A stretch of DNA of 63,231 nucleotides from positions 1 to 63,231 of IMG/VR virus record IMGVR_UViG_3300018421_000024. One strand, written 5' to 3'. The position numbers and the translations under genes were made by a program. Position 1 is the stretch's first letter. Every line of letters begins with the position of its first letter. Positions 1 to 63,231 of the stretch are shown here, piece by piece. The notes under the pieces are model-generated. The model was not told the origin of the DNA. It did no database searches and worked only from the letters and a program-made list of their open reading frames with translations. The stretch is from a virus.

Positions 1-441
1 TTCAAAATAATTTTTATCGTAAGTAATGTCATTGAACAAAGGTTTTACTGTTGAAGCGGTATTTGATGCGTTGTCTAGACATTTGTAAACGTGTTTGTAA
101 GCCGACTCGTCAACAACAACAAAGAAATTTTTGTCAAGAATGTCCTGATCTCTGTCATCGAACATTGTATATGTTGTGCCTTCAACCCAATTATATCTTT
201 TGATCATTGGTTGCATATCATTTGCGGTCAATTTCTTCGCGAGTATCATATTCTCAAACGCTTTTGTTTTCAGTGAACGAAGTGATCCGATAGGTTGAGC
301 AACTTCTTCCTCTGTACTACCAGAACTTAGATGATCGCCTATGAAAGAATAGTAAACAGTATTAGCAGGTTCACTTATCGATTCTACCAATTGATCAATC
401 AGGTTCGTTCTAAATTCGCTTGGTATAATTTTCTTTGCCAT
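1..441 (-). CDS. gp8: Baseplate wedge protein gp8-like (3' end beyond window)
   Basis: The reading frame opens with ATG at 441 (first residues MAKKIIPSEFRTN) and stays open to base 1, giving 147 residues, so the C-terminal part lies outside the window. The early SISEPANTVYYSFIGDH segment and the later W-x-x-GTTYTMFDDRD and VYKCLDN segments are the kind seen in gp8 of T4-like phages, a wedge subunit that joins gp7 and gp10. Position supports this: it follows gp25, gp6 and gp7 on the same strand, the T4 order. The call rests on motif recall and synteny, not on an alignment. Confidence 0.78.
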   Translation of the reverse strand, partial: MAKKIIPSEFRTNLIDQLVESISEPANTVYYSFIGDHLSSGSTEEEVAQPIGSLRSLKTKAFENMILAKKLTANDMQPMIKRYNWVEGTTYTMFDDRDQDILDKNFFVVVDESAYKHVYKCLDNASNTASTVKPLFNDITYDKNYFE

Positions 442-463
442 TGTTAATCTCTATAAATTTAAT

Positions 464-3151
464 TTATGAAATGGTATGAGAGAAGAATTGATTTTCATTC
501 ACAAAAATACCATCTGATAATATATCGAATGTTGTTGTACTTGTTGTTAAGTTGACGCCAATCGTACTTTCAACAGTAGCAAAATAACTGCCGAAGAGTT
601 TTGTACCAGCGACATGAAGAACATCCGTTAATGTTTTCTTATAGGTCTCAAAAGGAAGAGAAGTTAGGACCTCATAAGAATATTCTTGATAGTAATCACT
701 GTCTTGTAAGTATTTATCAGAACTCAAAAACGATCTTCTATTTAGATTATATCCAGGCGCAATACCTTGTTTTTCAATGTTAGTTGTGAAACGAATTGTC
801 TTCGTAACATCATCAGTAGACTCAGCTTCTAACTCTTCGTCTTCGAAATATCCGAAACCAGAATCAATAACATTTACACTGGTAATGAAACCATTACCGG
901 AAAATGATGGTGAATTAATGATTGCGTTTGTACCTGTTCTTTGCGCTCTTCTGTTTTCATTAACGGATTCAATTGTATCTGCTATATCAGAAGACAGACC
1001 AACAATCGTATCACCTGCTGTGAATTGACGACCATCAGAAAAACTATCCGTGTATGTTGATACTCTGACCAGTCTTAACTTTCTATTTGCTTGATCGTTT
1101 TCAATAACTTTTGCTTGTGCGCCGCCGTCTGCAATTGCAACCTTATTTCCATTCGAATCGGTTGTCTGGACTATTTCACCCACTGTAAAGGCCTGTTCTT
1201 CATTAGTGTAAACAATCTCATAATCATATCGCTCAAGATGATAGGTTGAAGGTTCATATACAATAAAGAATGGATCTTCCGCGTAACCTTGTCCTGGATT
1301 TGTAATAGAAATGCCAGATATACCGCCGATTGTTAAATCATTAAACGTAAACTCTTGATCGATTGTATTTAATAATGTAAAATCAGCGGAGTCAATTGTT
1401 GACGCTAAGTTCGCTGTCATCGCATCAATGGCCGTATTCGAATAAAAGTCACGGTAAATCTGTGTATTTTCTAACGATGTGATTGTAAACGTGGCAGCAG
1501 TATCGTAACCAGTCACGGTGTCAGCAGTAAAGGTTGTTGTCAGGTCTTCACCTTGTCTGTTCTTTGTTCTAATTTTTCCGTATTTAAAAAAGTTATCTGA
1601 CTCACTTGTAGGAAATTTAATACCAAACTTAAACTGTTTCATTTCTTCAATTGTATATTGTACATTGTTTGTATCATCTTGAATGTACATCGGCAAGTTT
1701 GTTCTGAAAGCACCTATATTTTGTTGTAAAGTAAATTGATAATCTGTTCCAACAAGAGAGGTTTCTGTAACAATGCCGTTTGCTACAATTGTATCAACAC
1801 CGTTGAGAGTTGCTAATTGATATAGTATGCTATTTTTTGATATACTTCCGAGATTATTTGGATTAGTTGTCGTGTATACAATCTCAACTGTATTGGCAGA
1901 ATCAATAACTTCAGCAGAAGTTGAACTATCAACATAACTAGTATATTCAACAAATACTGTGTTGTCTCCTGATTTGTATAATATAGTACCATCAATGCTA
2001 TCAATTATGTCGCCGCTAGTTGTGTTCGCCCATACAACGGGATATGTTGAGTTATCATAATTAAAATTAAGTTTTTCAGCTGATTGCAATTTTTCAACTA
2101 ATGTTGCCTCAAATACGGTATTACCGCCAACATCATAACCAATAAAAGTTGTGTTTAGAGGCGTATCATAAATATCAGCGGAAGAAGTAGCCCCAGATAC
2201 ATTAAAAACAACATTGTCTTGTAAAACAGTATCAAATTGTCGTGTGATTCTATTTACATCATAGTAATTTGTGTCTGTGAAGGTTATGTTATTTGCTGTA
2301 ATAACTTTGTCTGAACCGATTATCTCTGCGTTCTCTGTGTAACCCCAACCAGGACTCTCGACTTCAAAGTTTACAACACCTGTGTAGTTGGCTATTTCAT
2401 TAACACGCAGTTTACCTTTCTTGCCTTTTGCAGCAGCTGTGCCATCGACAATTGAGAGAGTTTCGCCTACTGTAAAATTCGGATCAGATCGTATAATGTC
2501 AACACTACTTAATGAACCTAGAATTTTTGCGGTTATATTATTTGTAAGTGTTGTTGTTACGATCTGTTCACCAGTGATAAAATCTTTATCTCGGCCAGTG
2601 ATAAACAGTACAGTGATAAATCTAGAACCTTTCTTAACTTTGATCAATCTATCAGCAAATGCGGTTGCACCACTTTTCTGACCTTTAATCGACTGACCTA
2701 AAAGATTGACATTTATTTTATTATCATCAATTTCTAAATATTCTACTTTGATGAATGTATTATCAGAAGGCCTAAAAAGGTTGTCACCTGGATATTGTAT
2801 TTTAGCCTCAAGTCCATATATCAACTTGAAGTACAAATCTACCGCACGTTCAGTGCCTTTCGCACGATAGAAGTCGAGGGAGTTTTTGATAAACAGTTCT
2901 TTGTTTGTCGCAACATTAAACTGAATATTAGGAAGATATTTGTTTTTAAAATAAATAATAAATTCATCGATTGTCTTATCGATGTTACGATAATTGGTCA
3001 AATTTCTTGCTTGATAGAGAGTTTGACCAGACGATTCAAGCCATTCGTAATATGCTTCTACGAACGTAATGAAGAGTGCTCCCTCGTCCCTATAGAACGC
3101 GGGAAACATATCCTTTACTAAAGGACTAATATATTTTTCTATATCTCTCAT
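464..3151 (-). CDS. gp7: Baseplate wedge protein gp7-like
   Basis: An 895-residue protein whose ATG overlaps the gp6 stop (TAAATG). The N-terminal part has MRDIEKYISPLVKDMFPAFY and FVEAYYEWLE, then a long beta-rich region with many Thr, Asn and Asp residues and GxGY turns such as SPGWGYTENAE and NPGQGYAED, as expected of a multidomain wedge protein. T4 gp7 is 1032 residues and nucleates wedge assembly with gp10, gp8 and gp6. The assignment rests mainly on its place between gp6 and gp8 and on its size; the sequence itself is highly diverged. Confidence 0.75.
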   Translation of the reverse strand: MRDIEKYISPLVKDMFPAFYRDEGALFITFVEAYYEWLESSGQTLYQARNLTNYRNIDKTIDEFIIYFKNKYLPNIQFNVATNKELFIKNSLDFYRAKGTERAVDLYFKLIYGLEAKIQYPGDNLFRPSDNTFIKVEYLEIDDNKINVNLLGQSIKGQKSGATAFADRLIKVKKGSRFITVLFITGRDKDFITGEQIVTTTLTNNITAKILGSLSSVDIIRSDPNFTVGETLSIVDGTAAAKGKKGKLRVNEIANYTGVVNFEVESPGWGYTENAEIIGSDKVITANNITFTDTNYYDVNRITRQFDTVLQDNVVFNVSGATSSADIYDTPLNTTFIGYDVGGNTVFEATLVEKLQSAEKLNFNYDNSTYPVVWANTTSGDIIDSIDGTILYKSGDNTVFVEYTSYVDSSTSAEVIDSANTVEIVYTTTNPNNLGSISKNSILYQLATLNGVDTIVANGIVTETSLVGTDYQFTLQQNIGAFRTNLPMYIQDDTNNVQYTIEEMKQFKFGIKFPTSESDNFFKYGKIRTKNRQGEDLTTTFTADTVTGYDTAATFTITSLENTQIYRDFYSNTAIDAMTANLASTIDSADFTLLNTIDQEFTFNDLTIGGISGISITNPGQGYAEDPFFIVYEPSTYHLERYDYEIVYTNEEQAFTVGEIVQTTDSNGNKVAIADGGAQAKVIENDQANRKLRLVRVSTYTDSFSDGRQFTAGDTIVGLSSDIADTIESVNENRRAQRTGTNAIINSPSFSGNGFITSVNVIDSGFGYFEDEELEAESTDDVTKTIRFTTNIEKQGIAPGYNLNRRSFLSSDKYLQDSDYYQEYSYEVLTSLPFETYKKTLTDVLHVAGTKLFGSYFATVESTIGVNLTTSTTTFDILSDGIFVNENQFFSHTIS

Positions 3152-4942
3152 TTAGAGTCGTTCCTGTTCGACCAATATCCTAATATCTTCATTTGCAATT
3201 GAAAGTATAATGTTCTTTGTTGATGAAACATCAGACTCAGAAGTTTTTGCATAGATTTTAATATATTCAGAGTTCAACGATGAAGGACTGAAAGAATCTA
3301 ATTGTATGACACCTGTATCGTAGTTGACTGTGCCGATAAGTTTCAACAACTGATATTCGTTACCTTTTGCAACCATAAGACGCATCAGACCGTCACCATC
3401 ATCTTCAAGAACAACTTGATTTCCATCGTAACCAAACGTTGTAGATGTGACGATAGGTTCTTCATCTGATTTACGGATCGGAGGTAAAACCGTAATAGTG
3501 TCATCAAGTTTTATACCAAAGTCAATAACATAATTATTTGTTGTTTGCAGTTGAGGTACAAATCTTTTAACTGCTTTAACAGTGGTATCATTACTAATAA
3601 TAGATGTATCGGAGTTATCAATTGAACTAACGAATTTACTATAATGAAAAGTTTTCTTGAAACCGTTTAGTTGTACTTGATTATAGTTTTGTATGGCGGA
3701 GAGAACAATATTCTTAATACTCTGCGAGCTCAGAGAACTTTTGTTAATATCGTATTTAACTTTTGTGTCGATTTTAAGGTAAGTATAAATTGGTGTTTCG
3801 AACACAGGGTCAATTGACAGAGGACTTCTGCTCTTAATGAATGATTTGTATTCAGCGGAACGTGAAGGCGGCAGTATGTCTGTGTTTTTCAAATCGACCG
3901 CAACAATCACTTTACCGTATCTAGGAGGCACCGCCTCTTCGCCGCCGTATGCTGACACATCATTGATATCAGAGAAGTTTTGCAACAACAACGTTTTGTA
4001 GTCTTCTGCTGTTACAACTCGTTCTTGTGTTGTGAATGCACGAGGTGCATTAAATTTAATTGACCCCACTGTCTCAGGAATTGCACCGCCGGCCGCGGCA
4101 GATACAGTAGTTATAGCTGTTACTGTAGCGTTGCCTATCGACTCAGTAGGATTAAATGAATTGATTCCGTTCGGCAACTCGCCATTACATTTTCTATACT
4201 GTATAATGATTGTGGATCTATCTTTAGGTTTTCTTCCGATAACACCATCACCAAATACAATTTCGTAAGTGTCATTCTCTGCGGCTTGAATGAAGAATAC
4301 TTGTGATGTTGATCCTAATCCAAATAGATTATCTGCTTTTTTATACTGAAGAGTTGTTGATCCGTTATCTTCAACTACAGTAACAGTAATGCTATTTGTG
4401 TCAATGGTTTTGTTTGTTGCAATATATCTGACAGGATTTTCATCATTCGTAACATAAGAATCATATGTATAATCGCCTTCGTATAGTACTACATTCAAGG
4501 CTTGAAATTGATTTGTAACACCGGTGCTTTCAGCGACAACATCGTCACCGACAACAAACGTAAATTTCTTTGATCCAGTCTTACCTGCAAATGCAGCGCC
4601 TTTCGGAATAAGAACGGAGGCATTATCGCTTGTGTCAGACAATAATATATTTACAGTTGCTTGCGCTGATCGAAATGATCTGGGTACATAATTCAATTCT
4701 TTGGCGTGTGATACGACCGAATCTCTCAACAACGCACTGTCAAGAAACATTTCACTACCGATCATATTCAGATAAAATGCATTTAATTGCGTATTGTATG
4801 CAAGAACATCCAATAAGACATTAATATTTGAACCTTCGAAGTCGTAATCGGTAAAAACTTCTTGCGATTTTAAATATTCTTTTAAATTATATTTAATCGA
4901 TTCGAAGTCTAGTGTGGTTAACTCGTTGCCTGCGTTTGCCAT
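3152..4942 (-). CDS. gp6: Baseplate wedge subunit gp6 (baseplate J-like)
   Basis: A 596-residue gp6 homologue. The N-terminal block (DFESIKYNLKEYLKSQ, then DYDFEGSNINVLLDVLAYNT and NMIGSEMFLDSALLRDSVV, residues about 13-75) is the typical gp6 signature, followed by a RAFTTQERVVTAEDYK segment near residue 300 of the baseplate J family. gp6 dimers form the inner ring that ties six wedges together. It starts four bases after the gp25 stop and its own stop overlaps the gp7 ATG, so gp25-gp6-gp7 are probably one translational unit. Confidence 0.93.
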   Translation of the reverse strand: MANAGNELTTLDFESIKYNLKEYLKSQEVFTDYDFEGSNINVLLDVLAYNTQLNAFYLNMIGSEMFLDSALLRDSVVSHAKELNYVPRSFRSAQATVNILLSDTSDNASVLIPKGAAFAGKTGSKKFTFVVGDDVVAESTGVTNQFQALNVVLYEGDYTYDSYVTNDENPVRYIATNKTIDTNSITVTVVEDNGSTTLQYKKADNLFGLGSTSQVFFIQAAENDTYEIVFGDGVIGRKPKDRSTIIIQYRKCNGELPNGINSFNPTESIGNATVTAITTVSAAAGGAIPETVGSIKFNAPRAFTTQERVVTAEDYKTLLLQNFSDINDVSAYGGEEAVPPRYGKVIVAVDLKNTDILPPSRSAEYKSFIKSRSPLSIDPVFETPIYTYLKIDTKVKYDINKSSLSSQSIKNIVLSAIQNYNQVQLNGFKKTFHYSKFVSSIDNSDTSIISNDTTVKAVKRFVPQLQTTNNYVIDFGIKLDDTITVLPPIRKSDEEPIVTSTTFGYDGNQVVLEDDGDGLMRLMVAKGNEYQLLKLIGTVNYDTGVIQLDSFSPSSLNSEYIKIYAKTSESDVSSTKNIILSIANEDIRILVEQERL

Positions 4943-4944
4943 TT

Positions 4945-5382
4945 TTATCTAACTCTGTAAAGTGTTAAGTTTAATGTTTCTTGTCTTTCGACATTTCGAA
5001 TAGAATAAACGAGAACAACCGATATTGCATCTTGTTCTTCACTATTTCTCACGGTTATTTTTTCAACAACTGCTCTCGGTTCGTATTTGGCTATACTGCT
5101 TCTTATTTCATCTGCTATCTCATCGCCGGTTTTTGTATCAAAAAATGGTTCAAACAAAAAACGTGATATTCTAGAACCAAACCGAGGATTTCTAAGTCTC
5201 TCGTATTTATTAGTTAATACGATATTTCGAATGGACTGTTTTACAGCCTCAGATTGTGTTTTTCTACCGATATCGCCGGTAAACGGATTGGCTTTGAAGA
5301 AATGGTTGAAGTCACTAAAAATATCAGCAGCTTTACTATTTAGTTTATACTCTTCATTTTCTCTTAAAATTTTAGTAGCCAT
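4945..5382 (-). CDS. gp25: Baseplate wedge subunit gp25
   Basis: A 145-residue member of the gpW/gp25 family. The central VKQSIRNIVLTNKYERLRNPRFGSRISRFLFEP region and the C-terminal ISVVLVYSIRN strand are the conserved sheath-initiator fold; the R-F-G-S/R-F-E-P block is diagnostic. gp25 caps the wedge and nucleates sheath polymerisation. The ATG at 5382 has an AGG seven bases upstream and lies about 23 bases downstream of an exact TATAAATA late-promoter motif, so this gene begins a late transcription unit covering gp25-gp6-gp7-gp8. Confidence 0.93.
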   Translation of the reverse strand: MATKILRENEEYKLNSKAADIFSDFNHFFKANPFTGDIGRKTQSEAVKQSIRNIVLTNKYERLRNPRFGSRISRFLFEPFFDTKTGDEIADEIRSSIAKYEPRAVVEKITVRNSEEQDAISVVLVYSIRNVERQETLNLTLYRVR

Positions 5383-5404
5383 TTAAATACCTATATATTT
5401 TTAT

Positions 5405-5412
5405 TATTTATA
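5405..5412 (-). promoter_or_regulatory. Late promoter -10 (TATAAATA) for gp25
   Basis: Exact TATAAATA on the minus strand, overlapping the stop codon of the upstream collagen-like gene, about 23 bases before the gp25 ATG. This is the only conserved element of T4 late promoters, recognised by the gp55 sigma factor with the gp33 co-activator; a gp33 gene lies at 19099. Confidence 0.75.
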
Positions 5413-6832
5413 GGGCAGTCCAAGTTGAACCGTTGTGATATTGTATTTGCGAATCAGTTGTATTCCAGATAATATCACCCGCAACCGCTGTAACAGCATT
5501 GCGTTCTGTTGTTGTCAGTCTCGGCAGTCGAAGTGGTTTTGCCGCAGTTAAATCATACCTGTTTGAATCAACAGTGACATCAGCTGCGGCAGAACCCGTA
5601 TAACCTTGTATGCCCTGTTTGCCTGCAGCGACAACCCATTGAGAACTATCGCCATCATTATAATATACACTGAACAAACCATCATCATTATCGAACCACA
5701 TGTCGCCGTTTACAGCAGAAGCTGGCGCAGTATTTGAAACATTTACTCTAGAAGATGAACCAGTATATCCAGTTGCACCACTTGAACCTGTATAACCTCC
5801 TGCGGGACCTGCGGCACCTGCGGGTCCCGGATCACCTCTTGATCCCGTATAACCCACGGGATCACCGGCAGAACCAGTGTAACCAATTGGACCTTGAGCA
5901 CCGTCTGCACCATCTATACCATTCGTGCCGTTCGTGCCGTTTGTTCCGTTTGTACCTGCTGTGCCTGCCGATCCAGTATATCCCCTGGGTCCTCTGTCAC
6001 CTTGAACAGTCGTAACTGAACCGTTCGAACTAAATGAAACATATGACGGCCAAACTGTATTCCATTGACCGCCTGAATAAACTTTTACTTCACTATCAAC
6101 TGTGTCGAAAATGAATTCACCTTCGGTTGTTCCTTCACCGGTATCAGGTAGGAAAATAGAATTGTTTGAAACGACCAATCCATTATTCAATGTTGTCAAA
6201 TCATCTACAGTAAGAGCATCACCAATCGTTGTATTACCGGTAATTGATGCAGTCCCACCAATCGATGTATTACCGGTAATTGATGCGGTTCCACCAATCG
6301 TTGTATTACCGCCGACCGCTAAAGTGCCTGATATATCAACGTTAGCATTTACATCAAGTAATGTGCAATTGATTGTTCCGTCTGATCCTGAAATTTGAAA
6401 ATCATTTACAACATCTATGATCAAATTATTGGCAACATCGATTATAAAATTCTTTACTTCGCCGTCATATGGCGGCGCTTTTTCTTTCTTCTGTGTGGAA
6501 TCATAACCAGCCTGAATTACGATTCCTGTTTTACTTGTAATCGTTGTTGTACCAAGAGTATCCATGAACGTGTGGTTATCATACCACAAAGATCGTTGAT
6601 TTCTATGAGCAGGTCTTAATTGCCACTCTGTTATTCTGTTTCCAGAGAGTTCTTGATCTTCTTCAAACTCGGTATTACTTGTATAGTATCCAACATCGAA
6701 CCAAACACTTGTTGCATAATATATGGTATTCGCCCAGCCTGTTTCAAGTTGAGTTTTCAACGATTCTGCTGAAACTTTTGTAGCATCAGCGCGTTGTATC
6801 ATTTCTTGTATTTTATCATTTAAAGTAGTCAT
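5408..6832 (-). CDS. Virion protein with collagen-like repeats
   Basis: A 474-residue protein of three parts. Residues 1-150 form a unique head with an aromatic WFDVGYYTSN region. Residues about 160-205 carry tandem GNTTIGGTASIT repeats, probably beta-helical, also visible as a short DNA repeat near 6224-6310. Residues about 270-370 are Gly-X-Y collagen-like with repeated GYTGSAG units. The C-terminus looks like a small beta-rich domain (QYHNGSTWTAL). Its place between the hub genes and gp25 suggests a baseplate or short-fibre component. No T4 homologue is recognised; similar genes sit here in marine T4-like phages. Confidence 0.7.
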   Translation of the reverse strand: MTTLNDKIQEMIQRADATKVSAESLKTQLETGWANTIYYATSVWFDVGYYTSNTEFEEDQELSGNRITEWQLRPAHRNQRSLWYDNHTFMDTLGTTTITSKTGIVIQAGYDSTQKKEKAPPYDGEVKNFIIDVANNLIIDVVNDFQISGSDGTINCTLLDVNANVDISGTLAVGGNTTIGGTASITGNTSIGGTASITGNTTIGDALTVDDLTTLNNGLVVSNNSIFLPDTGEGTTEGEFIFDTVDSEVKVYSGGQWNTVWPSYVSFSSNGSVTTVQGDRGPRGYTGSAGTAGTNGTNGTNGTNGIDGADGAQGPIGYTGSAGDPVGYTGSRGDPGPAGAAGPAGGYTGSSGATGYTGSSSRVNVSNTAPASAVNGDMWFDNDDGLFSVYYNDGDSSQWVVAAGKQGIQGYTGSAAADVTVDSNRYDLTAAKPLRLPRLTTTERNAVTAVAGDIIWNTTDSQIQYHNGSTWTAL

Positions 6833-6834
6833 GT

Positions 6835-7575
6835 TTAACCACCTAAACCTTTCAATCTATTTAATTCACTCTCTGTAGCGTTAAAAGACGAGTCAATGCT
6901 AGTTATGGAATCTGCAATTGCTTGAATATCAGGATTTACTTCACCAGCAAGAGCAAGTATATCAGCGCCTTTCAAATCACCTAATGCTTCATATTGACCA
7001 ATAATAGTGTCCACTGTATTAAGTAATTCTTCTGCGTCACCCAATAAGTTACATGTTATATCATCTAACGCATCTAACAACGCTTGTTCTGTACAATCTT
7101 TTAAATTTTGAGCGGCAGTTGACACAGCGCCGGCCATTCTCGCAATTGCGCCTGCAACCGCAGCGAGTTCAATCGCTAATAGTACAATCGCAAAAATCTG
7201 TGCGCCGGCAGGACCAGTCGCTACTTTAATGGCCCATTTAATAATCTTCAACGGATTACTAGGTATATTTAGAATAGGTAACCATGTGCTAAGTATTTCG
7301 GCAATCTCAGAACCAATTTCAGCAGTAAGATCAACAATATCAGATACAGCGTCTTTTACAAGTTCTTTAATTGCTTCACAATCGGTCATCGCTTCTAATG
7401 CAGCAGCGGCATTATTAATCTCAGTTGCTATTTGAGATAAACCACTACCACTATCGGGATATTCAGTTTGATCTTTATTATCCGCAATCGATACATTGCC
7501 CAAAGGTCCATTCGAAGCGCATGGATCGGCCGCGGCCGTAGGATCTGTTGGTGTATTGGGATTTTCTTCTGCCAT
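6835..7575 (-). CDS. Alanine-rich hydrophobic structural protein, unknown
   Basis: A 246-residue protein with an acidic Pro/Ala-rich head, a helical centre containing a strongly hydrophobic stretch (AQIFAIVLLAIELAAVAG, residues about 125-142) and four cysteines. It lies between gp5 and the collagen-like protein with gaps of two and eight bases, so it is expected to be co-expressed with the baseplate genes. The hydrophobic segment could span a membrane or pack inside the tail hub; sequence alone does not decide. I do not recognise a T4 counterpart. Confidence 0.6.
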   Translation of the reverse strand: MAEENPNTPTDPTAAADPCASNGPLGNVSIADNKDQTEYPDSGSGLSQIATEINNAAAALEAMTDCEAIKELVKDAVSDIVDLTAEIGSEIAEILSTWLPILNIPSNPLKIIKWAIKVATGPAGAQIFAIVLLAIELAAVAGAIARMAGAVSTAAQNLKDCTEQALLDALDDITCNLLGDAEELLNTVDTIIGQYEALGDLKGADILALAGEVNPDIQAIADSITSIDSSFNATESELNRLKGLGG

Positions 7576-7583
7576 GATCTATA

Positions 7584-8789
7584 CTATCCGTTTAAACTCT
7601 TTACAATTCCATTTTTGACAATCATAATTCTTCCACTCGGGAAACTCGCGGCGCCGGTCACACCTGTTTTATCGGAAATGCCTCCAGTAACAGATAGATG
7701 GCCTTGAATGGTCACAGGTCCCTGTAATGTTATGCCACCAGTTGCATTAATTTTTACGTTACCTGATGTTGTGATGAGTGCATCACCGCCATCACCATCA
7801 TTTTCCGTTATGCTGACCACAAAGTTACCACCGGAAACTACGGTCGTATTATCTTTTCGTACAACCGTGGTTTTACCCGCACCCACAACTTCAGTTGAAC
7901 TCGCAGCAACATGAAGACTATTATTTTTCAGAACAGTTGTATATGCATTACCTTTGATTTCATTCCATTCTTCACCTGAAACAATTTTTGTGTTGTCGCC
8001 ATCAACGATAGACTGATCATCGCCTTTCGTTCTCTTGACTCTTCTGCCTTCAAAGTCATCACCATTTGCAATCTCTTCATATGAACCTGATTTATGCCAC
8101 ATATGAATTCTTTCGTAACCTGGTGTATCATCAAGTTCTATTGCATGACCAGACTTTGTTGTATACGTTGTATTATACGGATACTGCGCTTTATATGCTG
8201 ACTCAGGTTCGTTAGCTTTTTTATTACGTTTAAATTCCGTTTTTTTGTAAGGTTCTTTTGGTAGTGTTTGACCTTTTACCTCTTTGCCTTGCGGATCAGT
8301 AAAGTCACCTTGTGCAAGCGGTGCAACATCCCACTCTTGTCGTTCAATCGGCGGTGTTTCTTTTGTTTGAAGTAGTGTGCCGCCTTCTGAATCTTTCTCA
8401 GGCAATACAGATTTCTTGTGATATGTTCCGAATATCAGTGGTATATTTTTTTCCATACCGTCAAGGTAGAAACCGAATACATATGTTCCTTTTGCAATAC
8501 CGGTCGGTGACAAACCAACTGCGCCGATCCATTCGGGCACTGCAAACTGTTCGATCTCTTTTAGTTTTGCTTGATGTAAACTAGCAGACTGAATTGCGGA
8601 GACAGGCCACGCCCACAACAGCTGTTCGTCTTCGATGCCTTTTGAACCCGAACCTTTACCTAGATTTTCACCGGTCTGCGAATCTATAATTCGAATTTGT
8701 ACTCGACCTAATCTATATTCATCATCGGTTATGTTAACAACTCGGCCGACAAACCACTGAAACTGTTCACCTAACTTATAATAAGCCAT
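7584..8789 (-). CDS. gp5: Baseplate hub / cell-puncturing spike gp5, without lysozyme domain
   Basis: A 401-residue gp5/VgrG-type spike. Residues 1-125 form the OB-fold (FVGRVVNITDDEYRLGRVQIRI, then WAWPVSAIQS and YVFGFYLDGMEKNIPLIFGTYH). Around residues 205-240 the block SGHAIELDDTPGYERIHMWH marks the start of the trimeric needle, followed by repetitive beta-strands to about residue 380. T4 gp5 is 575 residues because a lysozyme domain lies between these parts; no room for one is seen here, so another protein must open the cell wall. It starts two bases before the end of the upstream hub gene. Confidence 0.85.
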   Translation of the reverse strand: MAYYKLGEQFQWFVGRVVNITDDEYRLGRVQIRIIDSQTGENLGKGSGSKGIEDEQLLWAWPVSAIQSASLHQAKLKEIEQFAVPEWIGAVGLSPTGIAKGTYVFGFYLDGMEKNIPLIFGTYHKKSVLPEKDSEGGTLLQTKETPPIERQEWDVAPLAQGDFTDPQGKEVKGQTLPKEPYKKTEFKRNKKANEPESAYKAQYPYNTTYTTKSGHAIELDDTPGYERIHMWHKSGSYEEIANGDDFEGRRVKRTKGDDQSIVDGDNTKIVSGEEWNEIKGNAYTTVLKNNSLHVAASSTEVVGAGKTTVVRKDNTTVVSGGNFVVSITENDGDGGDALITTSGNVKINATGGITLQGPVTIQGHLSVTGGISDKTGVTGAASFPSGRIMIVKNGIVKSLNG

Positions 8790-8790
8790 T

Positions 8791-10038
8791 CTATTCTCCG
8801 CCGAAGTGTGATTTAGCTAGTGACATGTTCATAAAATAATCAAATTGCGCTGTATCTCTCTTGTAAAATGTTTGCCTTAGACTATCAATAAAAAATGTTC
8901 CATTAAAATATTTTCTAGGCACTTCACTATCGTGATAAGCTACTTGTGATAAGTCCATCTTTACTTTATCGCCTACATTAATATTGGAATTGCCGTATAC
9001 TTTCATCGTAGCACCATAATCACCGAGTCTCTCTATGTACGGTCTCTTCCATTTAATATTCTCGTTATGCAAGTTTTCAAATCTTGTTCCATCTTTCGCT
9101 ACATACTTGACAGTTGCTGGTGTAGACTTCGCCCAATTATCAAAAGGTGGTGTATGATAAGGCGCATAAGAACCAAATTTCTTGTAAGATTCAACATCAG
9201 GAGGCAAAAATTCATATTTGTCACAGTACAAACCTGTGAAGATATCAAACTCTTTAACAACATTACGAAGGCCGCCCGCTTTCAATAATTGAATAGTGTT
9301 ACCATGACCAGTGATTTCAAATGCCAATATATTATTTAAATTGACAACGCCTAACTCTTCTCTATTCACAGTCGTTAAGTTGTATGGTCCGTGTTCTGGT
9401 CGACCAGTAAATTTTTCTGCGGTGACAAAATGATAACCTTGATGGTCTTGAAAGAAGTAAAAAGCAGATGATATGTTCGTTTCTGATACCGCTCTCTCTT
9501 TTACAAGATCAATTGCTTGAAGAGGTCTTATTTCATTGCAAACATAATCGAAAAATCCAGTTGTTGTTTCAAACTCTACAAGACTGCCGCCGGAAGTCCA
9601 ATCCGAAGTTACAATTTCTTCAACAATTTCATGATATTTTTTCTTTTCAGGAAAACCATAACGTTTCGTATAGACTTCTTTCGCACTGTTTATTTCACCT
9701 TCAGAAGTACACGATAATGCGAATTGATTCTTGATAGACATGTTATTAGTTTTCTGACCTTCAACAGACTGTACAAAAAATCTATACGTCTTTTTAGCCA
9801 TATCAGTAACATAAAATGTTAAGTCAATCCATTCTTCACCAAGAATAGGAAAGTTATCAATAAGATCGACACCATCATTGAAATAGAAAACAGCAGTATA
9901 AGTCGAGTTGTATATTGACTCTTCAATATCAAAACCAGACAGATATGGATAGATATTCATATCTTTTGATCCGTCAAAGGAGGTCATTATAATTTGCTCT
10001 CCCTCAATCCGGACGTGACCTTCGTCATTCTGCGACAT
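8791..10038 (-). CDS. gp27: Baseplate hub protein, gp27-like
   Basis: A 415-residue protein directly upstream of gp5. The order of beta-rich segments (a first barrel-like part with IYNSTYTAVFYFNDGVDLIDNFPILGEEWI, a FFVQSVEGQK strand, a YHEIVEEI helix, then FYFFQDHQGYHFVTAEKF and a C-terminal FIDSLRQTFYKR strand) fits the gp27/gpD hub family, which forms the trimer docked on the gp5 OB domains. T4 gp27 is 391 residues. The family call comes from size, fold-like pattern and adjacency to gp5, since identity to T4 is low. Confidence 0.6.
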   Translation of the reverse strand: MSQNDEGHVRIEGEQIIMTSFDGSKDMNIYPYLSGFDIEESIYNSTYTAVFYFNDGVDLIDNFPILGEEWIDLTFYVTDMAKKTYRFFVQSVEGQKTNNMSIKNQFALSCTSEGEINSAKEVYTKRYGFPEKKKYHEIVEEIVTSDWTSGGSLVEFETTTGFFDYVCNEIRPLQAIDLVKERAVSETNISSAFYFFQDHQGYHFVTAEKFTGRPEHGPYNLTTVNREELGVVNLNNILAFEITGHGNTIQLLKAGGLRNVVKEFDIFTGLYCDKYEFLPPDVESYKKFGSYAPYHTPPFDNWAKSTPATVKYVAKDGTRFENLHNENIKWKRPYIERLGDYGATMKVYGNSNINVGDKVKMDLSQVAYHDSEVPRKYFNGTFFIDSLRQTFYKRDTAQFDYFMNMSLAKSHFGGE

Positions 10039-10044
10039 TGTTTT

Positions 10045-10923
10045 TTATCCTTCGTTCATAATTTTATCAAGTTGAGTACTAAACATCCTCTTATACAGAG
10101 ATGATATTAGGTATATAGATCGTTTCGATTCATTCAATTCATTTTCATAATCATAAAAGGAAAGTCGGCTGAAATATACCTGTTCGTTAGAAGGTATGAC
10201 ATCGGTTATTTTATTATAAGAATCGTAATTCACGGTTGCTGTTGCTGCGCTCTCATCGCCTATTATATTGTAATTGGTGTTTGTTTCGAAAGTACCGTTC
10301 ACATGTTGTATTGTGATTGATGTTGTGTTCGCCCATGTTACTTCCGCTGTGGCGTTCGTGTTTGAACTAAGACTAATCACTTCACCGACCTGAAAATTGC
10401 CAGTCGATGGTGATGTGAAGTCGAGATTAACAATCATATTTGTTGATGCAGTGAAGTCTTCATTAGAACGAGTGTATGATATTATTCTATTATTAACACC
10501 GTATACAGGTTCCCAATATTTCTTACGATCACCCGTCAAAGCTTCATATGCCGATGATGACAATGTTGAAACATCAGATTCATAGTTGTTTACATATGAT
10601 TTTGTTTTTCTCAATGCGCGTCTTTTCGACTGATATTTTTTGACAATAAAATCCTCAAACAATTCTTCTTTTATAACAATGTCATAATAGGGGTCGATTA
10701 CATCGTTTGTCAGGTAGATAAGCCAGTCCATATCAATATCATCGTAGTAGTCGTGCGCTATGTGTTCAATCTTTTCGCCATCGCTCATTGTGTACGCATA
10801 AAATTCAGTCAACAACGACCTAATGTCAGTTCTAATATCTACTCTACGCAGTAAGTTCTTTACAAGCGTACCATCGTATTCGATGGTGGGAAACTTTCTA
10901 AAGTATTCTGAATTCTGTGCCAT
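10045..10923 (-). CDS. gp53: Baseplate wedge subunit gp53
   Basis: A 292-residue gp53 homologue. The N-terminal region is characteristic: YFRKFPTIEYDG, then RVDIRTDIRSLLTEFYAYTM, and a LysM-like block DGEKIEHIAHDYYDDIDMDWLIYLTND, in which gp53 clamps adjacent wedges. T4 gp53 is 196 residues; the extra length is a Thr/Asn-rich insertion (about residues 165-240) with two barrel-like strand repeats. The stop is seven bases from the next ATG and its own ATG touches the gp48 stop. Confidence 0.85.
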   Translation of the reverse strand: MAQNSEYFRKFPTIEYDGTLVKNLLRRVDIRTDIRSLLTEFYAYTMSDGEKIEHIAHDYYDDIDMDWLIYLTNDVIDPYYDIVIKEELFEDFIVKKYQSKRRALRKTKSYVNNYESDVSTLSSSAYEALTGDRKKYWEPVYGVNNRIISYTRSNEDFTASTNMIVNLDFTSPSTGNFQVGEVISLSSNTNATAEVTWANTTSITIQHVNGTFETNTNYNIIGDESAATATVNYDSYNKITDVIPSNEQVYFSRLSFYDYENELNESKRSIYLISSLYKRMFSTQLDKIMNEG

Positions 10924-12227
10924 TATGGTGCTCCTGCATCTGAACCAGTGGTGTTGCCGCCGTCACCAGAAGATTGATCAGTACTTTCAGATTGAGTGCC
11001 GCTACCACCGCCTTGTTCTCCACCAGTCTGTATAGTAATTTCTTGAAACTCCATAGTCAATTCTATAGCAACGGGAGCGCCGTCAACAAAAAATGCAGAA
11101 CCGCCCTCAGGTGTGAAGTTTATCATTAAATTCTTAACCATTGTCATGTTAAAAGTGCCCATGACACCCTTTTCATCACCTATGATTTTCGGTTGTATCA
11201 TGTACGGATATTTTAATAGACTACCATCTGTTTGTGGAAGAACCAATCTTTTGATTAAATCAAGAATTTTTTTGATTGTATTCGATTCAGATTCACTTCT
11301 AGGTACAAATTTCCAAACCCATGACCATTGACGTAAATCCATACCTTTGAAAAACACACTAGCATGAGGGTTTGGTACAGCGCCCATGAATTGCGTAAGT
11401 ATACCAGAAGCAGACCCGCTATCAGCACCTGCAAGACCTGAGATTCCTACCGTATCAAGTACATCAACGCCCATCATCATTCCTCGCAGGCCTGCGTTTT
11501 TAAGCAAGTCGCCAGTATTGTTTATAAACTCTTCTCCACTTGGCATCTTACCGGTCTTCAGAGCGTTCGCTAATCCTACGCCAGCGTTCTGAGTCTGATT
11601 TACAATATCACCATAAAAACCAGTATCTTTCTGATCAAGTCTTATACTATAATTTTGCGTGAAGTTTTGTGGCATAGGAAATTGAATTTTGACCCCAGGC
11701 TCAGTAGTACCTTCAGCCATAGGATTTGGTCTATAATAAGAATAGAACTGAAGTTCAATATACGAAGGAGCATTTTTCGCCAGATCCGGGGGAAACATTG
11801 TTCCTGTATAATTCAAGTCTGAAATGCCGACAATTCTTTCTTTAGTACTTTTCATTTTCGTATAAGGATTGTCTTTAGCTCTTGGTTTTGGTCTTGAACC
11901 ATAACTTAATTGATCTACAAGATTTTCTTTCTTCTTACCGAATTTTTCTGGATTAGTTAATCCGTTTATCATAAGATCAGAAGTGTTTTTAATTGTCACA
12001 CCAGCATTTAAAAGACTAGCACCTAATGTTGCAGCCGCTTGTCTTTGATTTTTCATTTTTGTATTTTGTTGTCTCAGAGAAAAATCAATTGCGCTACTCA
12101 CACTCTGTGGATTGTAGTAAGTTCCATTAATAACAGATAACTGAGCAATTTCTTGATTTGTCAAATCAGTTTTGAACTTCGTTATGTGTGCGCCGTTATT
12201 TTTGATTGAATTGTCTGGCGATGCCAT
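10923..12227 (-). CDS. gp48: Baseplate tail-tube cap protein gp48
   Basis: A 434-residue protein from the ATG at 12227. An upstream in-frame ATG at 12266 exists, but AAAGG sits seven to eight bases before 12227 and the extra 13 residues would be hydrophobic and atypical. The region FPPDLAKNAPSYIELQFYSY and the block NPHASVFFKGMDLRQWSWVWKF (residues about 285-306) match gp48, the cap on which tail-tube polymerisation begins. The C-terminus is Gly/Ser/Thr-rich. A TATAAATA motif 94 bases upstream on the same strand could drive it. Confidence 0.82.
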   Translation of the reverse strand: MASPDNSIKNNGAHITKFKTDLTNQEIAQLSVINGTYYNPQSVSSAIDFSLRQQNTKMKNQRQAAATLGASLLNAGVTIKNTSDLMINGLTNPEKFGKKKENLVDQLSYGSRPKPRAKDNPYTKMKSTKERIVGISDLNYTGTMFPPDLAKNAPSYIELQFYSYYRPNPMAEGTTEPGVKIQFPMPQNFTQNYSIRLDQKDTGFYGDIVNQTQNAGVGLANALKTGKMPSGEEFINNTGDLLKNAGLRGMMMGVDVLDTVGISGLAGADSGSASGILTQFMGAVPNPHASVFFKGMDLRQWSWVWKFVPRSESESNTIKKILDLIKRLVLPQTDGSLLKYPYMIQPKIIGDEKGVMGTFNMTMVKNLMINFTPEGGSAFFVDGAPVAIELTMEFQEITIQTGGEQGGGSGTQSESTDQSSGDGGNTTGSDAGAP

Positions 12228-12239
12228 GCGTTTACCTTT

Positions 12240-12247
12240 TATAAATA
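12240..12247 (+). promoter_or_regulatory. Late promoter -10 (TATAAATA) before gp4
   Basis: Exact TATAAATA on the plus strand, five bases before the gp4 ATG at 12253. T4 late transcripts start about six bases after this motif, so the mRNA would begin at or next to the start codon. Either translation is leaderless or the true start/promoter differs. Confidence 0.5.
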
Positions 12248-12252
12248 GATTT

Positions 12253-12696
12253 ATGAAAACATACAAAGGTCAATTTCGACCACAAAATCCTAATAAATAT
12301 CGTGGCGACTCTACTAATATTATTTATAGAAGTCGTTGGGAACTGTATTTCATGTCTTACCTTGACAAGCATCCCGATATATTACAATGGAACAGTGAAG
12401 AAATAATTGTGCCTTATCGTTCTCCCATTGATGGTAAAGTTCACAGATATTTTCCTGATTTCTGGGTTAAATCTATTGATCGCGAAGGTAAAAAATCTGT
12501 GTCGTTGATAGAGATCAAGCCCTATAATCAAACAAAAGAACCTGTACCAAAAAAGAAACTAACCAAGTCCTATTTATACGAAGTAAAGACATGGGGAGTC
12601 AATACTGCAAAATGGAAGGCAGCAGAGAGTTTCTGTAAAGATAGAGGCTGGAAATTTATGATCATGACAGAGAACGAATTAGGATTAAAGTTCTAA
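12253..12696 (+). CDS. gp4: Head completion protein gp4 (gp50)
   Basis: A 147-residue protein, close to the 150 residues of T4 gp4. The conserved FRPQNPNKYRGDSTNIIYRSRWE opening and the later FPDFWVK and LIEIKPYNQ segments resemble a PD-(D/E)XK-like core (D at FPDF, E-x-K at IEIK), as in this head-completion family. In T4 it acts before head-tail joining. The ATG at 12253 fits the family start; longer in-frame starts at 12172 and 12226 exist. It is the first gene of the plus-strand tail block. Confidence 0.85.
   Translation: MKTYKGQFRPQNPNKYRGDSTNIIYRSRWELYFMSYLDKHPDILQWNSEEIIVPYRSPIDGKVHRYFPDFWVKSIDREGKKSVSLIEIKPYNQTKEPVPKKKLTKSYLYEVKTWGVNTAKWKAAESFCKDRGWKFMIMTENELGLKF
12321..12328 (-). promoter_or_regulatory. 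Late promoter -10 (TATAAATA, minus) for gp48 direction
   Basis: Exact TATAAATA read on the minus strand, inside the gp4 coding region and 94 bases before the gp48 start. With the plus-strand motif at 12240 it would give two divergent late transcripts overlapping by about 70 bases. Confidence 0.5.
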
Positions 12697-12698
12697 AC

Positions 12699-12712
12699 TA
12701 TTTATATAAATA
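12699..12712. promoter_or_regulatory. Palindromic double late-promoter motif
   Basis: The 14-base perfect palindrome TATTTATATAAATA contains TATAAATA on the plus strand (12705-12712) and on the minus strand (12706-12699). The plus motif is placed to transcribe the membrane-protein gene starting at 12742; the minus motif would transcribe antisense through gp4 toward gp48. Confidence 0.55.
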
Positions 12713-12741
12713 AACCATATTTAAATAGGCATTTTCAAAAA

Positions 12742-13095
12742 ATGACTAAAAGAACAATCGAATTCGAAGATAAAACGATCCGTACATGGGTGTTTCTCGT
12801 TGGTGCGGTCTTCAGTGCATGGATGTTTATTGATGCAATGTATATTGACGATAATGAATTGGCTCTTGATCAATCACCACAGAATAGACAAGTGGAATCG
12901 GTCGAAGAGGATTTCCGTACACGCATTTTAATGAGTGAATCAACGCGATATGCACAAGTGGCAAAATACTACAGAGATGAAATGAAAGCACGAGAATTAT
13001 CGGTCGCTGAACAAGCTCGTTTAGATTTAGTAGAAAGAGAACAATGCCGCATACGAAATGAATTAGTTCAGAGTAATGCGGAGACATGTAACTAA
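12742..13095 (+). CDS. Small single-TM protein, unknown
   Basis: A 117-residue protein with one hydrophobic segment near the N-terminus (TWVFLVGAVFSAWMFIDAMYI, about residues 14-34, the only membrane candidate) and a charged helical C-terminal half that may form a coiled coil. It lies between gp4 and a conserved tail-region protein and starts 30 bases after a late-promoter motif, so it is likely a late gene. No function can be assigned from sequence. Confidence 0.6.
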   Translation: MTKRTIEFEDKTIRTWVFLVGAVFSAWMFIDAMYIDDNELALDQSPQNRQVESVEEDFRTRILMSESTRYAQVAKYYRDEMKARELSVAEQARLDLVEREQCRIRNELVQSNAETCN

Positions 13096-13707
13096 ATGAC
13101 AACATATATCTTTCAAAAAATTGCTAAAGAAGGCAAAATTGCTGGTATTACTCCTGGTACTGAAGAGGCACGCGATTGGTTTCGTGATAGAGCATCGGAA
13201 GTAAGTGATGTCAACCCGAAACAAATCATTCGACACACTGAAGCAAGGCCGAATCTCTATAGTAAAATAACACAACTTGATGTTGGGCGTATGTATATGT
13301 TTCAGTACGATCCGAAACATAAAGAGACATTGCCTTACTACGATATATTTCCTTTGATCTTTGTGATGGAGAGATACAAAGACGGTTTTCTAGGTATGAA
13401 TATGCATTATTTACCTCCTTTATTCCGTGCGAGATTGATGGATCGATTATACACAATCGAAAGAAGTGATAATATGCGAGAGTCGAAAAAATTAAGATCA
13501 TCGTATGCATTGTTAAACAGCGCAGCTAAGTTTAAGTATTTTAAACCAACGGTAAAAAGATATTTAACAACAAATTTGCGTTCACGCTTGTTGTGGATAC
13601 CCGAAGAACAATGGGACATAGCATTGTTTTTACCAACAGAAAGATTCCGTAAACAGAAAAAGAATTCAGTCTGGAGAGAATCTAGACAAATGATCAGGAG
13701 AGGATAG
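13096..13707 (+). CDS. Conserved T4-like tail-region protein, unknown
   Basis: A 203-residue basic protein starting directly after the stop of the previous gene. It has a core with LDVGRMYMFQYDPKHKETLPYYD and LGMNMHYLPP, in which aromatic and proline-rich strands alternate, followed by an Arg/Lys-rich tail. It resembles a protein found at this position in marine T4-like phages, but I do not know its role; position between gp4 and the tube-like protein suggests tail or head-completion function. Its stop (TAG) overlaps the GTG start of the next gene. Confidence 0.65.
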   Translation: MTTYIFQKIAKEGKIAGITPGTEEARDWFRDRASEVSDVNPKQIIRHTEARPNLYSKITQLDVGRMYMFQYDPKHKETLPYYDIFPLIFVMERYKDGFLGMNMHYLPPLFRARLMDRLYTIERSDNMRESKKLRSSYALLNSAAKFKYFKPTVKRYLTTNLRSRLLWIPEEQWDIALFLPTERFRKQKKNSVWRESRQMIRRG

Positions 13708-14288
13708 TGGGACTTTCAATAGAAGATTTTAAAGGCAAAATAAGCAAAGGCAATTACCATAAGCCGTGGGCGTATGAGGTCTTTATCACAAATCCAGGTG
13801 CCGCGTATAGATCATCAGATAGAACAGCCGATGGACCATATGATTTAAGATTCAGAACCGAACAGGTTTCATTACCCGGTGCTTCTTTTATGTCGGTAGA
13901 CAATCATAAACCTTACGGCACAGGTAAAATTTATAATATTCCCTACGTTTTTAATCCACAAGAAATATCAATGACACATGTTATAGACGATAATGTAGAG
14001 ATGTTAAAAGCGTTATTCAGATGGATGGACAATATAGCAGACTTGACCGGTGTCGTTAATACATCAGGATCAAAAGCAAAACCAGGCGGCGCTTATTACT
14101 TTGATGACTATAAATGTCAAATGTCTATCTATATAAAAAATCCTGCAACGCTCGAGACCGTACAGACGGTAAAACTAGTAGATGTTTATCCAATTTCACT
14201 TGACCAAACACAACTTGGTTGGGGAACAAACGATGAAAGAACTAAGATAAATGTATCCTATAGATATGTAAACTGGACAATGTATTAA
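13707..14288 (+). CDS. Tail-tube-like protein (gp19/gp54-type)
   Basis: A 193-residue protein beginning with GTG, chosen because GGAGAGGA precedes it and the stop of the upstream gene overlaps it (TAGTG). The pattern FRTEQVSLPGASF, then YGTGKIYNIPYVF and a C-terminal VKLVDVYPISLDQTQLGW is typical of the gp19 tail-tube fold. T4 has two such proteins, tube gp19 and the tube initiator gp54. Near gp48 and gp26 the initiator role is more likely, because gp19 usually sits with gp18; the size is closer to gp19 (163) than gp54 (320). Confidence 0.6.
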   Translation: MGLSIEDFKGKISKGNYHKPWAYEVFITNPGAAYRSSDRTADGPYDLRFRTEQVSLPGASFMSVDNHKPYGTGKIYNIPYVFNPQEISMTHVIDDNVEMLKALFRWMDNIADLTGVVNTSGSKAKPGGAYYFDDYKCQMSIYIKNPATLETVQTVKLVDVYPISLDQTQLGWGTNDERTKINVSYRYVNWTMY

Positions 14289-14304
14289 TTAATGGAGTTA
14301 AATT

Positions 14305-15015
14305 ATGACTTTACCGAAGCTTGATGTAGTGACATATGAAATGACACAACCTTCAACAGAAAAAAAGATTCTATACAGGCCATTTAAAGTCAAAGAAGAA
14401 AAAATTCTACTGATGGCAAAAGAATCTGGTGATAAAATCGATATTGTAAACGCAGTTAAACAAGTTGTGTCGAATTGCATTTTAAGCGAAGGTTTTGATG
14501 TTAACAAAATACCTCTATTTGATTTGGAATATTTTTTCATTAAACTTCGTTCTGCTTCGGTAGGAAATATCTGTAGATTTAATATCAAAGATAAAGATGA
14601 TGGAATTAAGTATGAGATCGAAGTGAATTTAGATAAAGTTGAAGTTGAGTTTCCAGAAAATGTTGATAAAAAAATTCTCATCACTGAAGACATTGGTGTC
14701 GTGATGAAATATCCTGATGCCTCATTGTCAGATAAATTGATGGGCATTAAATCGTCTACAGACTTACTGTATAACATGGTTGAAAATTGTGTTGATTATG
14801 TGTTCACGAAAGACGATACCTTTCCTTGGATGGACTCAACACCAGAAGAGAGAGAAGAGTTTTTGGACAGTCTCTCAGGAAAAGAATACGTTAAGATGAC
14901 AGAGTTTTTCTCCGCAGTGCCTAAGATTAATCACATCGTTACCTACAACAACAGTGAAGGTAAAGAAAAGAAAGTGATTTTCAGGAGTCTTGACGATTTT
15001 TTCGACTTGGGCTGA
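14305..15015 (+). CDS. gp26: Baseplate hub / tail assembly chaperone gp26
   Basis: A 236-residue gp26-family protein: LPKLDVVTYEM, then ILYRPFKVKEEKILLMAKES and FDLEYFFIKLRSASVG are the family signature (PF12322-like). GGAG lies seven bases before the ATG. Its last codons contain the slippery heptamer TTTTTTC in phase (T TTT TTC), followed by a perfect 9-bp stem, so a fraction of ribosomes should shift to -1 and add 59 residues. With the tape-measure-like gene next, this is the arrangement of tail assembly chaperone genes such as lambda G/GT and P2 E/E'. Confidence 0.85.
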   Translation: MTLPKLDVVTYEMTQPSTEKKILYRPFKVKEEKILLMAKESGDKIDIVNAVKQVVSNCILSEGFDVNKIPLFDLEYFFIKLRSASVGNICRFNIKDKDDGIKYEIEVNLDKVEVEFPENVDKKILITEDIGVVMKYPDASLSDKLMGIKSSTDLLYNMVENCVDYVFTKDDTFPWMDSTPEEREEFLDSLSGKEYVKMTEFFSAVPKINHIVTYNNSEGKEKKVIFRSLDDFFDLG

Positions 15016-15065
15016 GTCACTTAGACCTCTATCATTATTATAAATTAAATTTTGATGTGACTCAG
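14997..15065 (+). promoter_or_regulatory. Programmed -1 ribosomal frameshift signal
   Basis: The heptamer TTTTTTC occupies 14997-15003 and is read T TTT TTC in the gp26 frame, a classical X XXY YYZ slippery site. After an 8-base spacer, CTGAGTCAC (15012-15020) is perfectly complementary to GTGACTCAG (15057-15065), giving a 9-bp stem with a 36-base AT-rich loop. The zero-frame stop TGA (15013-15015) lies within the stem. All parts are read directly; shifting itself is inferred. Confidence 0.8.
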
Positions 15066-15182
15066 TATCACAAGTTTACATTAACAGAGATAGAAAACAT
15101 GTTACCTTTTGAAAGAGACTTGTATGTTGACATGCTCGTACAGAAGGTTAAAAAAGAAGAAGAAGAAAGGAAGAAAAAATAA
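15003..15182 (+). CDS. Frameshift extension of gp26 (gp26-X fusion tail)
   Basis: In the -1 frame, 59 codons run from CGA at 15003 to TAA at 15180-15182, one base before the ATG of the next gene. The encoded segment contains LDLYHYYKLNFDVTQYHKFT and NMLPFERDLYVDMLVQ and ends in a Lys/Glu-rich tail. It has no good independent start (an internal ATG would give only 27 residues), which favours production as a 292-residue gp26 fusion. It may correspond functionally to the C-terminal extensions that bind tape-measure proteins. Confidence 0.7.
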   Translation, partial: RLGLSHLDLYHYYKLNFDVTQYHKFTLTEIENMLPFERDLYVDMLVQKVKKEEEERKKK

Positions 15183-17486
15183 ATGGTAGCAGCAGTGTTG
15201 GGCGGAGTAGCAAGAGGTGCCTCAGCAATAGGACGCGGAGTTAGTAAGGTAACCGGTCTTATAAGGGGCACGAAAGGCGCTGCTCAAACCATGGGAACGG
15301 CCGCTAAAAGCCCCGGTATGTTAAAAAGATTTTTGGCCGGCGGAGGATTACTCGGCGGAGGCGGCGCAATAGGTTTTCTTGGTAGTGCTTTAGGTAGCAT
15401 GATGGGTGGCGGTAAAGAAACCGGTGGTGTTGAAGATGTCGAAATGGGTGAAAATGCAGTCAGCGGCGGTAGCGCAGAATCATCGTCTTCTTCTGTTACT
15501 CTCATTGATTTCTCTTCAATGATTAAAAATATTCCAGCACATGTGAGACAACTCAGCGATGTGCAGATGAATGTTAATTTTGGAGAAACCACGCTTATAA
15601 CAACTGATAATCTTGCCATTAAATACGACATCGAAGAGATGTTTGATAATGAGCAAGGTGAGTTAATTGTACCTGAACTTACACAAATATCAGTAACATC
15701 ACCTGAAATTGACGGCATACAACGTGCTCTTCTCAGAACAGCAGCAAATCTACAACTTCTAAACACGCAAATTGGCGGAGTTAATTCTCGGTTAGATGGA
15801 ATTGAAGAAGCAGTACTAGAAGCTTCCGATGCAAATCGTAGATCAATACTTGATGCTGAGAGAGAAGCAGATGAAAACGCATCAGAAGGAAAAAATAAAA
15901 AAGGTAAAATTGCAACAAGTATAGAAACTGCGAAAGAAGCAGTTAAAACAGGACTCAAGGCACTAGGTTTGGGTCTTCTCGGTGCCGCCGTTGGTGCTGT
16001 CTCATATTACTTAGGTGATGGTCTTCAAGAAATTGCTGACGGTGAAGAAGACGATGATGAAGTTTTTGATGACGATACTGCATTGGGTTCGTTTGCCAAC
16101 GATCTTCTTTTTGAAGACGATGGAACTCAAGGAGCATTAAATCTCGCAGCAACAGCAACCGGCGCAACAGCATTATTAGGCAGCGCGGCCGCAACTCTCG
16201 GTACTGGGGCGGTTGCAACGGGCGGTGCTGCTGTTGCCGCCGCCATGGCGCCTGTTGCTGCCGTTGCGGCTGCTGGTGCCGCGGGTTATGCTGTTGGAAC
16301 ACTTTTATATGAACATACTGGATTGAAAGAAGGTTTGTCAGCGATGAGCGATTCGATTATCGCAGGCGAATCAATTCCTATCGATTCTGCTACCAGTGTA
16401 GAGGAAATGAAAAGAAAGTATGGTAATAAACAAGGAGTTGAATTACTAGGCGATCTGTTAGGTGAAGGCGTATTCGATACTTCAGAAGCACCAGAAGATA
16501 TTATAGCGTTCTTCCGTGATAATACTCCTAACATAGACGAATATAATAAATTAAGTAAGGAATATGAAGAAAAATATGGTCGACCAATAACTTCTGCGTT
16601 GAACGATGCCTTAGGAGTAAAAGGTGTTGATAGTGTGTTCGACATGATTACAGAAACGTCAACGGCAAACTGGCGAGTCGAAAAATTGAAGTCTGGTGAA
16701 GAATTAATTTTCAATACGCCAGAAGCAGCAGCACATGCTCTGAAAGGACTACAAAGAATTGGATATACACCTGGAGGTAATCGTGCGCCATATCGAATAG
16801 AACCAGTTGTTGATGAGAACGGTGAACGAACAGGCCAAATACGTTTTATAGGTAATGAAGAATTTATTGTTGATCAAACAAATCAAAATAATGAAAATTT
16901 AATTTATAATTCAATAAGTGAAGCAAGAGCAGGCGCTGAATCACTCGGTTATCAATCATACAGAATACAACCGATTGGTGATGAAGACATGGGACCATAT
17001 CGGGTAATACCTCTGGATCAATCTGGAGCACCGACAACAAATCAACCTAATGTTGTTCCAACATCTACACCTGAAACAGAATCAAGTCAATCTAATGTTG
17101 TTGCAACATCTACACCTGAAACAGAAACAAGTCAATTGGTTGATAACTACAAACCAATGTCAGCAACTAATATTCAGCCTGAGGATTTAATTTATAATTC
17201 AATAAGTGAAGCAAAAGAAGGCGCTGAAGAATTAGGTTTTGAAGAATATAGAATAGAACCGATTGTTGATGAAGAAGGAAACGACACTGGTCAACATCGA
17301 CTCGTCAATAAATCATCAGAAGATCAAGTAGCGATGGTTCTTCCTTTCATCGTACCTTCATCACCGCGTAGAGCGCCACAACCAATATCGGCTAGATCAG
17401 GTGAAGGTCCAAAATCAAATGTCGAGAGGCCGCATCCTCATAGAAGAACGTCTGATACTTACGGTCAACAGACTCACTACACATAA
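15183..17486 (+). CDS. Tape-measure-like / large tail protein with C-terminal repeats
   Basis: A 767-residue protein following the gp26 fusion with no gap; GGAAG lies nine bases upstream. The N-terminus is Gly/Ala-rich and hydrophobic (AGGGLLGGGGAIGFLGSALG), with a helical region at about 195-265 and further Ala-rich hydrophobic stretches at 260-390, as in tape measures or the T4 hub protein gp29 (590 residues). The C-terminal third has three copies of a module of about 45 residues, two with a LIYNSISEA opening and all with YRIEP or YRIQP. Tape-measure identity is inferred from position after the chaperone. Confidence 0.6.
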   Translation: MVAAVLGGVARGASAIGRGVSKVTGLIRGTKGAAQTMGTAAKSPGMLKRFLAGGGLLGGGGAIGFLGSALGSMMGGGKETGGVEDVEMGENAVSGGSAESSSSSVTLIDFSSMIKNIPAHVRQLSDVQMNVNFGETTLITTDNLAIKYDIEEMFDNEQGELIVPELTQISVTSPEIDGIQRALLRTAANLQLLNTQIGGVNSRLDGIEEAVLEASDANRRSILDAEREADENASEGKNKKGKIATSIETAKEAVKTGLKALGLGLLGAAVGAVSYYLGDGLQEIADGEEDDDEVFDDDTALGSFANDLLFEDDGTQGALNLAATATGATALLGSAAATLGTGAVATGGAAVAAAMAPVAAVAAAGAAGYAVGTLLYEHTGLKEGLSAMSDSIIAGESIPIDSATSVEEMKRKYGNKQGVELLGDLLGEGVFDTSEAPEDIIAFFRDNTPNIDEYNKLSKEYEEKYGRPITSALNDALGVKGVDSVFDMITETSTANWRVEKLKSGEELIFNTPEAAAHALKGLQRIGYTPGGNRAPYRIEPVVDENGERTGQIRFIGNEEFIVDQTNQNNENLIYNSISEARAGAESLGYQSYRIQPIGDEDMGPYRVIPLDQSGAPTTNQPNVVPTSTPETESSQSNVVATSTPETETSQLVDNYKPMSATNIQPEDLIYNSISEAKEGAEELGFEEYRIEPIVDEEGNDTGQHRLVNKSSEDQVAMVLPFIVPSSPRRAPQPISARSGEGPKSNVERPHPHRRTSDTYGQQTHYT

Positions 17487-17508
17487 AAAACCCCGCCGAA
17501 GCGGGGTT
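17484..17508 (-). terminator. Rho-independent terminator of gp32 (UUCG tetraloop)
   Basis: On the minus strand AACCCCGC-TTCG-GCGGGGTT is followed by a run of T, an ideal intrinsic terminator with a C(UUCG)G loop, 19 bases after the gp32 stop. It also separates gp32 from the convergent plus-strand block, whose last stop codon overlaps the T-run. Confidence 0.88.
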
Positions 17509-17526
17509 CAAAATCACCAGAACGAT

Positions 17527-18441
17527 TTATTCAGCAGCGAGTTTCTTGAAAAAATCTAGAGACTCGTCATCATCATCAAAGTTCTGTTGTTTTGGTTCTT
17601 CAGGTTCTTGAATCTGTTGAACCTTAGGTTGTGCAACAGGCGGTGTCCAAGCAGGCGCATCTTCTTCATCATATGATTCAGCACTCGTCTGTACCTGTGC
17701 TTCACCCAAAACCTTTGCAAGTTTTGCAGAGAGTTCAGCATACGACTTGTAGTTAGCTGGATCAACAAACTCATTGAGTCCGTGTTCGGAGTTCCATACT
17801 GATTCAAGTTCTTCATCGTCATCAAACAATGCAGAGGGAGAATCGAACGCAGACTTATCATAGTTGCGATAACCTTCTACTTGACGGATGCGAAGACGGA
17901 AGTTTGCACCTTCCCAGAGATCAAAGGGATTGACCGCATCTTCATCTTCAAATTGAGGATGCATCAGATCATTGATCTTGTCGAAGATTTTCTTACCGTA
18001 CTCGTACAGAAAGACCTTGCCTTCATTCGAAGGGTTCGCAGGATCACTCACAACATAGATGTTGCTGATGTGATGCAGACGGCGTTTCTGTTTTCGAGCG
18101 ACTTCTTTATCAGCATCGATACCAGAGTTCCACAGTTTAGAGTTATACTCTGAGACAGGATCATCTTGACCAATAGTGGTCAATGACTTCTCAATGTACC
18201 AACCACCAGGTCCTTGAAAACCGTGGTCCCAGTATCGAACAAAAGGAACTTCTTCACCTTGCGGTGCAGGCAGGAAACGAATGATAGCAGAACCGTTACC
18301 GGCTTTATCTACTGTAGGTTTCCAGAATCGGTCGTCAGCACCGCCAGAGTTGTTATTGCTCTGTGTCTTTTCAGCGGCTGCTGAGAGTTTTTCGAATTGT
18401 GAAGCACGAGACTTCTTGAGTTGTGAAAACGAATTTGTCAT
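17527..18441 (-). CDS. gp32: Single-stranded DNA-binding protein gp32
   Basis: A 304-residue gp32 (T4: 301). The N-terminal LKKSRASQFEKL is the basic LAST-type cooperativity motif. The core DDRFWKPTVDKAGNGSAIIRFLPAP, VRYWDHGF, PVSEYNSKLWNSG and KVFLYEYGKKIFDKI follows the family. The C-terminus (DDDDESLDFFKKLAAE) is the acidic tail that recruits gp59 and other partners. The protein has no cysteine at all, so the zinc site of T4 gp32 is absent, as in other marine T4-like phages. It is followed by a strong terminator and preceded by two near-identical 17-19 base repeats. Confidence 0.95.
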   Translation of the reverse strand: MTNSFSQLKKSRASQFEKLSAAAEKTQSNNNSGGADDRFWKPTVDKAGNGSAIIRFLPAPQGEEVPFVRYWDHGFQGPGGWYIEKSLTTIGQDDPVSEYNSKLWNSGIDADKEVARKQKRRLHHISNIYVVSDPANPSNEGKVFLYEYGKKIFDKINDLMHPQFEDEDAVNPFDLWEGANFRLRIRQVEGYRNYDKSAFDSPSALFDDDEELESVWNSEHGLNEFVDPANYKSYAELSAKLAKVLGEAQVQTSAESYDEEDAPAWTPPVAQPKVQQIQEPEEPKQQNFDDDDESLDFFKKLAAE

Positions 18442-18461
18442 ATGTATTTCCTTGTATTAAC

Positions 18462-18517
18462 AATGTATAAACAGTGTATTTTCTTGTCCACATTATTCAT
18501 AATGTATACAGTGTATT
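18462..18517 (-). repeat. Paired repeats upstream of gp32 (possible operator/promoter)
   Basis: AATGTATAAACAGTGTATT (18462-18480) and AATGTATACAGTGTATT (18501-18517) differ only by two inserted bases. On the gp32 strand they read AATACACTGT followed by TATACATT. They lie 21 and 60 bases before the gp32 ATG, inside the 85-base gap to gp59. They could be tandem promoters or binding sites for an autoregulator; no T4 counterpart is recognised. Confidence 0.5.
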
Positions 18518-18526
18518 CTACAGGTA

Positions 18527-19102
18527 TTACTCGTATATGTCAAGCAAAACCTGTTTGTACCTATGATAATCTATCTTTGAGTTTATGAAGGGTGCGTACT
18601 TCTCAATACCTTTCTTCATTCTAGGCCACAACAGTTTGTCATCAATCTGTGCATCCCAGTAGTCGAAACACTTCACGACTCTCTGAATGATTACCATCGT
18701 TTCTGGTGATACTGCCTTTCGTTTGTATGCAAATACAATCTTAGGCCATTCACCATCTCTTACTGTCAGTGCGTCATCTAATGAATCGAACTCTGACATT
18801 TCAGTCTTGAAGATATACTCCATCGACTGAATTCTTTTCTGCATGTCGGCGAATGCAGATTTATATTCTTCAGAAAAAAGATCACCGACCCACAAGTCTG
18901 GTTTCTTCATGAATGATGATACCAGATACATATCTAAATCTTTTTTCTTTGATAATTTATAGAAGTGATACTTATCTTTTCTCACTTCAAATTTTGTCAC
19001 ACTTGCATTGATAACTCCACTATACTTGAAGTAATCATAACTGTCTGATGTAAAGTGAAGTTTCAATGCATGAAATAATTTATACGCATCAAATGGTGTC
19101 AT
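18527..19102 (-). CDS. gp59: Helicase loader gp59
   Basis: A 191-residue gp59 homologue (T4: 217). It shows the family pattern AYKLFHALKLHF near the N-terminus, RKDKYHFYKLSKKKDLDMYLVSS and the conserved WVGDL box, with a helical C-terminal half. gp59 binds fork DNA and gp32 and loads the gp41 helicase. Its ATG overlaps the gp33 stop (ATGA), and the gene order 33-59-32 is the same as in T4. Confidence 0.85.
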   Translation of the reverse strand: MTPFDAYKLFHALKLHFTSDSYDYFKYSGVINASVTKFEVRKDKYHFYKLSKKKDLDMYLVSSFMKKPDLWVGDLFSEEYKSAFADMQKRIQSMEYIFKTEMSEFDSLDDALTVRDGEWPKIVFAYKRKAVSPETMVIIQRVVKCFDYWDAQIDDKLLWPRMKKGIEKYAPFINSKIDYHRYKQVLLDIYE

Positions 19103-19350
19103 AACGGTAATTGCGAAGACTTCTCCAGAAAGTTTAGTGATTCAGCATCTTCTTGAAGTTTAGCTTTCAATAATGCATTCTTACGAATAAAATCGCCGAT
19201 ACTTTCTATTTCAAGATCCTTCTTTTCACAGTAATGCAGTACAGCATCGAGGTAACTCACTTCTTCTGAATTACCCCGGATGATTTCTATTTCTTTTAGA
19301 AACTTAGCAACATCTTTTGACTGTAGTGCGTCATTATTAATTGATTGCAT
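19099..19350 (-). CDS. gp33: Late promoter co-activator gp33
   Basis: An 83-residue protein with the short form of gp33 found in marine T4-like phages: KDVAKFLKEIEIIRG, then SYLDAVLHYCEKKDLEIESI and the C-terminal EDAESLNFLEKSSQLPL. T4 gp33 has 112 residues and links RNA polymerase to the gp45 sliding clamp through a C-terminal hydrophobic motif (the LNFL here is a candidate). Its presence is consistent with the TATAAATA motifs in the window. Confidence 0.82.
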   Translation of the reverse strand: MQSINNDALQSKDVAKFLKEIEIIRGNSEEVSYLDAVLHYCEKKDLEIESIGDFIRKNALLKAKLQEDAESLNFLEKSSQLPL

Positions 19351-19355
19351 CCGAA

Positions 19356-19688
19356 TTACTCGTCTTTCTTAGCAGCAGATTCAAGATCAGCAACCATCTT
19401 TGCCTTTGTTTTGCGCTTGTCAAGTTCAACACCAATTTCACGACCGAGTTCTTCGATCTTGTCTTTGGTCATCTTCATGAGTTCGTCAGCAGAAGGAATC
19501 GCACCAAGAGTTGCCTTCAGTTCATCGATCTTGTCTTCGATCTCTTCGACTTCCTCAGCGAGTTCGTCTACAGCTTCATCAGCTTTGTCCGTTGCCATGT
19601 CCATGAAGGCAAGAATCGGATGTCTATAGAACCAAGCACCGCCCAACACAGCACCAACTACAACAACAAAAATAATAAATTCGAACAT
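19356..19688 (-). CDS. Membrane-anchored coiled-coil protein
   Basis: A 110-residue protein with an N-terminal membrane segment (FIIFVVVVGAVLGGAWFY) and a highly charged helical remainder (AEEVEEIEDKIDELKATLG), predicted coiled coil. AGGAGAG lies about five bases before the ATG, and an exact TATAAATA late motif sits about 32 bases upstream, so expression is late even though the gene lies beside gp33 and DUF932. A role in lysis or the envelope is possible but not shown. Confidence 0.7.
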   Translation of the reverse strand: MFEFIIFVVVVGAVLGGAWFYRHPILAFMDMATDKADEAVDELAEEVEEIEDKIDELKATLGAIPSADELMKMTKDKIEELGREIGVELDKRKTKAKMVADLESAAKKDE

Positions 19689-19719
19689 TTCTCTCTCCTA
19701 ATTGAGTGAACAACGATAC

Positions 19720-19727
19720 TATTTATA
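19720..19727 (-). promoter_or_regulatory. Late promoter -10 (TATAAATA)
   Basis: Exact TATAAATA on the minus strand between a terminator and the membrane coiled-coil gene. It directly follows the T-run of the upstream terminator, so one transcription unit ends and a late one begins within about 40 bases. It may also transcribe gp33 and gp59. Confidence 0.78.
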
Positions 19728-19738
19728 AAAAAAGGGAG

Positions 19739-19760
19739 GGTGCAGGTCTCTCCCTGCACC
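19739..19760 (-). terminator. Intrinsic terminator after DUF932 gene
   Basis: GGTGCAGG-GAGAGA-CCTGCACC on the minus strand, an 8-bp stem, followed by CTCCC and seven T. It lies 16 bases after the DUF932 stop. An alternative pairing of GGGAG with CTCCC would move the stem closer to the T-run. Confidence 0.75.
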
Positions 19761-19775
19761 GTTTCTCCCAAAGTG

Positions 19776-20780
19776 TTATGCCGCTTCGGCATACTCAACT
19801 GCAAGACCCAAGGCGTTGATGTTACGATCCTTGTTCGTGCCATACCAAACAGACTGCATACGAGTATCAGGATTGTGTCCTGTGGTGTGATTGGTCATGT
19901 ACGTGACTGCATTGTAAGCAGACCACCATGAACCAGCACCAAACTCAGCACCAGGTTGGGTCTCAACAATCTCCATCGCCTCAACAGCATTGCGTGATGC
20001 GACCTTCTCGCCTGCTTTGAACTGCTTCATCAACTCGTCAAACGAGACAGCACCAGACTTGGTAGAAGTCTTAGGAAAGACGCGAGTGAAGTACTCAAAC
20101 AGAGAGTCTTGAGTGTATCGCTTCTCGCTCAGGAACTGAGCCATCTCGCGATACTTGTCCATCTTCTCGTGTGCTTCATTGAGCGCCATCTTCACTTTCT
20201 CTGCATCAAACGATGAACGGTGATTCAGTGAGATGCCGAGAGACGCTTTGCCACTCAACGACATCGACAGCGTGTTGTTGCACACGACACGGATCGGAGT
20301 GAAACGAATGTCAACACCCTTGCCGTAGTTATGAGGGTTAGACAGAAGCAGGTAAGAATCGACCTGATCTTTTCCACCAAACAGTGAGAAAGACTCGTTG
20401 ACTTTCGCAAGACCCCAGATGATCTGTCCGTCTTTGAGAGAACCTGCGGTATGCATTGACATGCCACCCGCTTTCACGTAGTCATCGAAGAACTCAAACG
20501 CCTCTTCGTTCTGGACAGGAATCCAGTTGTCAGAAACGATATCAAGATACTTGTTATCGCTTGAACGAACAAGCGCCTGACGCTTAGGTGCGCGTACCAT
20601 CTCACCGTTGCGAGAATAGAACACATCCTCTTTCTCTACAGTCCAGTCAAGACCAGCGGCTTGCATCATCTCTTGTGGAGTCAGGTCATCCCCGACTTGA
20701 ACACCAAGACCGTGCCAAGGTACCTCACCAACATAAGCCATTTGAGCCTGACCGTTTACAAATTCAATTTCATGTGCCAT
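19776..20780 (-). CDS. DUF932 / phage-plasmid-like protein
   Basis: A 334-residue DUF932 protein of the TIGR03299 type. The opening (YVGEVPWHGLGVQV, about residues 16-29), DWTVEK, then the central LLLSNPHNYGKGVDIRFTPIRVVCNNTL block and the C-terminal GSWWSAYNAVTYMTNH with DTRMQSVWYG are family hallmarks. The biochemical role of the family is unknown; it is common in phages and plasmids. A TTGACA-17-GATAAT promoter lies just upstream and a terminator just downstream, so it is a single-gene, probably early, transcription unit. Confidence 0.88.
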   Translation of the reverse strand: MAHEIEFVNGQAQMAYVGEVPWHGLGVQVGDDLTPQEMMQAAGLDWTVEKEDVFYSRNGEMVRAPKRQALVRSSDNKYLDIVSDNWIPVQNEEAFEFFDDYVKAGGMSMHTAGSLKDGQIIWGLAKVNESFSLFGGKDQVDSYLLLSNPHNYGKGVDIRFTPIRVVCNNTLSMSLSGKASLGISLNHRSSFDAEKVKMALNEAHEKMDKYREMAQFLSEKRYTQDSLFEYFTRVFPKTSTKSGAVSFDELMKQFKAGEKVASRNAVEAMEIVETQPGAEFGAGSWWSAYNAVTYMTNHTTGHNPDTRMQSVWYGTNKDRNINALGLAVEYAEAA

Positions 20781-20824
20781 GATATATTTCCTCTTCAGTT
20801 AAGTTTTTACCACACTATGGATTA

Positions 20825-20853
20825 ATTATCTCAAAAAAATTGTTCGTTGTCAA
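20825..20853 (-). promoter_or_regulatory. Sigma70-type promoter for DUF932
   Basis: On the minus strand TTGACA (20853-20848), a 17-base spacer and GATAAT (20830-20825). The -35 overlaps the stop codon of the upstream gene. Only one mismatch from consensus in 12 positions. Confidence 0.8.
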
Positions 20854-21230
20854 GTTTTTTCGAAAACTTTTTGCCAAACATTATCAGCAGTGAACACAAA
20901 ACTACCAACAAACTCAAAACGGTCCCAGTTCTCTATCATGCTTAGAATATGATCAGTACCAGTCCAATAAAGATGATATACTGTACCGACTCTAGGTATA
21001 AAATTGTACCTTGCGTTGTAGACCAGTTCGGTCTCTTTAGCCAATCGAACAATTTCATCATACTCTTTCTGTAATGCATCGATGCGGCCTTTAAAATAGT
21101 TTGCTGCATTAACACCGCGTTCGTTTTTGAAGGTATCAACATCTGGAATGACAATCTGAGGCGCACTGATGTTACTGCCATAAGGTAGAATGTTTGCGTC
21201 TTCAGAAAAACTATCAGGTCGTTTCGACAT
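20850..21230 (-). CDS. DUF2452-like conserved protein
   Basis: A 126-residue protein. The ATG at 21230 is chosen because AGGAGG lies five bases before it and the stop of the upstream gene overlaps it (TAATG); longer in-frame starts give an atypical Arg/Trp-rich extension. The opening RPDSFSEDANILPYGSNISAPQI and the later VGTVYHLYW match a small family (DUF2452-like) found in phages and bacteria with no known function. It is the last gene of the accessory cluster read from the promoters at 22-23.6 kb. Confidence 0.78.
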   Translation of the reverse strand: MSKRPDSFSEDANILPYGSNISAPQIVIPDVDTFKNERGVNAANYFKGRIDALQKEYDEIVRLAKETELVYNARYNFIPRVGTVYHLYWTGTDHILSMIENWDRFEFVGSFVFTADNVWQKVFEKT

Positions 21231-21547
21231 TACCTCCTCATATGAGCGATATCGGTCGCTTCTTGCTGATTGATTACGGGAACTGCGTTTGACTTGTGCA
21301 TTGTTGCGATGCCAGTAACAAGCGTTCCAGTGTAACGAGGTGTTTCTCTGCGTGGCGCAGTTCCATTGTCTGTACTGCGAGATGCACACAGATCAAACCC
21401 AGAATCACGGCGATACACGCTAGTGGGTACATAGGGTTTGAACGAAGGCGGTTGATATTTTTGATATACTTCTCCACGGGTTTTACTCTTCTTCCGTTTT
21501 CGACCAGACATATCATACTTATACGAATTAGTAAACATCATACCCAT
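21230..21547 (-). CDS. Conserved hypothetical phage protein
   Basis: A 105-residue basic protein with GGAG seven bases before the ATG. It contains RKRKKS, a Pro/Tyr-rich YQKYQPPSFKPYVP, and a C-terminal YTGTLVTGIATMHKSNAVPV block ending in DIAHMRR. I recall similar proteins in marine T4-like phages; no function is known. Its last codons carry the AGGAGG that serves the next gene, so the two are translationally coupled. Confidence 0.75.
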   Translation of the reverse strand: MGMMFTNSYKYDMSGRKRKKSKTRGEVYQKYQPPSFKPYVPTSVYRRDSGFDLCASRSTDNGTAPRRETPRYTGTLVTGIATMHKSNAVPVINQQEATDIAHMRR

Positions 21548-21549
21548 AA

Positions 21550-22188
21550 CTATACTCCTTCACGAGCTGCGCGAACTTTCTCCATATGTCGCTTAGACTT
21601 CAACCATGATTCAGGATCGCGGGGTTTCGGCAGTGATAGTTTTAGTTTACGTGATTTGAATTCAGATTTCAAGAATTGCGCTGCATCACGTGAGATAAAT
21701 CGCGAAACAAGTTTCAACAGGTTAATTCGAAACTGTACGCTGTGATTCATACACTTGGGTAAACAGTGAGTCATTTCATGAATCATGGTGTACTCATCGA
21801 GACCCGTTTTGGTTGACAACTCTATCATGTGTCCCCACGAACGACCAGCGGTGCGGCGACCCATACGTTTGTTATCGATCAAAGACACTGATCGACCGTT
21901 CGACAACTCATTCCACAACTTGGAATTAAGTATCTGTTTCATTCGTTTCTCAGCTTCATTGATAGACTTGAAATTCTTAATCGAATCTTTCATCTTTCGC
22001 TGCATCGCCCATTCTGACCTGTACACCTTCATACGGTCAGAGTCACGAGAGCCGTTCATGCCGCCTCTCTCTGAAGCGCGTGTTTTATTGCTGTAGTATT
22101 TACAGTATTGTTCAATGTCAGAAGGATGCCAATCAGAATCACGTAATGAATCAATCAATTGCTTAGGCGCATTATAAAAGTAATACAT
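21550..22188 (-). CDS. SprT-like putative zinc metalloprotease
   Basis: A 212-residue protein with HEMTH at residues 137-141 and a further His at 149 followed by SVQF, the arrangement of SprT-like metallopeptidases (HExxH, then H-x-x-x-F). The rest is strongly basic (many Lys and Arg), suggesting nucleic-acid binding. Eukaryotic SPRTN proteases of this type degrade DNA-protein crosslinks; whether this phage protein does so is inference. Its ATG overlaps the stop of the preceding 61-residue gene (TAATG). Confidence 0.65.
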   Translation of the reverse strand: MYYFYNAPKQLIDSLRDSDWHPSDIEQYCKYYSNKTRASERGGMNGSRDSDRMKVYRSEWAMQRKMKDSIKNFKSINEAEKRMKQILNSKLWNELSNGRSVSLIDNKRMGRRTAGRSWGHMIELSTKTGLDEYTMIHEMTHCLPKCMNHSVQFRINLLKLVSRFISRDAAQFLKSEFKSRKLKLSLPKPRDPESWLKSKRHMEKVRAAREGV

Positions 22189-22373
22189 TACGCTGTTTCC
22201 TCAACAAATGCGTTCTCTTCATCAACTATATCCATCAGATCAACACGCAATTCTGCTATCAATCTAATGGTATCATTCGACACTGCACCAGGTCGAACAG
22301 AGTTGACGGAGTGAATACAGTTCATTGCTTCATTCAAAGCATCCAGTTTTTCACTTGCTTTTTCGATTTTCAT
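22188..22373 (-). CDS. Small acidic helical protein, unknown
   Basis: A 61-residue protein, KASEKLDALNEAMNCIHSVN then RLIAELRVDLMDIVDEEN, predicted all-helical. Its ATG overlaps the stop of the upstream gene at GCAGCGTAATG and its own stop overlaps the next ATG in the same way. The coupling on both sides supports it as a real gene. No family is recognised. Confidence 0.7.
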   Translation of the reverse strand: MKIEKASEKLDALNEAMNCIHSVNSVRPGAVSNDTIRLIAELRVDLMDIVDEENAFVEETA

Positions 22374-22879
22374 TACGCTGCCTCCTGAGGAGCATACTTG
22401 TCAAACCACGCGCTGAGGTCCTTGTAAAGGACCACATCGCCATTTACCATCTCATAAGAGACACCATGATGCACCCGAGTGCCATCGTTCAGCACATCAT
22501 AAGCACTAAACTGCTTCGCAATCTCATGGCGCATATAGCCGTACTCACCGTTAATGGTGGTGCGGTGGAAGGACACACGGTCCTCCTTCACAGTACCAAA
22601 GTACGGAGTATCCCACTCCTCACAGTGGTCCTCGACACGAAAGTCGATGTCATCGACCACAGTCTCGCCGATTGAGTACTCCTCCCACGCCTCACTCTTC
22701 TCAGTGATAGCGGCCTCAACACGCGCCCACCACTCGGGGTCCACGTTCTCCTCGATGGAGACATTGAAGATGTAGGTGTTGCCACCTTTGAACTTCCAGT
22801 ACTGCGGGCACTCGCCCTCGCCATCCCAGTCGTGGGCACCGTAGTTTTCGCGGATTTGGGTTTGAATAATTGCTTTCAT
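22373..22879 (-). CDS. Conserved early phage protein, unknown
   Basis: A 168-residue acidic protein. The opening MKAIIQTQIRENYGAHDWDG and CPQYWKFKGGNTYIF is a recurrent phage family without assigned function. AGGA lies seven bases before the ATG. It is the first gene behind the CRP-type promoter at 22910-22952 and is followed by three to four overlapping genes, so this promoter drives 22879 down to 20850. Confidence 0.75.
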   Translation of the reverse strand: MKAIIQTQIRENYGAHDWDGEGECPQYWKFKGGNTYIFNVSIEENVDPEWWARVEAAITEKSEAWEEYSIGETVVDDIDFRVEDHCEEWDTPYFGTVKEDRVSFHRTTINGEYGYMRHEIAKQFSAYDVLNDGTRVHHGVSYEMVNGDVVLYKDLSAWFDKYAPQEAA

Positions 22880-22909
22880 ATCAATGTCCTTTCATCAAAT
22901 TACGGGAGT

Positions 22910-22952
22910 ATTATATCAAAACCAGACGCACCTGTCTGTGAACTGGTTCACA
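22910..22952 (-). promoter_or_regulatory. Extended -10 promoter with CRP-like palindrome (copy 1)
   Basis: On the minus strand the palindrome TGTGAACCAGTTCACA (22952-22937), which is TGTGA-N6-TCACA, is followed after 21 bases by TATAAT (22915-22910), itself preceded by TGA as in extended -10 promoters. The palindrome centre is at -41.5 if transcription starts seven bases after the -10. No -35 hexamer is present. This is the geometry of class II CRP-activated promoters. A second copy lies at 54409-54451. Confidence 0.75.
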
Positions 22953-22970
22953 AAACCGAGCGTGAATATT

Positions 22971-23162
22971 TCACAGACAATAGTCGGTCAAATCAAACGG
23001 AGTGAAGGTGTACAACGGAGCACCAATCTCTTGGCCGCACAGGCGCGCTTGAATGCACCATTCATCCCATTCTTCATTAAAGAAGACATTAACAATACCA
23101 ACATAGGTATTGAACTCCGGTGAAAACGCGGTTTTGTACATTTTCAGTTTTGCTTCAGTCAT
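22971..23162 (-). CDS. Small protein, unknown
   Basis: A 63-residue protein with FNTYVGIVNVFFNEEWDEWC and a C-terminal FTPFDLTDYCL. Its ATG overlaps the preceding stop at GCTGCGTAATG. The stop lies just before the CRP-type promoter region and within a TGTGAAATATTCACG inverted repeat. No family recognised; tight coupling is the main evidence for reality. Confidence 0.65.
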   Translation of the reverse strand: MTEAKLKMYKTAFSPEFNTYVGIVNVFFNEEWDEWCIQARLCGQEIGAPLYTFTPFDLTDYCL

Positions 23163-23338
23163 TACGCAGCCCTCTTGTTAGCAAGTTCACGGTGAATAGT
23201 CTTTTTTCGACCAACATTGTAGTATGATTCTTTGAAACCAATCCTGCGAGACAGACTCAGAGACTTCTTTGCCTTCTGAGCAGGCAAGACATGAATCTTG
23301 CCGCCTCGCGCCAAAAACTGTTCAACTGTCTCAATCAT
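23162..23338 (-). CDS. Small basic protein (58 aa), unknown
   Basis: A 58-residue basic protein from ATG at 23338 to TAA at 23162-23164: it opens MIETVEQFLARGGKIHVLPA, then has KKSLSLSRR and a KRAA end. Its start overlaps the stop of the ArdC-like gene (GGAGGCTGCGTAATG) and its stop overlaps the next ATG. Its small size makes it easy to miss. The run of Lys and Arg suggests nucleic-acid or nucleoid contact, but nothing more can be said. Confidence 0.68.
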   Translation of the reverse strand: MIETVEQFLARGGKIHVLPAQKAKKSLSLSRRIGFKESYYNVGRKKTIHRELANKRAA

Positions 23339-23598
23339 TACGCAGCCTCCAATTCAGTGGTTTCTTCAATCGGGAACACCCAGAAACGCTTGGGAACCTT
23401 CTTAAACTTGGTCTCTCCAGTCGTGGGGTCTTCGACCTTCTTCGTTACGACTCGCACCAACTCAATACCAGTACCTGCCGCCACGCGGCGTCCAATCGAC
23501 TTGGCCTGCATGAAGGTGAGAAATCCTTCAGACTCATACTCAGCAAGTATGTCAGCATTCTTTCCAGTGTAGGCGTTACCAGTCACGTAATTAATCAT
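23338..23598 (-). CDS. Mini ArdC-like N-terminal-domain protein
   Basis: An 86-residue protein from ATG at 23598 (a TTG three bases earlier is possible; GAGG lies nine bases before the ATG). NYVTGNAYTGKNADIL, LTFMQAKSIGRRVAAGTGIELVRV and KRFWVFPIEET match, in order, the ArdC N-terminal ssDNA-binding domain (TG-x-Y-x-G-x-N, TF-x-QA, V-x-x-G, FxVF). ArdC proteins are plasmid antirestriction factors of about 300 residues; here only the N-terminal domain is present. It is the first gene after the promoter module at 23633-23661. Confidence 0.68.
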   Translation of the reverse strand: MINYVTGNAYTGKNADILAEYESEGFLTFMQAKSIGRRVAAGTGIELVRVVTKKVEDPTTGETKFKKVPKRFWVFPIEETTELEAA

Positions 23599-23632
23599 CA
23601 AATCAATCCTCTTTCATCAGATTACGGATAGG

Positions 23633-23661
23633 AGGCTACAGGAGTTCGGTGAAAATGTCAA
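23633..23661 (-). promoter_or_regulatory. Sigma70-type early promoter (module A)
   Basis: TTGACA (23661-23656), 17-base spacer, TAGCCT (23638-23633) on the minus strand, 35 bases before the ArdC-like ATG. The -10 is weak, but the segment AACTCCTGTA around it and everything upstream is shared with module B at 54601, where the -10 is a perfect TATAAT. Confidence 0.65.
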
Positions 23662-23664
23662 CTC

Positions 23665-23797
23665 GTAAGTCATTGATTTCCAACGACTTTTCCAGCGATT
23701 GTAAGTTATTGATTTTATTGAAGTTTTTCCGAAAAAAAATTAACTTTTTTCATGAAATTTTTCGTAAATTTTACACATTTTGATCGAAAAAATCGAT
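23665..23797 (-). repeat. Upstream regulatory repeat module, copy A
   Basis: This 222-base gap carries two GTAAGTYATTGATTT repeats (23665-23679 and 23701-23715, 36 bases start to start), a 22-base block at 23707-23728 and a 25-base block at 23740-23764 that are identical to module B (54638-54659 and 54707-54731), and a 20-base block at 23778-23797 matching 54745-54764 with one mismatch. In module B the last block is the 3' end of the DUF3310 gene, so copy A contains a non-coding relic of it. The remaining bases to 23823 show nothing clear. Confidence 0.75.
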
Positions 23798-23823
23798 AAT
23801 AGATGGTTATATCCAGTAGGTGG

Positions 23824-24501
23824 TTATAACATTCCTCTATTGTAGAGGTCGAAGAATTTTCGCGTCATGGGTGTCCATTCTGATAGTTCCTCGGTGAAGA
23901 CCACGGGTTCATTCGAATCGTGAACAGCCATCAGTATCACGATCTGGTCTATTTTCATATCATAATGTTGTTCGACCATGTCGGCATACGCAGCGCCTTG
24001 CATAAAGTAGTTTTTGATCTGACTACGTGTTTTGCGTTTCTTTGAAGTCTTGAAGTCCAGTATTGTGTTCTTACCGTTGTATCGACAAATCAAGTCAGCA
24101 GTACCTGCCGCTTTGAGAGAGTCACTATACATCTGCAATTCAACACCATAGACTTCATCGACATTTTCATCAAGAAAAGGTTTGATAGTTTTGAATGTAG
24201 TCCAAGCAATAGGGTTTAGGTTTTCTTCAGTAAGTATATTCAGCATATACTTTTCCGCGATATCATGAACCGCGGTACCAGCAACAGATGCTTGGCGTGA
24301 GATACGGTTTGCCTCTTTTTCACCGACACGTGCGCGCCAGATAGCAATACCTTTTTTATTGAGGTAAGAAAGAGCTGTAGTGACGGAGGTGTATTTGTCA
24401 CCCGATTCCGTCACGTACAGTCTTTTACCATCCTCGTTTATTCGTTTAAGTATCTTAGGCTCAAATAGTTTAAGCGCAAAGTCCGAGTTGTTGCCTAGCA
24501 A
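23824..24501 (-). CDS. PD-(D/E)XK exonuclease (MGME1/RecB-like)
   Basis: A 225-residue nuclease. GTAVHDIAEKY (about residues 75-85), GVELQMYSDSLKAAGTADLI (E, then G-x-x-D) and TILDFKTSKK (D-x-K) give the complete catalytic set of the RecB/MGME1-like family; a later GAAYADMVEQHY fits the QxxxY position loosely. The start is taken as TTG at 24501 because AAGGAG lies seven bases upstream; it overlaps the phoH gene by 32 bases. A role in DNA recombination or host DNA breakdown is likely. Confidence 0.82.
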   Translation of the reverse strand: MLGNNSDFALKLFEPKILKRINEDGKRLYVTESGDKYTSVTTALSYLNKKGIAIWRARVGEKEANRISRQASVAGTAVHDIAEKYMLNILTEENLNPIAWTTFKTIKPFLDENVDEVYGVELQMYSDSLKAAGTADLICRYNGKNTILDFKTSKKRKTRSQIKNYFMQGAAYADMVEQHYDMKIDQIVILMAVHDSNEPVVFTEELSEWTPMTRKFFDLYNRGML

Positions 24502-25216
24502 TGATATACTCCTTCACTAATAAACTTCGCACAATATCTTCCTCTGTGAATTCAATGTGATCGAAGTTTGATAATCTATCAATAATCTTCATAAACTGGA
24601 TCAGACCTTCTTTGTCTTGTCTCTTTACAAGATCACTTTGTCTGAAATCACCGCAAAAAATAACTCGGCAGTTATCGCCTATCCTTGTTATGAGTGAATC
24701 TAACTCATGAAAATTCATGTTGTTTACTTCATCCACTATAACAATTGAGTTGTTCAATGTCAAGCCCCGGACGAACGATGTACACATGAATTGCACCAGA
24801 CGTTTGTGCTTTAGTATTTCATATGCGTCACCACGGCCGAAGAGTTCATTACAAATTGCTTTGTAAGGTTCCTCGTAAACTCCTATTTTGTCGCTTTCTT
24901 TGCCTGGAAGGAATCCGATATCTCGGGTAGGGACAACACTTCTTACAATTGTAATGTTGTCGTAACAGTTATCTTCGCCTTGATTACTGAAGATTTCATC
25001 GAGCGCAAGATAAAGTGATATGAAGGTCTTACCTGTGCCGGCCATGCCGTGTAGTAGTAAGTGGTTGCCTTCATCGTAAGAGTCGAATGTCTCTTGTTGT
25101 GTTAATGTTTTAGGTACAATATTCGCTAGTTTCATGCCTCTCTGTGGTACTTGGTCGCGTTCATCTAATATTCCGTGTTTCTTCAGTGTGCGCCGTTGTC
25201 TCTTTGAAAGTGCCAT
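24470..25216 (-). CDS. phoH: PhoH-like ATPase
   Basis: A 248-residue PhoH-family P-loop protein. Walker A is GMAGTGKT at residues 57-64, then a VVPTRDIGFLPG block, SFVRGLTL, Walker B NSIVIVDEVNNM and the sensor-like VIFCGDFRQSDL. The family is common in marine phages; it may act as an RNA/DNA helicase or RNase-linked ATPase, and its role in infection is unsettled. The C-terminal codons overlap the exonuclease start, linking the two. Confidence 0.9.
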   Translation of the reverse strand: MALSKRQRRTLKKHGILDERDQVPQRGMKLANIVPKTLTQQETFDSYDEGNHLLLHGMAGTGKTFISLYLALDEIFSNQGEDNCYDNITIVRSVVPTRDIGFLPGKESDKIGVYEEPYKAICNELFGRGDAYEILKHKRLVQFMCTSFVRGLTLNNSIVIVDEVNNMNFHELDSLITRIGDNCRVIFCGDFRQSDLVKRQDKEGLIQFMKIIDRLSNFDHIEFTEEDIVRSLLVKEYIIARQQLGLCA

Positions 25217-25257
25217 ATGATAGACCTTATTGTTGGTTAATGGAAATTACACCCTCA

Positions 25258-25485
25258 TTACCAAGTGTTGATGTTTGACCTCCTATTTCCTTTTTTGATG
25301 GTTTTTAAAAGATCGCGAAAATTATCATCAGGTTTCATTCTACCTGAATCGCGAACTAATGTGCTGGATCCGATAACGGTAGAGAGATGTGGATTACTCT
25401 CTCTGAAGGCGTCTAACTCGGAGATTTTCATGAAGTGTTCTTCTATCTCGCCAGAGTCAGCGTTTTTGAAAGTATATGTCGGCAT
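25258..25485 (-). CDS. Small FmdB-like protein lacking cysteines
   Basis: A 75-residue protein opening MPTYTFKNADSGEIEEHFMK, a pattern seen in FmdB-type zinc ribbons, but it contains no cysteine, so it cannot form the zinc site. Similar proteins occur in marine T4-like phages. It has no Shine-Dalgarno; instead GATAAATA ends five bases before the ATG, which would give a leaderless late transcript. Confidence 0.68.
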   Translation of the reverse strand: MPTYTFKNADSGEIEEHFMKISELDAFRESNPHLSTVIGSSTLVRDSGRMKPDDNFRDLLKTIKKGNRRSNINTW

Positions 25486-25493
25486 ATTGGTAT

Positions 25494-25676
25494 TTATCTA
25501 GAAACGAAGTCCGAGGACCATTCATCGTACTCTACATGAGAAATATCTTCTACATTATTTGAACGAAACATGTTCTTTAATCTTTTTTCGTTCTTTTTCT
25601 TAACGTTAATATTTTTCTTTGGGCCATCGTAGAATCGTCTTTCAACACTACGATTGTCACGCCGTGTCTTACTCAT
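25494..25676 (-). CDS. Small basic protein, unknown
   Basis: A 60-residue protein, very basic in its first two thirds (KKNINVKKKNEKRLKNMFRS) and acidic at the end (EDISHVEYDEW). Short proteins of this composition are found beside phoH in marine T4-like phages. It may bind nucleic acid. It ends nine bases before the FmdB-like ATG. Confidence 0.6.
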   Translation of the reverse strand: MSKTRRDNRSVERRFYDGPKKNINVKKKNEKRLKNMFRSNNVEDISHVEYDEWSSDFVSR

Positions 25677-25687
25677 TGTTTTCTCCG

Positions 25688-26110
25688 TCAGATCGGTAAG
25701 TTTGGAAGTGCTTCTTTTACAAGTTTCTTGGTGATGCCTTTGTACGGTATTTTTTTATCTTTTACCGAACAGACAAGTTTAGCCTCTTCTGGATGTATAC
25801 TCTCCAAAAGATCGATGAAAAGTGATTCTCTTTTTATCTGATGTACATTAGTATTCACGGGTTCAATAAACAAATAAAACTTCCTAAGTTCTCTGTATAA
25901 ACCAGAATCATTTGATTGTCCCAGTTCATTTGGTTTATAGGGGGGTTCTCCAGGTGGTAGTGCAAACTTAACATCTGGATTAAAAACCCATTCGAAAAAT
26001 TTCAACATGACTGGATTTCCTTGATGATATCTCAGATGTTGTATTTTTTCTTTCTTTGTAGGTTTTTCAGAAACTTCTTCTAAAATTTTACTCACTAAAG
26101 GTAGTGCCAT
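25688..26110 (-). CDS. Conserved T4-like marine phage protein (DUF6433-like)
   Basis: A 140-residue protein from ATG at 26110, chosen because GGAG lies six bases upstream; an in-frame ATG at 26128 has none. The blocks PVMLKFFEWVFNPDVKFALP, PPYKPNEL, LYRELRKFYLF and LFIDLLESIHPEEAKLV match a conserved protein of marine T4-like phages of unknown role. It overlaps the upstream gene by 23 bases. Confidence 0.75.
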   Translation of the reverse strand: MALPLVSKILEEVSEKPTKKEKIQHLRYHQGNPVMLKFFEWVFNPDVKFALPPGEPPYKPNELGQSNDSGLYRELRKFYLFIEPVNTNVHQIKRESLFIDLLESIHPEEAKLVCSVKDKKIPYKGITKKLVKEALPNLPI

Positions 26111-26444
26111 TATTATCTCCAAAATCAAATTCTAATTGTTTTTTATTAAAAAATGTATCTCTCTGATACATCGTTTGTGCAAAATCTTGCAAAGGGTGTT
26201 CTATGTCGGACATTTTACACAACAACGAACGTATCGACTCATAAACAAAAGATGTTTCATAGATCAACTCGTCTCCATCAAATTTTGCAGAAAAACCGGC
26301 CGTGTCTATGTCTATCAACATATTTTCTATCAAAAATTCTGATGTAACAATTATATCGTCATCAAGAGCAAGTTCATAATTTTTCTGATCTTCAATCTGT
26401 TGCATTCTTTTATGAAGAGGAAACTGTATTACATTTTCTGCCAT
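26088..26444 (-). CDS. Small acidic protein, unknown
   Basis: A 118-residue protein opening MAENVIQFPLHKRMQQIED, the usual look of a small T4-like early protein; an upstream ATG at 26474 is also in frame and lies three bases after CATAAATA. The C-terminus is acidic with QLEFDFGDN. It overlaps the following gene by 23 bases. No function is recognised. Confidence 0.6.
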   Translation of the reverse strand: MAENVIQFPLHKRMQQIEDQKNYELALDDDIIVTSEFLIENMLIDIDTAGFSAKFDGDELIYETSFVYESIRSLLCKMSDIEHPLQDFAQTMYQRDTFFNKKQLEFDFGDNNGTTFSE

Positions 26445-26480
26445 ACTCGTACCAACGTTCAGCTGTGGTCTCATTGGTAT

Positions 26481-27503
26481 TTATGAGGTCTTATAGTTGA
26501 ACAGTTGCGATTCTTGCTTAGGAAACGATGTATCTTCAACCTGCATTACTAGAGCACGCATTAACGCAATCCATTCATAGATTCTATAATCCCAGTTGTA
26601 GAAAGTATCCGCATAAGTTTTCATAGGACTCAATTTAGAAAGATATGATTGATTACCATAATTTTCTATCGCATTATCCAAAATGTTGTATAACATGCCT
26701 GCATGTGAATTTACATTCTCGTGCATCTGATACATTTGTGTCCAGTTTGCGGCAGTTTCAGGCAAGGCAGCAAAATTACTATGTATGCACACAAGACCAG
26801 CGGACATTGCTTCCATCAAACACATACAAGATGTTTCAGCCCATATTGAAGGGTATGCAAAGATATGCGATTTCTGTAACGCTTCTCTCACCACATTATT
26901 TGGTGCAGTGCCGTGATACGTCATGTTAGGATGTTGTTCAATTTTTTTGAACACCTCTTCATATTGTACATCACGTTCTTCCCATCCATAAAGTTTGAAT
27001 GAAGAGAATACATCAAGGTGTATATGAGGATATTTTTCTGATAATTTTTCTACGACAGGTGCAAGTATAATCAAACCTCTATGAGGTGTCGGAGTATAGA
27101 TTATATTGAGTCTTTCTTTAAAATCAGGTTTCTCGTGTTCTGCAATCGGAATAATTGCGTTTTGCAACACGACACAATCAGACCAGTTAAGATCATACAT
27201 GTTGATATAGTTTTGCATCTGCCAATTGGAGACAAACACATACTTGTGAAATCTATTTTTCTTGTTTTTATCTTTCAGAAACTCAGACTCAGGATCTCCA
27301 GGTAAGTCATGAGCCCAAAAGATACGAATCTTATCCTCATCTAACTCACGAACACGCGATGAAACAATCTGAAATTTTTTCAACAACTCCGCATCAGTCG
27401 TAGAAAGTCGTTTTGCTAACTCTTTTGTCAACGTCTCTGTACCGCCGTTTGAGTTTAAATTGGTCTCATTCGGTTGATACTCACCATTCAAAATTTGCGA
27501 CAT
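26481..27503 (-). CDS. Glycosyltransferase, GT4-like
   Basis: A 340-residue GT-B fold glycosyltransferase. NSNGGTETLTKELAKRL near the N-terminus is the acceptor-domain glycine loop, IYTPTPHRGLIILAPVVEKL is the donor-domain start, and FAYPSIWAETSCMCLMEAMSAG carries the E-x7-E signature of family 4. It may decorate phage DNA, virion proteins or host surface glycans; substrate cannot be told. It follows the glutaredoxin gene by eight bases. Confidence 0.82.
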   Translation of the reverse strand: MSQILNGEYQPNETNLNSNGGTETLTKELAKRLSTTDAELLKKFQIVSSRVRELDEDKIRIFWAHDLPGDPESEFLKDKNKKNRFHKYVFVSNWQMQNYINMYDLNWSDCVVLQNAIIPIAEHEKPDFKERLNIIYTPTPHRGLIILAPVVEKLSEKYPHIHLDVFSSFKLYGWEERDVQYEEVFKKIEQHPNMTYHGTAPNNVVREALQKSHIFAYPSIWAETSCMCLMEAMSAGLVCIHSNFAALPETAANWTQMYQMHENVNSHAGMLYNILDNAIENYGNQSYLSKLSPMKTYADTFYNWDYRIYEWIALMRALVMQVEDTSFPKQESQLFNYKTS

Positions 27504-27511
27504 TATATCTC

Positions 27512-27742
27512 CTAACTTGTTACCAATTCAGGCAACGCTTTTAAAAATTCATTGTAAGTGTATGTGTTGTCTTCATTGACAATCAACGGCGCAGATCGAA
27601 CATTCGGATATTCTTCCATAAACTCTTCACGTGTAATATCAACACCGATCTCAACAGTCTGATACGATACGCCTTTTGCGTTCATCATGTTTTTGGCTGT
27701 GTCGCACTGAGGACAGTTGCCTTTTGTGTATATTCTAATCAT
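27512..27742 (-). CDS. Glutaredoxin
   Basis: A 76-residue glutaredoxin: MIRIYTKGNCPQCDTAK with the CPQC redox pair at residues 10-13 and a cis-proline region RSAPLIV. It probably reduces the phage ribonucleotide reductase encoded upstream (nrdA, nrdB), as T4 NrdC does. Its ATG overlaps the end of the GIY-YIG-like gene by eight bases. Confidence 0.9.
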   Translation of the reverse strand: MIRIYTKGNCPQCDTAKNMMNAKGVSYQTVEIGVDITREEFMEEYPNVRSAPLIVNEDNTYTYNEFLKALPELVTS

Positions 27743-28172
27743 CTAAACTCACCAGTTGTTTTGAATTTATCTTTACACCTATAAACTCGTTATAGTAGCT
27801 CTCAGTTAACAGAACATTTCTATCGACCTGTTCTTTCATTTCATAATAAGAACATTGTGTTTTTGTCTTACATAAGTGTAACACACTTCGATGAAACTTG
27901 TCAACACCAAGTCTTTCTATGTCCTCTAATAATTTATTAGACGAACCGTAATACGTTTTCCAATCCGATTCGACTCGCTTAATTCGTCTTCTTTTCTTTC
28001 CTTTCAAGGGCGGCAGTTTTTTATTTGACCAAAAAAACTTTTTACCCACGTAATATTTTAAGTCTACTGTATTATGTATCAAATACACCATACCAGTATA
28101 GTCTATCACATCATCAGTTTCAAGTACAACGTCATTATAATACCAAGGATTATTATATGACGCTAACACCAT
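27735..28172 (-). CDS. GIY-YIG-like putative nuclease
   Basis: A 145-residue protein with GMVYLIHNTVDLKYYVGKKFFW, resembling the GIY-YIG core (here G-x-VYLI then YYVGKK), followed by a basic linker, a conserved-looking WKTYYGSS and a C-terminal YYEMKEQVD with a candidate catalytic Glu. Proteins like this lie in nrd regions of T4-like phages. It may be a free-standing homing endonuclease or a domesticated nuclease. It overlaps both neighbouring genes. Confidence 0.65.
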   Translation of the reverse strand: MVLASYNNPWYYNDVVLETDDVIDYTGMVYLIHNTVDLKYYVGKKFFWSNKKLPPLKGKKRRRIKRVESDWKTYYGSSNKLLEDIERLGVDKFHRSVLHLCKTKTQCSYYEMKEQVDRNVLLTESYYNEFIGVKINSKQLVSLDD

Positions 28173-28330
28173 TCATCATCCTCTAGATCAATAGTGAAGT
28201 CTTCAATGTTGGCACTACAGATAGGACAAAATTGAACCTCGACCTCCACTTCATCTTCATAGTTTGATTGCAACACAATCACATCACATTTGACCTCACA
28301 TGATATACAGTTTATTGTTTTTCTTTTCAT
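28163..28330 (-). CDS. Small zinc-ribbon-like protein (55 aa)
   Basis: A 55-residue protein from ATG at 28330 to TAG at 28163-28165. CISCEVKC near the N-terminus and CPIC in the middle give two CxxC pairs, as in a zinc ribbon; the C-terminus is acidic. It fits between nrdB (one base away) and the GIY-YIG-like gene, which it overlaps by ten bases. It may be a transcription-linked or redox accessory protein; no family is assigned. Confidence 0.68.
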   Translation of the reverse strand: MKRKTINCISCEVKCDVIVLQSNYEDEVEVEVQFCPICSANIEDFTIDLEDDEWC

Positions 28331-29398
28331 CTACAATTTAAATCCTTTGAATGTTGATTCGTCTACGTCTTTTTTGATTCCTCCGACAATATAGGAAGTA
28401 ATTTCTGTTTCTTGAGGAGCGACCTGTACATCAGAACCGCTAATCCATTTTTCTGTCCAAGGCAAAGGGTTGTTTGAAGTTCTAGAGCCTAGACCGATTG
28501 AATGAAGTCTTTTTGCAACAATGAAGTCAACATAATCACATAACAGATTCTCGTTTAATCCAATCATTGATCCGTCTTTGAATAGATACTTCGCCCATTC
28601 TTTTTCCTGTCGTGCAACATCTTGAAAAATTTGCATGACTTCATCTTCGCACTCTTCTGCTATTTTAGCGTAATCACTGTCCTCTTTTCTCAACAACTTA
28701 ATCATCTGTTGCGTTGATGCCATGTGTATGTTCTCATCGCGAGCAATAAACTTAATGATCTTCGCATTACCTTCCATCTTCTTGAGTTCAGCAAAAGCCC
28801 ACGAACAGGCAAATGACACATAGAATCGAACACCTTCCAATGCATTGACAGCATTCAAACACAACCACAATGCTTTCTTATGTGCATATGATCCATAAAT
28901 GTCACGTTTTTTGGTGATGTTAATTAGTCCGTCATAATACTTAGAGATAGATTCAGCACAGTCAACAATTTCTTGAATGTCTAACATCTCATCGAATACT
29001 CTTGAAGGGTCGCTGTAGATATTACGAATGATATGCGTATACGAACGAGAGTGAATAGTCTCAAAGAATGACCAAGAGATGATCCAATTTTCCAGTTCAG
29101 GTAACGAACAGATATTGAGAAACGCCTCAATAGGTCCTCGGCCTTGTACACTGTCGAGAAGAATCTGTCGTTTCAGATTGCTGGTAAAGATGTGTTGTTC
29201 ATGATCATTCAACGTTTTGAAATCTTTACCGTCACGACTAATATCAACCTCTTCTGGTCTCCAGAAAAACCCTAGTTGTTTTTCAGTAAGTTTTTCGAAG
29301 ATTGTATAGCGTTGCTTATCATACCGAGCTATATTTAATGACTCACCAAAAAATGCTGGTTGAGTCATGTTATCAACAAACTTATTGTTAAAGATCAT
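28331..29398 (-). CDS. nrdB: Ribonucleotide reductase class Ia beta subunit
   Basis: A 355-residue NrdB. ETIHSRSYTHIIRNIYSD contains the position of the radical tyrosine in the E. coli enzyme (SRSYTHII), and the iron ligands fall in the DHEQ, FFETIHSRSY and RDENIHM blocks. It supplies the tyrosyl radical to NrdA for making deoxyribonucleotides. The C-terminal FKGFKL is the NrdA-binding tail. It lies downstream of nrdA with one small gene between. Confidence 0.95.
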   Translation of the reverse strand: MIFNNKFVDNMTQPAFFGESLNIARYDKQRYTIFEKLTEKQLGFFWRPEEVDISRDGKDFKTLNDHEQHIFTSNLKRQILLDSVQGRGPIEAFLNICSLPELENWIISWSFFETIHSRSYTHIIRNIYSDPSRVFDEMLDIQEIVDCAESISKYYDGLINITKKRDIYGSYAHKKALWLCLNAVNALEGVRFYVSFACSWAFAELKKMEGNAKIIKFIARDENIHMASTQQMIKLLRKEDSDYAKIAEECEDEVMQIFQDVARQEKEWAKYLFKDGSMIGLNENLLCDYVDFIVAKRLHSIGLGSRTSNNPLPWTEKWISGSDVQVAPQETEITSYIVGGIKKDVDESTFKGFKL

Positions 29399-29399
29399 T

Positions 29400-29690
29400 T
29401 TAATCCTCTAGATCAAGAGTAAATGTTACATCAATGTCGCCTAGATCATCTAGATCAGATAAAGTAAAGTTTGTATGACAAATATCATCATTGATATCGT
29501 AACTTATATTCTCAGGAAAAACTTGTATTTCTCCTGTATTGGTAACAGTTGTTTCCAGATCATAGTCATCAAAAGAAACGTTCACCGTGATATCCTCTTC
29601 GGTTTGTTTTTTGAAGATTCTATCCCAATTGTCATCGAATGTTTTTTTACCAATATTCATAGGCCTTCTCTTGCTCCCTTTACCAGACAT
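29400..29690 (-). CDS. Small acidic protein between nrdA and nrdB
   Basis: A 96-residue protein. The N-terminus MSGKGSKRRP plus FDDNWDRIFKK is a recurrent opening in short phage proteins; the remainder is very acidic beta-like sequence (TLSDLDDLGDIDVTFTLDLED). It is coupled to nrdB by a one-base gap. Its function is unknown. Confidence 0.68.
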   Translation of the reverse strand: MSGKGSKRRPMNIGKKTFDDNWDRIFKKQTEEDITVNVSFDDYDLETTVTNTGEIQVFPENISYDINDDICHTNFTLSDLDDLGDIDVTFTLDLED

Positions 29691-29698
29691 TTCTCACC

Positions 29699-31981
29699 TC
29701 AAATTTTACATGATTCACAGTCATCATCTTCGACTGTACTTTGTTGTAGTTCAGTTGTTTCTCTATCTTCAATTTCACCCGCACCATCATATGTATTAAA
29801 ATAATATAACTGTTTTCCACCATACTTGTAAAAAGTCAGTACATCTTTCAACATATCAGACAGAGGAATTTTCTCATCTTCATAATGCAAAGGATTATAA
29901 CTTGTGTTTACACTGATACCTTGATCAATAAATTTTTGAAGAACCGCACAAATCTTTAGGTAACCTTCAGGTGATTTTTGATCCCACAACAAGTCATACT
30001 TGTTTTTTAATTTATGTATACCGGGAACTACCTGCTTCAGAACACCGTCTTTAGACTGTTTGATAGACACCAGGGAACGCGGTGGTTCAATTCCGTTGGT
30101 GCTGTTACTGATCTGTGCAGATGTCTCCGCAGGCATCAAGGCCATCAATGTAGAGTTACGAATACCAGTCTCCATCAGTTGATGGCGCAGTGAGTTCCAA
30201 TCCATATTATACTCTGGTACTACCAGTTCGTCAACATCTTTCTTGTATGTATCAATCGGTACTGTACCTCGACCATACTTCGTATCATTGTTTTTCAGAC
30301 AGGCGCCTTTCTCTTTTGCAAGATCAGCAGATGCTTGAATCAAATAGAATGACCATGCTTCTGCGTATTCATGTTCCAACTTCAGATCCGGTTCTTGATA
30401 TGTTGATCCGTGTTTTGCAAGAAAGTATGCAAGATTGATAATACCAACACCCAGAGGTCTGCGATTCTTTGTAGACTTATGTGCCGCAACTACTGGATAA
30501 TCTTGATAATCTAATAGTGCATCAAGACAACGCACTGCAAGTGTACAGGGTTTTTCAAAGTCTTCTGGCTTTTTAACTTTACCCCAATTGATTGCAGCAA
30601 GTGTACATAAACTAATCTCGCCTTCATCGTCAAAAATATTTGTCAGAGGTTTAGTCGGTAGATTAATTTCACAACAGAGATTTGATTGTTTGATTGGCGC
30701 AATTTTAGGATCAAAAGATGAATGGTCATTGGCGTTATCAACATTCATCAAATAGATACGTCCAGTGTCCTTCCTCTCTTGCATAAACGAAGCAAAGAGA
30801 TCAGATGCAGGTACTGTTTTCTTTCGAACAGAATATGCTCTCTCATATTTTTCATACAACTCTTTGAATTTTTCTGAATCTTCAAAAAACGCATCATAGA
30901 GACCGGGTACATCATTCGGCGAAAACAGAGTAATGTTCTCTCCTGCCAATAGACGTTCATAAAACAAACGGCTGAATTGAACGCCGTAGTCCATATGACG
31001 TACACGATTCTCTTCAGTACCTTTATTGTTCTTTAGTACAAGAAGGTCTTCTACTTCGAAGTGCCAGATCGGGTAGTAAACAGTAGCTGCTCCACCGCGC
31101 ACACCGCCCTGTGAACAGGACTTAACAGCACTTTGAAAATATTTAAGGAAAGGTGTGACACCAGTATGAGAAGTGTCACCACTCCTAATAGTAGAACCAA
31201 TAGCACGGATGCGACCGGCACCGATGCCGATTCCAGCTTTTTGAGAAACATACTTGACGATTGCGCTTGATGTTGCATTGATAGAATCCAGTGAGTCATC
31301 AGTTTCAATTAATACGCACGAGGAGAATTGTCTCTGAGGTGTGCGTACACCTGCCATGATAGGAGTCGGAAGACTAATATCAAAGTTACTTAATGCGTTA
31401 TACAGATCAACAACCCACTGTAATCTGTCTTCGCCGTAATTGCTAAACAACGTCATTGCGATACACATCATTGCCATCTGTGGCGTTTCATGTATCTGTC
31501 CAGTGACACGGTTTTTAACAAGATATTTTCCGCGCATTTGTTCCATTGCGGCATACGTTAAATCAAAATCTCTATCGTGCGCGATCTTTGTGTTCAGCCA
31601 TTCGATATCATCACGTGAGTACTTGTCCATTAATACACCATCGTATCGAAAATTGCCTACTTGTTCAACGATATGTTCTGTCAAAGAAGGAGGTTCAAAT
31701 TTACCATAGACCTCTTTCCTTAATGCGTAGTTGATCAGTCTACCGGCAACGTACTGGTAGTTTGGAGAATCTTCTGTGATCAGATCGGCGGCTGCTTTAA
31801 TCAACGTCTCTTGTATATCAACAGTCTTGATGTTGTTATAAAACTGTAGATGCGTTTTGATCTCTAGCTCTGAAGGAGAAACACCAGTCAAACCTTCACA
31901 TGCAAAATGTGCAACTTTGTGAAACTTGTTTAGGTCAAGAACTTCTTTATCACCATTTCTTTTTATTACTTGTGTATCCAT
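29699..31981 (-). CDS. nrdA: Ribonucleotide reductase class Ia alpha subunit
   Basis: A 760-residue NrdA. The ATP-cone region is at the N-terminus (KRNGDKEVLDLNKFHKVAHF), then the catalytic barrel with FSSCVLIETDDSLDSI, GIGIGAGRIRAIGS and the finger-loop region NLCCEINLPTKPL. NSTNGIEPPRSLVS matches the conserved Pro-rich region, and the C-terminal CESCKI holds the redox-active cysteine pair re-reduced by glutaredoxin. The length matches E. coli NrdA (761). Its stop overlaps nothing, and its ATG overlaps the stop of the nuclease gene upstream. Confidence 0.96.
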   Translation of the reverse strand: MDTQVIKRNGDKEVLDLNKFHKVAHFACEGLTGVSPSELEIKTHLQFYNNIKTVDIQETLIKAAADLITEDSPNYQYVAGRLINYALRKEVYGKFEPPSLTEHIVEQVGNFRYDGVLMDKYSRDDIEWLNTKIAHDRDFDLTYAAMEQMRGKYLVKNRVTGQIHETPQMAMMCIAMTLFSNYGEDRLQWVVDLYNALSNFDISLPTPIMAGVRTPQRQFSSCVLIETDDSLDSINATSSAIVKYVSQKAGIGIGAGRIRAIGSTIRSGDTSHTGVTPFLKYFQSAVKSCSQGGVRGGAATVYYPIWHFEVEDLLVLKNNKGTEENRVRHMDYGVQFSRLFYERLLAGENITLFSPNDVPGLYDAFFEDSEKFKELYEKYERAYSVRKKTVPASDLFASFMQERKDTGRIYLMNVDNANDHSSFDPKIAPIKQSNLCCEINLPTKPLTNIFDDEGEISLCTLAAINWGKVKKPEDFEKPCTLAVRCLDALLDYQDYPVVAAHKSTKNRRPLGVGIINLAYFLAKHGSTYQEPDLKLEHEYAEAWSFYLIQASADLAKEKGACLKNNDTKYGRGTVPIDTYKKDVDELVVPEYNMDWNSLRHQLMETGIRNSTLMALMPAETSAQISNSTNGIEPPRSLVSIKQSKDGVLKQVVPGIHKLKNKYDLLWDQKSPEGYLKICAVLQKFIDQGISVNTSYNPLHYEDEKIPLSDMLKDVLTFYKYGGKQLYYFNTYDGAGEIEDRETTELQQSTVEDDDCESCKI

Positions 31982-32439
31982 TATAACCCTGCCTCTTCTA
32001 AGGTCATGTCAATTGCGCCAGACTCAATTAACTTGCGTCTATTATTCATATGCATTTGTTGTATTTCTTCTTTGCTGCCGCCTAGATACGGTGTGGCATA
32101 ACCGTCACGTAACATAATGTCGCTGAGTTCAATCCATGCATCAGTAGTAGCGTCAAAAACAATAAAGGTTCCCAGTGTTCGACCGTACTTACCGCTTGCA
32201 TCATAGGCCTTCGTTACAAGTGTTTGTCGAGATCCAACTGGTAAGGTAGATTCTACGAAACTTTTGCTGAGCAATCCAAATTGTTTTTCTACTAGGTCGG
32301 TTGTTCTGCTTTCCGGCGCGTCAATGCCGCTTAAGCGAATTCTGCAATTTCTTTTCCACATATCAAAACCGAGATCAACAGAAACATCAACAGTGTCACC
32401 GTCTACAACGCGGTCTATGATACAACTATACTGGTACAT
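31981..32439 (-). CDS. Thermonuclease-like (SNase) protein
   Basis: A 152-residue SNase-fold protein from ATG at 32439, chosen because GGAG lies six bases upstream (an ATG at 32451 contains that GGAG). IDRVVDGDTVDVSVDLGF, then IRLSGIDAPESR and YGRTLGTFIV follow the staphylococcal nuclease pattern (D, D-x-P-E, R). No signal peptide is seen, so it should act in the cytoplasm, perhaps degrading host DNA or RNA near nucleotide-recycling enzymes. Confidence 0.82.
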   Translation of the reverse strand: MYQYSCIIDRVVDGDTVDVSVDLGFDMWKRNCRIRLSGIDAPESRTTDLVEKQFGLLSKSFVESTLPVGSRQTLVTKAYDASGKYGRTLGTFIVFDATTDAWIELSDIMLRDGYATPYLGGSKEEIQQMHMNNRRKLIESGAIDMTLEEAGL

Positions 32440-32698
32440 TCTCATCTCCATAAAGTTTTTTAAATTCCATCAGGTTCATATCACGTGTTGCAAAAGAACC
32501 TACGCCCAGAACATAATTTTCGGCAACATCTTCTGCCCACCTTTCAGACTTATCTGAAAAAAGTTCTGTCCATATTAATTTATCCTTATTGTAAAATCTA
32601 ACATAGAAATGATAATCGTCTTTGCAGACATCCGCTCTGCGTCCAGCATAATCAGATGGTTTATCGCCGTAGTAAGTAGAGATAACTTTTTCAATCAT
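32426..32698 (-). CDS. Small protein, unknown
   Basis: A 90-residue protein from ATG at 32698, preceded by GGAG at six bases; an earlier ATG at 32710 includes the Shine-Dalgarno. DYHFYVRFYNKDKLIWTELFSD and RWAEDVAENYVLG are aromatic and charged. It overlaps both primase and nuclease genes, consistent with one transcript. No family recognised. Confidence 0.65.
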   Translation of the reverse strand: MIEKVISTYYGDKPSDYAGRRADVCKDDYHFYVRFYNKDKLIWTELFSDKSERWAEDVAENYVLGVGSFATRDMNLMEFKKLYGDENVPV

Positions 32699-33702
32699 GT
32701 TCTTCTCCATGCAGTAAATAATAATTTTGCTTCTAGACCTTGCGAGGTGTTATTGTTTAACAATTTGTTTATGTTGTTGCACTCTTTCTCGTTTATCATG
32801 TCGTTAACATCTTTCTGTTTGATAAATTCAGGCCATATAACCACTTTGTGATTCATATCGACCACTTTCTGTATTTTAGCGCAGGTTTCTTTTGAACGAG
32901 GTTCATTATCATAAACGAATACCGAATTCTTATTAACAAAAGTCCAATCGATAGATCCACCGGCCATTGCGATTGAGTTCTCAACGAACATACTATCAAT
33001 TGGTCCCTCCAATATATAGTGTACTTTATTTCTGTCACATGTGTCAAGACCAAATATTTTAGGTTTACTATCATTTAACATTATTGTGATATAACGAATA
33101 GAGTTATTAGAGAAAGCACGGCCTTGAAAACCGAAAAGATTTTTTTCTTCATCAAGAAATGGTATGATCAACCGAGGTTCATCATTTTTTTCACTCTGAA
33201 ATTTATCAGGAACTATCGAATTAACAAACTTCTTGAATTTAGGTGCATAGAACAGTTTAGAGTGATAAGTATTAGGTATGTCTCTATTGATAACATACTT
33301 TTTGACAGGATGATCCCATGCCAATTGAGATACTTTTTTTAGTTGTCGAAGAGGTGTTGCTTTGATAAAAGAAGGCGTCTTCATCTTATCAGCAAACAAT
33401 TCTACATCACTCTTGACATGGTTAGTGCCAGACAATGAAAGTTTTTCAAATGAATATTCTTTAAACAGAGAGTTGTCTATTGTCTCAATAAACTTGGATA
33501 GACCGAGTGTAATGTTGCAGTTGTGACAATGATATAAGTAACCACCATCATCAGAAGGAAAAAGAAAACCTCTGGCTTTACTTCTATTTTTTTGAGAGTC
33601 ACCACAGATAGGGCAACGGAAGTTATATGTCTTGTTACTTACTCTACGGAATCGTTCAAGTCTAGAAGACACAAGACCAATATACTTTTGGTCCAACCAC
33701 AT
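32695..33702 (-). CDS. gp61: DNA primase gp61
   Basis: A 335-residue primase (T4: 342) starting at ATG 33702 with GGAG six bases upstream. An N-terminal zinc finger is given by CPICGDSQ and CHNCN; the TOPRIM core has VHYILEGPIDSMF (E) and SVFVYDNEPRS (D-x-E) with FLDEEKNLFGFQGRAF before it. It makes primers with the gp41 helicase, encoded at 56536. A TTGACA-17-TACAAT promoter lies 38 bases upstream. Confidence 0.92.
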   Translation of the reverse strand: MWLDQKYIGLVSSRLERFRRVSNKTYNFRCPICGDSQKNRSKARGFLFPSDDGGYLYHCHNCNITLGLSKFIETIDNSLFKEYSFEKLSLSGTNHVKSDVELFADKMKTPSFIKATPLRQLKKVSQLAWDHPVKKYVINRDIPNTYHSKLFYAPKFKKFVNSIVPDKFQSEKNDEPRLIIPFLDEEKNLFGFQGRAFSNNSIRYITIMLNDSKPKIFGLDTCDRNKVHYILEGPIDSMFVENSIAMAGGSIDWTFVNKNSVFVYDNEPRSKETCAKIQKVVDMNHKVVIWPEFIKQKDVNDMINEKECNNINKLLNNNTSQGLEAKLLFTAWRRT

Positions 33703-33739
33703 AATATACTCCAAATAATATTCAATACGCTACACAGCG

Positions 33740-33768
33740 ATTGTATCAATTATGCACTATGTTGTCAA
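33740..33768 (-). promoter_or_regulatory. Sigma70-type promoter for primase operon
   Basis: TTGACA (33768-33763), 17-base spacer, TACAAT (33745-33740) on the minus strand. One mismatch to consensus. It overlaps the end of the upstream late-type gene and is placed to transcribe gp61, the nuclease, nrdA, nrdB and the genes following. Confidence 0.85.
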
Positions 33769-34061
33769 CCAGCAATGAAATGAGATGCGAATGCTGCGGC
33801 GGCTACACTGATTGCGATCCAGAACAATCTAGAAATAGTGTTCATCTGACTTTCTTGTTTAACTAATCTTGACTCAATCTCATCTAACTTTCTACCATGA
33901 GCATTCAGACGGTCGTAAGCCGCGGTGTTATTTTTTTCCATTGAGACGAGTTTTTCCTCGGTACGCGCAAGTGCAACCATAGCGTCAGATAACTGGTCGA
34001 TCTTTTTTTCTATTCTATCTAAACGACCGTCATCGCGGCGTCTTTCTGGACCGTCATACAT
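33765..34061 (-). CDS. Coiled-coil protein with C-terminal TM segment
   Basis: A 98-residue protein: charged head, helical coiled-coil middle (DRIEKKIDQLSDAMVALA) and a C-terminal hydrophobic segment (LFWIAISVAAAAFASHFIAG). AGGA lies eight bases before the ATG. The topology resembles XhlA-type or tail-anchored lysis-associated proteins. It directly follows a spanin-like pair, so a holin or lysis-accessory role is possible but unproven. Confidence 0.65.
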   Translation of the reverse strand: MYDGPERRRDDGRLDRIEKKIDQLSDAMVALARTEEKLVSMEKNNTAAYDRLNAHGRKLDEIESRLVKQESQMNTISRLFWIAISVAAAAFASHFIAG

Positions 34062-34063
34062 CT

Positions 34064-34510
34064 TTAATTTCCTAAGAAAGGTATTTTGAAATTACTATCA
34101 GATGTATCAGAAACAACCTCTTCGGTCTCTTCAGGCACGTCCGACAATTCTGCTATGCTTTGCTCATAATAAACTAAGATTGCTTTTTGTTGATTAATAT
34201 ATCTTCTCAACTCTGCAACATTCATCGAAATGTTTTCGTAATCAGGAATGCTTATCGCAAAGAAAACAAGATCGCCATTTTCTTTTTCAAATCTTTCTAC
34301 AAACTCATCTATGTTTTCTGTAGTTACTGCATAAAACTCTATATCAAAAAGATTCACCGGCTTCGGGTGTGGTTGAACCGGTATTGTCTTAGAAACATAC
34401 TTAGTTCTAAGTATGACTCTTTCTTGTACTGTCGTACAACCTATTAGGCTACTGATCAGTAGCAGCGCCAGTATCGGCTTCAAGGTCTTTAAAAATTTGT
34501 GCAGTCGCAT
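34064..34510 (-). CDS. Lipoprotein, o-spanin-like candidate
   Basis: A 148-residue protein with a basic start, a hydrophobic stretch and a lipobox at LISSLIGC (Cys about residue 25), then PVQPHPKP and FYAVTTENIDEFVERF with a helical C-terminal half (NVAELRRYINQQKAIL). Its start lies inside the 3' end of the upstream TM coiled-coil gene (62-base overlap), as in nested Rz/Rz1 pairs. It is longer and less proline-rich than classical o-spanins, so the spanin role is inference. Confidence 0.62.
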   Translation of the reverse strand: MRLHKFLKTLKPILALLLISSLIGCTTVQERVILRTKYVSKTIPVQPHPKPVNLFDIEFYAVTTENIDEFVERFEKENGDLVFFAISIPDYENISMNVAELRRYINQQKAILVYYEQSIAELSDVPEETEEVVSDTSDSNFKIPFLGN

Positions 34511-34826
34511 TGTTTACCCTTGTCTCTATCATTCCTGGTCTTTGCAGTGTCAATTTTGTTAAGTCATGATCTCTCAATTTGTTTATCAACTCATCCTGAT
34601 ATTCTTCTGCTTCTTCTGCTCTTTCTCTTAATGCATCAATCTGTCTCTGCGCGACTTCAAAATTATTTCGTATCGTCTCTAATGACTCAGCATTGTCTCT
34701 TGCAGCAACCGTCAATTGTATATTGTTCTCTCGTAAATTTGCAATTGTTTCTTGCGTGTCTGTGTAATAGAAATAACCACCACCAAAGATGCCAGTGAAA
34801 AGTAATATCATAAACAACAATTGCAT
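34449..34826 (-). CDS. TM coiled-coil protein, i-spanin-like candidate
   Basis: A 125-residue protein with an N-terminal membrane segment (LLFMILLFTGIFGGGYFYY) and a long coiled coil (IRNNFEVAQRQIDALRERAE) in the expected periplasmic part. This is the Rz/i-spanin plan, and the downstream lipoprotein gene is nested in its 3' end. Together they would bridge the inner and outer membranes at lysis. No endolysin gene is identified in this window. Confidence 0.62.
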   Translation of the reverse strand: MQLLFMILLFTGIFGGGYFYYTDTQETIANLRENNIQLTVAARDNAESLETIRNNFEVAQRQIDALRERAEEAEEYQDELINKLRDHDLTKLTLQRPGMIETRVNNATAQIFKDLEADTGAATDQ

Positions 34827-35335
34827 TATTTAAGTTCTCCAATAAGTCTATTCAGTAACTCTTGTTCTTTCTTGTTTCTTTTCTTTAACTTCTTCCTTGA
34901 TCGTTCTGGTACGCCTGGTTCACCATCTGGACCCACACCGATGCCTGCGATGTTACCACCGCCAGCCGCATTCGTAGGTATCTCTTCATTCAGTGATTCT
35001 ACTTCTTTCATGTAATGATGTAGGCATTCTTCTAGATATTCTAGATCATCAGGATCAAGTTCTTGTTCTTTGATTAACAACAGAGCGGCCGCAAACGTTC
35101 CCAACCTGCTTTTTCCACCGGGAATTTTGTTTAATAATTTTTTTAGATTACCAACAAGTCTGTCGAAGTATCCCCAAGACCGATCTTGTTCGCCAGTTCG
35201 ATCTTTCTTCGAGGTGATGACTTTTCCATCGGCGTCAATAACCCCTGTCTTGAATGCCTCCCACTCCTCAAAAGGAGTAACAAGTCTTTTCAAGAACATG
35301 TAAACTGCTGCTATGTCAAATACGCCTTTAGCCAC
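34826..35335 (-). CDS. Conserved phage protein, unknown
   Basis: A 169-residue protein. VYMFLKRLVTPFEEWEAFKTGVIDADGK and the block GNLKKLLNKIPGGKSRLGTFAAALLLIKEQ recur in many T4-like phages; the C-terminus has GGGNIAGIGVGPDGEPGV followed by a Lys-rich tail. The family has no clear function. It overlaps the next ATG by one base and lies in the block that leads into the spanin-like genes. Confidence 0.7.
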   Translation of the reverse strand: MAKGVFDIAAVYMFLKRLVTPFEEWEAFKTGVIDADGKVITSKKDRTGEQDRSWGYFDRLVGNLKKLLNKIPGGKSRLGTFAAALLLIKEQELDPDDLEYLEECLHHYMKEVESLNEEIPTNAAGGGNIAGIGVGPDGEPGVPERSRKKLKKRNKKEQELLNRLIGELK

Positions 35336-35718
35336 TATATTTCCCTTAACTTGCCTGCTATAATTGCATCAATTACTATATCAGATGATCTAATTATTTC
35401 TTTCTCTGCAACATCATAGATAAAATCTGGCATGTAACTCATGTATACCAGAAATGTCTTTAAAATGGGCCAATGTTTTTCTTCTATCTTTAGAAAAAGC
35501 ATTCTTGTTACGGCATGATATTCAAAGACATTATATAGTGTAATCAAATGATTTAAAATCAGACGTTCTTTCAATTCATCGTTCTCATAATACCGAGTGA
35601 ACAATCTTTTCAAATATTTAAATCTTTTAATTTCTTCTTCAAATTCTTCATCAGCGTAGTATACAGATGTATAGTTTGCCGCCGCATAGAGATTAAAATT
35701 AGATTCATTCAAATTCAT
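35335..35718 (-). CDS. Conserved marine T4-like protein, unknown
   Basis: A 127-residue, mostly helical protein: FNLYAAANYTS, RFKYLKRLFTRYYENDELKERL and ILNHLITLYNVFEYHAVTRM. It matches my memory of a conserved protein in marine T4-like phages (DUF7207-like). No Shine-Dalgarno is evident. It starts after the terminator at 35741-35793 and its stop touches the next gene. Confidence 0.7.
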   Translation of the reverse strand: MNLNESNFNLYAAANYTSVYYADEEFEEEIKRFKYLKRLFTRYYENDELKERLILNHLITLYNVFEYHAVTRMLFLKIEEKHWPILKTFLVYMSYMPDFIYDVAEKEIIRSSDIVIDAIIAGKLREI

Positions 35719-35740
35719 ATTATTTTTTCATTATGTACCT

Positions 35741-35793
35741 AAAAAAGTAACCCCACGGGGTGCGCTTGTTTTGTAAACAGAGGCGTGTGGGGT
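35741..35793 (-). terminator. Probable intrinsic terminator
   Basis: On the minus strand ACCCCAC (35793-35787) pairs with GTGGGGT (35756-35750), followed by TAC and six T (35746-35741). The 30-base loop can hold a further short ACCC/GGGT hairpin. It lies eight bases after the stop of the 111-residue protein and separates the late structural block from the spanin region. Confidence 0.6.
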
Positions 35794-35801
35794 GTTTTTA
35801 A

Positions 35802-36137
35802 TTAAGAATCAGGGAATTGCGTATCGTCAGCTGTACCTGAAGTATTCGCTACATCGGTTGTTGACTGGTTAGCAGTGTTACTTGAGTCGCCAGTAGCAAA
35901 TGCAGAAGCAGACAAAGCGACAAGTGTTTCGTGAAGTACACGACTGCCTACAGTTCTTCTGTAAACCCAACCAGGTCCTACAGAACCTTTGCCGTCACCA
36001 CGTGCAGCAACAGTTTCGTCAGCATCTACACCGAATACGGTTGAACCGAACTCAGTTTGTCCAGATTCACCGGTGTCGGCTCTTGCAACGAACTTGGGTG
36101 CGTCAGAATATTGGTCTCTTTTACCCCATAGTGCCAT
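35802..36137 (-). CDS. Small structural-type protein
   Basis: A 111-residue protein opening MALWGKRDQYSDAPKFVA, with GSTVFGVDADE, GWVYRRTVGSRVLHETLVALS and a Thr/Ser/Asp-rich tail. MALWGK openings are common in a small virion-associated family of marine T4-like phages. An internal TATAAATA motif 120 bases upstream and a terminator downstream suggest late expression. The role in the particle is unknown. Confidence 0.65.
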   Translation of the reverse strand: MALWGKRDQYSDAPKFVARADTGESGQTEFGSTVFGVDADETVAARGDGKGSVGPGWVYRRTVGSRVLHETLVALSASAFATGDSSNTANQSTTDVANTSGTADDTQFPDS

Positions 36138-36140
36138 TTT

Positions 36141-36419
36141 TTAATCCTCTTGGTTAATGATTAACATGTCTAGTAAATATTTTGATTTATTGCTTATCTC
36201 TTTCGCTTTACCATTAACAACAAGATAAGTTTTATTAACATCAAACTCAGTTGTATTATTTATATTGGCGTTCTTCTCAGGTTTTTCTTGTTCTGGTTTT
36301 CTCCAAGAAGGCGCCTCTTTGACGGATTTTTCCTCGACTTTTTCCGCGTCAACAGGCCGCCGGCGTTTTATCGTGCGGCCAGGTTTCGCGTCTTGTCTTG
36401 TTTCTCTCCAAGTAGCCAT
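36141..36419 (-). CDS. Small basic/Pro-rich protein, unknown
   Basis: A 92-residue protein, Lys, Arg and Glu rich in the first half (KPGRTIKRRRPVDAEKVEE), with an ordered-looking C-terminal part (KTYLVVNGKAKEISNKSKYL). AGGA lies before the ATG with suitable spacing. It belongs to the chain of overlapping genes read with the modular polyprotein gene. Its function is unknown. Confidence 0.6.
   Translation of the reverse strand: MATWRETRQDAKPGRTIKRRRPVDAEKVEEKSVKEAPSWRKPEQEKPEKNANINNTTEFDVNKTYLVVNGKAKEISNKSKYLLDMLIINQED
36257..36264 (-). promoter_or_regulatory. Possible internal late promoter -10 (TATAAATA)
   Basis: Exact TATAAATA on the minus strand inside the 92-residue gene, 120 bases before the next ATG. 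In an AT-rich coding stretch (codons for NINNTT) a chance match is possible. Confidence 0.4.
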
Positions 36420-36977
36420 TTACTTGTCCTGTTTTTTTGCTCTCAATTTAGCGAGGTCTTCTGCATCGATATCATTATCGTCATCAACATCCATGTGCTT
36501 CAACTGAGCAGCAGAGAGTTTCTTTTTCTCTGAAATAAATTCACCGAAAGACATAAACGATTCTTTCTTCATCTTCTTGTGGCCGCCATGCGACTCTTGT
36601 ACCAACACAGTTACATCGTCATCGTCTACATGTACAGTCTCAATGCCGTGTTCAAACATGACTTTATACCATGCAACATGACCATTCTCGTCAGGCACAG
36701 CGTGTTCACCAAACAGAGCAGTACCTTCGTTCCACTCTTTGTGCATGATCTTACTTGCACACATATGCTTGTCGCCTTCAAGAGAACCTTTCTCTACACC
36801 GTCAATCTTCGACTCGTTGGTTGCTCTCAATGCTTTTTGAACACCAGGATGTTTTGACAAACCTCTGGCAATTCCTTCAATCTTGCGAACTGCTGATGTC
36901 ATATTCCCGCCTTTGACACGCGGATCATTAATGATACCATATGCCATCTTGATTTGTTTGTCAGTAAAATTAGCCAT
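36420..36977 (-). CDS. Virion-block protein with EF-hand-like C-terminus
   Basis: A 185-residue protein. Residues 1-55 (INDPRVKGGNMTSAVRKIEG) are basic and helical; the middle has EWNEGTALFGEHAVPDENGH and a HVDDDDVTVLVQE strand; the C-terminus has a linker-like KKESFMSFGEFISEKKK and MDVDDDNDIDAEDLAKL, which resembles a calcium-binding EF-hand or dockerin loop (D-x-D-x-D-x-D/I-x-x-x-D). Its ATG overlaps the stop of the 920-residue polyprotein and it shares its Lys/Glu-rich style. Confidence 0.65.
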   Translation of the reverse strand: MANFTDKQIKMAYGIINDPRVKGGNMTSAVRKIEGIARGLSKHPGVQKALRATNESKIDGVEKGSLEGDKHMCASKIMHKEWNEGTALFGEHAVPDENGHVAWYKVMFEHGIETVHVDDDDVTVLVQESHGGHKKMKKESFMSFGEFISEKKKLSAAQLKHMDVDDDNDIDAEDLAKLRAKKQDK

Positions 36978-39739
36978 TATTTTTTCTCCGGTAATCCTTT
37001 GTGTTTCGTTTCAGCATAGTCTTTTGCGTCTTTCTTGGACATCGACTTTGCAGCGTCAGCAACTTCTTTTGACGGTGCTTTCAATTTTCCAGACTTGACT
37101 GCATGAACCATACCCATGAATCTCTGTTGTGCTTTTGAAACTGCTTTCTCGTCAAGTTCGACTTCTTCGTTCATTTTACCTAACAACCAATCTCTCGGAT
37201 CAGTATCTAAAGTCTTTGCAAATTTAAGAGCGCCTTTCTTATCGCCCCTCTTCAACATAGCGGCTACTTTCAACATATCATTTTTGTCAATGCCGCCGTG
37301 CTTCTTGGCATAAGTTTCGATTTCTTTCCATGACTCATCAAACTGCTCAACTTCTTCTTTCACCGGTTTTCCTCTTTTTACAATCATACCGTTCATGCCA
37401 TCGGCACGTACTGTTTTAAGGAATTCCTTAGCATCCTCTAAAGACATAAACTTGGTAACTTTGATAGGCGAATTTTTGCTCTTAGCGTACTTGACTTCAA
37501 ACTCTGGCTTTGCTTCATCAATCTGCTCGACTTCTTCTTTCATGTTTTTGATATAATCAAGGGCACTCTTTTTTGCTTTAGGCATACCGTTAAAAGTCTC
37601 CCACTCTTTGTCGTCAATATGCACGACAATAGGATCAGTCATTTTAGTGCCTTTGCGATAATATGTGTGGGAGTGATCTTTGCCATCACCACCTTTGTAG
37701 ACATATGAAGAAATAAACTTCATACCAGCAGGAACTTTTGATGCTTCGAATACTTGACTAGCAACCTTAACGACTTTCTTATCTGCTGTTTTGAGGAACT
37801 TCTGTAGTTCTTTCAAATCGCCTTGGTTGACAAGAAACGCCGCCATCTCAGCATCATCATTCTTCATCTTCTTCAATTGCGTTTCAACTTTACCACGAGC
37901 AGCAATCTTCATTCGCAGTGATGCTTCATCAATCTCTTCACCACTTTGGCCTTCAATGTCAGACTTGCCAGAGAGACGCAATCTTAAATCTTTCTTGATC
38001 TTCGCGTCATTGACTCTCTCAACGTCTTTGAGTAAATCAACTTTCTTTAACAATTTACGAACCGCAACCTTGACTTTTCCAGGGCTGTCGCCGTCCATAT
38101 AGAATCTTGGCAGACCCTCGACATCTACACTGTACTTTGCTTCATCAAGATCGACTGACTCAGTGTACATGTTCAATTCGTAACCTTTGTTGTCCATGTT
38201 GTACACTTGCATATTCAATCGCTTATTGCGAATGGGTTTGCCTGATTTATCTAATAAGTTGATCTGATATGAATTTGTTTTACCAGCAGATGGTTTACGA
38301 GGACCAGTAGAAACTTTATTCCACCAGTCATCCATATCTACTTTGTAACCTTTCTTCTCTGCCTGCTTTATAGCATGTTGTACAGCAGAAGTAAAATCTT
38401 TGTGGTAAATTTGATAATCAGATTTTTCATCAATCTGATCGACTTCTTCTTTCTTCATCGCGGCGCGAGTCATCTTAACAGCCGCAGCGCGAGTGAGTTG
38501 CGTACTACCCATCGGCTTTACTTTAGTAGCAGACTGTGTTGCTTGGTGCATTCTCTTTTTGTATTTGTTATACGATTTTGTTGCACCCTCTTCAACCTGA
38601 TCGAAATCTTCTTTCACGGTTTTCCAACCTCCCCCAGCTTTCTTATATTGTTTTGCTGCCCATCCATTTGCGTATGCAGAAGGATAGACATCGAATTTTG
38701 CCTTAGCTTGTGCTTTAAACTTCGCCCACAGAGCTGGATTAGTTGGCACGTTCTTCTCTACGAGTTCGACTGACTCTCCAACTGATTTGTATGGTGATTT
38801 TGTCGGACCGTGTTTTGCTCGATCTCTATATGCTTGAGGCACTTTACCGGCGACTGACTTGTGACTCATTGTATCATCACCTCGGCGTGTGGCATGATGA
38901 CGAGCAACGGCACGATTAATACCCTGACCTATTTTCTTTGCCTTTGCACGGTTCTTTTCAGACTCAGTTTCATCTCCTGCTTTTCGTGCGTCCCTTGCTT
39001 TCTTTTGATAAGTGTATTGAGTCTTGCCGCCCATAGTTCTCTTTTCGATATATTTATGGACAGTATTTGGTGACAACTCATCTAGTTGTTCCGACTCTAC
39101 AATATCACCGACTTGTTTAGTAGATACCCAAACGCGACCACCTTCTTCAGCACACTTAGCAAGCATTTCATCTTTCGTACCGACAGCAGTTACCTTTCTG
39201 TGCATGACAAGCGCATAGTGACACTTATCGCTACCAACTGCATCTTCACCGACCTTAATGGTTTTGACTTCATTCACTTTCTTTTTCTCCTTGTCAGTCT
39301 TGACCATGATCGGTGTGTTACCTGTTCCTGGTCTATCTACTTCTGGGTCTGCTCTTCTTTTTCTTCTTGCAGCCGAAGCACGGTCATCTTTACTCATTGA
39401 ATGTGCTTTAGATCGCGGCATACACTTTGGTTTACCTTCACCCGGTTCACGAGCGCAATCACCTTTAATCTCACCATCAGTACCGACTCGTACCCAATCA
39501 CCTTTCTTGCCTTTGCCAAACCACTTGCGAAGGTCTTCTTTTAATTTCATTCTGGCAAGAACTTTTTTCTGCACATCAGGAGACAACTCTTTAAAATGAT
39601 ACAGATTTTGACTATCATCGGTGTGTTCAGCACCAGTCATGACCTGACCATCGTGAGCGTGTTGAAGTCCTTTCCACTCTTTACCATCTTTGGTATAGTG
39701 GCCTTCAGTCTTCCAAGAATGTTTCTTACCTTCTTCCAT
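36977..39739 (-). CDS. Modular 920-aa polyprotein with repeated acidic linkers
   Basis: Ten short, mostly basic segments are separated by nine acidic linkers of the form E-(E/S)-V-(E/D)-(Q/L)-(I/L/F)-D-E, at about residues 215, 322, 377, 431, 527, 600, 735, 795 and 858. The N-terminal part has GDWVRVGTDGEIKGDCA and a Cys pair like small phage DUF domains; the last 55 residues (KAQQRFMGMVHAVKSGKLKA, then SKEVADAAKSMSKKDAKDYA) match the DUF3008 family. Ile/Leu-x-Glu is the type of site cut by T4 prohead protease, so packaging and cleavage into several internal proteins is a reasonable hypothesis. Enzymatic function is not evident. Confidence 0.75.
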   Translation of the reverse strand: MEEGKKHSWKTEGHYTKDGKEWKGLQHAHDGQVMTGAEHTDDSQNLYHFKELSPDVQKKVLARMKLKEDLRKWFGKGKKGDWVRVGTDGEIKGDCAREPGEGKPKCMPRSKAHSMSKDDRASAARRKRRADPEVDRPGTGNTPIMVKTDKEKKKVNEVKTIKVGEDAVGSDKCHYALVMHRKVTAVGTKDEMLAKCAEEGGRVWVSTKQVGDIVESEQLDELSPNTVHKYIEKRTMGGKTQYTYQKKARDARKAGDETESEKNRAKAKKIGQGINRAVARHHATRRGDDTMSHKSVAGKVPQAYRDRAKHGPTKSPYKSVGESVELVEKNVPTNPALWAKFKAQAKAKFDVYPSAYANGWAAKQYKKAGGGWKTVKEDFDQVEEGATKSYNKYKKRMHQATQSATKVKPMGSTQLTRAAAVKMTRAAMKKEEVDQIDEKSDYQIYHKDFTSAVQHAIKQAEKKGYKVDMDDWWNKVSTGPRKPSAGKTNSYQINLLDKSGKPIRNKRLNMQVYNMDNKGYELNMYTESVDLDEAKYSVDVEGLPRFYMDGDSPGKVKVAVRKLLKKVDLLKDVERVNDAKIKKDLRLRLSGKSDIEGQSGEEIDEASLRMKIAARGKVETQLKKMKNDDAEMAAFLVNQGDLKELQKFLKTADKKVVKVASQVFEASKVPAGMKFISSYVYKGGDGKDHSHTYYRKGTKMTDPIVVHIDDKEWETFNGMPKAKKSALDYIKNMKEEVEQIDEAKPEFEVKYAKSKNSPIKVTKFMSLEDAKEFLKTVRADGMNGMIVKRGKPVKEEVEQFDESWKEIETYAKKHGGIDKNDMLKVAAMLKRGDKKGALKFAKTLDTDPRDWLLGKMNEEVELDEKAVSKAQQRFMGMVHAVKSGKLKAPSKEVADAAKSMSKKDAKDYAETKHKGLPEKK

Positions 39740-39991
39740 TTATTCTTCCGGTGTTTGTTCTAATCCAGATGAACCTGCGATAATTTCTTCTGGGTCAACC
39801 ATCTCTGCACCAGAATCTCTCAGTGCATCAATCACAGGTTCAGTAGGAATTTCTACCGGCTCTGGTTCAGGTTGTTGTCCATAATGTCCGTATTGTCTTT
39901 CTAATTCTTGTTGTCTAACATCATGACCTTTCATCATGATCTCACGAGCAATATTTATCAAGTCAGTTGGATTATCTTTTAAATCAGCCAT
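39740..39991 (-). CDS. Small acidic protein, unknown
   Basis: An 83-residue protein with LINIAREIMMKGHDVRQQELER, then a Pro/Glu-rich QQPEPEPVEIPTEPV region and an acidic C-terminus. It directly precedes the polyprotein gene (its stop abuts that ATG), so it could be a co-expressed partner or scaffold. No family recognised. Confidence 0.6.
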   Translation of the reverse strand: MADLKDNPTDLINIAREIMMKGHDVRQQELERQYGHYGQQPEPEPVEIPTEPVIDALRDSGAEMVDPEEIIAGSSGLEQTPEE

Positions 39992-40001
39992 TACAATGTC
40001 C

Positions 40002-40445
40002 TCATTTTTTAGTGAAGAATTTTTTAATTTTATTCTTCGTTGTTTCTTTGTTCAACAAATCTTCATCCCATGCTAAGTGTTTTGGTAATTTACCATCACG
40101 TATCATGTCATGAAAAACCTTTTCAAAATTTCTAAAGTCAGCACCAACATGTTTTGATGCTTGTACTGCATTCCATCTTGCTTTACCTGGATTCTTTCTT
40201 CTAAAGTCAAGATAATAACGAACCGCTTTTTTATATGAATCTTTATTCACAACACGATCAATCAATCTATCAAGCTTAGGATCATATGTAATCGTTCTCG
40301 CTTCGTTCGCTGGCCGTGACGCAGCATTCTTTTCTCTGGTGTCACGAGTTCTCGCACGATCTAACATACGATCCTGTTTAACTTTATCTTGTTCTTTCTC
40401 GCGCTTAATTTGTCGGCGAGTTTCTTTTTCGTGTCTTCCTTCCAT
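40002..40445 (-). CDS. Highly basic helical protein, unknown
   Basis: A 147-residue protein with an extreme Lys/Arg/Glu N-terminal half (KETRRQIKREKEQDKVKQDR) and a folded-looking C-terminal domain (YKKAVRYYLDFRRKNPGKAR, then ASKHVGADFRNFEKVFHDMI). The charge suggests DNA or nucleoid contact within the head. Its gene sits between the cupin-like and acidic genes of the same late block. Function unknown. Confidence 0.62.
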   Translation of the reverse strand: MEGRHEKETRRQIKREKEQDKVKQDRMLDRARTRDTREKNAASRPANEARTITYDPKLDRLIDRVVNKDSYKKAVRYYLDFRRKNPGKARWNAVQASKHVGADFRNFEKVFHDMIRDGKLPKHLAWDEDLLNKETTKNKIKKFFTKK

Positions 40446-40449
40446 ATAC

Positions 40450-40725
40450 TTATACAGTCTCTACTATTTTCAGTATTAGATTTGTGTCGCCTTTAATAAG
40501 ACGGTGATAGTCCATTTGATTAACAGATATCACATCACCTTCCATAAGTTCGATTGGATTCTTATTTTCGTATTGAAATTTCCAACCTGTGCCGTGAACA
40601 ACTTCAATTCTTCTATCAGCTCTGTCACGGTGCCAGTGTAGTTCTTCATCTTCACAATCGTGTTCGAACACACGAAAAAATGAATCATTTTCTAATTGTA
40701 TATCTCTGTAAGCTCGGTTTGGCAT
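40450..40725 (-). CDS. Small cupin-like protein
   Basis: A 91-residue beta protein: FFRVFEHDCEDEELHWHRDRADR gives an H-x-H-x-D cluster, followed by GWKFQYEN, MEGDVISVNQMDYHRLI and a final strand. This is the pattern of a single cupin barrel with histidine metal ligands. No substrate can be named. It lies six bases downstream of the 580-residue nucleotidyltransferase protein and may act with it. Confidence 0.68.
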   Translation of the reverse strand: MPNRAYRDIQLENDSFFRVFEHDCEDEELHWHRDRADRRIEVVHGTGWKFQYENKNPIELMEGDVISVNQMDYHRLIKGDTNLILKIVETV

Positions 40726-40731
40726 AATTTA

Positions 40732-42474
40732 TCACCAGAAAAAGTTTCCGCCACCTGACATGCCTAACTGTTTAGCGTATCTAGGTAAACGACAAGCCCA
40801 GTATGCAGCGGAAGTTTTATCGTTTTGAGTTGAACACTTATGTCTTGCAGCGAATGATTTTCTCGCTTCAGGATTATCGATCTTTGCTTTCAATCCTGTT
40901 GTATCGCCAAACGTGACTTTCTTAATATTGCCTGTACTAGGATCTTTTACATAGACATAAAACTTTTTAGGACCGCCGCGTTTTGGTTTGTTGAGTTCTT
41001 GTTTCTCTTCTTCTTCTGAAATAGACTCCATCATCGGACAGTCTAATGGAACCCACTCGCCATCATATTGTGCAAACTCACCGATATCTGTTTCAAGTAT
41101 ACTCTTATCGTAACTTTCAAACTCGTAATCAGACTTTCGTGCCTCGTTGAACAGTTTGTAGTAATTTACACTGCCAACACGAAAAATGTTTTCTACAAGA
41201 GGAATATTGTTTTCAATGTGATAATCAAGCGCTTGCATTACTTCTCTTTTCTGTTGATTTGCAAGTTCTACATTCAACGATTGAAATGTCTCGTTGACAC
41301 CTTTGTTACCTAATTTATGATTGAGGTACATCTCTTTAATCTCAACAAAAGATAGTCCATACTTCTCGCTTTTCTTTTGCAAATTTCTTTCAATCGATTC
41401 TGTGATTCGATCTTTTTCGATGACATACAACATCTCATTGACCGTTTTTAAATAATCAACATCACAATAATATTCTTCTTTCTGTAATTTTGATTGACGG
41501 TAACTCGCAAGTCTATCTCTTTCTGCTTTCGTGACTTTCGGAATTAACCTTTTTGCAATACGAGAGATGATTGCTTTTTTCTTTTCTAATTTTTTGTCAA
41601 TAGCAGCGCGTGATGCGAGAGGTAGATTCTTATAATTCTCGCCTTGTTTACCTGCTATTTTTCTACGAATTAATTCTCGCGCTTTTTTCTGCGCTCTTCT
41701 TTTGAGTTTTTCTCTTGGCGCCATTCTTCTCTTGGCGCGTTCTCGACCGATTTTAACTTTGTTTTTAATACGCCGAAACATCATCTTGCGCTTCATGCGT
41801 TGTTGCAGTGTGAGAACTTCTTGAAGTGTAAGGTCTTCAGTGATACCTAATGCGTTGCGAATGATGTTATATACCTCTTTCGCGTCTCTATCACTAAACT
41901 TACGGGGTAAACCTTGTCTAAACTGTTTGTACTCACCAGATACGGCCAAACCTCTGAGTTTTGATGCACTCATACCTGATACATCATCAGCATCTGGATC
42001 ACGTTCACCGGCAGATACGATATCGATGTTTTCGAATGCGTAGTCTCTGCCGTTGTACCTGTTGACAAGAGTTTCGAATTCTGTTATTCTATCTGAACCA
42101 ACTACGATGGTAACACTATCAAAAGTGCCATCTAGTTCTTTCAATACTTCGATGATAGTACGAGCATCAGATCGTTGGACGATATTTCCAAATGCCTTCT
42201 TGGCGTATTTGATCTTCTGGTCGTATGTAAGAGGATTCTTCTTTTTATCAGAAGAATGGGAGAGGTACAATTGGGCTGTTGCTTTCTTTCTTCTTGCGAC
42301 AGATACAATCTTGTCTACAAGTTTTTGGTGTCCACTCGTGATTGGGTTCATTCGTCCGAATGATAGAACCACGGCAGAGCCTGTCTTCTCGGATAATTTT
42401 AAAGTTTTTACTACTTGAGAACGCCCATTATTCTCGGTTATAGGAGTATTTTTTTTCATTTCTTCTTCTTTCAT
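40732..42474 (-). CDS. Large protein: nucleotidyltransferase + basic middle + Cys C-domain
   Basis: A 580-residue protein from ATG at 42474 (AAGG nine to ten bases upstream; ATGs at 42507 and 42459 are alternatives). Residues about 30-190 are a cytidylyltransferase/NMNAT-like fold: SFGRMNPITSGHQKLVDKI (GxxxPxxxGH) and later SGMSASKLRGL (ISxTxLR-like). Residues about 215-325 are very basic helices. The C-terminus (FAARHKCSTQNDKTSAAYWACRLPRYA) is a Cys-containing domain found in other phage proteins. It belongs to a late block with the polyprotein and may be packaged. Confidence 0.72.
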   Translation of the reverse strand: MKEEEMKKNTPITENNGRSQVVKTLKLSEKTGSAVVLSFGRMNPITSGHQKLVDKIVSVARRKKATAQLYLSHSSDKKKNPLTYDQKIKYAKKAFGNIVQRSDARTIIEVLKELDGTFDSVTIVVGSDRITEFETLVNRYNGRDYAFENIDIVSAGERDPDADDVSGMSASKLRGLAVSGEYKQFRQGLPRKFSDRDAKEVYNIIRNALGITEDLTLQEVLTLQQRMKRKMMFRRIKNKVKIGRERAKRRMAPREKLKRRAQKKARELIRRKIAGKQGENYKNLPLASRAAIDKKLEKKKAIISRIAKRLIPKVTKAERDRLASYRQSKLQKEEYYCDVDYLKTVNEMLYVIEKDRITESIERNLQKKSEKYGLSFVEIKEMYLNHKLGNKGVNETFQSLNVELANQQKREVMQALDYHIENNIPLVENIFRVGSVNYYKLFNEARKSDYEFESYDKSILETDIGEFAQYDGEWVPLDCPMMESISEEEEKQELNKPKRGGPKKFYVYVKDPSTGNIKKVTFGDTTGLKAKIDNPEARKSFAARHKCSTQNDKTSAAYWACRLPRYAKQLGMSGGGNFFW

Positions 42475-42553
42475 TGGAGATTGCCTTAGCCTTATCCTTC
42501 GAAGCACAGGTCTGCCGTAGCCTAAACTGCACGTTATTATTATTTAGTAAATT

Positions 42554-43216
42554 TTAATTTTCAACGTAGTAATAAACTGAGTCCATTTTTAGTCTTTTGA
42601 AAAGTTTGTAACCGCGGCCGAAAAGTAACTCTTGGCCTTTTTGTCTCTCTAATATTACTACTGGCTTGTATTTATCAATTGTTTGAAATGCACCTTCAAT
42701 TACTTTGTCTTCGTAACCTTCAACATCAAGATGCATCAGATCACACGCATCAAGATTAAGAGAATCAACCGTCATGATTGAAACATCTCCGGGTGTATTC
42801 GTTATTTTATGCACACCCACGTTAGTTGTATTACCATTACTAATAGACAACATGGCTTCTTCTGATCCTAAACCTGCGTTATACTTGTAGTAACCTTCAC
42901 CTTGACAGTTGTGCCATAGACAGTAGTAATTCTTGGGGCAAGGTTCGAAGGTATAAACTTTATCAAAATAATTTTTATAGAACCTAGCGTACATACCGCA
43001 GTTGCCCCCGGCTTGTACTACTGTACCAAAGTTTTTAACTTTCGCCATGAAGTCTTTGTGGCCAGAGATCCAATCAAAGAGAGGACCATCATGTTCATTA
43101 CCAAACGCACCTTTATCTGTGGTTATCCATAACAACGCGCCGACATCTTCATGACCGCATAGTCTTGGTGATGTGAGTGGTTCGTGTTTCTTATCAGGTT
43201 CTTTATTTAATATCAT
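42554..43216 (-). CDS. FkbM-family methyltransferase
   Basis: A 220-residue Rossmann methyltransferase. GTVVQAGGNCGMYARFYKNYF is the SAM-binding glycine loop, YTFEPCP the second strand, IMTVDSLN and LMHLDVEGYEDKVIEGA the FkbM-type D-x-E-G core. FkbM enzymes O-methylate sugars or polyketides. It is the last gene of an island with sulfotransferases and an SGNH hydrolase and overlaps the preceding gene by 14 bases. Confidence 0.85.
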   Translation of the reverse strand: MILNKEPDKKHEPLTSPRLCGHEDVGALLWITTDKGAFGNEHDGPLFDWISGHKDFMAKVKNFGTVVQAGGNCGMYARFYKNYFDKVYTFEPCPKNYYCLWHNCQGEGYYKYNAGLGSEEAMLSISNGNTTNVGVHKITNTPGDVSIMTVDSLNLDACDLMHLDVEGYEDKVIEGAFQTIDKYKPVVILERQKGQELLFGRGYKLFKRLKMDSVYYYVEN

Positions 43217-44537
43217 ATGGTTTCACCCTTTTCCATGGTAGTCTTGTATCAATTGTGTGACTAACATTATATACAACACAATTTTTTTCCATTGCCTTTT
43301 CTTCTAAACGTTTGTAGATATAATTAAGATATTCTTCTTCAGTTTTATTGCCTTTATATTTTTGTGCCATTCTATCAGGATCAGATTTACCATTCTTTTG
43401 AATGTCATAACCTTTACCGTAGATGTGTGTGTTTCCTTCTTTATCGGGTGTATAGTTCATGTCAGCGCCAAGATATGCTAATACGCCTGGTTTAATATTC
43501 GCTAAAGACCAGTAACCTGCTGTGAGCGTGATTGAATAACCGCACTCGTTTTGACCTCCGAATTTATTTACTTCTGTGGTGTATCGCGATATTGTTTCAC
43601 CACACAATTCATTGCCTTCTGGTCTTTTTCCTTTGTAATCACCAGGTCTGATCCACCAATTCCAGTCACCTCTAACTGCTTGCCATCCGTTGTTGATTGC
43701 TACAATTGTCCATCCGTTTCCTTTCCAATCATACTCTGAATATTGTCTCGCGGAGAATCCACTGGCAACCAATAGTACTTTCTTTGCATTTTCTCGCGGC
43801 AAAACTTTCTCAGCTGTCACATTTTTCTGCGGCAAAACTTTCTCAGCTGTCACATTTTTCTGCGGCACAATTGAGTCATACCCTAATTTACTAAGAAGAT
43901 CCGTTGTGACTCTTTTGGTTACCTCTTGTCTCAAAACATCATTGTTAAATGTAGGAGCAACAAAGTTGATCAGTCGTTGTCTTTTTGTTTCATCAAAACC
44001 ATTAACACCATTACCTCGTATCTTTGTTGTGTTCAGACTACAATTAAAATGTTTTGATATTTTTTCAAGTTCTTCAAATATCTCATTCTCTGAGGATATC
44101 AGACTTTCGTATCTTACTCTATAGACGTTTTTAGATAACCAATATTCGGTGTGTTGTTTCCATAAATCAGCAAGGTAACTTATGTTCCAACCATTATGCA
44201 TGACATCATTGTCGTCTCTTATCTGACGGCACTTCGGATACGTTACTCTTATATCGGCTGGACTGCGGATGATCGATTCGATCCATGTGAAAGGATTTTT
44301 ATGCAAGTATATAGCATTTGTGTTGTTTAACTTTTCAACGGCGTGGATTCCATAGTGAAGTTTGCCTCTAGGATTAATATGATAGTCATTTCCTTCCAGA
44401 TTAAAACTGTGTTTCCAAAGACCACCGCTCTTGAAAGTATTTACGATCTTAACGTTACTGAGATTGAGTCTTATACTATTTTCAAGAAAATTTGTTCCTG
44501 AACGTTGTAAACCAAAAACTGTGAATACTTTACTCAT
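43203..44537 (-). CDS. Sulfotransferase-like / second-domain fusion protein
   Basis: A 444-residue two-part protein. The N-terminal about 230 residues are sulfotransferase-like: FGLQRSGTNFLENSI is a PAPS-binding P-loop and YLHKNPFTWIESIIRSP plus VYRVRYESLIS follow the 3' phosphate-binding pattern. A linker made of two exact PQKNVTAEKVL copies leads to a second domain (KKVLLVASGFSARQYSEYDW, then GVLAYLGADMNYT) that looks nucleotide-sugar or glycosyl-related but is not identified. The tandem DNA repeat at 43798-43863 marks the fusion point. It overlaps both neighbours. Confidence 0.72.
   Translation of the reverse strand: MSKVFTVFGLQRSGTNFLENSIRLNLSNVKIVNTFKSGGLWKHSFNLEGNDYHINPRGKLHYGIHAVEKLNNTNAIYLHKNPFTWIESIIRSPADIRVTYPKCRQIRDDNDVMHNGWNISYLADLWKQHTEYWLSKNVYRVRYESLISSENEIFEELEKISKHFNCSLNTTKIRGNGVNGFDETKRQRLINFVAPTFNNDVLRQEVTKRVTTDLLSKLGYDSIVPQKNVTAEKVLPQKNVTAEKVLPRENAKKVLLVASGFSARQYSEYDWKGNGWTIVAINNGWQAVRGDWNWWIRPGDYKGKRPEGNELCGETISRYTTEVNKFGGQNECGYSITLTAGYWSLANIKPGVLAYLGADMNYTPDKEGNTHIYGKGYDIQKNGKSDPDRMAQKYKGNKTEEEYLNYIYKRLEEKAMEKNCVVYNVSHTIDTRLPWKRVKPYDIK
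43798..43863 (-). repeat. 33-bp tandem repeat at domain junction
   Basis: Two exact 33-base copies (43798-43830, 43831-43863) encode the duplicated linker between the sulfotransferase-like and C-terminal domains. The copies are identical at DNA level, implying a recent duplication or slippage. Confidence 0.9.
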
Positions 44538-45117
44538 GTTTATCTTCCCTTCTTTTATTGCTTTTAGTAATAGAATCTTTATTCAACGCAGATTTTATTG
44601 TTTGTAAGCTGTCAACACGAAGTTCGTTAAACAGAAAGTATTGTAATTTATCTAACACTATAACATTTTTATTTATCATGTCATCGAATTGCATAAAAAA
44701 CACATCAGAACAGTTTTTCCATGGAATAACAGCATCATGCATAGACTGTAAATTATTTAAAGAAAATTTTCGGTTAGTTTCTTTTAAAAAGGTTTTTGTA
44801 GATTCATATGTTTCATCAAAATTTCTAACAAGTAGAATTTTTTTAACGTTTGATAATTTTTTTTCAATCTCAACAGAGTGCTTCATATGACTAACAGCAA
44901 AGCCGCCGTCAGGTATTAAATTTAAACTATCAGGCAACGAACGATTGATTGTTTTATGAGTGTTATTCATCCTTGCTTCGCTGATGTTAATATCTTGAAA
45001 CGATCTAACCGAATTATCTGCAAAATGCAATTTTGTCCAAATCAAACCCATTTCTTCTAATAGGTTTGCTGACAAATATGTTCCTGCTTTTGGTTGACTG
45101 ATGACGAGATATTTCAT
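44530..45117 (-). CDS. Sulfotransferase-like protein
   Basis: A 195-residue protein with KYLVISQPKAGTYLSANLLEE at the N-terminus, a PAPS-binding loop (PKxGTxxL), and KKILLVRNFDETYESTKTFL, the R-x-x-x-x-S-like 3' phosphate site. It is shorter than typical sulfotransferases and may be a minimal form. It overlaps the SGNH hydrolase end and the fusion gene start, so the island is one operon. Confidence 0.75.
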   Translation of the reverse strand: MKYLVISQPKAGTYLSANLLEEMGLIWTKLHFADNSVRSFQDINISEARMNNTHKTINRSLPDSLNLIPDGGFAVSHMKHSVEIEKKLSNVKKILLVRNFDETYESTKTFLKETNRKFSLNNLQSMHDAVIPWKNCSDVFFMQFDDMINKNVIVLDKLQYFLFNELRVDSLQTIKSALNKDSITKSNKRREDKHE

Positions 45118-45791
45118 AATTTATCAATATAGTTGTTAATGTGTTTCGCCCATATAGGCGCCATCATTGAGGAATTAAAATGGTGATCCATCTTTTTACG
45201 TGTTTGGTACTTTTTGTCGATTACTCCATTTGATAACATTCCATCATATAGAGGAATATAAGTGTATCCAAAAGACTCGCACCTCTTTTCACATTCTTTG
45301 TTAAACTCTTGAGTTAATTGTGTGCGTTCAAGTTGTGAGGCACTGATATCTCCTCGAACGTCAGACACAGATCCAGGAAGTTTAGCATCATCATCTGTAA
45401 TAGATGGCGGCGTTGCGCTTGTAATGGCTACATGTTTCACATCACGGGTAAATTCTGAAACAAAATTAAAATAATTATCGATGCTAATATATAGTTGTTC
45501 GTGTATTGAAATGTTTTTATTTTGAGCCCAATACCATATGACATAACCACAGTCTACTTCACCCATATGAAATATCGTTACATCAGGCTTATGCTTTTTG
45601 ATATTTTCTTTAAAAGTGTTTCTACCCTGCGTTTTACTTTTGGGATTGCCGAGTCCGTGAGTAGTAGCACCTGAACATTTGATTATATTAATATCATTTT
45701 CTGCATTGAACAATCCATTGTTTTTCGCATGTTCCGCGTACATAGTGTGGCTATCACCCAAAATTAAAATCTTCAATTCAATCAACTCCAA
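45114..45791 (-). CDS. SGNH/GDSL hydrolase
   Basis: A 225-residue SGNH-fold protein. LKILILGDSHTMY is block I (catalytic Ser in GDSH), KCSGATT supplies the Gly of block II, FHMGEVDCGYV the block III region and KKMDHHFNSS the D-x-x-H-like block V. No signal peptide is seen. Such enzymes deacetylate or acetylate glycans. The sequence order and overlap with both neighbours point to a shared glycan pathway. Confidence 0.82.
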   Translation of the reverse strand: MELIELKILILGDSHTMYAEHAKNNGLFNAENDINIIKCSGATTHGLGNPKSKTQGRNTFKENIKKHKPDVTIFHMGEVDCGYVIWYWAQNKNISIHEQLYISIDNYFNFVSEFTRDVKHVAITSATPPSITDDDAKLPGSVSDVRGDISASQLERTQLTQEFNKECEKRCESFGYTYIPLYDGMLSNGVIDKKYQTRKKMDHHFNSSMMAPIWAKHINNYIDKL

Positions 45792-46384
45792 TTACAATTT
45801 ATATTATTTCCATCGAAACCTTGTTTTACAGTTATAGGAAACCATTGAGAAAGAAGTTCGATATCACCAACATCATGATAGAGTTTTGGCAACGTGATAC
45901 TTTTCTTTTCAACAATCACACTGATGTTATAACCATAACATTTTACGCTTGCTTTCGAGCAGTCTAATCCAGCAAGTATCATTCTATACAATAATAATCC
46001 CGCGTTCCATAAACTTACATGGCCGCCAACTATATGATGTTTTAACGGAGGAACTGTAATTGCAATTACTCCTGTTTCTTTAACTTCGGAAATCATTTTA
46101 GTTAAGAAACTATGTGTATCATGTTGATGTTCTAAAACATGAGAACACCAAACAGCATCATGTTCTGTGAAGGATAATTTCATATAGTCACCTTCAATAA
46201 CATTTTCTCTGGCAGCATGATAGTCTGTCGAAGTTACTTGTTTACCATGACGAATAAAAAAATCTGTATGAAGACAACGACCACAACCTACATCAAGAAT
46301 GGTGTTAAAATTATATTTGTTTATCAGAAAATTTAATGTTTCATCTACATTAATAGTATTGTGTTTATGATTCACTTCTGCCAA
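45782..46384 (-). CDS. SAM-dependent methyltransferase (class I)
   Basis: A 200-residue methyltransferase with NTILDVGCGRCLHTDFF (motif I), VTSTDYH (motif II), AVWCSHVLEHQHDTHSFLTKM and GVIAITVPP. It is of the ubiE/Methyltransf_11 type common in polysaccharide clusters. It is the first gene of the island and overlaps the ligase-like gene stop by 13 bases. Confidence 0.86.
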   Translation of the reverse strand: MAEVNHKHNTINVDETLNFLINKYNFNTILDVGCGRCLHTDFFIRHGKQVTSTDYHAARENVIEGDYMKLSFTEHDAVWCSHVLEHQHDTHSFLTKMISEVKETGVIAITVPPLKHHIVGGHVSLWNAGLLLYRMILAGLDCSKASVKCYGYNISVIVEKKSITLPKLYHDVGDIELLSQWFPITVKQGFDGNNINCNWS

Positions 46385-47598
46385 CCTTTAATCACATCAG
46401 GACTGAAGTTCGCCTTAGAGAATTCCATGCGATCAACAATCTTGACAGCATTACCAATATGATCAATTGCAACAAACCCTTCTGGATTTGTTGTTCTGAA
46501 TCCGTCTCTTGTTCTCAAAAATGTATCGAGCGATGATGCTTGATTCATCTTATTAATAATCATTTGTTTTGCATCGACAAGTAAATTCATCAATGTGAAT
46601 AGATTCTGGAAGTCTCTTTGGTTATGATCAGAGAAAACCTTCATAACGTCCTTTCTCTTCTCTATCCAAGTATCTTTTGATTTCTGTGTTTTCTTAGTGT
46701 CTATTTCTTTCTGATAATAAGAATACATGTAATCAAATAAACCTTTCATGTGTGTACGCACATTTATTTTTCTTCCGGCGCGAACAAGCGTATTGTTGTA
46801 TGTCTTGGTGCGTAACAACAACTCATCATTCTCTTTGAATGCATTCAACAACGAGGCTGGTGTTTTTTGAAAGACAGCACCAGCATTTGATAACAGTGAG
46901 GTTATTTGAGCGGTCTCGGCTTTGGTGAACGTTGCGTTACCAGTTTCATCTCGGTATGTTGCATCTGTTTGCCATATTGTATTAGTTTGATTAAACGTAC
47001 TTGCTATGTTTTTACCGAAACTAGCAGACATAGATTCAAAATCACTACCAGTATAGACAGTGTGCCAGACAACACCAATTTTCGACCTGTTAATTCGTTT
47101 GCCGAGAGTAGAATTTGTAGGAACAGCATACACGATAGTATTAGGTTGGAAAGTATAATAAGATTGACCATCAATTGTCTCCGTTGATACATCACCTTTT
47201 GTAAACATCAGATCGCCTTGATAGACACCAGACTTGATGCCTAACTTGGAGAACTCTTCTAATGCAACCAATAATTTCTTTTGCAGGTCACCAGACGTAT
47301 CTGCCTTCACATCAGCAGGTGTCTTGTAGACTTTTGGATTTTTATTGAAGACACCTTTCTTCGCGACAAAGAATTTACCGTCTGAAGGGTCGATGCCTGC
47401 GAATACTGCGGGTGCGCCATCCCATTTTACTGTGCGGGAAACACGTGACTTTGAATTACCGGCAAGCATATCTCGCAAGTCACGAAGAAAGTCAATTGCC
47501 TGTCGAGCACCATCAACACCGTCATTGAGCACCAAATCCTCGATGTGCTCCATGTGTGTGTTCTTGGCTTCCATAATATACTGATTAAATGTTTGCAT
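46372..47598 (-). CDS. Ligase-like nucleotidyltransferase (KxDG, DUF6267-like)
   Basis: A 408-residue protein from ATG at 47598 (TAATG overlap with the lipoprotein stop). It carries motifs of covalent nucleotidyltransferases in order: VKWDGAPAVFAG (motif I, K-x-D-G), SGVYQGDLMFTKGD (motif III-like), NPEGFVAIDHIG (motif IV, E-G-x-V) and AVKIVDRMEFSKAN (motif V-like, V-K). Thus Lys in KWDG is the predicted nucleotide-accepting residue. The family is annotated as unknown (DUF6267-like) to my knowledge. RNA or DNA end joining is the simplest hypothesis, but capping-type reactions are also possible. Confidence 0.7.
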   Translation of the reverse strand: MQTFNQYIMEAKNTHMEHIEDLVLNDGVDGARQAIDFLRDLRDMLAGNSKSRVSRTVKWDGAPAVFAGIDPSDGKFFVAKKGVFNKNPKVYKTPADVKADTSGDLQKKLLVALEEFSKLGIKSGVYQGDLMFTKGDVSTETIDGQSYYTFQPNTIVYAVPTNSTLGKRINRSKIGVVWHTVYTGSDFESMSASFGKNIASTFNQTNTIWQTDATYRDETGNATFTKAETAQITSLLSNAGAVFQKTPASLLNAFKENDELLLRTKTYNNTLVRAGRKINVRTHMKGLFDYMYSYYQKEIDTKKTQKSKDTWIEKRKDVMKVFSDHNQRDFQNLFTLMNLLVDAKQMIINKMNQASSLDTFLRTRDGFRTTNPEGFVAIDHIGNAVKIVDRMEFSKANFSPDVIKGWQK

Positions 47599-47930
47599 TA
47601 TTGGTGATAACTCCCCCATAGACAATGTGCCATTTCGTGACCTAGTGTATCCACGTTCTCATCGTCTACACCTTTTGGTTGTATGATGTATATATCACAC
47701 CAAAAAGAAGACGGTTCCCCATCCACACCTTCATTCCAATTTGCAAAACCATGCAATCTTTCACTAGAAGATATTTTAGTACCATACAATCTTTCCAATT
47801 CTACACGACTTTCAGCTGTGTATACTGTTACTTCAATTGGTTTGCCAACTCTGTCGATACTACCAGATAATTTATTATCAGTGTCGCAACCAGAGATAAT
47901 GAGTAAGAGTAGTAGACTTAAATATTTCAT
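47598..47930 (-). CDS. Metzincin-type metalloprotease lipoprotein
   Basis: A 110-residue protein with a lipoprotein signal (LSLLLLLIISGC, Cys 15) and, near the C-terminus, HEMAHCLWGSYH at residues 98-109, an exact H-E-x-x-H-x-x-x-G-x-x-H zinc-binding motif. A metzincin of this size is unusually short; a following methionine turn is absent because the protein ends one residue after the motif. It should be exported and anchored in a membrane. Its ATG overlaps the previous stop (ATGA). Confidence 0.72.
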   Translation of the reverse strand: MKYLSLLLLLIISGCDTDNKLSGSIDRVGKPIEVTVYTAESRVELERLYGTKISSSERLHGFANWNEGVDGEPSSFWCDIYIIQPKGVDDENVDTLGHEMAHCLWGSYHQ

Positions 47931-49090
47931 AAAAGTTCTTTGCCTGTAGCCGGTTTACTTTTATAATCACACATGATGTGAGACGGGTAAGTACCAGACT
48001 GTTTGTTTCTTATGTTTATCTTGAAGTCGTAATAACTATTGCTGAATACTATATCTATTCTTTTTCCATTGCCTTGTTTTCCGCCATACTGTATCTCAAC
48101 ACTACCTGTCACATTTGCAAATTGTGGGTTTAATCTACCTGACATCTCCCAGAAATATATTCTATTCCCTTCCATTCCGTGAACCATCCAGTAACCTGAA
48201 CCGATTGCCGACTGTAGAAATTTCTTCAGTTTCATCGCATCGATTTTTGCGTTTACAGTTGGGAATCTTTTACCAGTACCATATTCATTAAAAACATCGC
48301 AAAACATTTTTTCATCTAGGCCAAACGTTTTGATTATTGCCTTCCCCATCGGCGTTTTGATTTTTTTTGCTTTCATCTGATCAGCAGGAAATGCAGTGCC
48401 TACACCCGCGTTCATGAATGTCAGAGTACTACTAAACTTTAGAGAAAGATAACTGAGTTTTCCATTCGCGTGTTCTAATGTTATGTCAGTTAATTTTTCA
48501 CCGTGCTTACTGTGTTCTTTTGGTGATATATACAACTGGTCGCCAGCAGAAGCAATAGGTCTCTTCTGATTCAATGCACCCATCGGTATAACTTTAGTAG
48601 CGGGTGAACCAATTTTTTTAGAACAAGCGTCAATAATTTTTTTGGCCTGTGATGCATAGGGTCCAGTTGCTTTCTTACCGTTGAGTATCGTGACAAGGTC
48701 GGCTTCTAAATCTTTCTCAAACTTAATACCTTTGTTTTCTTTGTCGCCGCCGGGGGGTTGACCGCCGAACTCTTCAGATTTTATCAATGATGTGACAGGC
48801 AATGTTTGCGAATTTTGTTTGCCAACATATTTACCTGTTATCTGTAAAGTTTTTTGTCCTCTAGGCGCGTCCTTCAGATCAAGTATAGCATCACCTATTT
48901 CCTTGATCTGTTTTTTTGTTTTTGTGCCTTTGTATTCTTTCGAACCTACGGTAATTGTATGAGCAGTGAATAATCCATTGTCTGTAGCAAACTCGGATGA
49001 ACGATCCGATGAGAAAACTTTTTCAGCAAAAATATAAGCTCGTGCTTCTTTACCATCTCTAGTAAGTTCGGTTATGGTAAGATTTGCCAT
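47927..49090 (-). CDS. Possible PD-(D/E)XK-like nuclease, late
   Basis: A 387-residue protein. In the centre, KLTDITLEHANGKLSYLSLKFSS has the look of an endonuclease core (D, then x-L-K at the end of the next strand), preceded by KGIKFEKDLEADL with an early Glu. The rest, including GYWMVHGMEGNRIYFWEMSG, is not recognised. The ribosome-binding site GGAG lies in the 3' arm of a perfect 9-bp hairpin, so translation may be conditional. Nuclease assignment is weak. Confidence 0.55.
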   Translation of the reverse strand: MANLTITELTRDGKEARAYIFAEKVFSSDRSSEFATDNGLFTAHTITVGSKEYKGTKTKKQIKEIGDAILDLKDAPRGQKTLQITGKYVGKQNSQTLPVTSLIKSEEFGGQPPGGDKENKGIKFEKDLEADLVTILNGKKATGPYASQAKKIIDACSKKIGSPATKVIPMGALNQKRPIASAGDQLYISPKEHSKHGEKLTDITLEHANGKLSYLSLKFSSTLTFMNAGVGTAFPADQMKAKKIKTPMGKAIIKTFGLDEKMFCDVFNEYGTGKRFPTVNAKIDAMKLKKFLQSAIGSGYWMVHGMEGNRIYFWEMSGRLNPQFANVTGSVEIQYGGKQGNGKRIDIVFSNSYYDFKINIRNKQSGTYPSHIMCDYKSKPATGKELL

Positions 49091-49095
49091 TGATT

Positions 49096-49118
49096 ATACT
49101 CCAAGGTTTTTGGAGTAT
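49096..49118 (-). promoter_or_regulatory. Hairpin sequestering the ribosome-binding site
   Basis: ATACTCCAA (49118-49110) pairs perfectly with TTGGAGTAT (49104-49096) on the minus strand around a 5-base loop. The GGAG Shine-Dalgarno of the gene starting at 49090 is inside the 3' arm. A GATAAATA (49123-49116) overlaps the 5' arm. Confidence 0.6.
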
Positions 49119-49121
49119 TTA

Positions 49122-49670
49122 TCACGCCGCTACATTGAACCAAGGAGGAATTTCGCGATTAGTCCATCGTGCAAAGTATGCTTTTGCTTCACAATAGTAG
49201 TTGCGATACGATGCAATAGAGTCACCTTCAACGATACACTGAGGGTATTGTTTCATCGCAGGAGGTGGTTCCGTAAACGGTCTGTCTTGAATATTAGACG
49301 GTGCTTCACTCAGTATATGTCCGAGTTTACGCCAACACTCATGTTCTTTACCGTAACGATGTGTGTACTCTTGTGCTAAATGTCGCCACATATCGTGCAA
49401 CCACATATAGTTAGCATACGACTCGCGAGTCCAGACGGCAGAAGGATGATTGACATGACAGGCCTTGTAAACAACATCATCATGTTCATCAAGACGATAT
49501 CGAACTATTTTACGACCTGCTTTGGTGCGATCTAGATATTGGGCACCGTCAATCACACGATGCGCGGTAGATAACAACTGTGCGTACTCTATGCACATCT
49601 TCACCACGTGTTTATCGCAGTGAAGCATGGCACAGTGTTTAGTGTTTTTGCTCAGATAAAAAACATTCAT
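49122..49670 (-). CDS. Pyrimidine-dimer DNA glycosylase-like protein
   Basis: A 182-residue protein opening with FYLSKNTKHCAMLHCDKHVVKMCIEYAQLLSTAHR, the conserved pattern of the Pyr_excise (DenV-related) family as seen in marine T4-like phages: HCDKHVVKM and AQLLSTAHR, then HPSAVWTRESYANYMWL and a PPPAM region. DenV of T4 excises UV-induced dimers. Whether this long form has the same catalytic N-terminal residue is not clear. Its ATG overlaps the stop of the small TM gene. Confidence 0.68.
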   Translation of the reverse strand: MNVFYLSKNTKHCAMLHCDKHVVKMCIEYAQLLSTAHRVIDGAQYLDRTKAGRKIVRYRLDEHDDVVYKACHVNHPSAVWTRESYANYMWLHDMWRHLAQEYTHRYGKEHECWRKLGHILSEAPSNIQDRPFTEPPPAMKQYPQCIVEGDSIASYRNYYCEAKAYFARWTNREIPPWFNVAA

Positions 49671-49789
49671 AATAAAATTTCTAATAATATTGAAAACAAT
49701 TTTTTGATTACTAATGGTATCAGGACTATAGTTCCTATTACCATAGAAAACATCAATACTATGTATAGTATACCAATAAATTCAATCAT
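49667..49789 (-). CDS. Tiny membrane protein (40 aa)
   Basis: A 40-residue, almost entirely hydrophobic peptide from ATG at 49789: it opens MIEFIGILYIVLMFSMVIGT, continues IVLIPLVIKK and ends in a hydrophobic helix. Its TGA overlaps the ATG of the next gene (ATGA). AAGG lies about ten bases before the start. It could span the membrane once or twice. Reality is supported by coupling, not by homology. Confidence 0.5.
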   Translation of the reverse strand: MIEFIGILYIVLMFSMVIGTIVLIPLVIKKLFSILLEILL

Positions 49790-49801
49790 TGTCAAATAAC
49801 C

Positions 49802-50104
49802 TTAACAGTCTCCTGATCTGCCGCACCAATATCTTCTGTTGTCGCGTTGCTCTTGGTCAAGCGCTCTATTCAATCTTCGATCAGACGCTCTTTGCCTGAT
49901 TCTCTGTTTGAGGCCTCTTACATAAGGACTATCACCTTCTATACGATGGTGTTCATAATGATGATGATCATATTTTGCGGTGATTACACCTGGATGATGA
50001 TCGTGATGTAAACAATCATCCCACGGTAGATTATCAGGTACTTCAAAAGAAGAACAACCAACAGAGAACATCGAAAGTAATAAAATAACAATTAATTTTT
50101 TCAT
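49802..50104 (-). CDS. Small His-rich lipoprotein
   Basis: A 100-residue protein from ATG at 50104, preceded by GGTGAT at seven bases (an ATG at 50119 is in frame). The signal peptide KKLIVILLLSMFSVGC ends in a lipobox. Residues about 30-55 are very His-rich (LHHDHHPGVITAKYDHHHYE), which may bind metal ions, and the rest is Arg-rich with a C-terminal Cys pair. Possible roles are metal scavenging or envelope modification; none is shown. Confidence 0.62.
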   Translation of the reverse strand: MKKLIVILLLSMFSVGCSSFEVPDNLPWDDCLHHDHHPGVITAKYDHHHYEHHRIEGDSPYVRGLKQRIRQRASDRRLNRALDQEQRDNRRYWCGRSGDC

Positions 50105-50119
50105 AAGAAATATCACCAT

Positions 50120-50308
50120 TTACTCAGTAATTTTTAGAAGTATAATATCGCCTTTTTTGTTTATCCAACAACATCCTTTATAGAGAAGTTCAACAGATGT
50201 AAAAAATAAATCCCAAATGAGACACGGCACACAAAGAACTACTAACAACAATATATTCTTCAAACCCATCTCATCTATCAAAGAACCAATTTTTTTTATT
50301 CTAAACAT
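50120..50308 (-). CDS. Small TM protein
   Basis: A 62-residue protein from ATG at 50308; GAGG lies about eight bases upstream, while a longer in-frame start at 50359 is atypical. A hydrophobic helix (LKNILLLVVLCVPCLIWDLFF) follows a basic N-terminus; two cysteines lie nearby. It overlaps the stop of the upstream gene. Function unknown. Confidence 0.55.
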   Translation of the reverse strand: MFRIKKIGSLIDEMGLKNILLLVVLCVPCLIWDLFFTSVELLYKGCCWINKKGDIILLKITE

Positions 50309-50537
50309 TTTCAATTTCCTCTTGTTCTTGGACGAAATCAAACAACATTTTTTCATCAATTAAATTTTCATCATTCAACTTTTCAATTGTCATCATCATG
50401 AAAGCCAATTTTTTCGTTAGACTGTTTCTGTCCCACTGGTTCGGTTCTGTTTTCTTACGTGATATCTTTGAACACAACTCTATGATTGAACCGCAGTCTT
50501 GTATCATTTTCATTAAAACTTCTTCACGATCATTCAT
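50301..50537 (-). CDS. Small helical protein, possibly degenerate MazG-like
   Basis: A 78-residue helical protein: EEVLMKMIQDCGSIIELCSK, SLTKKLAFMMMTIEKLND and an acidic end (QEQEEIENV). The pattern resembles small MazG-like phage proteins, where the first helix normally has E-E-x-x-E; here the metal-binding glutamates are replaced, so activity is doubtful. The link is weak. Confidence 0.55.
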   Translation of the reverse strand: MNDREEVLMKMIQDCGSIIELCSKISRKKTEPNQWDRNSLTKKLAFMMMTIEKLNDENLIDEKMLFDFVQEQEEIENV

Positions 50538-50539
50538 AA

Positions 50540-51220
50540 TTACTTACTTCGTTCGGCGTTAATCCATTTTTGTGCAAGTGAGTTCTTAGGTGTTTTCTTA
50601 GACCAAGCACTGATCTTTCGATAGGCTGATTGTGTTGCGCCTTCCCAGTTTGAACCTTCACTGTTGTCAACGATGATCATGTTACCTTTGAAGGTGTTCT
50701 GGAATTTACCAATGTTCTGTTGAACCTCGTTCCACATCTCTGTTACTTTCTTTTCGCCGACTGTACGCGCTCGTAACTTGTCGCGAGCAATTGCTGTCTT
50801 CAGATCGGTGTTGACAAAAATCATGGCAGTCTCGTAACCAAGATTCTCAAAATCTTTTCTCTGCTTATCAATTTTGGCATAGTCTTTACCAGTACCGTCA
50901 ATCACAATACCGAGTCGGCCTTTCAAGTAAGCGCCGAGTCTTTTACCAGTTAGTGTTTTGGACTTGTCTCTGATTGCTTGACCTTGCGCTGACCAAATAT
51001 CTTCTGGATCGGTAGTCAGACCAGCTTTCTGTAACTGTACCTCATAGATATCGTCAGAGTTTACAGTCTTAAAACCGAGAGCGGTCAGTGCTGTCTTGCC
51101 TACGATGAAGGATTTTCCAGAACCGGGGCCGCCTGCTAGAAAGACAGCCTTGAAGATAGCGGGATCATTCACACCTTCTTCAAGGTTTGTGAATGTATCA
51201 AAATCGAAAATACGTGACAT
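50540..51220 (-). CDS. P-loop kinase (zeta/AAA-33-like), late gene
   Basis: A 226-residue kinase-fold protein. FKAVFLAGGPGSGKSFIVGK is Walker A (about residues 24-43), TVNSDDIYE and GIVIDGTGKDYAKI resemble the substrate and Walker B regions of zeta-toxin or polynucleotide-kinase-like enzymes, and RARTVGEKKV could be the lid. CGGAGAAA lies before the ATG. An exact TATAAATA about 30 bases upstream makes it a late gene, unlike most nucleotide enzymes here. Substrate is unknown. Confidence 0.75.
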   Translation of the reverse strand: MSRIFDFDTFTNLEEGVNDPAIFKAVFLAGGPGSGKSFIVGKTALTALGFKTVNSDDIYEVQLQKAGLTTDPEDIWSAQGQAIRDKSKTLTGKRLGAYLKGRLGIVIDGTGKDYAKIDKQRKDFENLGYETAMIFVNTDLKTAIARDKLRARTVGEKKVTEMWNEVQQNIGKFQNTFKGNMIIVDNSEGSNWEGATQSAYRKISAWSKKTPKNSLAQKWINAERSK

Positions 51221-51242
51221 TGGTTTCTCCGGGTGAGTTCAT

Positions 51243-51704
51243 TTATAGAATATTTATATCAACACCGCTTTCTTTGAGAAAATTCAAGCCGCAACCTTTG
51301 CTTGCCTTGTACTCGTTTTTGACGTACACGTTTTTAATACCGCTTTGATATATCAACTTCGCACACTCAATGCAAGGTGTGTGAGTACAAAACAATGATG
51401 CGCCTTCGCAACTCTCTGGACTTCGTGCAACTTTAGCAATCGCGTTTGTCTCAGCATGTAGAACTTCTGGTTTGGTTTTGTATGTACCATAAATGTGTTT
51501 GTCTAATGCATTCACCTCAAAATTAACATTTGAATGCCATGTTTCACACTCATTAGACCAACCAGACGGCATACCATTGTAACCAATGGAAATAATACGA
51601 TTATCTTTTACAATAATCGCACCAACTTTTAGTTTCTGTGCAGTACTACACTCAGCCCATACCTCAGCGGTACGCATGAATGCTTCTACGTGTTTACTTT
51701 TCAT
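51243..51704 (-). CDS. Deoxycytidylate (dCMP) deaminase
   Basis: A 153-residue deaminase from ATG at 51704, where the stop of the preceding gene overlaps (ATGA) and AGGA lies eight bases upstream. VLHAETNAIAKVA gives the H-A-E zinc/catalytic site and CTHTPCIECAKLIY the P-C-x-x-C ligands; GYNGMPSGW and NECETWH are substrate-loop motifs of dCMP deaminases. It provides dUMP for ThyX, encoded at 60535. No zinc N-terminal His-rich extra domain is seen. Confidence 0.9.
   Translation of the reverse strand: MKSKHVEAFMRTAEVWAECSTAQKLKVGAIIVKDNRIISIGYNGMPSGWSNECETWHSNVNFEVNALDKHIYGTYKTKPEVLHAETNAIAKVARSPESCEGASLFCTHTPCIECAKLIYQSGIKNVYVKNEYKASKGCGLNFLKESGVDINIL
51251..51258 (-). promoter_or_regulatory. 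Late promoter -10 (TATAAATA) for P-loop kinase
   Basis: Exact TATAAATA in the last codons of the dCMP deaminase gene, 31 bases before the kinase ATG at 51220. It separates the late block 35.8-51.2 kb from the early cluster upstream. Confidence 0.7.
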
Positions 51705-51898
51705 CGACCATTTCCTACATATATCCACATATATGCACCTGCACCGATGTAGTCTCCACGGACATATCCCGCCATTTCCATGGCGTCATCCGTGTCTATA
51801 CCTTTCTTCTCTGCCCACTTCATGATGTAGTATGAACGCAATTTCTCAGGCATAACGTCCGCGAACTTTTCAACAATCTTCGGGTTTGCTGTTGTCAT
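51701..51898 (-). CDS. Small protein, unknown
   Basis: A 65-residue protein from ATG at 51898, with GAAGGAG five bases upstream; a longer frame to 51934 would need TTG and has no ribosome site. KIVEKFADVMPEKLRSYYIMKWAEKK is helical, and the C-terminus has DYIGAGAYMWIYVG. Coupled to the dCMP deaminase by a 4-base overlap. No family recognised. Confidence 0.65.
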   Translation of the reverse strand: MTTANPKIVEKFADVMPEKLRSYYIMKWAEKKGIDTDDAMEMAGYVRGDYIGAGAYMWIYVGNGR

Positions 51899-51926
51899 AC
51901 TGACTCCTTCAACTATACAATCCTTT

Positions 51927-52214
51927 TCACTCAACCTCTACAACAAACGCACTTGTATCTTGACCAGTACGAACGGATCTGATTTTAGTAACCGTCTGTC
52001 CGAACAGTTTTGATCCTAGTTCAACGTAAGGGCCGCCACTTGGATCAAACATACCAAGATCGTTCTCATCAATTCCGCTCTGACCCTCTTTACCTCCCAT
52101 GCGGCAGTACATCATAGAATCTCCAGTCATATAAAACTGAAATACATTCTCAGAGATTTCTTTCCAATAATATTCATCGCCGTAACGATTCTTTACGGGT
52201 TCACTCTGTCTCAT
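51927..52214 (-). CDS. Small protein, unknown
   Basis: A 95-residue protein from the second of two adjacent ATGs at 52214, six bases after GGAG. EYYWKEISENVFQFYMTGDS and GMFDPSGGPYVELGSKLFGQ suggest a compact beta-rich domain. It overlaps the zinc-ribbon gene upstream by 14 bases. No family is recognised. Confidence 0.65.
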   Translation of the reverse strand: MRQSEPVKNRYGDEYYWKEISENVFQFYMTGDSMMYCRMGGKEGQSGIDENDLGMFDPSGGPYVELGSKLFGQTVTKIRSVRTGQDTSAFVVEVE

Positions 52215-52392
52215 CATAATCTCCCATCTCTTGGCCCATGGCCCATTCTTGTTTGTGCGGTTCACACGCTTCACAGAAATGAAACTTATCTTCGTGGTCA
52301 AATCCATAATCAATGATGATACTACAACGATTACATAGTAATGCACCGTTGCCGCCATTAAAGCGCACATCCGCACGTTGATAGTGTACCAT
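52201..52392 (-). CDS. Small zinc-ribbon protein
   Basis: A 63-residue protein from ATG at 52392 (GAGG eight bases upstream; a GTG three bases earlier is possible). ALLCNRCSIIIDYGFDHEDK and FHFCEACEPH give two CxxC pairs about 23 residues apart, a zinc-ribbon arrangement. Small proteins of this type in phages often bind RNA polymerase or nucleic acid; here that is inference. Confidence 0.7.
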   Translation of the reverse strand: MVHYQRADVRFNGGNGALLCNRCSIIIDYGFDHEDKFHFCEACEPHKQEWAMGQEMGDYDETE

Positions 52393-52395
52393 CAC

Positions 52396-52590
52396 TCAAA
52401 CCTCACCGTTCCACATTGCTTCCATTTCTGCTCTATCTAAATTATACCCAATCGCACACATAAAGTCAACCCACTTTAGGAACATCTCTTTCACGTTCAT
52501 CTCAGTGGAATCAAAATCGAATGTCACTTTACCGTGATTGGTCTCATACGTCCATGTCACTTTGCTTGTATAATCATCCTCAATCAACAT
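52396..52590 (-). CDS. Small acidic protein, unknown
   Basis: A 64-residue protein from ATG at 52590. VTWTYETNHGKVTFDFDS forms two likely strands followed by a helix (NVKEMFLKWVDFMCAIGY). It overlaps the upstream gene end by 11 bases. Nothing else is recognised. Confidence 0.62.
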   Translation of the reverse strand: MLIEDDYTSKVTWTYETNHGKVTFDFDSTEMNVKEMFLKWVDFMCAIGYNLDRAEMEAMWNGEV

Positions 52591-52819
52591 AAACACTCAC
52601 TTCAAAAAGATTTCCACGAAGGCAATTGACAGTACCGCCAAAATGACCTGGATGTTTGACACCGTTTTTAATCTCTATCCATTCATCAAAAGATAAATTA
52701 CCATGTCTGTCAACCGCGGTGATAATGCGTTGAGACGGCCAAGAAGTTTCCGCATCGGTCAAATAAACATGGTAAGTGTGAGTCGCGGTTCCTCGGTGAA
52801 CAAGGCCTTCAATCTTCAT
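52580..52819 (-). CDS. Small protein, unknown
   Basis: A 79-residue protein with HRGTATHTYHVYLTDAE, RIITAVDRHGNLSFDEWIEI and HFGGTVNCLRGNLFEVSVYV, likely all-beta. The start overlaps the preceding stop by four bases. It belongs to the early cluster of ten small genes driven from 54.4-54.6 kb. Confidence 0.65.
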   Translation of the reverse strand: MKIEGLVHRGTATHTYHVYLTDAETSWPSQRIITAVDRHGNLSFDEWIEIKNGVKHPGHFGGTVNCLRGNLFEVSVYVD

Positions 52820-53070
52820 AAGTCAGTTTCCTCAATATAGGGGTAGCAAGTCATGGCAGATTGCTTTTCATTCCATTCATATAGTATTTCTTCGAAAATC
52901 GCAGCAGCTGCTTCCAGACCACAGAGATATCCTTCGTCATATCCTACTAATTCTTTATCCCTATTTACAGAAGTGTTACGAGATGCCGCGACATTAGATT
53001 TATATTTATCGTATATCGCCTTCGCTAGACGATCATCCAGTTTAAGCAATAGATCAGTTACAGTTATCAT
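52816..53070 (-). CDS. Small helical protein, unknown
   Basis: An 84-residue protein: VTDLLLKLDDRLAKAIYDKY and GYDEGYLCGLEAAAAIFEEIL are two helices with an acidic surface. Four-base overlaps connect it to both neighbours. No family is recognised. Confidence 0.65.
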   Translation of the reverse strand: MITVTDLLLKLDDRLAKAIYDKYKSNVAASRNTSVNRDKELVGYDEGYLCGLEAAAAIFEEILYEWNEKQSAMTCYPYIEETDL

Positions 53071-53345
53071 AACAATTCCTCTAATTGTCGAACATAATTT
53101 TTTAGTTCATCGTTGTTAACGTAACCGATTACATCGTCATCGGCCGCCCTCTCAGGGAAAAAATCTCCAGTGACAAACTCATCATCGTTATTCAACACGG
53201 CAATTTCCCAGAGATTCTTATCACCACCATATGATGCCCAAAACTTGACTGCACTCAACTGATAACCGTTGCTGAATACATAACGCCGATGGACACCGTT
53301 CTCGTCAACGGGATGAATATCCTCTACCATTTTCAATAAAGACAT
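53067..53345 (-). CDS. Small protein, unknown
   Basis: A 92-residue acidic protein with RRYVFSNGYQLSAVKFWASYG, LWEIAVLNNDDEFVTGDFFP and a helical C-terminus. The central strand pattern resembles other small phage proteins that mimic a compact beta domain, without family identity. Overlaps the next gene by four bases. Confidence 0.65.
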   Translation of the reverse strand: MSLLKMVEDIHPVDENGVHRRYVFSNGYQLSAVKFWASYGGDKNLWEIAVLNNDDEFVTGDFFPERAADDDVIGYVNNDELKNYVRQLEELL

Positions 53346-53355
53346 TCAAGTCTCC

Positions 53356-53583
53356 TTATTGGCCGAACTGGCCAGTCACGATTCCTTCGAACTGATCAGC
53401 AAGATCGTTGAATGTCTCGTACCACTCATTCGGTACAGACATTCCTGCTTCACCAGCATCCAGGTGAATATCAGCATCAACAAAATTCCAGTTGATTTCA
53501 CCATCTTCGAAATTTTCAGGATTTTTAACTGCATTCCAGAAACTGGTTTTGAGTTCAGAAATTTTTGCTACATTGGTGCTCAT
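53356..53583 (-). CDS. Small acidic protein, unknown
   Basis: A 75-residue protein, net strongly negative (NPENFEDGEINWNFVDADIH, EWYETFNDLADQFEG). The start lies at the GGAGGCAGCGTAATG junction and overlaps the previous stop. Highly acidic small early proteins in phages are sometimes DNA mimics; here there is no further evidence for that. Confidence 0.65.
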   Translation of the reverse strand: MSTNVAKISELKTSFWNAVKNPENFEDGEINWNFVDADIHLDAGEAGMSVPNEWYETFNDLADQFEGIVTGQFGQ

Positions 53584-53822
53584 TACGCTGCCTCCATAAC
53601 GCGGGTTATATATTGATGGTCAACAATGACCGTTTCGCCTGCCTCGCGACTGACAACAACTTTGCCAGTGGAGCCTTTCCACTGAAATCCCTCATCGAGA
53701 CACACATGGTGACATACTCCACCACCGTAACAAACACGGCTGTGGGTGACAAGACCAGCGACAGGGACATCGCCACTAAGATAGAGTCCTTCGACTCGCA
53801 GACCTTCCAAATTCCAACCCAT
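53583..53822 (-). CDS. Small protein, unknown
   Basis: A 79-residue protein from ATG at 53822 (TGAGG nine bases upstream; a GTG at 53837 would add five residues). It has alternating strands, LRVEGLYLSGDVPVAGLV, a Cys/His segment CYGGGVCHHVCLDEGF and GKVVVSREAGETVIVDHQYI. The Cys-His cluster might bind a metal. No family recognised. Confidence 0.65.
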   Translation of the reverse strand: MGWNLEGLRVEGLYLSGDVPVAGLVTHSRVCYGGGVCHHVCLDEGFQWKGSTGKVVVSREAGETVIVDHQYITRVMEAA

Positions 53823-53833
53823 ATCAAAACACC

Positions 53834-54007
53834 TCACTTTAAAATCATACCAAAGAGTCGCGCAGGAATCACGATAGACTCATTACAAGTATCACAACAT
53901 CGACCGTCTTCGACTACAGGATCGGCACTATTGCCTTCTGCCCAAACTACATTACCATTGTTATCTTTCAACGGTTCAATCTTACCATAACAAATATCAC
54001 ACAACAT
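53834..54007 (-). CDS. Small zinc-ribbon-like protein (57 aa)
   Basis: A 57-residue protein from ATG at 54007 to TGA at 53834-53836: MLCDICYGKIEPLKD at the start and GRCCDTCNESIVIPARLFG near the end supply CxxC and CCxxC pairs, a zinc-ribbon layout. Both ends overlap neighbouring genes or their signals (TAATG at the start). It is one of three such mini-ribbons in the window. Confidence 0.7.
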   Translation of the reverse strand: MLCDICYGKIEPLKDNNGNVVWAEGNSADPVVEDGRCCDTCNESIVIPARLFGMILK

Positions 54008-54378
54008 TACACAGTCTCCTTGATATCAACAGCAGTCCAACCTTCAGGGTCGCACATAAAATAAACATTAGTATCGTGACAAAACGCAATGTCACCAACA
54101 CTCATGGAATGCATACGGTCAACACGGACAATCTTGTCTTGGTCACCGTAACCATTACCAACATGAAACACCTCTTCCAAACCACTCGCTTCGACATTCG
54201 CGACATTACGGTAGTATTCGAACATCCAAGACTCAAAGCCTTCAGAACCACCATGAAAAGCAACGTCACGCTGAATAGCGAGTTCAGGATAGTCACCGAA
54301 GTCGCCATCCCAACCAACAGAGTTCAGGTGGTCAATCGCATCGCGGGAAGCGCGGAATTGAAGAATTGAAAAACGCAT
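54007..54378 (-). CDS. Small early protein, unknown
   Basis: A 123-residue protein with FSILQFRASRDAIDHLNSVG, a WDGDFGDYPELAIQRD segment and a C-terminal SVGDIAFCHDTNVYFM. GAGAGG lies eight bases before the ATG. It is the first gene behind the CRP-type promoter copy 2, in the same position as the 168-residue gene behind copy 1. No family recognised. Confidence 0.7.
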   Translation of the reverse strand: MRFSILQFRASRDAIDHLNSVGWDGDFGDYPELAIQRDVAFHGGSEGFESWMFEYYRNVANVEASGLEEVFHVGNGYGDQDKIVRVDRMHSMSVGDIAFCHDTNVYFMCDPEGWTAVDIKETV

Positions 54379-54408
54379 AACTAAAACCTCTCAACAAATT
54401 ACGGTAGT

Positions 54409-54451
54409 ATTATATCAAAACCAGAGTCGATTGTCTGTGAACCAGTTCACA
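54409..54451 (-). promoter_or_regulatory. Extended -10 promoter with CRP-like palindrome (copy 2)
   Basis: Palindrome TGTGAACTGGTTCACA (54451-54436), 21 bases, then TATAAT (54414-54409) preceded by TGA. The spacing is identical to copy 1, and the bases between the palindrome and -10 are partly conserved (TCTGGTTTTGATATAATACT in both). The palindrome overlaps the stop codon of the 42-residue gene. Confidence 0.75.
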
Positions 54452-54575
54452 CTTCCTCATGTAAATATTCACAATCCTCTGTGATCTCGCTCATTGGTAG
54501 GTCAACACTGTCAACCAGTCGCTCAATGATCTTGATCAGTTCATCGGAATCGATCAATTTTAACTCTTTTTCCAT
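54447..54575 (-). CDS. Tiny acidic protein (42 aa)
   Basis: A 42-residue peptide from ATG at 54575, with GGGAG seven bases upstream, to TGA at 54447-54449. It opens MEKELKLIDSDELIKIIERL and ends in SEITEDCEYLHEEV; helical and acidic. It is the first frame after the perfect TTGACA-16-TATAAT promoter, which supports its reality. No family recognised. Confidence 0.6.
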   Translation of the reverse strand: MEKELKLIDSDELIKIIERLVDSVDLPMSEITEDCEYLHEEV

Positions 54576-54600
54576 ATCATTTCTCCCAATCACAGTATGG

Positions 54601-54628
54601 ATTATACAGGAGTTGGTGGTGGTGTCAA
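54601..54628 (-). promoter_or_regulatory. Strong sigma70 early promoter (module B)
   Basis: TTGACA (54628-54623), 16-base spacer, TATAAT (54606-54601) on the minus strand: consensus at all 12 positions, 26 bases before the 42-residue gene. Confidence 0.88.
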
Positions 54629-54631
54629 GTC

Positions 54632-54764
54632 GTAAGCTATTGATTTTATTGAAGTTTTTTTAGGCGGGTAAGCTCTTGATTTCCAAGAGCTTTTTTTCGA
54701 AGTTTTTTAACTTTTTTCATGAAATTTTTCGATCATTTCTCTATTTTTGATCGGAAAAATCGAT
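54632..54764 (-). repeat. Upstream regulatory repeat module, copy B
   Basis: Two repeats GTAAGCTATTGATTT (54632-54646) and GTAAGCTCTTGATTT (54668-54682), 36 bases start to start, with the proximal one three bases from the -35. Blocks at 54638-54659 and 54707-54731 are identical to copy A; 54745-54764 matches A with one mismatch and here encodes the DUF3310 C-terminus. The part 54661-54690 also forms an AGCTCTTG/CAAGAGCT inverted repeat. Confidence 0.75.
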
Positions 54765-55031
54765 ATCATGTACATATAATTGAATCAGAGCGTAGTGGAG
54801 TATCTTCATCAGGTCTTTCCGTGCGTCTTCCGAGGTGCCCTTCCGACCATATCGTTTCGCATACTTGATCACGTTTCCTAGACAGAAACCTGTACCGTGA
54901 CCACTATCGATGATGATATCAGTAGCCTGATACTTCTCAGTTGCATAGTGTTGGTCATATGTCGAGTCAACGTATTGTTGCAACTCTTGCAACAATTTTT
55001 CTTCATTAAATTTATATTCAATCTTACTCAT
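54741..55031 (-). CDS. DUF3310-like protein
   Basis: A 96-residue protein from ATG at 55031, which overlaps the stop of the oxygenase gene. KYQATDIIIDSGHGTGFCLGNVIKYAKRYGRK is the conserved DUF3310 core, followed by a helix (ARKDLMKILHYALIQL). The family is frequent in phages and of unknown activity. Its 3' end is the source of one block of the promoter repeat found at 23778-23797. Confidence 0.85.
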   Translation of the reverse strand: MSKIEYKFNEEKLLQELQQYVDSTYDQHYATEKYQATDIIIDSGHGTGFCLGNVIKYAKRYGRKGTSEDARKDLMKILHYALIQLYVHDIDFSDQK

Positions 55032-55674
55032 CGTTTTGTTGTTCTCTGATTTCGTTGTAATCTGTACCCATTGCATGTCCGCGATAAGGACCTGTTTCTT
55101 CTGTTCCATCGGATGATGTGTTTCTAACACATTCTCGTTGACGTTTTATATCTATGTGGTTCACATAAAATTCATCGTCAGCATCAACATAATGAAAAAA
55201 TGTCTGTATAAATTTTTCACCTTTAAATGGTTTTGGCCTGCCGTGCATTTCATGGGTACCATTATAAATTAAACCGTCCCCCGGTTCAAGTTCTACGGAC
55301 TCTGTTTGAACCAATCTACTCTCATGATTATATTGATAAATGTTTATTGGCCAATCATGGTCTTTAAAGAAATTTACTGTCACAGATATCTGACACGAAG
55401 CACGATCAATATGCGGAACCATAAAACTGCCGTTGCTGTACTGTGTTGTGAACCAATATGTCGGTAGAAGATTGACATTGAGTTCTTTTTCAATTTTTTC
55501 TTGTATGTCTTTATGTAAATGCTCAAGACAGTTCGCCTTAGTTACCATTCTGATATGACCTCTGTTCTCATTCCAGCGAGCACCTGTCGTCAATTCTTTA
55601 ATTTCTTCTTCCAGAGGATCTAACAACGATTCGATTACATCCTTGTCAATCAGATTTTTTATCAGTCTTGTCAT
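55024..55674 (-). CDS. 2OG-Fe(II) oxygenase-like protein
   Basis: A 216-residue double-stranded beta-helix protein. FMVPHIDRASCQISVTVNF gives the H-x-D iron ligands and LIYNGTHEMHGRPKPFKG the distal His and the Arg that binds 2-oxoglutarate. Phage relatives include nucleobase hydroxylases and proline hydroxylases; this substrate is unknown. It overlaps the cytidylyltransferase gene by 29 bases. Confidence 0.78.
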   Translation of the reverse strand: MTRLIKNLIDKDVIESLLDPLEEEIKELTTGARWNENRGHIRMVTKANCLEHLHKDIQEKIEKELNVNLLPTYWFTTQYSNGSFMVPHIDRASCQISVTVNFFKDHDWPINIYQYNHESRLVQTESVELEPGDGLIYNGTHEMHGRPKPFKGEKFIQTFFHYVDADDEFYVNHIDIKRQRECVRNTSSDGTEETGPYRGHAMGTDYNEIREQQNDE

Positions 55675-56104
55675 TTCTACTCCGTTTGTCGAGTTCAGTT
55701 TGTGTTATGCGCTCTCTAAGTTCGGTCGTAGAAAACGAATGCTTTCGGCTATTGTAGAAGAAACTGATACCTCTTTCTTCACATATATCTTTGCCTGTGA
55801 ATTTCATATTTTTATACTCTTCACCTAATATTCTAACATTGATTGGCAAAAGAATCAATAGATCAATCAAGTCTTTTTCAGTTTCGTAAACCTGTATCTC
55901 ATCAACATACTTCACAGCCTCTAATTGTATGTAACGTTCGACAAGAGTCTGTATTGGTTTATTCTTACTATTAGGTCGATCAATTGTTGGATCAGTCTGC
56001 AACCCACATATTAAGTAGTCACATTGTTTACGTGCTTCTTTCAACATTTCAATGTGACCAGCGTGTAGTAAATCAAATGTCGAACAAGTAAATCCGACTC
56101 TCAT
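55646..56104 (-). CDS. Cytidylyltransferase (TagD/GCT-like)
   Basis: A 152-residue nucleotidyltransferase: FTCSTFDLLHAGHIEMLKEA holds the HxGH CTP site and FSTTELRERI the ISTTxLR-type motif; R-x-x-x-R residues lie between (RPNSKNKPIQTLVERYIQL). The family makes CDP-glycerol or related activated alcohols. With the HAD-NTase and GDPD genes nearby it suggests phage-directed glycerol or sugar phosphate decoration. Confidence 0.82.
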   Translation of the reverse strand: MRVGFTCSTFDLLHAGHIEMLKEARKQCDYLICGLQTDPTIDRPNSKNKPIQTLVERYIQLEAVKYVDEIQVYETEKDLIDLLILLPINVRILGEEYKNMKFTGKDICEERGISFFYNSRKHSFSTTELRERITQTELDKRSRNDKTDKKSD

Positions 56105-56115
56105 ATTGTCTCCTT

Positions 56116-56337
56116 CTACTCGTATGTAGTGTATTTCAGAAGTTCGTCACACGCCTGAACCATTTCTTTTGATGAAACATATTTCTCTACCAGTTCCTCA
56201 ACAGTTGATACGAGGTCGCCATGTTCGCCAATACCAACAGGACTATTATAAACTTCAAGATTAGTTTTACATGCTTTCATATGCGCCAGATGCTTATCAC
56301 GCACGGCTGCTAAGAACATATCTTTATTCGCACTCAT
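56116..56337 (-). CDS. Small helical protein, unknown
   Basis: A 73-residue protein: MFLAAVRDKHLAHMKACKTN and STVEELVEKYVSSKEMVQAC form two helices around a Gly-rich turn. A similar small protein is common beside gp41 in marine T4-like phages by my recall. The ATG overlaps the previous stop by four bases. Confidence 0.65.
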   Translation of the reverse strand: MSANKDMFLAAVRDKHLAHMKACKTNLEVYNSPVGIGEHGDLVSTVEELVEKYVSSKEMVQACDELLKYTTYE

Positions 56338-56534
56338 TTAGTTTTCTCCTCACTTATATCGGTAATTTCAATTATTGTATCTTTAATTATGTCTTCTCGT
56401 TTGCCGTTTTCCATGAACAAAAGATATCTATCAGAGAGAGGATTATTCAGAACCGGCGGTAGCGTGCCTTCACGCACAATTTTTTTACCTGTCTTCCAAT
56501 GTTTGAAGACTATTCTCACTTTTTTATCTGACAT
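56334..56534 (-). CDS. Small protein, unknown
   Basis: A 66-residue protein from ATG at 56534, with GGAAG five bases upstream; a longer in-frame start to 56591 lies inside gp41. VRIVFKHWKTGKKIVREGTL and RYLLFMENGKREDIIKDTII are beta-like and basic. Function unknown. Confidence 0.62.
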   Translation of the reverse strand: MSDKKVRIVFKHWKTGKKIVREGTLPPVLNNPLSDRYLLFMENGKREDIIKDTIIEITDISEEKTK

Positions 56535-56535
56535 T

Positions 56536-57927
56536 TTACTTCCAACTTTCAAAAATTTGTTTATCCCATTTCTCCTTCTTGAGGCCAGCACCGAAGTCTG
56601 TATTGTCCATCACAGGCACATCAGCAATGTCTTTACCAATGTTGTCTTGTGCTGACTGTTCTACATCATACAGTTTCATTCTAGATCGATCAACACCAAC
56701 AACAAAACGGCGGTGCAATGCAGGATCACCATAACGATTCTTCAGTTGTTTGATCATCAGTTGTCCGAGTCCTTCAAGTTCTTCTGTTGAGATTGCTGCG
56801 AACATGAAGTCTGCTGTTGCGGGTAGACCAAACGATTCGGAGGTGTCTTCAAGTCCAACATCAGACGAAGTGTATCCAGTTCTGTTCGTTTGTGTTGCGG
56901 TAAAAATGGGCAAATTGAATTCAACTGCCAGACCTCTCAATTCTTCTGCAATGGACTTAATATATGTATACGAGTTCACATTCGCACCCATTCGCATACG
57001 GGATGACATGCAGAGGTTGAGGTAGTCAATATAGATTACATCAGGCACAAAGTTTTTCTTCTGCTTCAGTTCATTGAGTAGATGGCGGAAGTGTCCAGAA
57101 CCAACAGAGCCAGTAGGGTATTCTTTGATGATAAGTTTACCATCGGTCTTCTGACGCAATCGATCAATCTTGGTCTGATAGGTTTCTTTTGGATATATCT
57201 CTAGATCAGCAAGAGGCAGATTCATTAGATTCGCATCAATACGTTCCGCAATCTTCTCAGCGGCCATCTCTAGTGTTATATACAACACATTTTTGCCACG
57301 CATGAGGTTTGAACCGGCGAAGTCGCACATGATCAAAGTTTTACCAACACCGGTGCCAGCAAGACAGACATTCAGTGTTTTACGAGGCACACCGCCACGA
57401 GTGATTGTGTTGAAGTACTTCAGATCAAATTCAAGGCGTTCAATTTTCTTGTGATAAAAATCATATCGTGCTTCATAGTCTTCAAGAAAGTCATGGCCAA
57501 TGTTGTTGTCAAAACAAACACCGAGTGCATCTTGCAAGAGTTGCGGCAATGCGCCTTTGTCTTTATCAGATTTCTTATCGATGATCTGAATTGACTCCAT
57601 GATTGCGTTGTAGATTGCTTTGTCTTGACAGAATTTCTCGGTGTTCTCCATCAACCATTCGATATCAAAATCGGTAGGTTCAATTTGCGATAACGTTTCA
57701 ATAGAAGAGTCGTAGTCTGATTGTTGAATCGTCATGTTATCCAATTCAATCTTCAGTGCAGACTTACTAGGAACATTATTATATTTAACAAAAAAATCTT
57801 TAATCATGTTGAACAGTATGCGGTGACGTTTCTCTGTAAAGTACTCATCTTTCAGATAAGGTAAAACATTCCGTACATACTGTTCATCACTGATCAGATT
57901 GGAAAGAATTATATCTTCAATATGCAT
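56536..57927 (-). CDS. gp41: Replicative DNA helicase gp41
   Basis: A 463-residue DnaB-type helicase (T4: 475). Walker A is GTGVGKT (residues 191-197); NVLYITLEM, VIYIDYLNLC (Walker B) and TATQTNRTGY (H4/sensor) follow. The N-terminal helical domain binds primase gp61. The helicase is loaded by gp59, also encoded here. A TTGACT-18-TATAAT promoter lies about 40 bases upstream, after the end of the HAD-NTase gene. Confidence 0.94.
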   Translation of the reverse strand: MHIEDIILSNLISDEQYVRNVLPYLKDEYFTEKRHRILFNMIKDFFVKYNNVPSKSALKIELDNMTIQQSDYDSSIETLSQIEPTDFDIEWLMENTEKFCQDKAIYNAIMESIQIIDKKSDKDKGALPQLLQDALGVCFDNNIGHDFLEDYEARYDFYHKKIERLEFDLKYFNTITRGGVPRKTLNVCLAGTGVGKTLIMCDFAGSNLMRGKNVLYITLEMAAEKIAERIDANLMNLPLADLEIYPKETYQTKIDRLRQKTDGKLIIKEYPTGSVGSGHFRHLLNELKQKKNFVPDVIYIDYLNLCMSSRMRMGANVNSYTYIKSIAEELRGLAVEFNLPIFTATQTNRTGYTSSDVGLEDTSESFGLPATADFMFAAISTEELEGLGQLMIKQLKNRYGDPALHRRFVVGVDRSRMKLYDVEQSAQDNIGKDIADVPVMDNTDFGAGLKKEKWDKQIFESWK

Positions 57928-57964
57928 TTATCAATTCTCTGTTGTTTTTGGTGTCAGTGTTACG

Positions 57965-57994
57965 ATTATAACATCTATCAAGATCATAAGTCAA
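57965..57994 (-). promoter_or_regulatory. Sigma70-type promoter for gp41
   Basis: TTGACT (57994-57989), 18-base spacer, TATAAT (57970-57965), followed by CGTAA. The same TTGACTTA..TATAATCGTA design recurs at 60525-60554. Confidence 0.8.
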
Positions 57995-57995
57995 A

Positions 57996-59348
57996 TTAAT
58001 CCTTATTGTTTAAAAGATAGTAGTTCAAATCTTCCGGCGTTCCAAGCCCCCACATCTTTTGACACTCATAAATTCTTATCTTTTTATTATCCTCTATTGC
58101 TTGATTGTACACAGGTGCAACATAGAATTCGTTGTTCACCCTAATGTTTCGTTCGATCATTTGTTCTGCGTACTTAACAAAATCACTGCCAGATTTCCAA
58201 TAATAATATCCTGCTGTTGCGTTATCACTGATCGGTTTCTTTTCAGCAACCTCAGTAACAAGATTGGTGTTTGGATCAACCTTTGCGAATGACCATTTTG
58301 GATGAGTATCTTTAAATGTCACGATACCACCGTCTGCATTTGATTCTTGCATTGTATACATGAACTCGGTGGGATTCCATTCAATGTATTGATCACTGTT
58401 CACAAACAACAAAGGTTTGTCATTGTCAATGTGTTGTTTTGCAAGCAATGCTGTACATGCAGCGCCTTCTGTCAGATGATCGACATCGACAATGGTGCAT
58501 CCGTCAATAATTAGATTCAACACCATATCAAGATTATATTTTTCTCTGTGTTCTTTCCGTACAACGAAAACAAAATTAGCATCAATACCCATCTTTTCAA
58601 CAACGAGTTGAATCATGGGTTTGCCGTTCACGTTGATCAGTGGTTTGGGAAATGTATAACCTGCATCTGCAAAACGCGAACCTTCGCCAGCCATTGGAAT
58701 GAGAACAGTCAGGTTATCGTCTTTCCATTTAGTCATAAAGTTTTCTCCAGTAATTCTTGGTAATATATTCTCACATGTTACTTCTGATGGACTCGACACA
58801 CGAATAACATTAGGGCAGGCTCGTTTCGCTGCAAGTAATCCATGCGGTGAATCTTCGATGATTACTGTTTGTTCTGGCAATGCATTCAGTACTGTCATTG
58901 CCATCCAGTATGTCTCTGGATGCGGTTTGTTATTCTTTACTTGGTCGCCTGATATTTTAATTGAAAAATAATTTGTTATATTCAGTTGATCTAATGCAGT
59001 AGTCATTAGTTCATAATTACTATTCGTACAGCAACCTAATGTATATCCGCGTTCAGTCAATTCATCTAGTAACTTAGTCAAATCTTCATTAGGATTTATT
59101 CTTGTTTTATATTGTTCAATTGTATGTATTTGTTTCTCATCATAGATTCTTTGATGATCACTGATTGGAAGATTTTTTGTCTCGGATAATAGTTGTAATT
59201 TTCTCCGTGTTTTCATTCCATTATAGATTCTCAGATGTTCTTCTTCTGAAATAGAATACTCGCCAAGAGCCTTATTTAAGGCATCATAATGAATCCATTT
59301 AGTATCACATAGAACGCCGTCAAGATCGAACAATACAGTTTTAATCAT
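57996..59348 (-). CDS. HAD phosphatase + sugar-nucleotidyltransferase fusion
   Basis: A 450-residue two-domain protein. Residues 1-205 are a HAD phosphatase (LFDLDGVLCDT with both Asp, GCCTNSN and VIIEDSPHGLLAA). Residues about 210-450 are a GT-A-type NTP transferase (LTVLIPMAGEGSRFADAGY, FPKPLINVNGKPMI, NSDQYIEWNP). It may dephosphorylate and activate a sugar phosphate in consecutive steps. The gene ends just before the gp41 promoter, and the following genes are GDPD-like and glycosyltransferase-like. Confidence 0.88.
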   Translation of the reverse strand: MIKTVLFDLDGVLCDTKWIHYDALNKALGEYSISEEEHLRIYNGMKTRRKLQLLSETKNLPISDHQRIYDEKQIHTIEQYKTRINPNEDLTKLLDELTERGYTLGCCTNSNYELMTTALDQLNITNYFSIKISGDQVKNNKPHPETYWMAMTVLNALPEQTVIIEDSPHGLLAAKRACPNVIRVSSPSEVTCENILPRITGENFMTKWKDDNLTVLIPMAGEGSRFADAGYTFPKPLINVNGKPMIQLVVEKMGIDANFVFVVRKEHREKYNLDMVLNLIIDGCTIVDVDHLTEGAACTALLAKQHIDNDKPLLFVNSDQYIEWNPTEFMYTMQESNADGGIVTFKDTHPKWSFAKVDPNTNLVTEVAEKKPISDNATAGYYYWKSGSDFVKYAEQMIERNIRVNNEFYVAPVYNQAIEDNKKIRIYECQKMWGLGTPEDLNYYLLNNKD

Positions 59349-59349
59349 A

Positions 59350-59805
59350 TCACAACTTCATATAATCAGAACAGATAGCATAATACTCGGACAAATTTTC
59401 TTGTCGCTCGACTAATTCAGGCATAACACAGACTGATTTCAAGGGTTTGGGAACAAACTTACCAGGGTATGCCCAAATGAAATTTTTAGATGTTACTGTA
59501 TATGAATCATCTTGATGCCAGAAATAATTTAAATCTTCACTCCAAGGATGTTGTTGAAGATAACAAAGTGCTTCAACATTTTTACAATGAATCCATAGGT
59601 AATTACTTCTCATGTGAATCCAACCGGAAGTAATTTCATATTGTGGTTCATCATGACCAAGCCATAACCGTTCGTCTATTAATCTTAAATCAATTTCAAC
59701 ATCATAATTCAGGTCGATACAATGTTGAATCTGTTCTGGATGATTTTCCAGTTCTGGATTCGGACCGTTGGTATTACCTCGGTGCAATATAATTTTCTGA
59801 CTCAT
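59350..59805 (-). CDS. GDPD-like phosphodiesterase
   Basis: A 151-residue TIM-barrel-like fragment: IILHRGNTNGPNPELENHPE (HRG-x-N-x-E), then VEIDLRLIDERLWLGHDEP, which gives the E-x-D and H-D catalytic/metal residues of glycerophosphodiester phosphodiesterases. At about half the usual length it lacks the later barrel strands and may be a truncated or dimeric form. It overlaps its upstream neighbour by four bases. Confidence 0.72.
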   Translation of the reverse strand: MSQKIILHRGNTNGPNPELENHPEQIQHCIDLNYDVEIDLRLIDERLWLGHDEPQYEITSGWIHMRSNYLWIHCKNVEALCYLQQHPWSEDLNYFWHQDDSYTVTSKNFIWAYPGKFVPKPLKSVCVMPELVERQENLSEYYAICSDYMKL

Positions 59806-60518
59806 AGACGATACTCCGCTGGATTAGGAGGCAATACATTGTACACAACAGCATGCCTGTAGTGGTGCAGTTCTAGTTTTTTGGGGCGACCGAACCCTAC
59901 CCAAATTTCATGATCATGTCTTGGTGTTAAACTAATCGAATATTGTTTTTGAAATCCAATCAAATGGGGATCGGTCATTCTAGGCAATTTCTTTATATAA
60001 TCACTAGTCGTCCACCATATCGATCCACTCCAGTGTCCGTGTTCGTGTTCGATATTCCAATGCCAGTTCGCACCAGACATCTCATAACCATCGACAAGTG
60101 CCTGATAACACAATTTCCATTTCTCTACGAACCAGTAATGAATGTATTCCGTCCATCCATTATTGATGTGAGAATAGTCGCTGTTGATATGTGTAATACC
60201 TTTATTGTTGAAATGAAAGATAGCAATGTTCTCTTGCATATGTTGACAATCTTCCCAAATCTTGATGCAACTATAAGCAGCAGAACAACCTCCAGTTTCT
60301 TTTACAGGATTCTCCCAGAATTCTATATCACAACTAAAGTTCTGTGCATTCAATTCTTTCTCTATTGTAGACTTTCCTTCACTAGAGCCGTGATACAGAA
60401 AAATTATTTTTTCGCAGGCGTTAGTCAGTAAGTGTTTTTCAAGAAGATTTGTTCTTTCAATTGTGATAGGAATCCAATTAGGTTCTTCTCTCAGATGGTA
60501 GTAGATTACGATTTTCAT
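59802..60518 (-). CDS. Glycosyltransferase-like protein
   Basis: A 238-residue protein: KIVIYYHLREEPNWIPITIE at the start, IAIFHFNNKGITHINSDYSH in the middle and SGANWHWN with GHWSGSIWWTTSDYIKKLPR later. These aromatic and H-N-K-G motifs recall glycosyltransferase-like proteins of large viruses and phages whose members act on surface glycans. The call is tentative. A strong promoter lies seven bases before the ATG. Confidence 0.55.
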   Translation of the reverse strand: MKIVIYYHLREEPNWIPITIERTNLLEKHLLTNACEKIIFLYHGSSEGKSTIEKELNAQNFSCDIEFWENPVKETGGCSAAYSCIKIWEDCQHMQENIAIFHFNNKGITHINSDYSHINNGWTEYIHYWFVEKWKLCYQALVDGYEMSGANWHWNIEHEHGHWSGSIWWTTSDYIKKLPRMTDPHLIGFQKQYSISLTPRHDHEIWVGFGRPKKLELHHYRHAVVYNVLPPNPAEYRL

Positions 60519-60524
60519 AATACG

Positions 60525-60554
60525 ATTATATCATTTAACTAGAGTGTAAGTCAA
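60525..60554 (-). promoter_or_regulatory. Sigma70-type promoter for the glycan genes
   Basis: TTGACT (60554-60549), 18-base spacer, TATAAT (60530-60525), followed by CGTA, overlapping the last codons of thyX. It can transcribe 60518 down to 57996. Confidence 0.8.
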
Positions 60555-61254
60555 ACACAGAAGAGATAACCTTTGCACATTCTTTCGCAATGGCCATGTG
60601 TTCTTTCTGTGTACCATTCTCTTTACGCAGTTCTATGTAGTGTATCCATGATCGAAGTGTTCCATTGACGTACATCCTAGATTTTGTATTGCCTTCAGGC
60701 AGAACGACACGAGCCTGTTCTTTTGCAATACCATTTGCAATCGCCCATTTGTATGCTTTACTGGCAATGTTCATGACTTCAGATTGTTTTTCGTACCATT
60801 CACGTGCAAGGTGTTCTTCTTTTGTAGCAACACTGCCTTCACCGCCTTTACCGTAGTCTTCTAGATTCAGTTCAATAGAGTTTTGTCTATTCTTGGGGTC
60901 TTGCAATCGTACTTCGCGATGTTCGAACATGGCACCCATTTCCCCAACCTCTGCGTAACGTTGAGAAAATTCTTGAAAAGAAAAACTGCGATGACGTAGA
61001 ATCTGCCGAGCAATGTCACGTGTTGTTTCAATCTCCAGACATAATGACACCATCTCAAACGGCGACCAGTGTTTATGGTCCATCAGATACTTTAATAGTT
61101 TGGCATTCGTCTCTGTATTCATCTGATTCGATGGATTACTCACGCGAGCACAGAACGCCACCAGATTTTCGATGTCCTTCTTCTGTTGTTGATTAGATGT
61201 GACAGGTAAGATATTACTTGCCGGCTTACTGTGACTAATCATTTTTACTTTCAT
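60535..61254 (-). CDS. thyX: Flavin-dependent thymidylate synthase ThyX
   Basis: A 239-residue ThyX. RHRSFSFQEFSQRY at residues 87-100 is the ThyX motif RHRxxSxxxxSxR(Y); RMYVNGTLRSWIHYIELR near the end has the dUMP-binding Arg/Ser. It makes dTMP from dUMP with FAD, independently of T4-type Td. It works with the dCMP deaminase at 51243. AGGA sits before the ATG and a terminator lies 26 bases upstream, so it may use a promoter not seen by eye. Confidence 0.95.
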   Translation of the reverse strand: MKVKMISHSKPASNILPVTSNQQQKKDIENLVAFCARVSNPSNQMNTETNAKLLKYLMDHKHWSPFEMVSLCLEIETTRDIARQILRHRSFSFQEFSQRYAEVGEMGAMFEHREVRLQDPKNRQNSIELNLEDYGKGGEGSVATKEEHLAREWYEKQSEVMNIASKAYKWAIANGIAKEQARVVLPEGNTKSRMYVNGTLRSWIHYIELRKENGTQKEHMAIAKECAKVISSVFDLHSS

Positions 61255-61278
61255 AATAATCCTTCTAAAGTTGATTAA

Positions 61279-61297
61279 AAAGGGACCGAAGTCCCTT
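61279..61297 (-). terminator. Rho-independent terminator (UUCG tetraloop)
   Basis: AAGGGAC-TTCG-GTCCCTT on the minus strand followed by TTTAA, four bases after the stop of the 415-residue gene. Same C(UUCG)G architecture as the gp32 terminator. Confidence 0.85.
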
Positions 61298-61300
61298 CTT

Positions 61301-62548
61301 TTATGCTACGTTGGAGAGAAGTGTTCTAACTTCACCTTTCAATAACTTATCAGTTCTCAAAAGAATCTCGTTACATGATGCACAATCTAAATTAAATCCA
61401 TTTCTGGAGTTTCGAATCGCTTCTTTCCAGTAAGTTACGATATCAGGCCAAAAAGTCTTCACGTAGATATACGCATAGTTTTTAACACTTCCGCTTTGAG
61501 TTAACTCGCAGAGACCAAACACTGGGTTAGAAACTTTATTCTTTCTCCATGAAGGTATTCTGTTTTTATCTTCAAACCAATCACAAAAGAACCTGTCCAA
61601 CTCTTCTTTACTGAATAGGGGACGACCAATTTCATCCTTTTTACCAAACTCAGTTAAACAATAATACATCTGTGAAAAACAGTGCAGTGCAGTAGAGGAA
61701 ATAAATTGTTCACCTGTTATCTTTGAAACTTTCTTAATGGTTTTAAATGCATTAATAACGTTTACTTCACCATATTGTTTAAAAATGCCGTTGCCCTCAC
61801 CACTGGTCAAACCTGTCAAACTAGTCAAACTAATCCAATCATCACAACCTTCAACCTTCATCTGTTGCATGATTCCTTTATAATTAATTTGATTATCCTT
61901 TAAAAAACGATAAGCTTTCATTTGATCAGGATCAAGCGCACACACTCCTGATTTGAACTTGTCTGCTTCGGTTTGTCCTTTCTGTTCTTGTGCATCGATA
62001 TAATGACCCATAGATTCGATCTGTTTCATTTCTTCGTAAGAGCGATCAATCGGATGAAATTTCACAGTCATTTTAATTTCTGTATCGTCTCCTTTGGTAA
62101 CCAACAAAGCCATGTTCACACGGTGGTTGCCTCTGTGTTTTACAACAATGAACGTTTTTGTTTGTTTGTCGTATCGAATGTAAGCCGCAGGGTTTCCCGC
62201 CGCCTCAGAATTAAAACCCACAGTTTTTCCATTCACCTGTTTGTTGAGATGATCGAAACAAACCTTGATGCCATTTGGTTTGAAACAATCGATGGTTCTA
62301 TCATACTCTGTTGAAGAAAATATGTACGAAGTTGGGACTCGTACTTCATATGAAAGGGTCGGATCAATATCCGATAGGTCGAGCGACTCAAACAAATCGT
62401 TGATGTGTTGAATGTTCGAATAGTTTCTGTCATCGTTCCAAGAAGGAAGTGACTTCAATTTTTCTCTTTTATCAAAGAAATATTGATGAAACAAATCGAA
62501 GTTGTTTACTAAATCTGAAAAGGTTGATTCTTTAGATAATTTTAACAT
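61301..62548 (-). CDS. Unknown protein with ParB-like motif
   Basis: A 415-residue protein from ATG at 62548 (AGGAG seven bases upstream; a longer in-frame ATG at 62704 lies inside the neighbour). Residues about 125-145 include FIVVKHRGNHRVNMALLV, reminiscent of the ParB/sulfiredoxin G-x-x-R loop; the rest contains WKEAIRNSRNGFNLDCASCNE with a CxxC. No family is firmly recognised. It ends at a UUCG terminator. Confidence 0.6.
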   Translation of the reverse strand: MLKLSKESTFSDLVNNFDLFHQYFFDKREKLKSLPSWNDDRNYSNIQHINDLFESLDLSDIDPTLSYEVRVPTSYIFSSTEYDRTIDCFKPNGIKVCFDHLNKQVNGKTVGFNSEAAGNPAAYIRYDKQTKTFIVVKHRGNHRVNMALLVTKGDDTEIKMTVKFHPIDRSYEEMKQIESMGHYIDAQEQKGQTEADKFKSGVCALDPDQMKAYRFLKDNQINYKGIMQQMKVEGCDDWISLTSLTGLTSGEGNGIFKQYGEVNVINAFKTIKKVSKITGEQFISSTALHCFSQMYYCLTEFGKKDEIGRPLFSKEELDRFFCDWFEDKNRIPSWRKNKVSNPVFGLCELTQSGSVKNYAYIYVKTFWPDIVTYWKEAIRNSRNGFNLDCASCNEILLRTDKLLKGEVRTLLSNVA

Positions 62549-62618
62549 GTTAAATCTCCTATCATGTTTGATATATGGATGTGAGTATGCACTATTGTGC
62601 CTCTTCCTACTCACGGTT

Positions 62619-63231
62619 TTATCGAATAATGTCGATATCAGCCGCGTTGGTATTCCACGTTTCAACGACAGTTCTAAGTCGCCCCTCGGATTTAAGGGAC
62701 TCATAACGTCTGCTGGCCTTGTTGCGCCACCAATCGATTATGTTCTCTAGATGGAATCTATCAAAATTTTCTTTCTTTGTCAAGATGTCCGTCTTCATGT
62801 TTAGATAATCTGGCACATTGTCATAACCGTAGGTCGAGTAGAACGACCGTTTCTTCTCGGTTAGATCAAGTGCATTCTTAAAGATACCACAGAAATTGTT
62901 GTATTCGGTTTCACTATATTCCTTCAAAGATTTTTTAATGATAGAAACCATTTTTGTTTGCGTCTTCAGTTTACGGGATGTTGCACCAGAAGGTATAAGT
63001 GGTTCGCCGTCATTACGTTCAGTGAACCAGTCATTCAGTTTGTGAAAGTTGGTGTCATTGATCAACGGTGCAAAGTTCGAATCGGTCAGACCATTGAATC
63101 GCAGAAACGGTTTCATGCCGTCATACTGCGATGCAGCCTTAGTCGAACCATACAACGATGTCGTTTCGAACATACAGATGTTGGCATTGTACTTGGCATT
63201 TAGTTTCTCGCGAATTTCATGCGTACAACAA
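62619..63231 (-). CDS. Unknown protein, 5' end beyond window
   Basis: The frame stays open upstream to the window edge (CTHEIREKLNAKYNANIC precedes an internal Met at 63173), so the true start lies beyond 63231. The visible 203 residues are charged and helical, with FETTSLYGSTKAASQYDGMK and WNTNAADIDIIR at the end. No family is recognised. Its stop is 70 bases before the next gene; that gap holds no clear promoter. Confidence 0.65.
   Translation of the reverse strand, partial: CCTHEIREKLNAKYNANICMFETTSLYGSTKAASQYDGMKPFLRFNGLTDSNFAPLINDTNFHKLNDWFTERNDGEPLIPSGATSRKLKTQTKMVSIIKKSLKEYSETEYNNFCGIFKNALDLTEKKRSFYSTYGYDNVPDYLNMKTDILTKKENFDRFHLENIIDWWRNKASRRYESLKSEGRLRTVVETWNTNAADIDIIR

Follow-up and report, generated by a model that had tools for sequence, protein, structure and literature searches.

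The stretch of viral DNA analysed here (IMG/VR record IMGVR_UViG_3300018421_000024, 63,231 nucleotides, referred to as the window) contains on its minus strand two copies of a promoter cassette, upstream of the genes for a 168-aa and a 123-aa protein (Table 1). For the 168-aa protein no PHROG or Pfam match was found. The original prediction described copy 1 as a class II CRP-type promoter in the phage early region. Its perfect TGTGA-N6-TCACA palindrome and the coordinates given for it were confirmed on the minus strand, as were the centre at -41.5, relative to a start at 22903 that is predicted from TATAAT only (7 nt past the -10), and the second copy with identical spacing, having the same 21-nt gap between palindrome and TATAAT. 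The absence of a -35 hexamer, claimed as well, did not hold, since both window copies have CAGACA, separated from TATAAT by a 17-bp spacer. The extended -10 (TGATATAAT) is present in both window copies but not in two further copies from contig L010. Moreover, each copy has an A+T-rich upstream palindrome that was missing from the original prediction.

Table 1. Features of the two cassettes and of neighbouring elements (window positions unless a contig is named; L272 is the full contig of L010)
Feature	Position	Strand	Remarks
Copy 1, main palindrome TGTGAACCAGTTCACA	22952-22937	−	perfect TGTGA-N6-TCACA; centre -41.5 from predicted start
Copy 1, upstream A+T-rich palindrome TGTGAAATATTCACG	22975-22961	−	centre about -65
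Copy 1, weak -35-like hexamer CAGACA	22938-22933	−	4/6 vs TTGACA; 17-bp spacer to TATAAT
Copy 1, -10 TATAAT	22915-22910	−	TGATATAAT, extended -10; TG at 22918-22917
168-aa gene downstream of copy 1	22373..22879	−	ATG at 22879, 24 nt past predicted start
Copy 2, main palindrome TGTGAACTGGTTCACA	54451-54436	−	geometry identical to copy 1
Copy 2, upstream palindrome TGTGAATATTTACA	about 54473-54460	−	
Copy 2, weak -35-like hexamer CAGACA	54432..54437	−	
Copy 2, -10 TATAAT	54409..54414	−	predicted start 54402
123-aa gene downstream of copy 2	54007..54378	−	
48-aa ORF	54447..54593	−	stop codon within copy 2 palindrome; own TTGACA/TATAAT promoter
Paired AATCAATNACTTA-like elements	23666-23714; 54633-54681 (−); L010 4055/4019; L216 3882/3918		
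TGTGNAAAATTYACR	23765-23778; also L272 cassettes	−	
Gene for 87-aa ArdC-like protein	23338-23601	−	
Permuted tmRNA and tRNA-Arg	L272 4189-4483 and 7366-7442 (−)		

Several further elements were observed in the window and on other contigs. Paired AATCAATNACTTA-like elements, 36 bp apart and just upstream of sigma70-like promoters, form a second promoter class, and single copies are also located upstream of relatives' genes. These elements fit the IHF consensus WATCAANNNNTTR, and it is this consensus that suggests IHF as their binder. Three of the four AATCAAT-type cassettes in the window and L272 contain TGTGNAAAATTYACR, a sequence resembling the upstream palindrome of the CRP-like cassette, at a distance of more than 100 bp from the promoter. 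L272 encodes a permuted tmRNA (RF04321, 93.6 bits; ARAGORN tag AANDDYYGEVALAA) as well as a tRNA-Arg immediately ahead of one palindrome cassette. Furthermore, the 87-aa protein encoded downstream of an AATCAAT-type promoter matches the N-terminal domain of the anti-restriction factor ArdC, and one of the 36 window proteins matches SutA-RBD, an RNA polymerase binding domain (E 4.6e-5).

The number of perfect TGTGA-N6-TCACA sites in the window, i.e., two, compares to 0.23 expected from first-order Markov simulations, and for the perfect palindrome with TANNNT 20-22 nt downstream two occurrences were observed compared to 0.03 expected; the full TGTGAACNNGTTCACA did not occur in 60 such simulations of the window. 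In the repeat search of the window, positions 22877-22970 pair with 54376-54469 with 76% identity over 94 nt (family D1). Based on this pairing and the simulations a chance origin of the cassette was rejected. Since the two copies go back to a duplication, they amount to about one independent observation. The comparison of CRP sites with chance, proposed along with the original prediction, gave a divided result for the window: perfect sites lie above the expectation, whereas one-mismatch sites are at chance level (4 found, 4.03 expected), showing that there is no wider set of CRP-like sites in the window.

Scanning IMG/VR for TGTGAACNNGTTCACA followed by TATAAT after a gap of 17-25 nt resulted in eight contigs, five of which contain the copy 2 locus almost unchanged. 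Contig L010 contributes two more copies of the cassette, making four known copies in all. The promoter stretches of L272 are 86-90% identical to those of the window and the tetranucleotide profiles correlate with r 0.93, close to the 0.94 obtained when parts of the window are compared with each other, suggesting that L272/L010 most likely belongs to the phage lineage of the window. In all four copies the main palindrome reads TGTGAAC(CA or TG)GTTCACA and is followed by GACA or GACT, resulting in CAGACA or CAGACT as the -35-like hexamer, with 21 nt between palindrome and TATAAT. Both window and both L010 copies match the CRP half-sites in all ten positions, at exactly -41.5. The upstream palindrome, found in the four copies about 23 bp from the main site and composed of TGTGAA-like half-sites, is looser, its right half being fixed relative to the main site and its left half moving by one base, and its half-site spacing is not one used by CRP. 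Copy 1 and one L010 copy have at least 28 identical bases in common, so that conservation of the core can be due to common descent alone, and cassette copying explains the strict conservation of the 16-mer at least in part. No TGTGAA-N4-TTCACA was found in longer relatives (60 to 160 kb). The palindrome was not found at orthologues of the 168-aa protein (71-79%) or of the 123-aa protein (59-62%), many of which have ordinary sigma70-like upstream sequences. The same kind of 16-mer is located ahead of TATAAT in two unrelated viral contigs, L004 and L008, with an offset of 1 nt in L008.

Class II CRP-dependent promoters of gammaproteobacteria carry TGTGA-N6-TCACA at -41.5 together with a good -10 and a poor -35 element. 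The cassette shows a site of the TGTGA-N6-TCACA type, a centre at about -41.5 from the predicted start and a weak -35. Both palindrome promoters have CAGACA, unlike the convincing promoters in front of other window genes (18441, 20780, 33714, 49670, 54593, 57927, 60518), which have TTGACA or TTGACT. In part this contrast is circular, since both the -35 and the -10 entered the ranking of sites in the promoter scan. Judged by this architecture, a poor -35 exactly at the palindrome would fit what class II activation predicts. The duplicated promoter cassette of the window is real and has the anatomy of CRP class II promoters; its sequence, its geometry, the duplication and an architecture conserved in four copies are direct observations, whereas binding of a protein, activation, the identity of CRP-cAMP and the timing are inferred. 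The class II reading of the original prediction is supported by the geometry, the perfect half-sites and the weak -35. Host CRP-cAMP would be a candidate for the protein, with the strictly conserved 16-mer, the second palindrome of a spacing foreign to CRP and the lack of enrichment of the class II spacing among viral contigs speaking against it. The terms virulent and early used therein were inferences, drawn from a gene content like that of T4 and from the sigma70-like promoter.

The explanation that accounts best for these data as a whole, with belief and doubt about evenly balanced, is a copied cassette with class II activation by a host CRP-type dimer. A promoter cassette of ~95 bp with a perfect -10 and a poor -35, copied within one T4-like phage lineage, would drive phage genes, probably early ones. 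A host activator of the CRP type, acting as a dimer, would bind to the perfect TGTGA-N6-TCACA at -41.5 and contact RNA polymerase beside sigma region 4, thereby offsetting the poor -35 contact, while the A+T-rich element near -65 might be the seat of the alpha C-terminal domain or of a second regulator.

Host CRP would be the likeliest binder of the palindrome, with roughly an even chance, and the site matches the CRP consensus. In a sample of 143 genomes belonging to the same class as a Thiotrichaceae bin, TGTGAACNNGTTCACA has 12 sites compared to 2 for the reversed control, and these adjoin varied, unrelated genes as for a global regulator; a bacterial regulon for the 16-mer was rejected as the neighbouring genes are too varied to name the regulator. 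Among 84,980 species genomes the exact promoter arrangement is matched once, in front of an XRE-like gene. Class II spacing is not enriched in IMG/VR, as among the matches listed 5 of 72 palindromes have the 21-nt gap and the spacing histogram is roughly flat from 16 to 26, on the basis of which a general viral use of the palindrome at this spacing was rejected for these matches. Protein matches are ambiguous regarding the host; the best baseplate matches are phages of Caulobacter and Sinorhizobium, and the helicase matches point to Stenotrophomonas, Methylophilales and cyanobacterial phages, all with about 62% identity or less. The tmRNA of the related contig does not result in a host call either, since no more than ~33 nt of the tRNA-like portion are matched, in 151 of 299 genomes.

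A serious rival to the activator reading, although rather unlikely, is that the palindrome is the operator of another dimeric regulator encoded by phage or host, in the simplest case of a repressor blocking the -35 region, and that the upstream palindrome serves as an additional site for cooperative binding. In copy 1 the main palindrome indeed overlaps the CAGACA hexamer with its right end, and the near-fixed distance of the two palindromes in the four copies suggests cooperative binding. Moreover, the conserved GAC[AT] following the palindrome indicates that the -35 may still be used, and a winged-helix protein (weak match to HTH_39, below the curated cut-off) is encoded just upstream of one copy in a related contig. 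However, a repressor would not need a -35 weaker than that of the other convincing promoters of the phage, and no convincing DNA-binding regulator was found among the 36 window proteins scanned, the window being part of the genome.

It is improbable that the palindrome is no protein site and belongs to a mobile early-promoter cassette acting PeSL-like at the RNA or DNA level, i.e., by a stem-loop or by recombination. The cassette occurs in duplicate and mixed with a different type of promoter, abutting an AATCAAT-type element in L272, and the upstream genes end at or within the element in both window copies; however, the -10 is fixed at 21 nt in all four copies, a T-run is absent, and the RNA folds predicted for the copies vary and lack consistent stability (z -3.25, -2.47, -0.85 and -0.43), an inconsistency for which an RNA stem-loop or terminator was rejected. 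Highly improbable is binding by another activator of the CRP/FNR superfamily, such as NtcA (GTA-N8-TAC) in case of a cyanobacterial host. The N8 geometry is identical, cyanophages are among the helicase relatives and T4-like cyanophages have predicted NtcA sites (PMC3037559), but the site by inspection is GTG-N8-CAC, and the best baseplate matches point to other hosts.

Regarding class II activation by a host CRP-type dimer, the window cassettes share with class II CRP promoters the site, its centre at -41.5, the good -10 and the poor -35. They differ in that they add an upstream palindrome without CRP spacing and in that they are located in a T4-like phage. In many bacteria CRP-cAMP serves as the principal signal of carbon status. 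The cassettes are hinting that some phage genes are tied to the host nutritional state. Tentatively, and with somewhat more doubt than confidence, a T4-like lineage might have built and multiplied its own cassette requiring host CRP-cAMP, by which a gene set would follow the host carbon status, alongside another class of promoters that has IHF-like sites in tandem.

The original prediction regarded the reading of host cAMP status for early gene expression as rarely described for virulent T4-like phages. The idea that T4-like phages use host activators is not new, given the predicted NtcA and the tested PhoB sites. For CRP sites in T4-like phages no report was found in the literature searched, which is not proof of absence. 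NtcA is a member of the CRP family, and each of the 16 T4-like cyanophages studied has predicted sites for it, 1-16 per genome, which were proposed to drive phage genes (PMC3037559). The palindrome geometry and the idea of a host CRP-family activator for T4-like phage genes are the same here, whereas GTA-N8-TAC is unmatched and two sites are present in 63 kb. Cyanophage Pho-box promoters likewise link T4-like phage genes to a host nutrient regulator; PhoB, however, belongs to a two-component system and its binding was shown by gel shift (PMC10976474). The promoter-early stem-loops (PeSLs) known from T4-type phages (Arbiol 2010, Comeau 2014, via PMC4503421) are likewise early-promoter cassettes copied between genes, and differ in that the four copies of the window lineage have a regulator-like palindrome instead of a consistent stem-loop or terminator. 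If the activator reading is true, CRP-cAMP would be a further signal of host nutrition, besides NtcA and PhoB, to which T4-like phages respond, and with the contrast of palindrome promoters and ordinary ones in a single phage, reporters could test the advantage directly.
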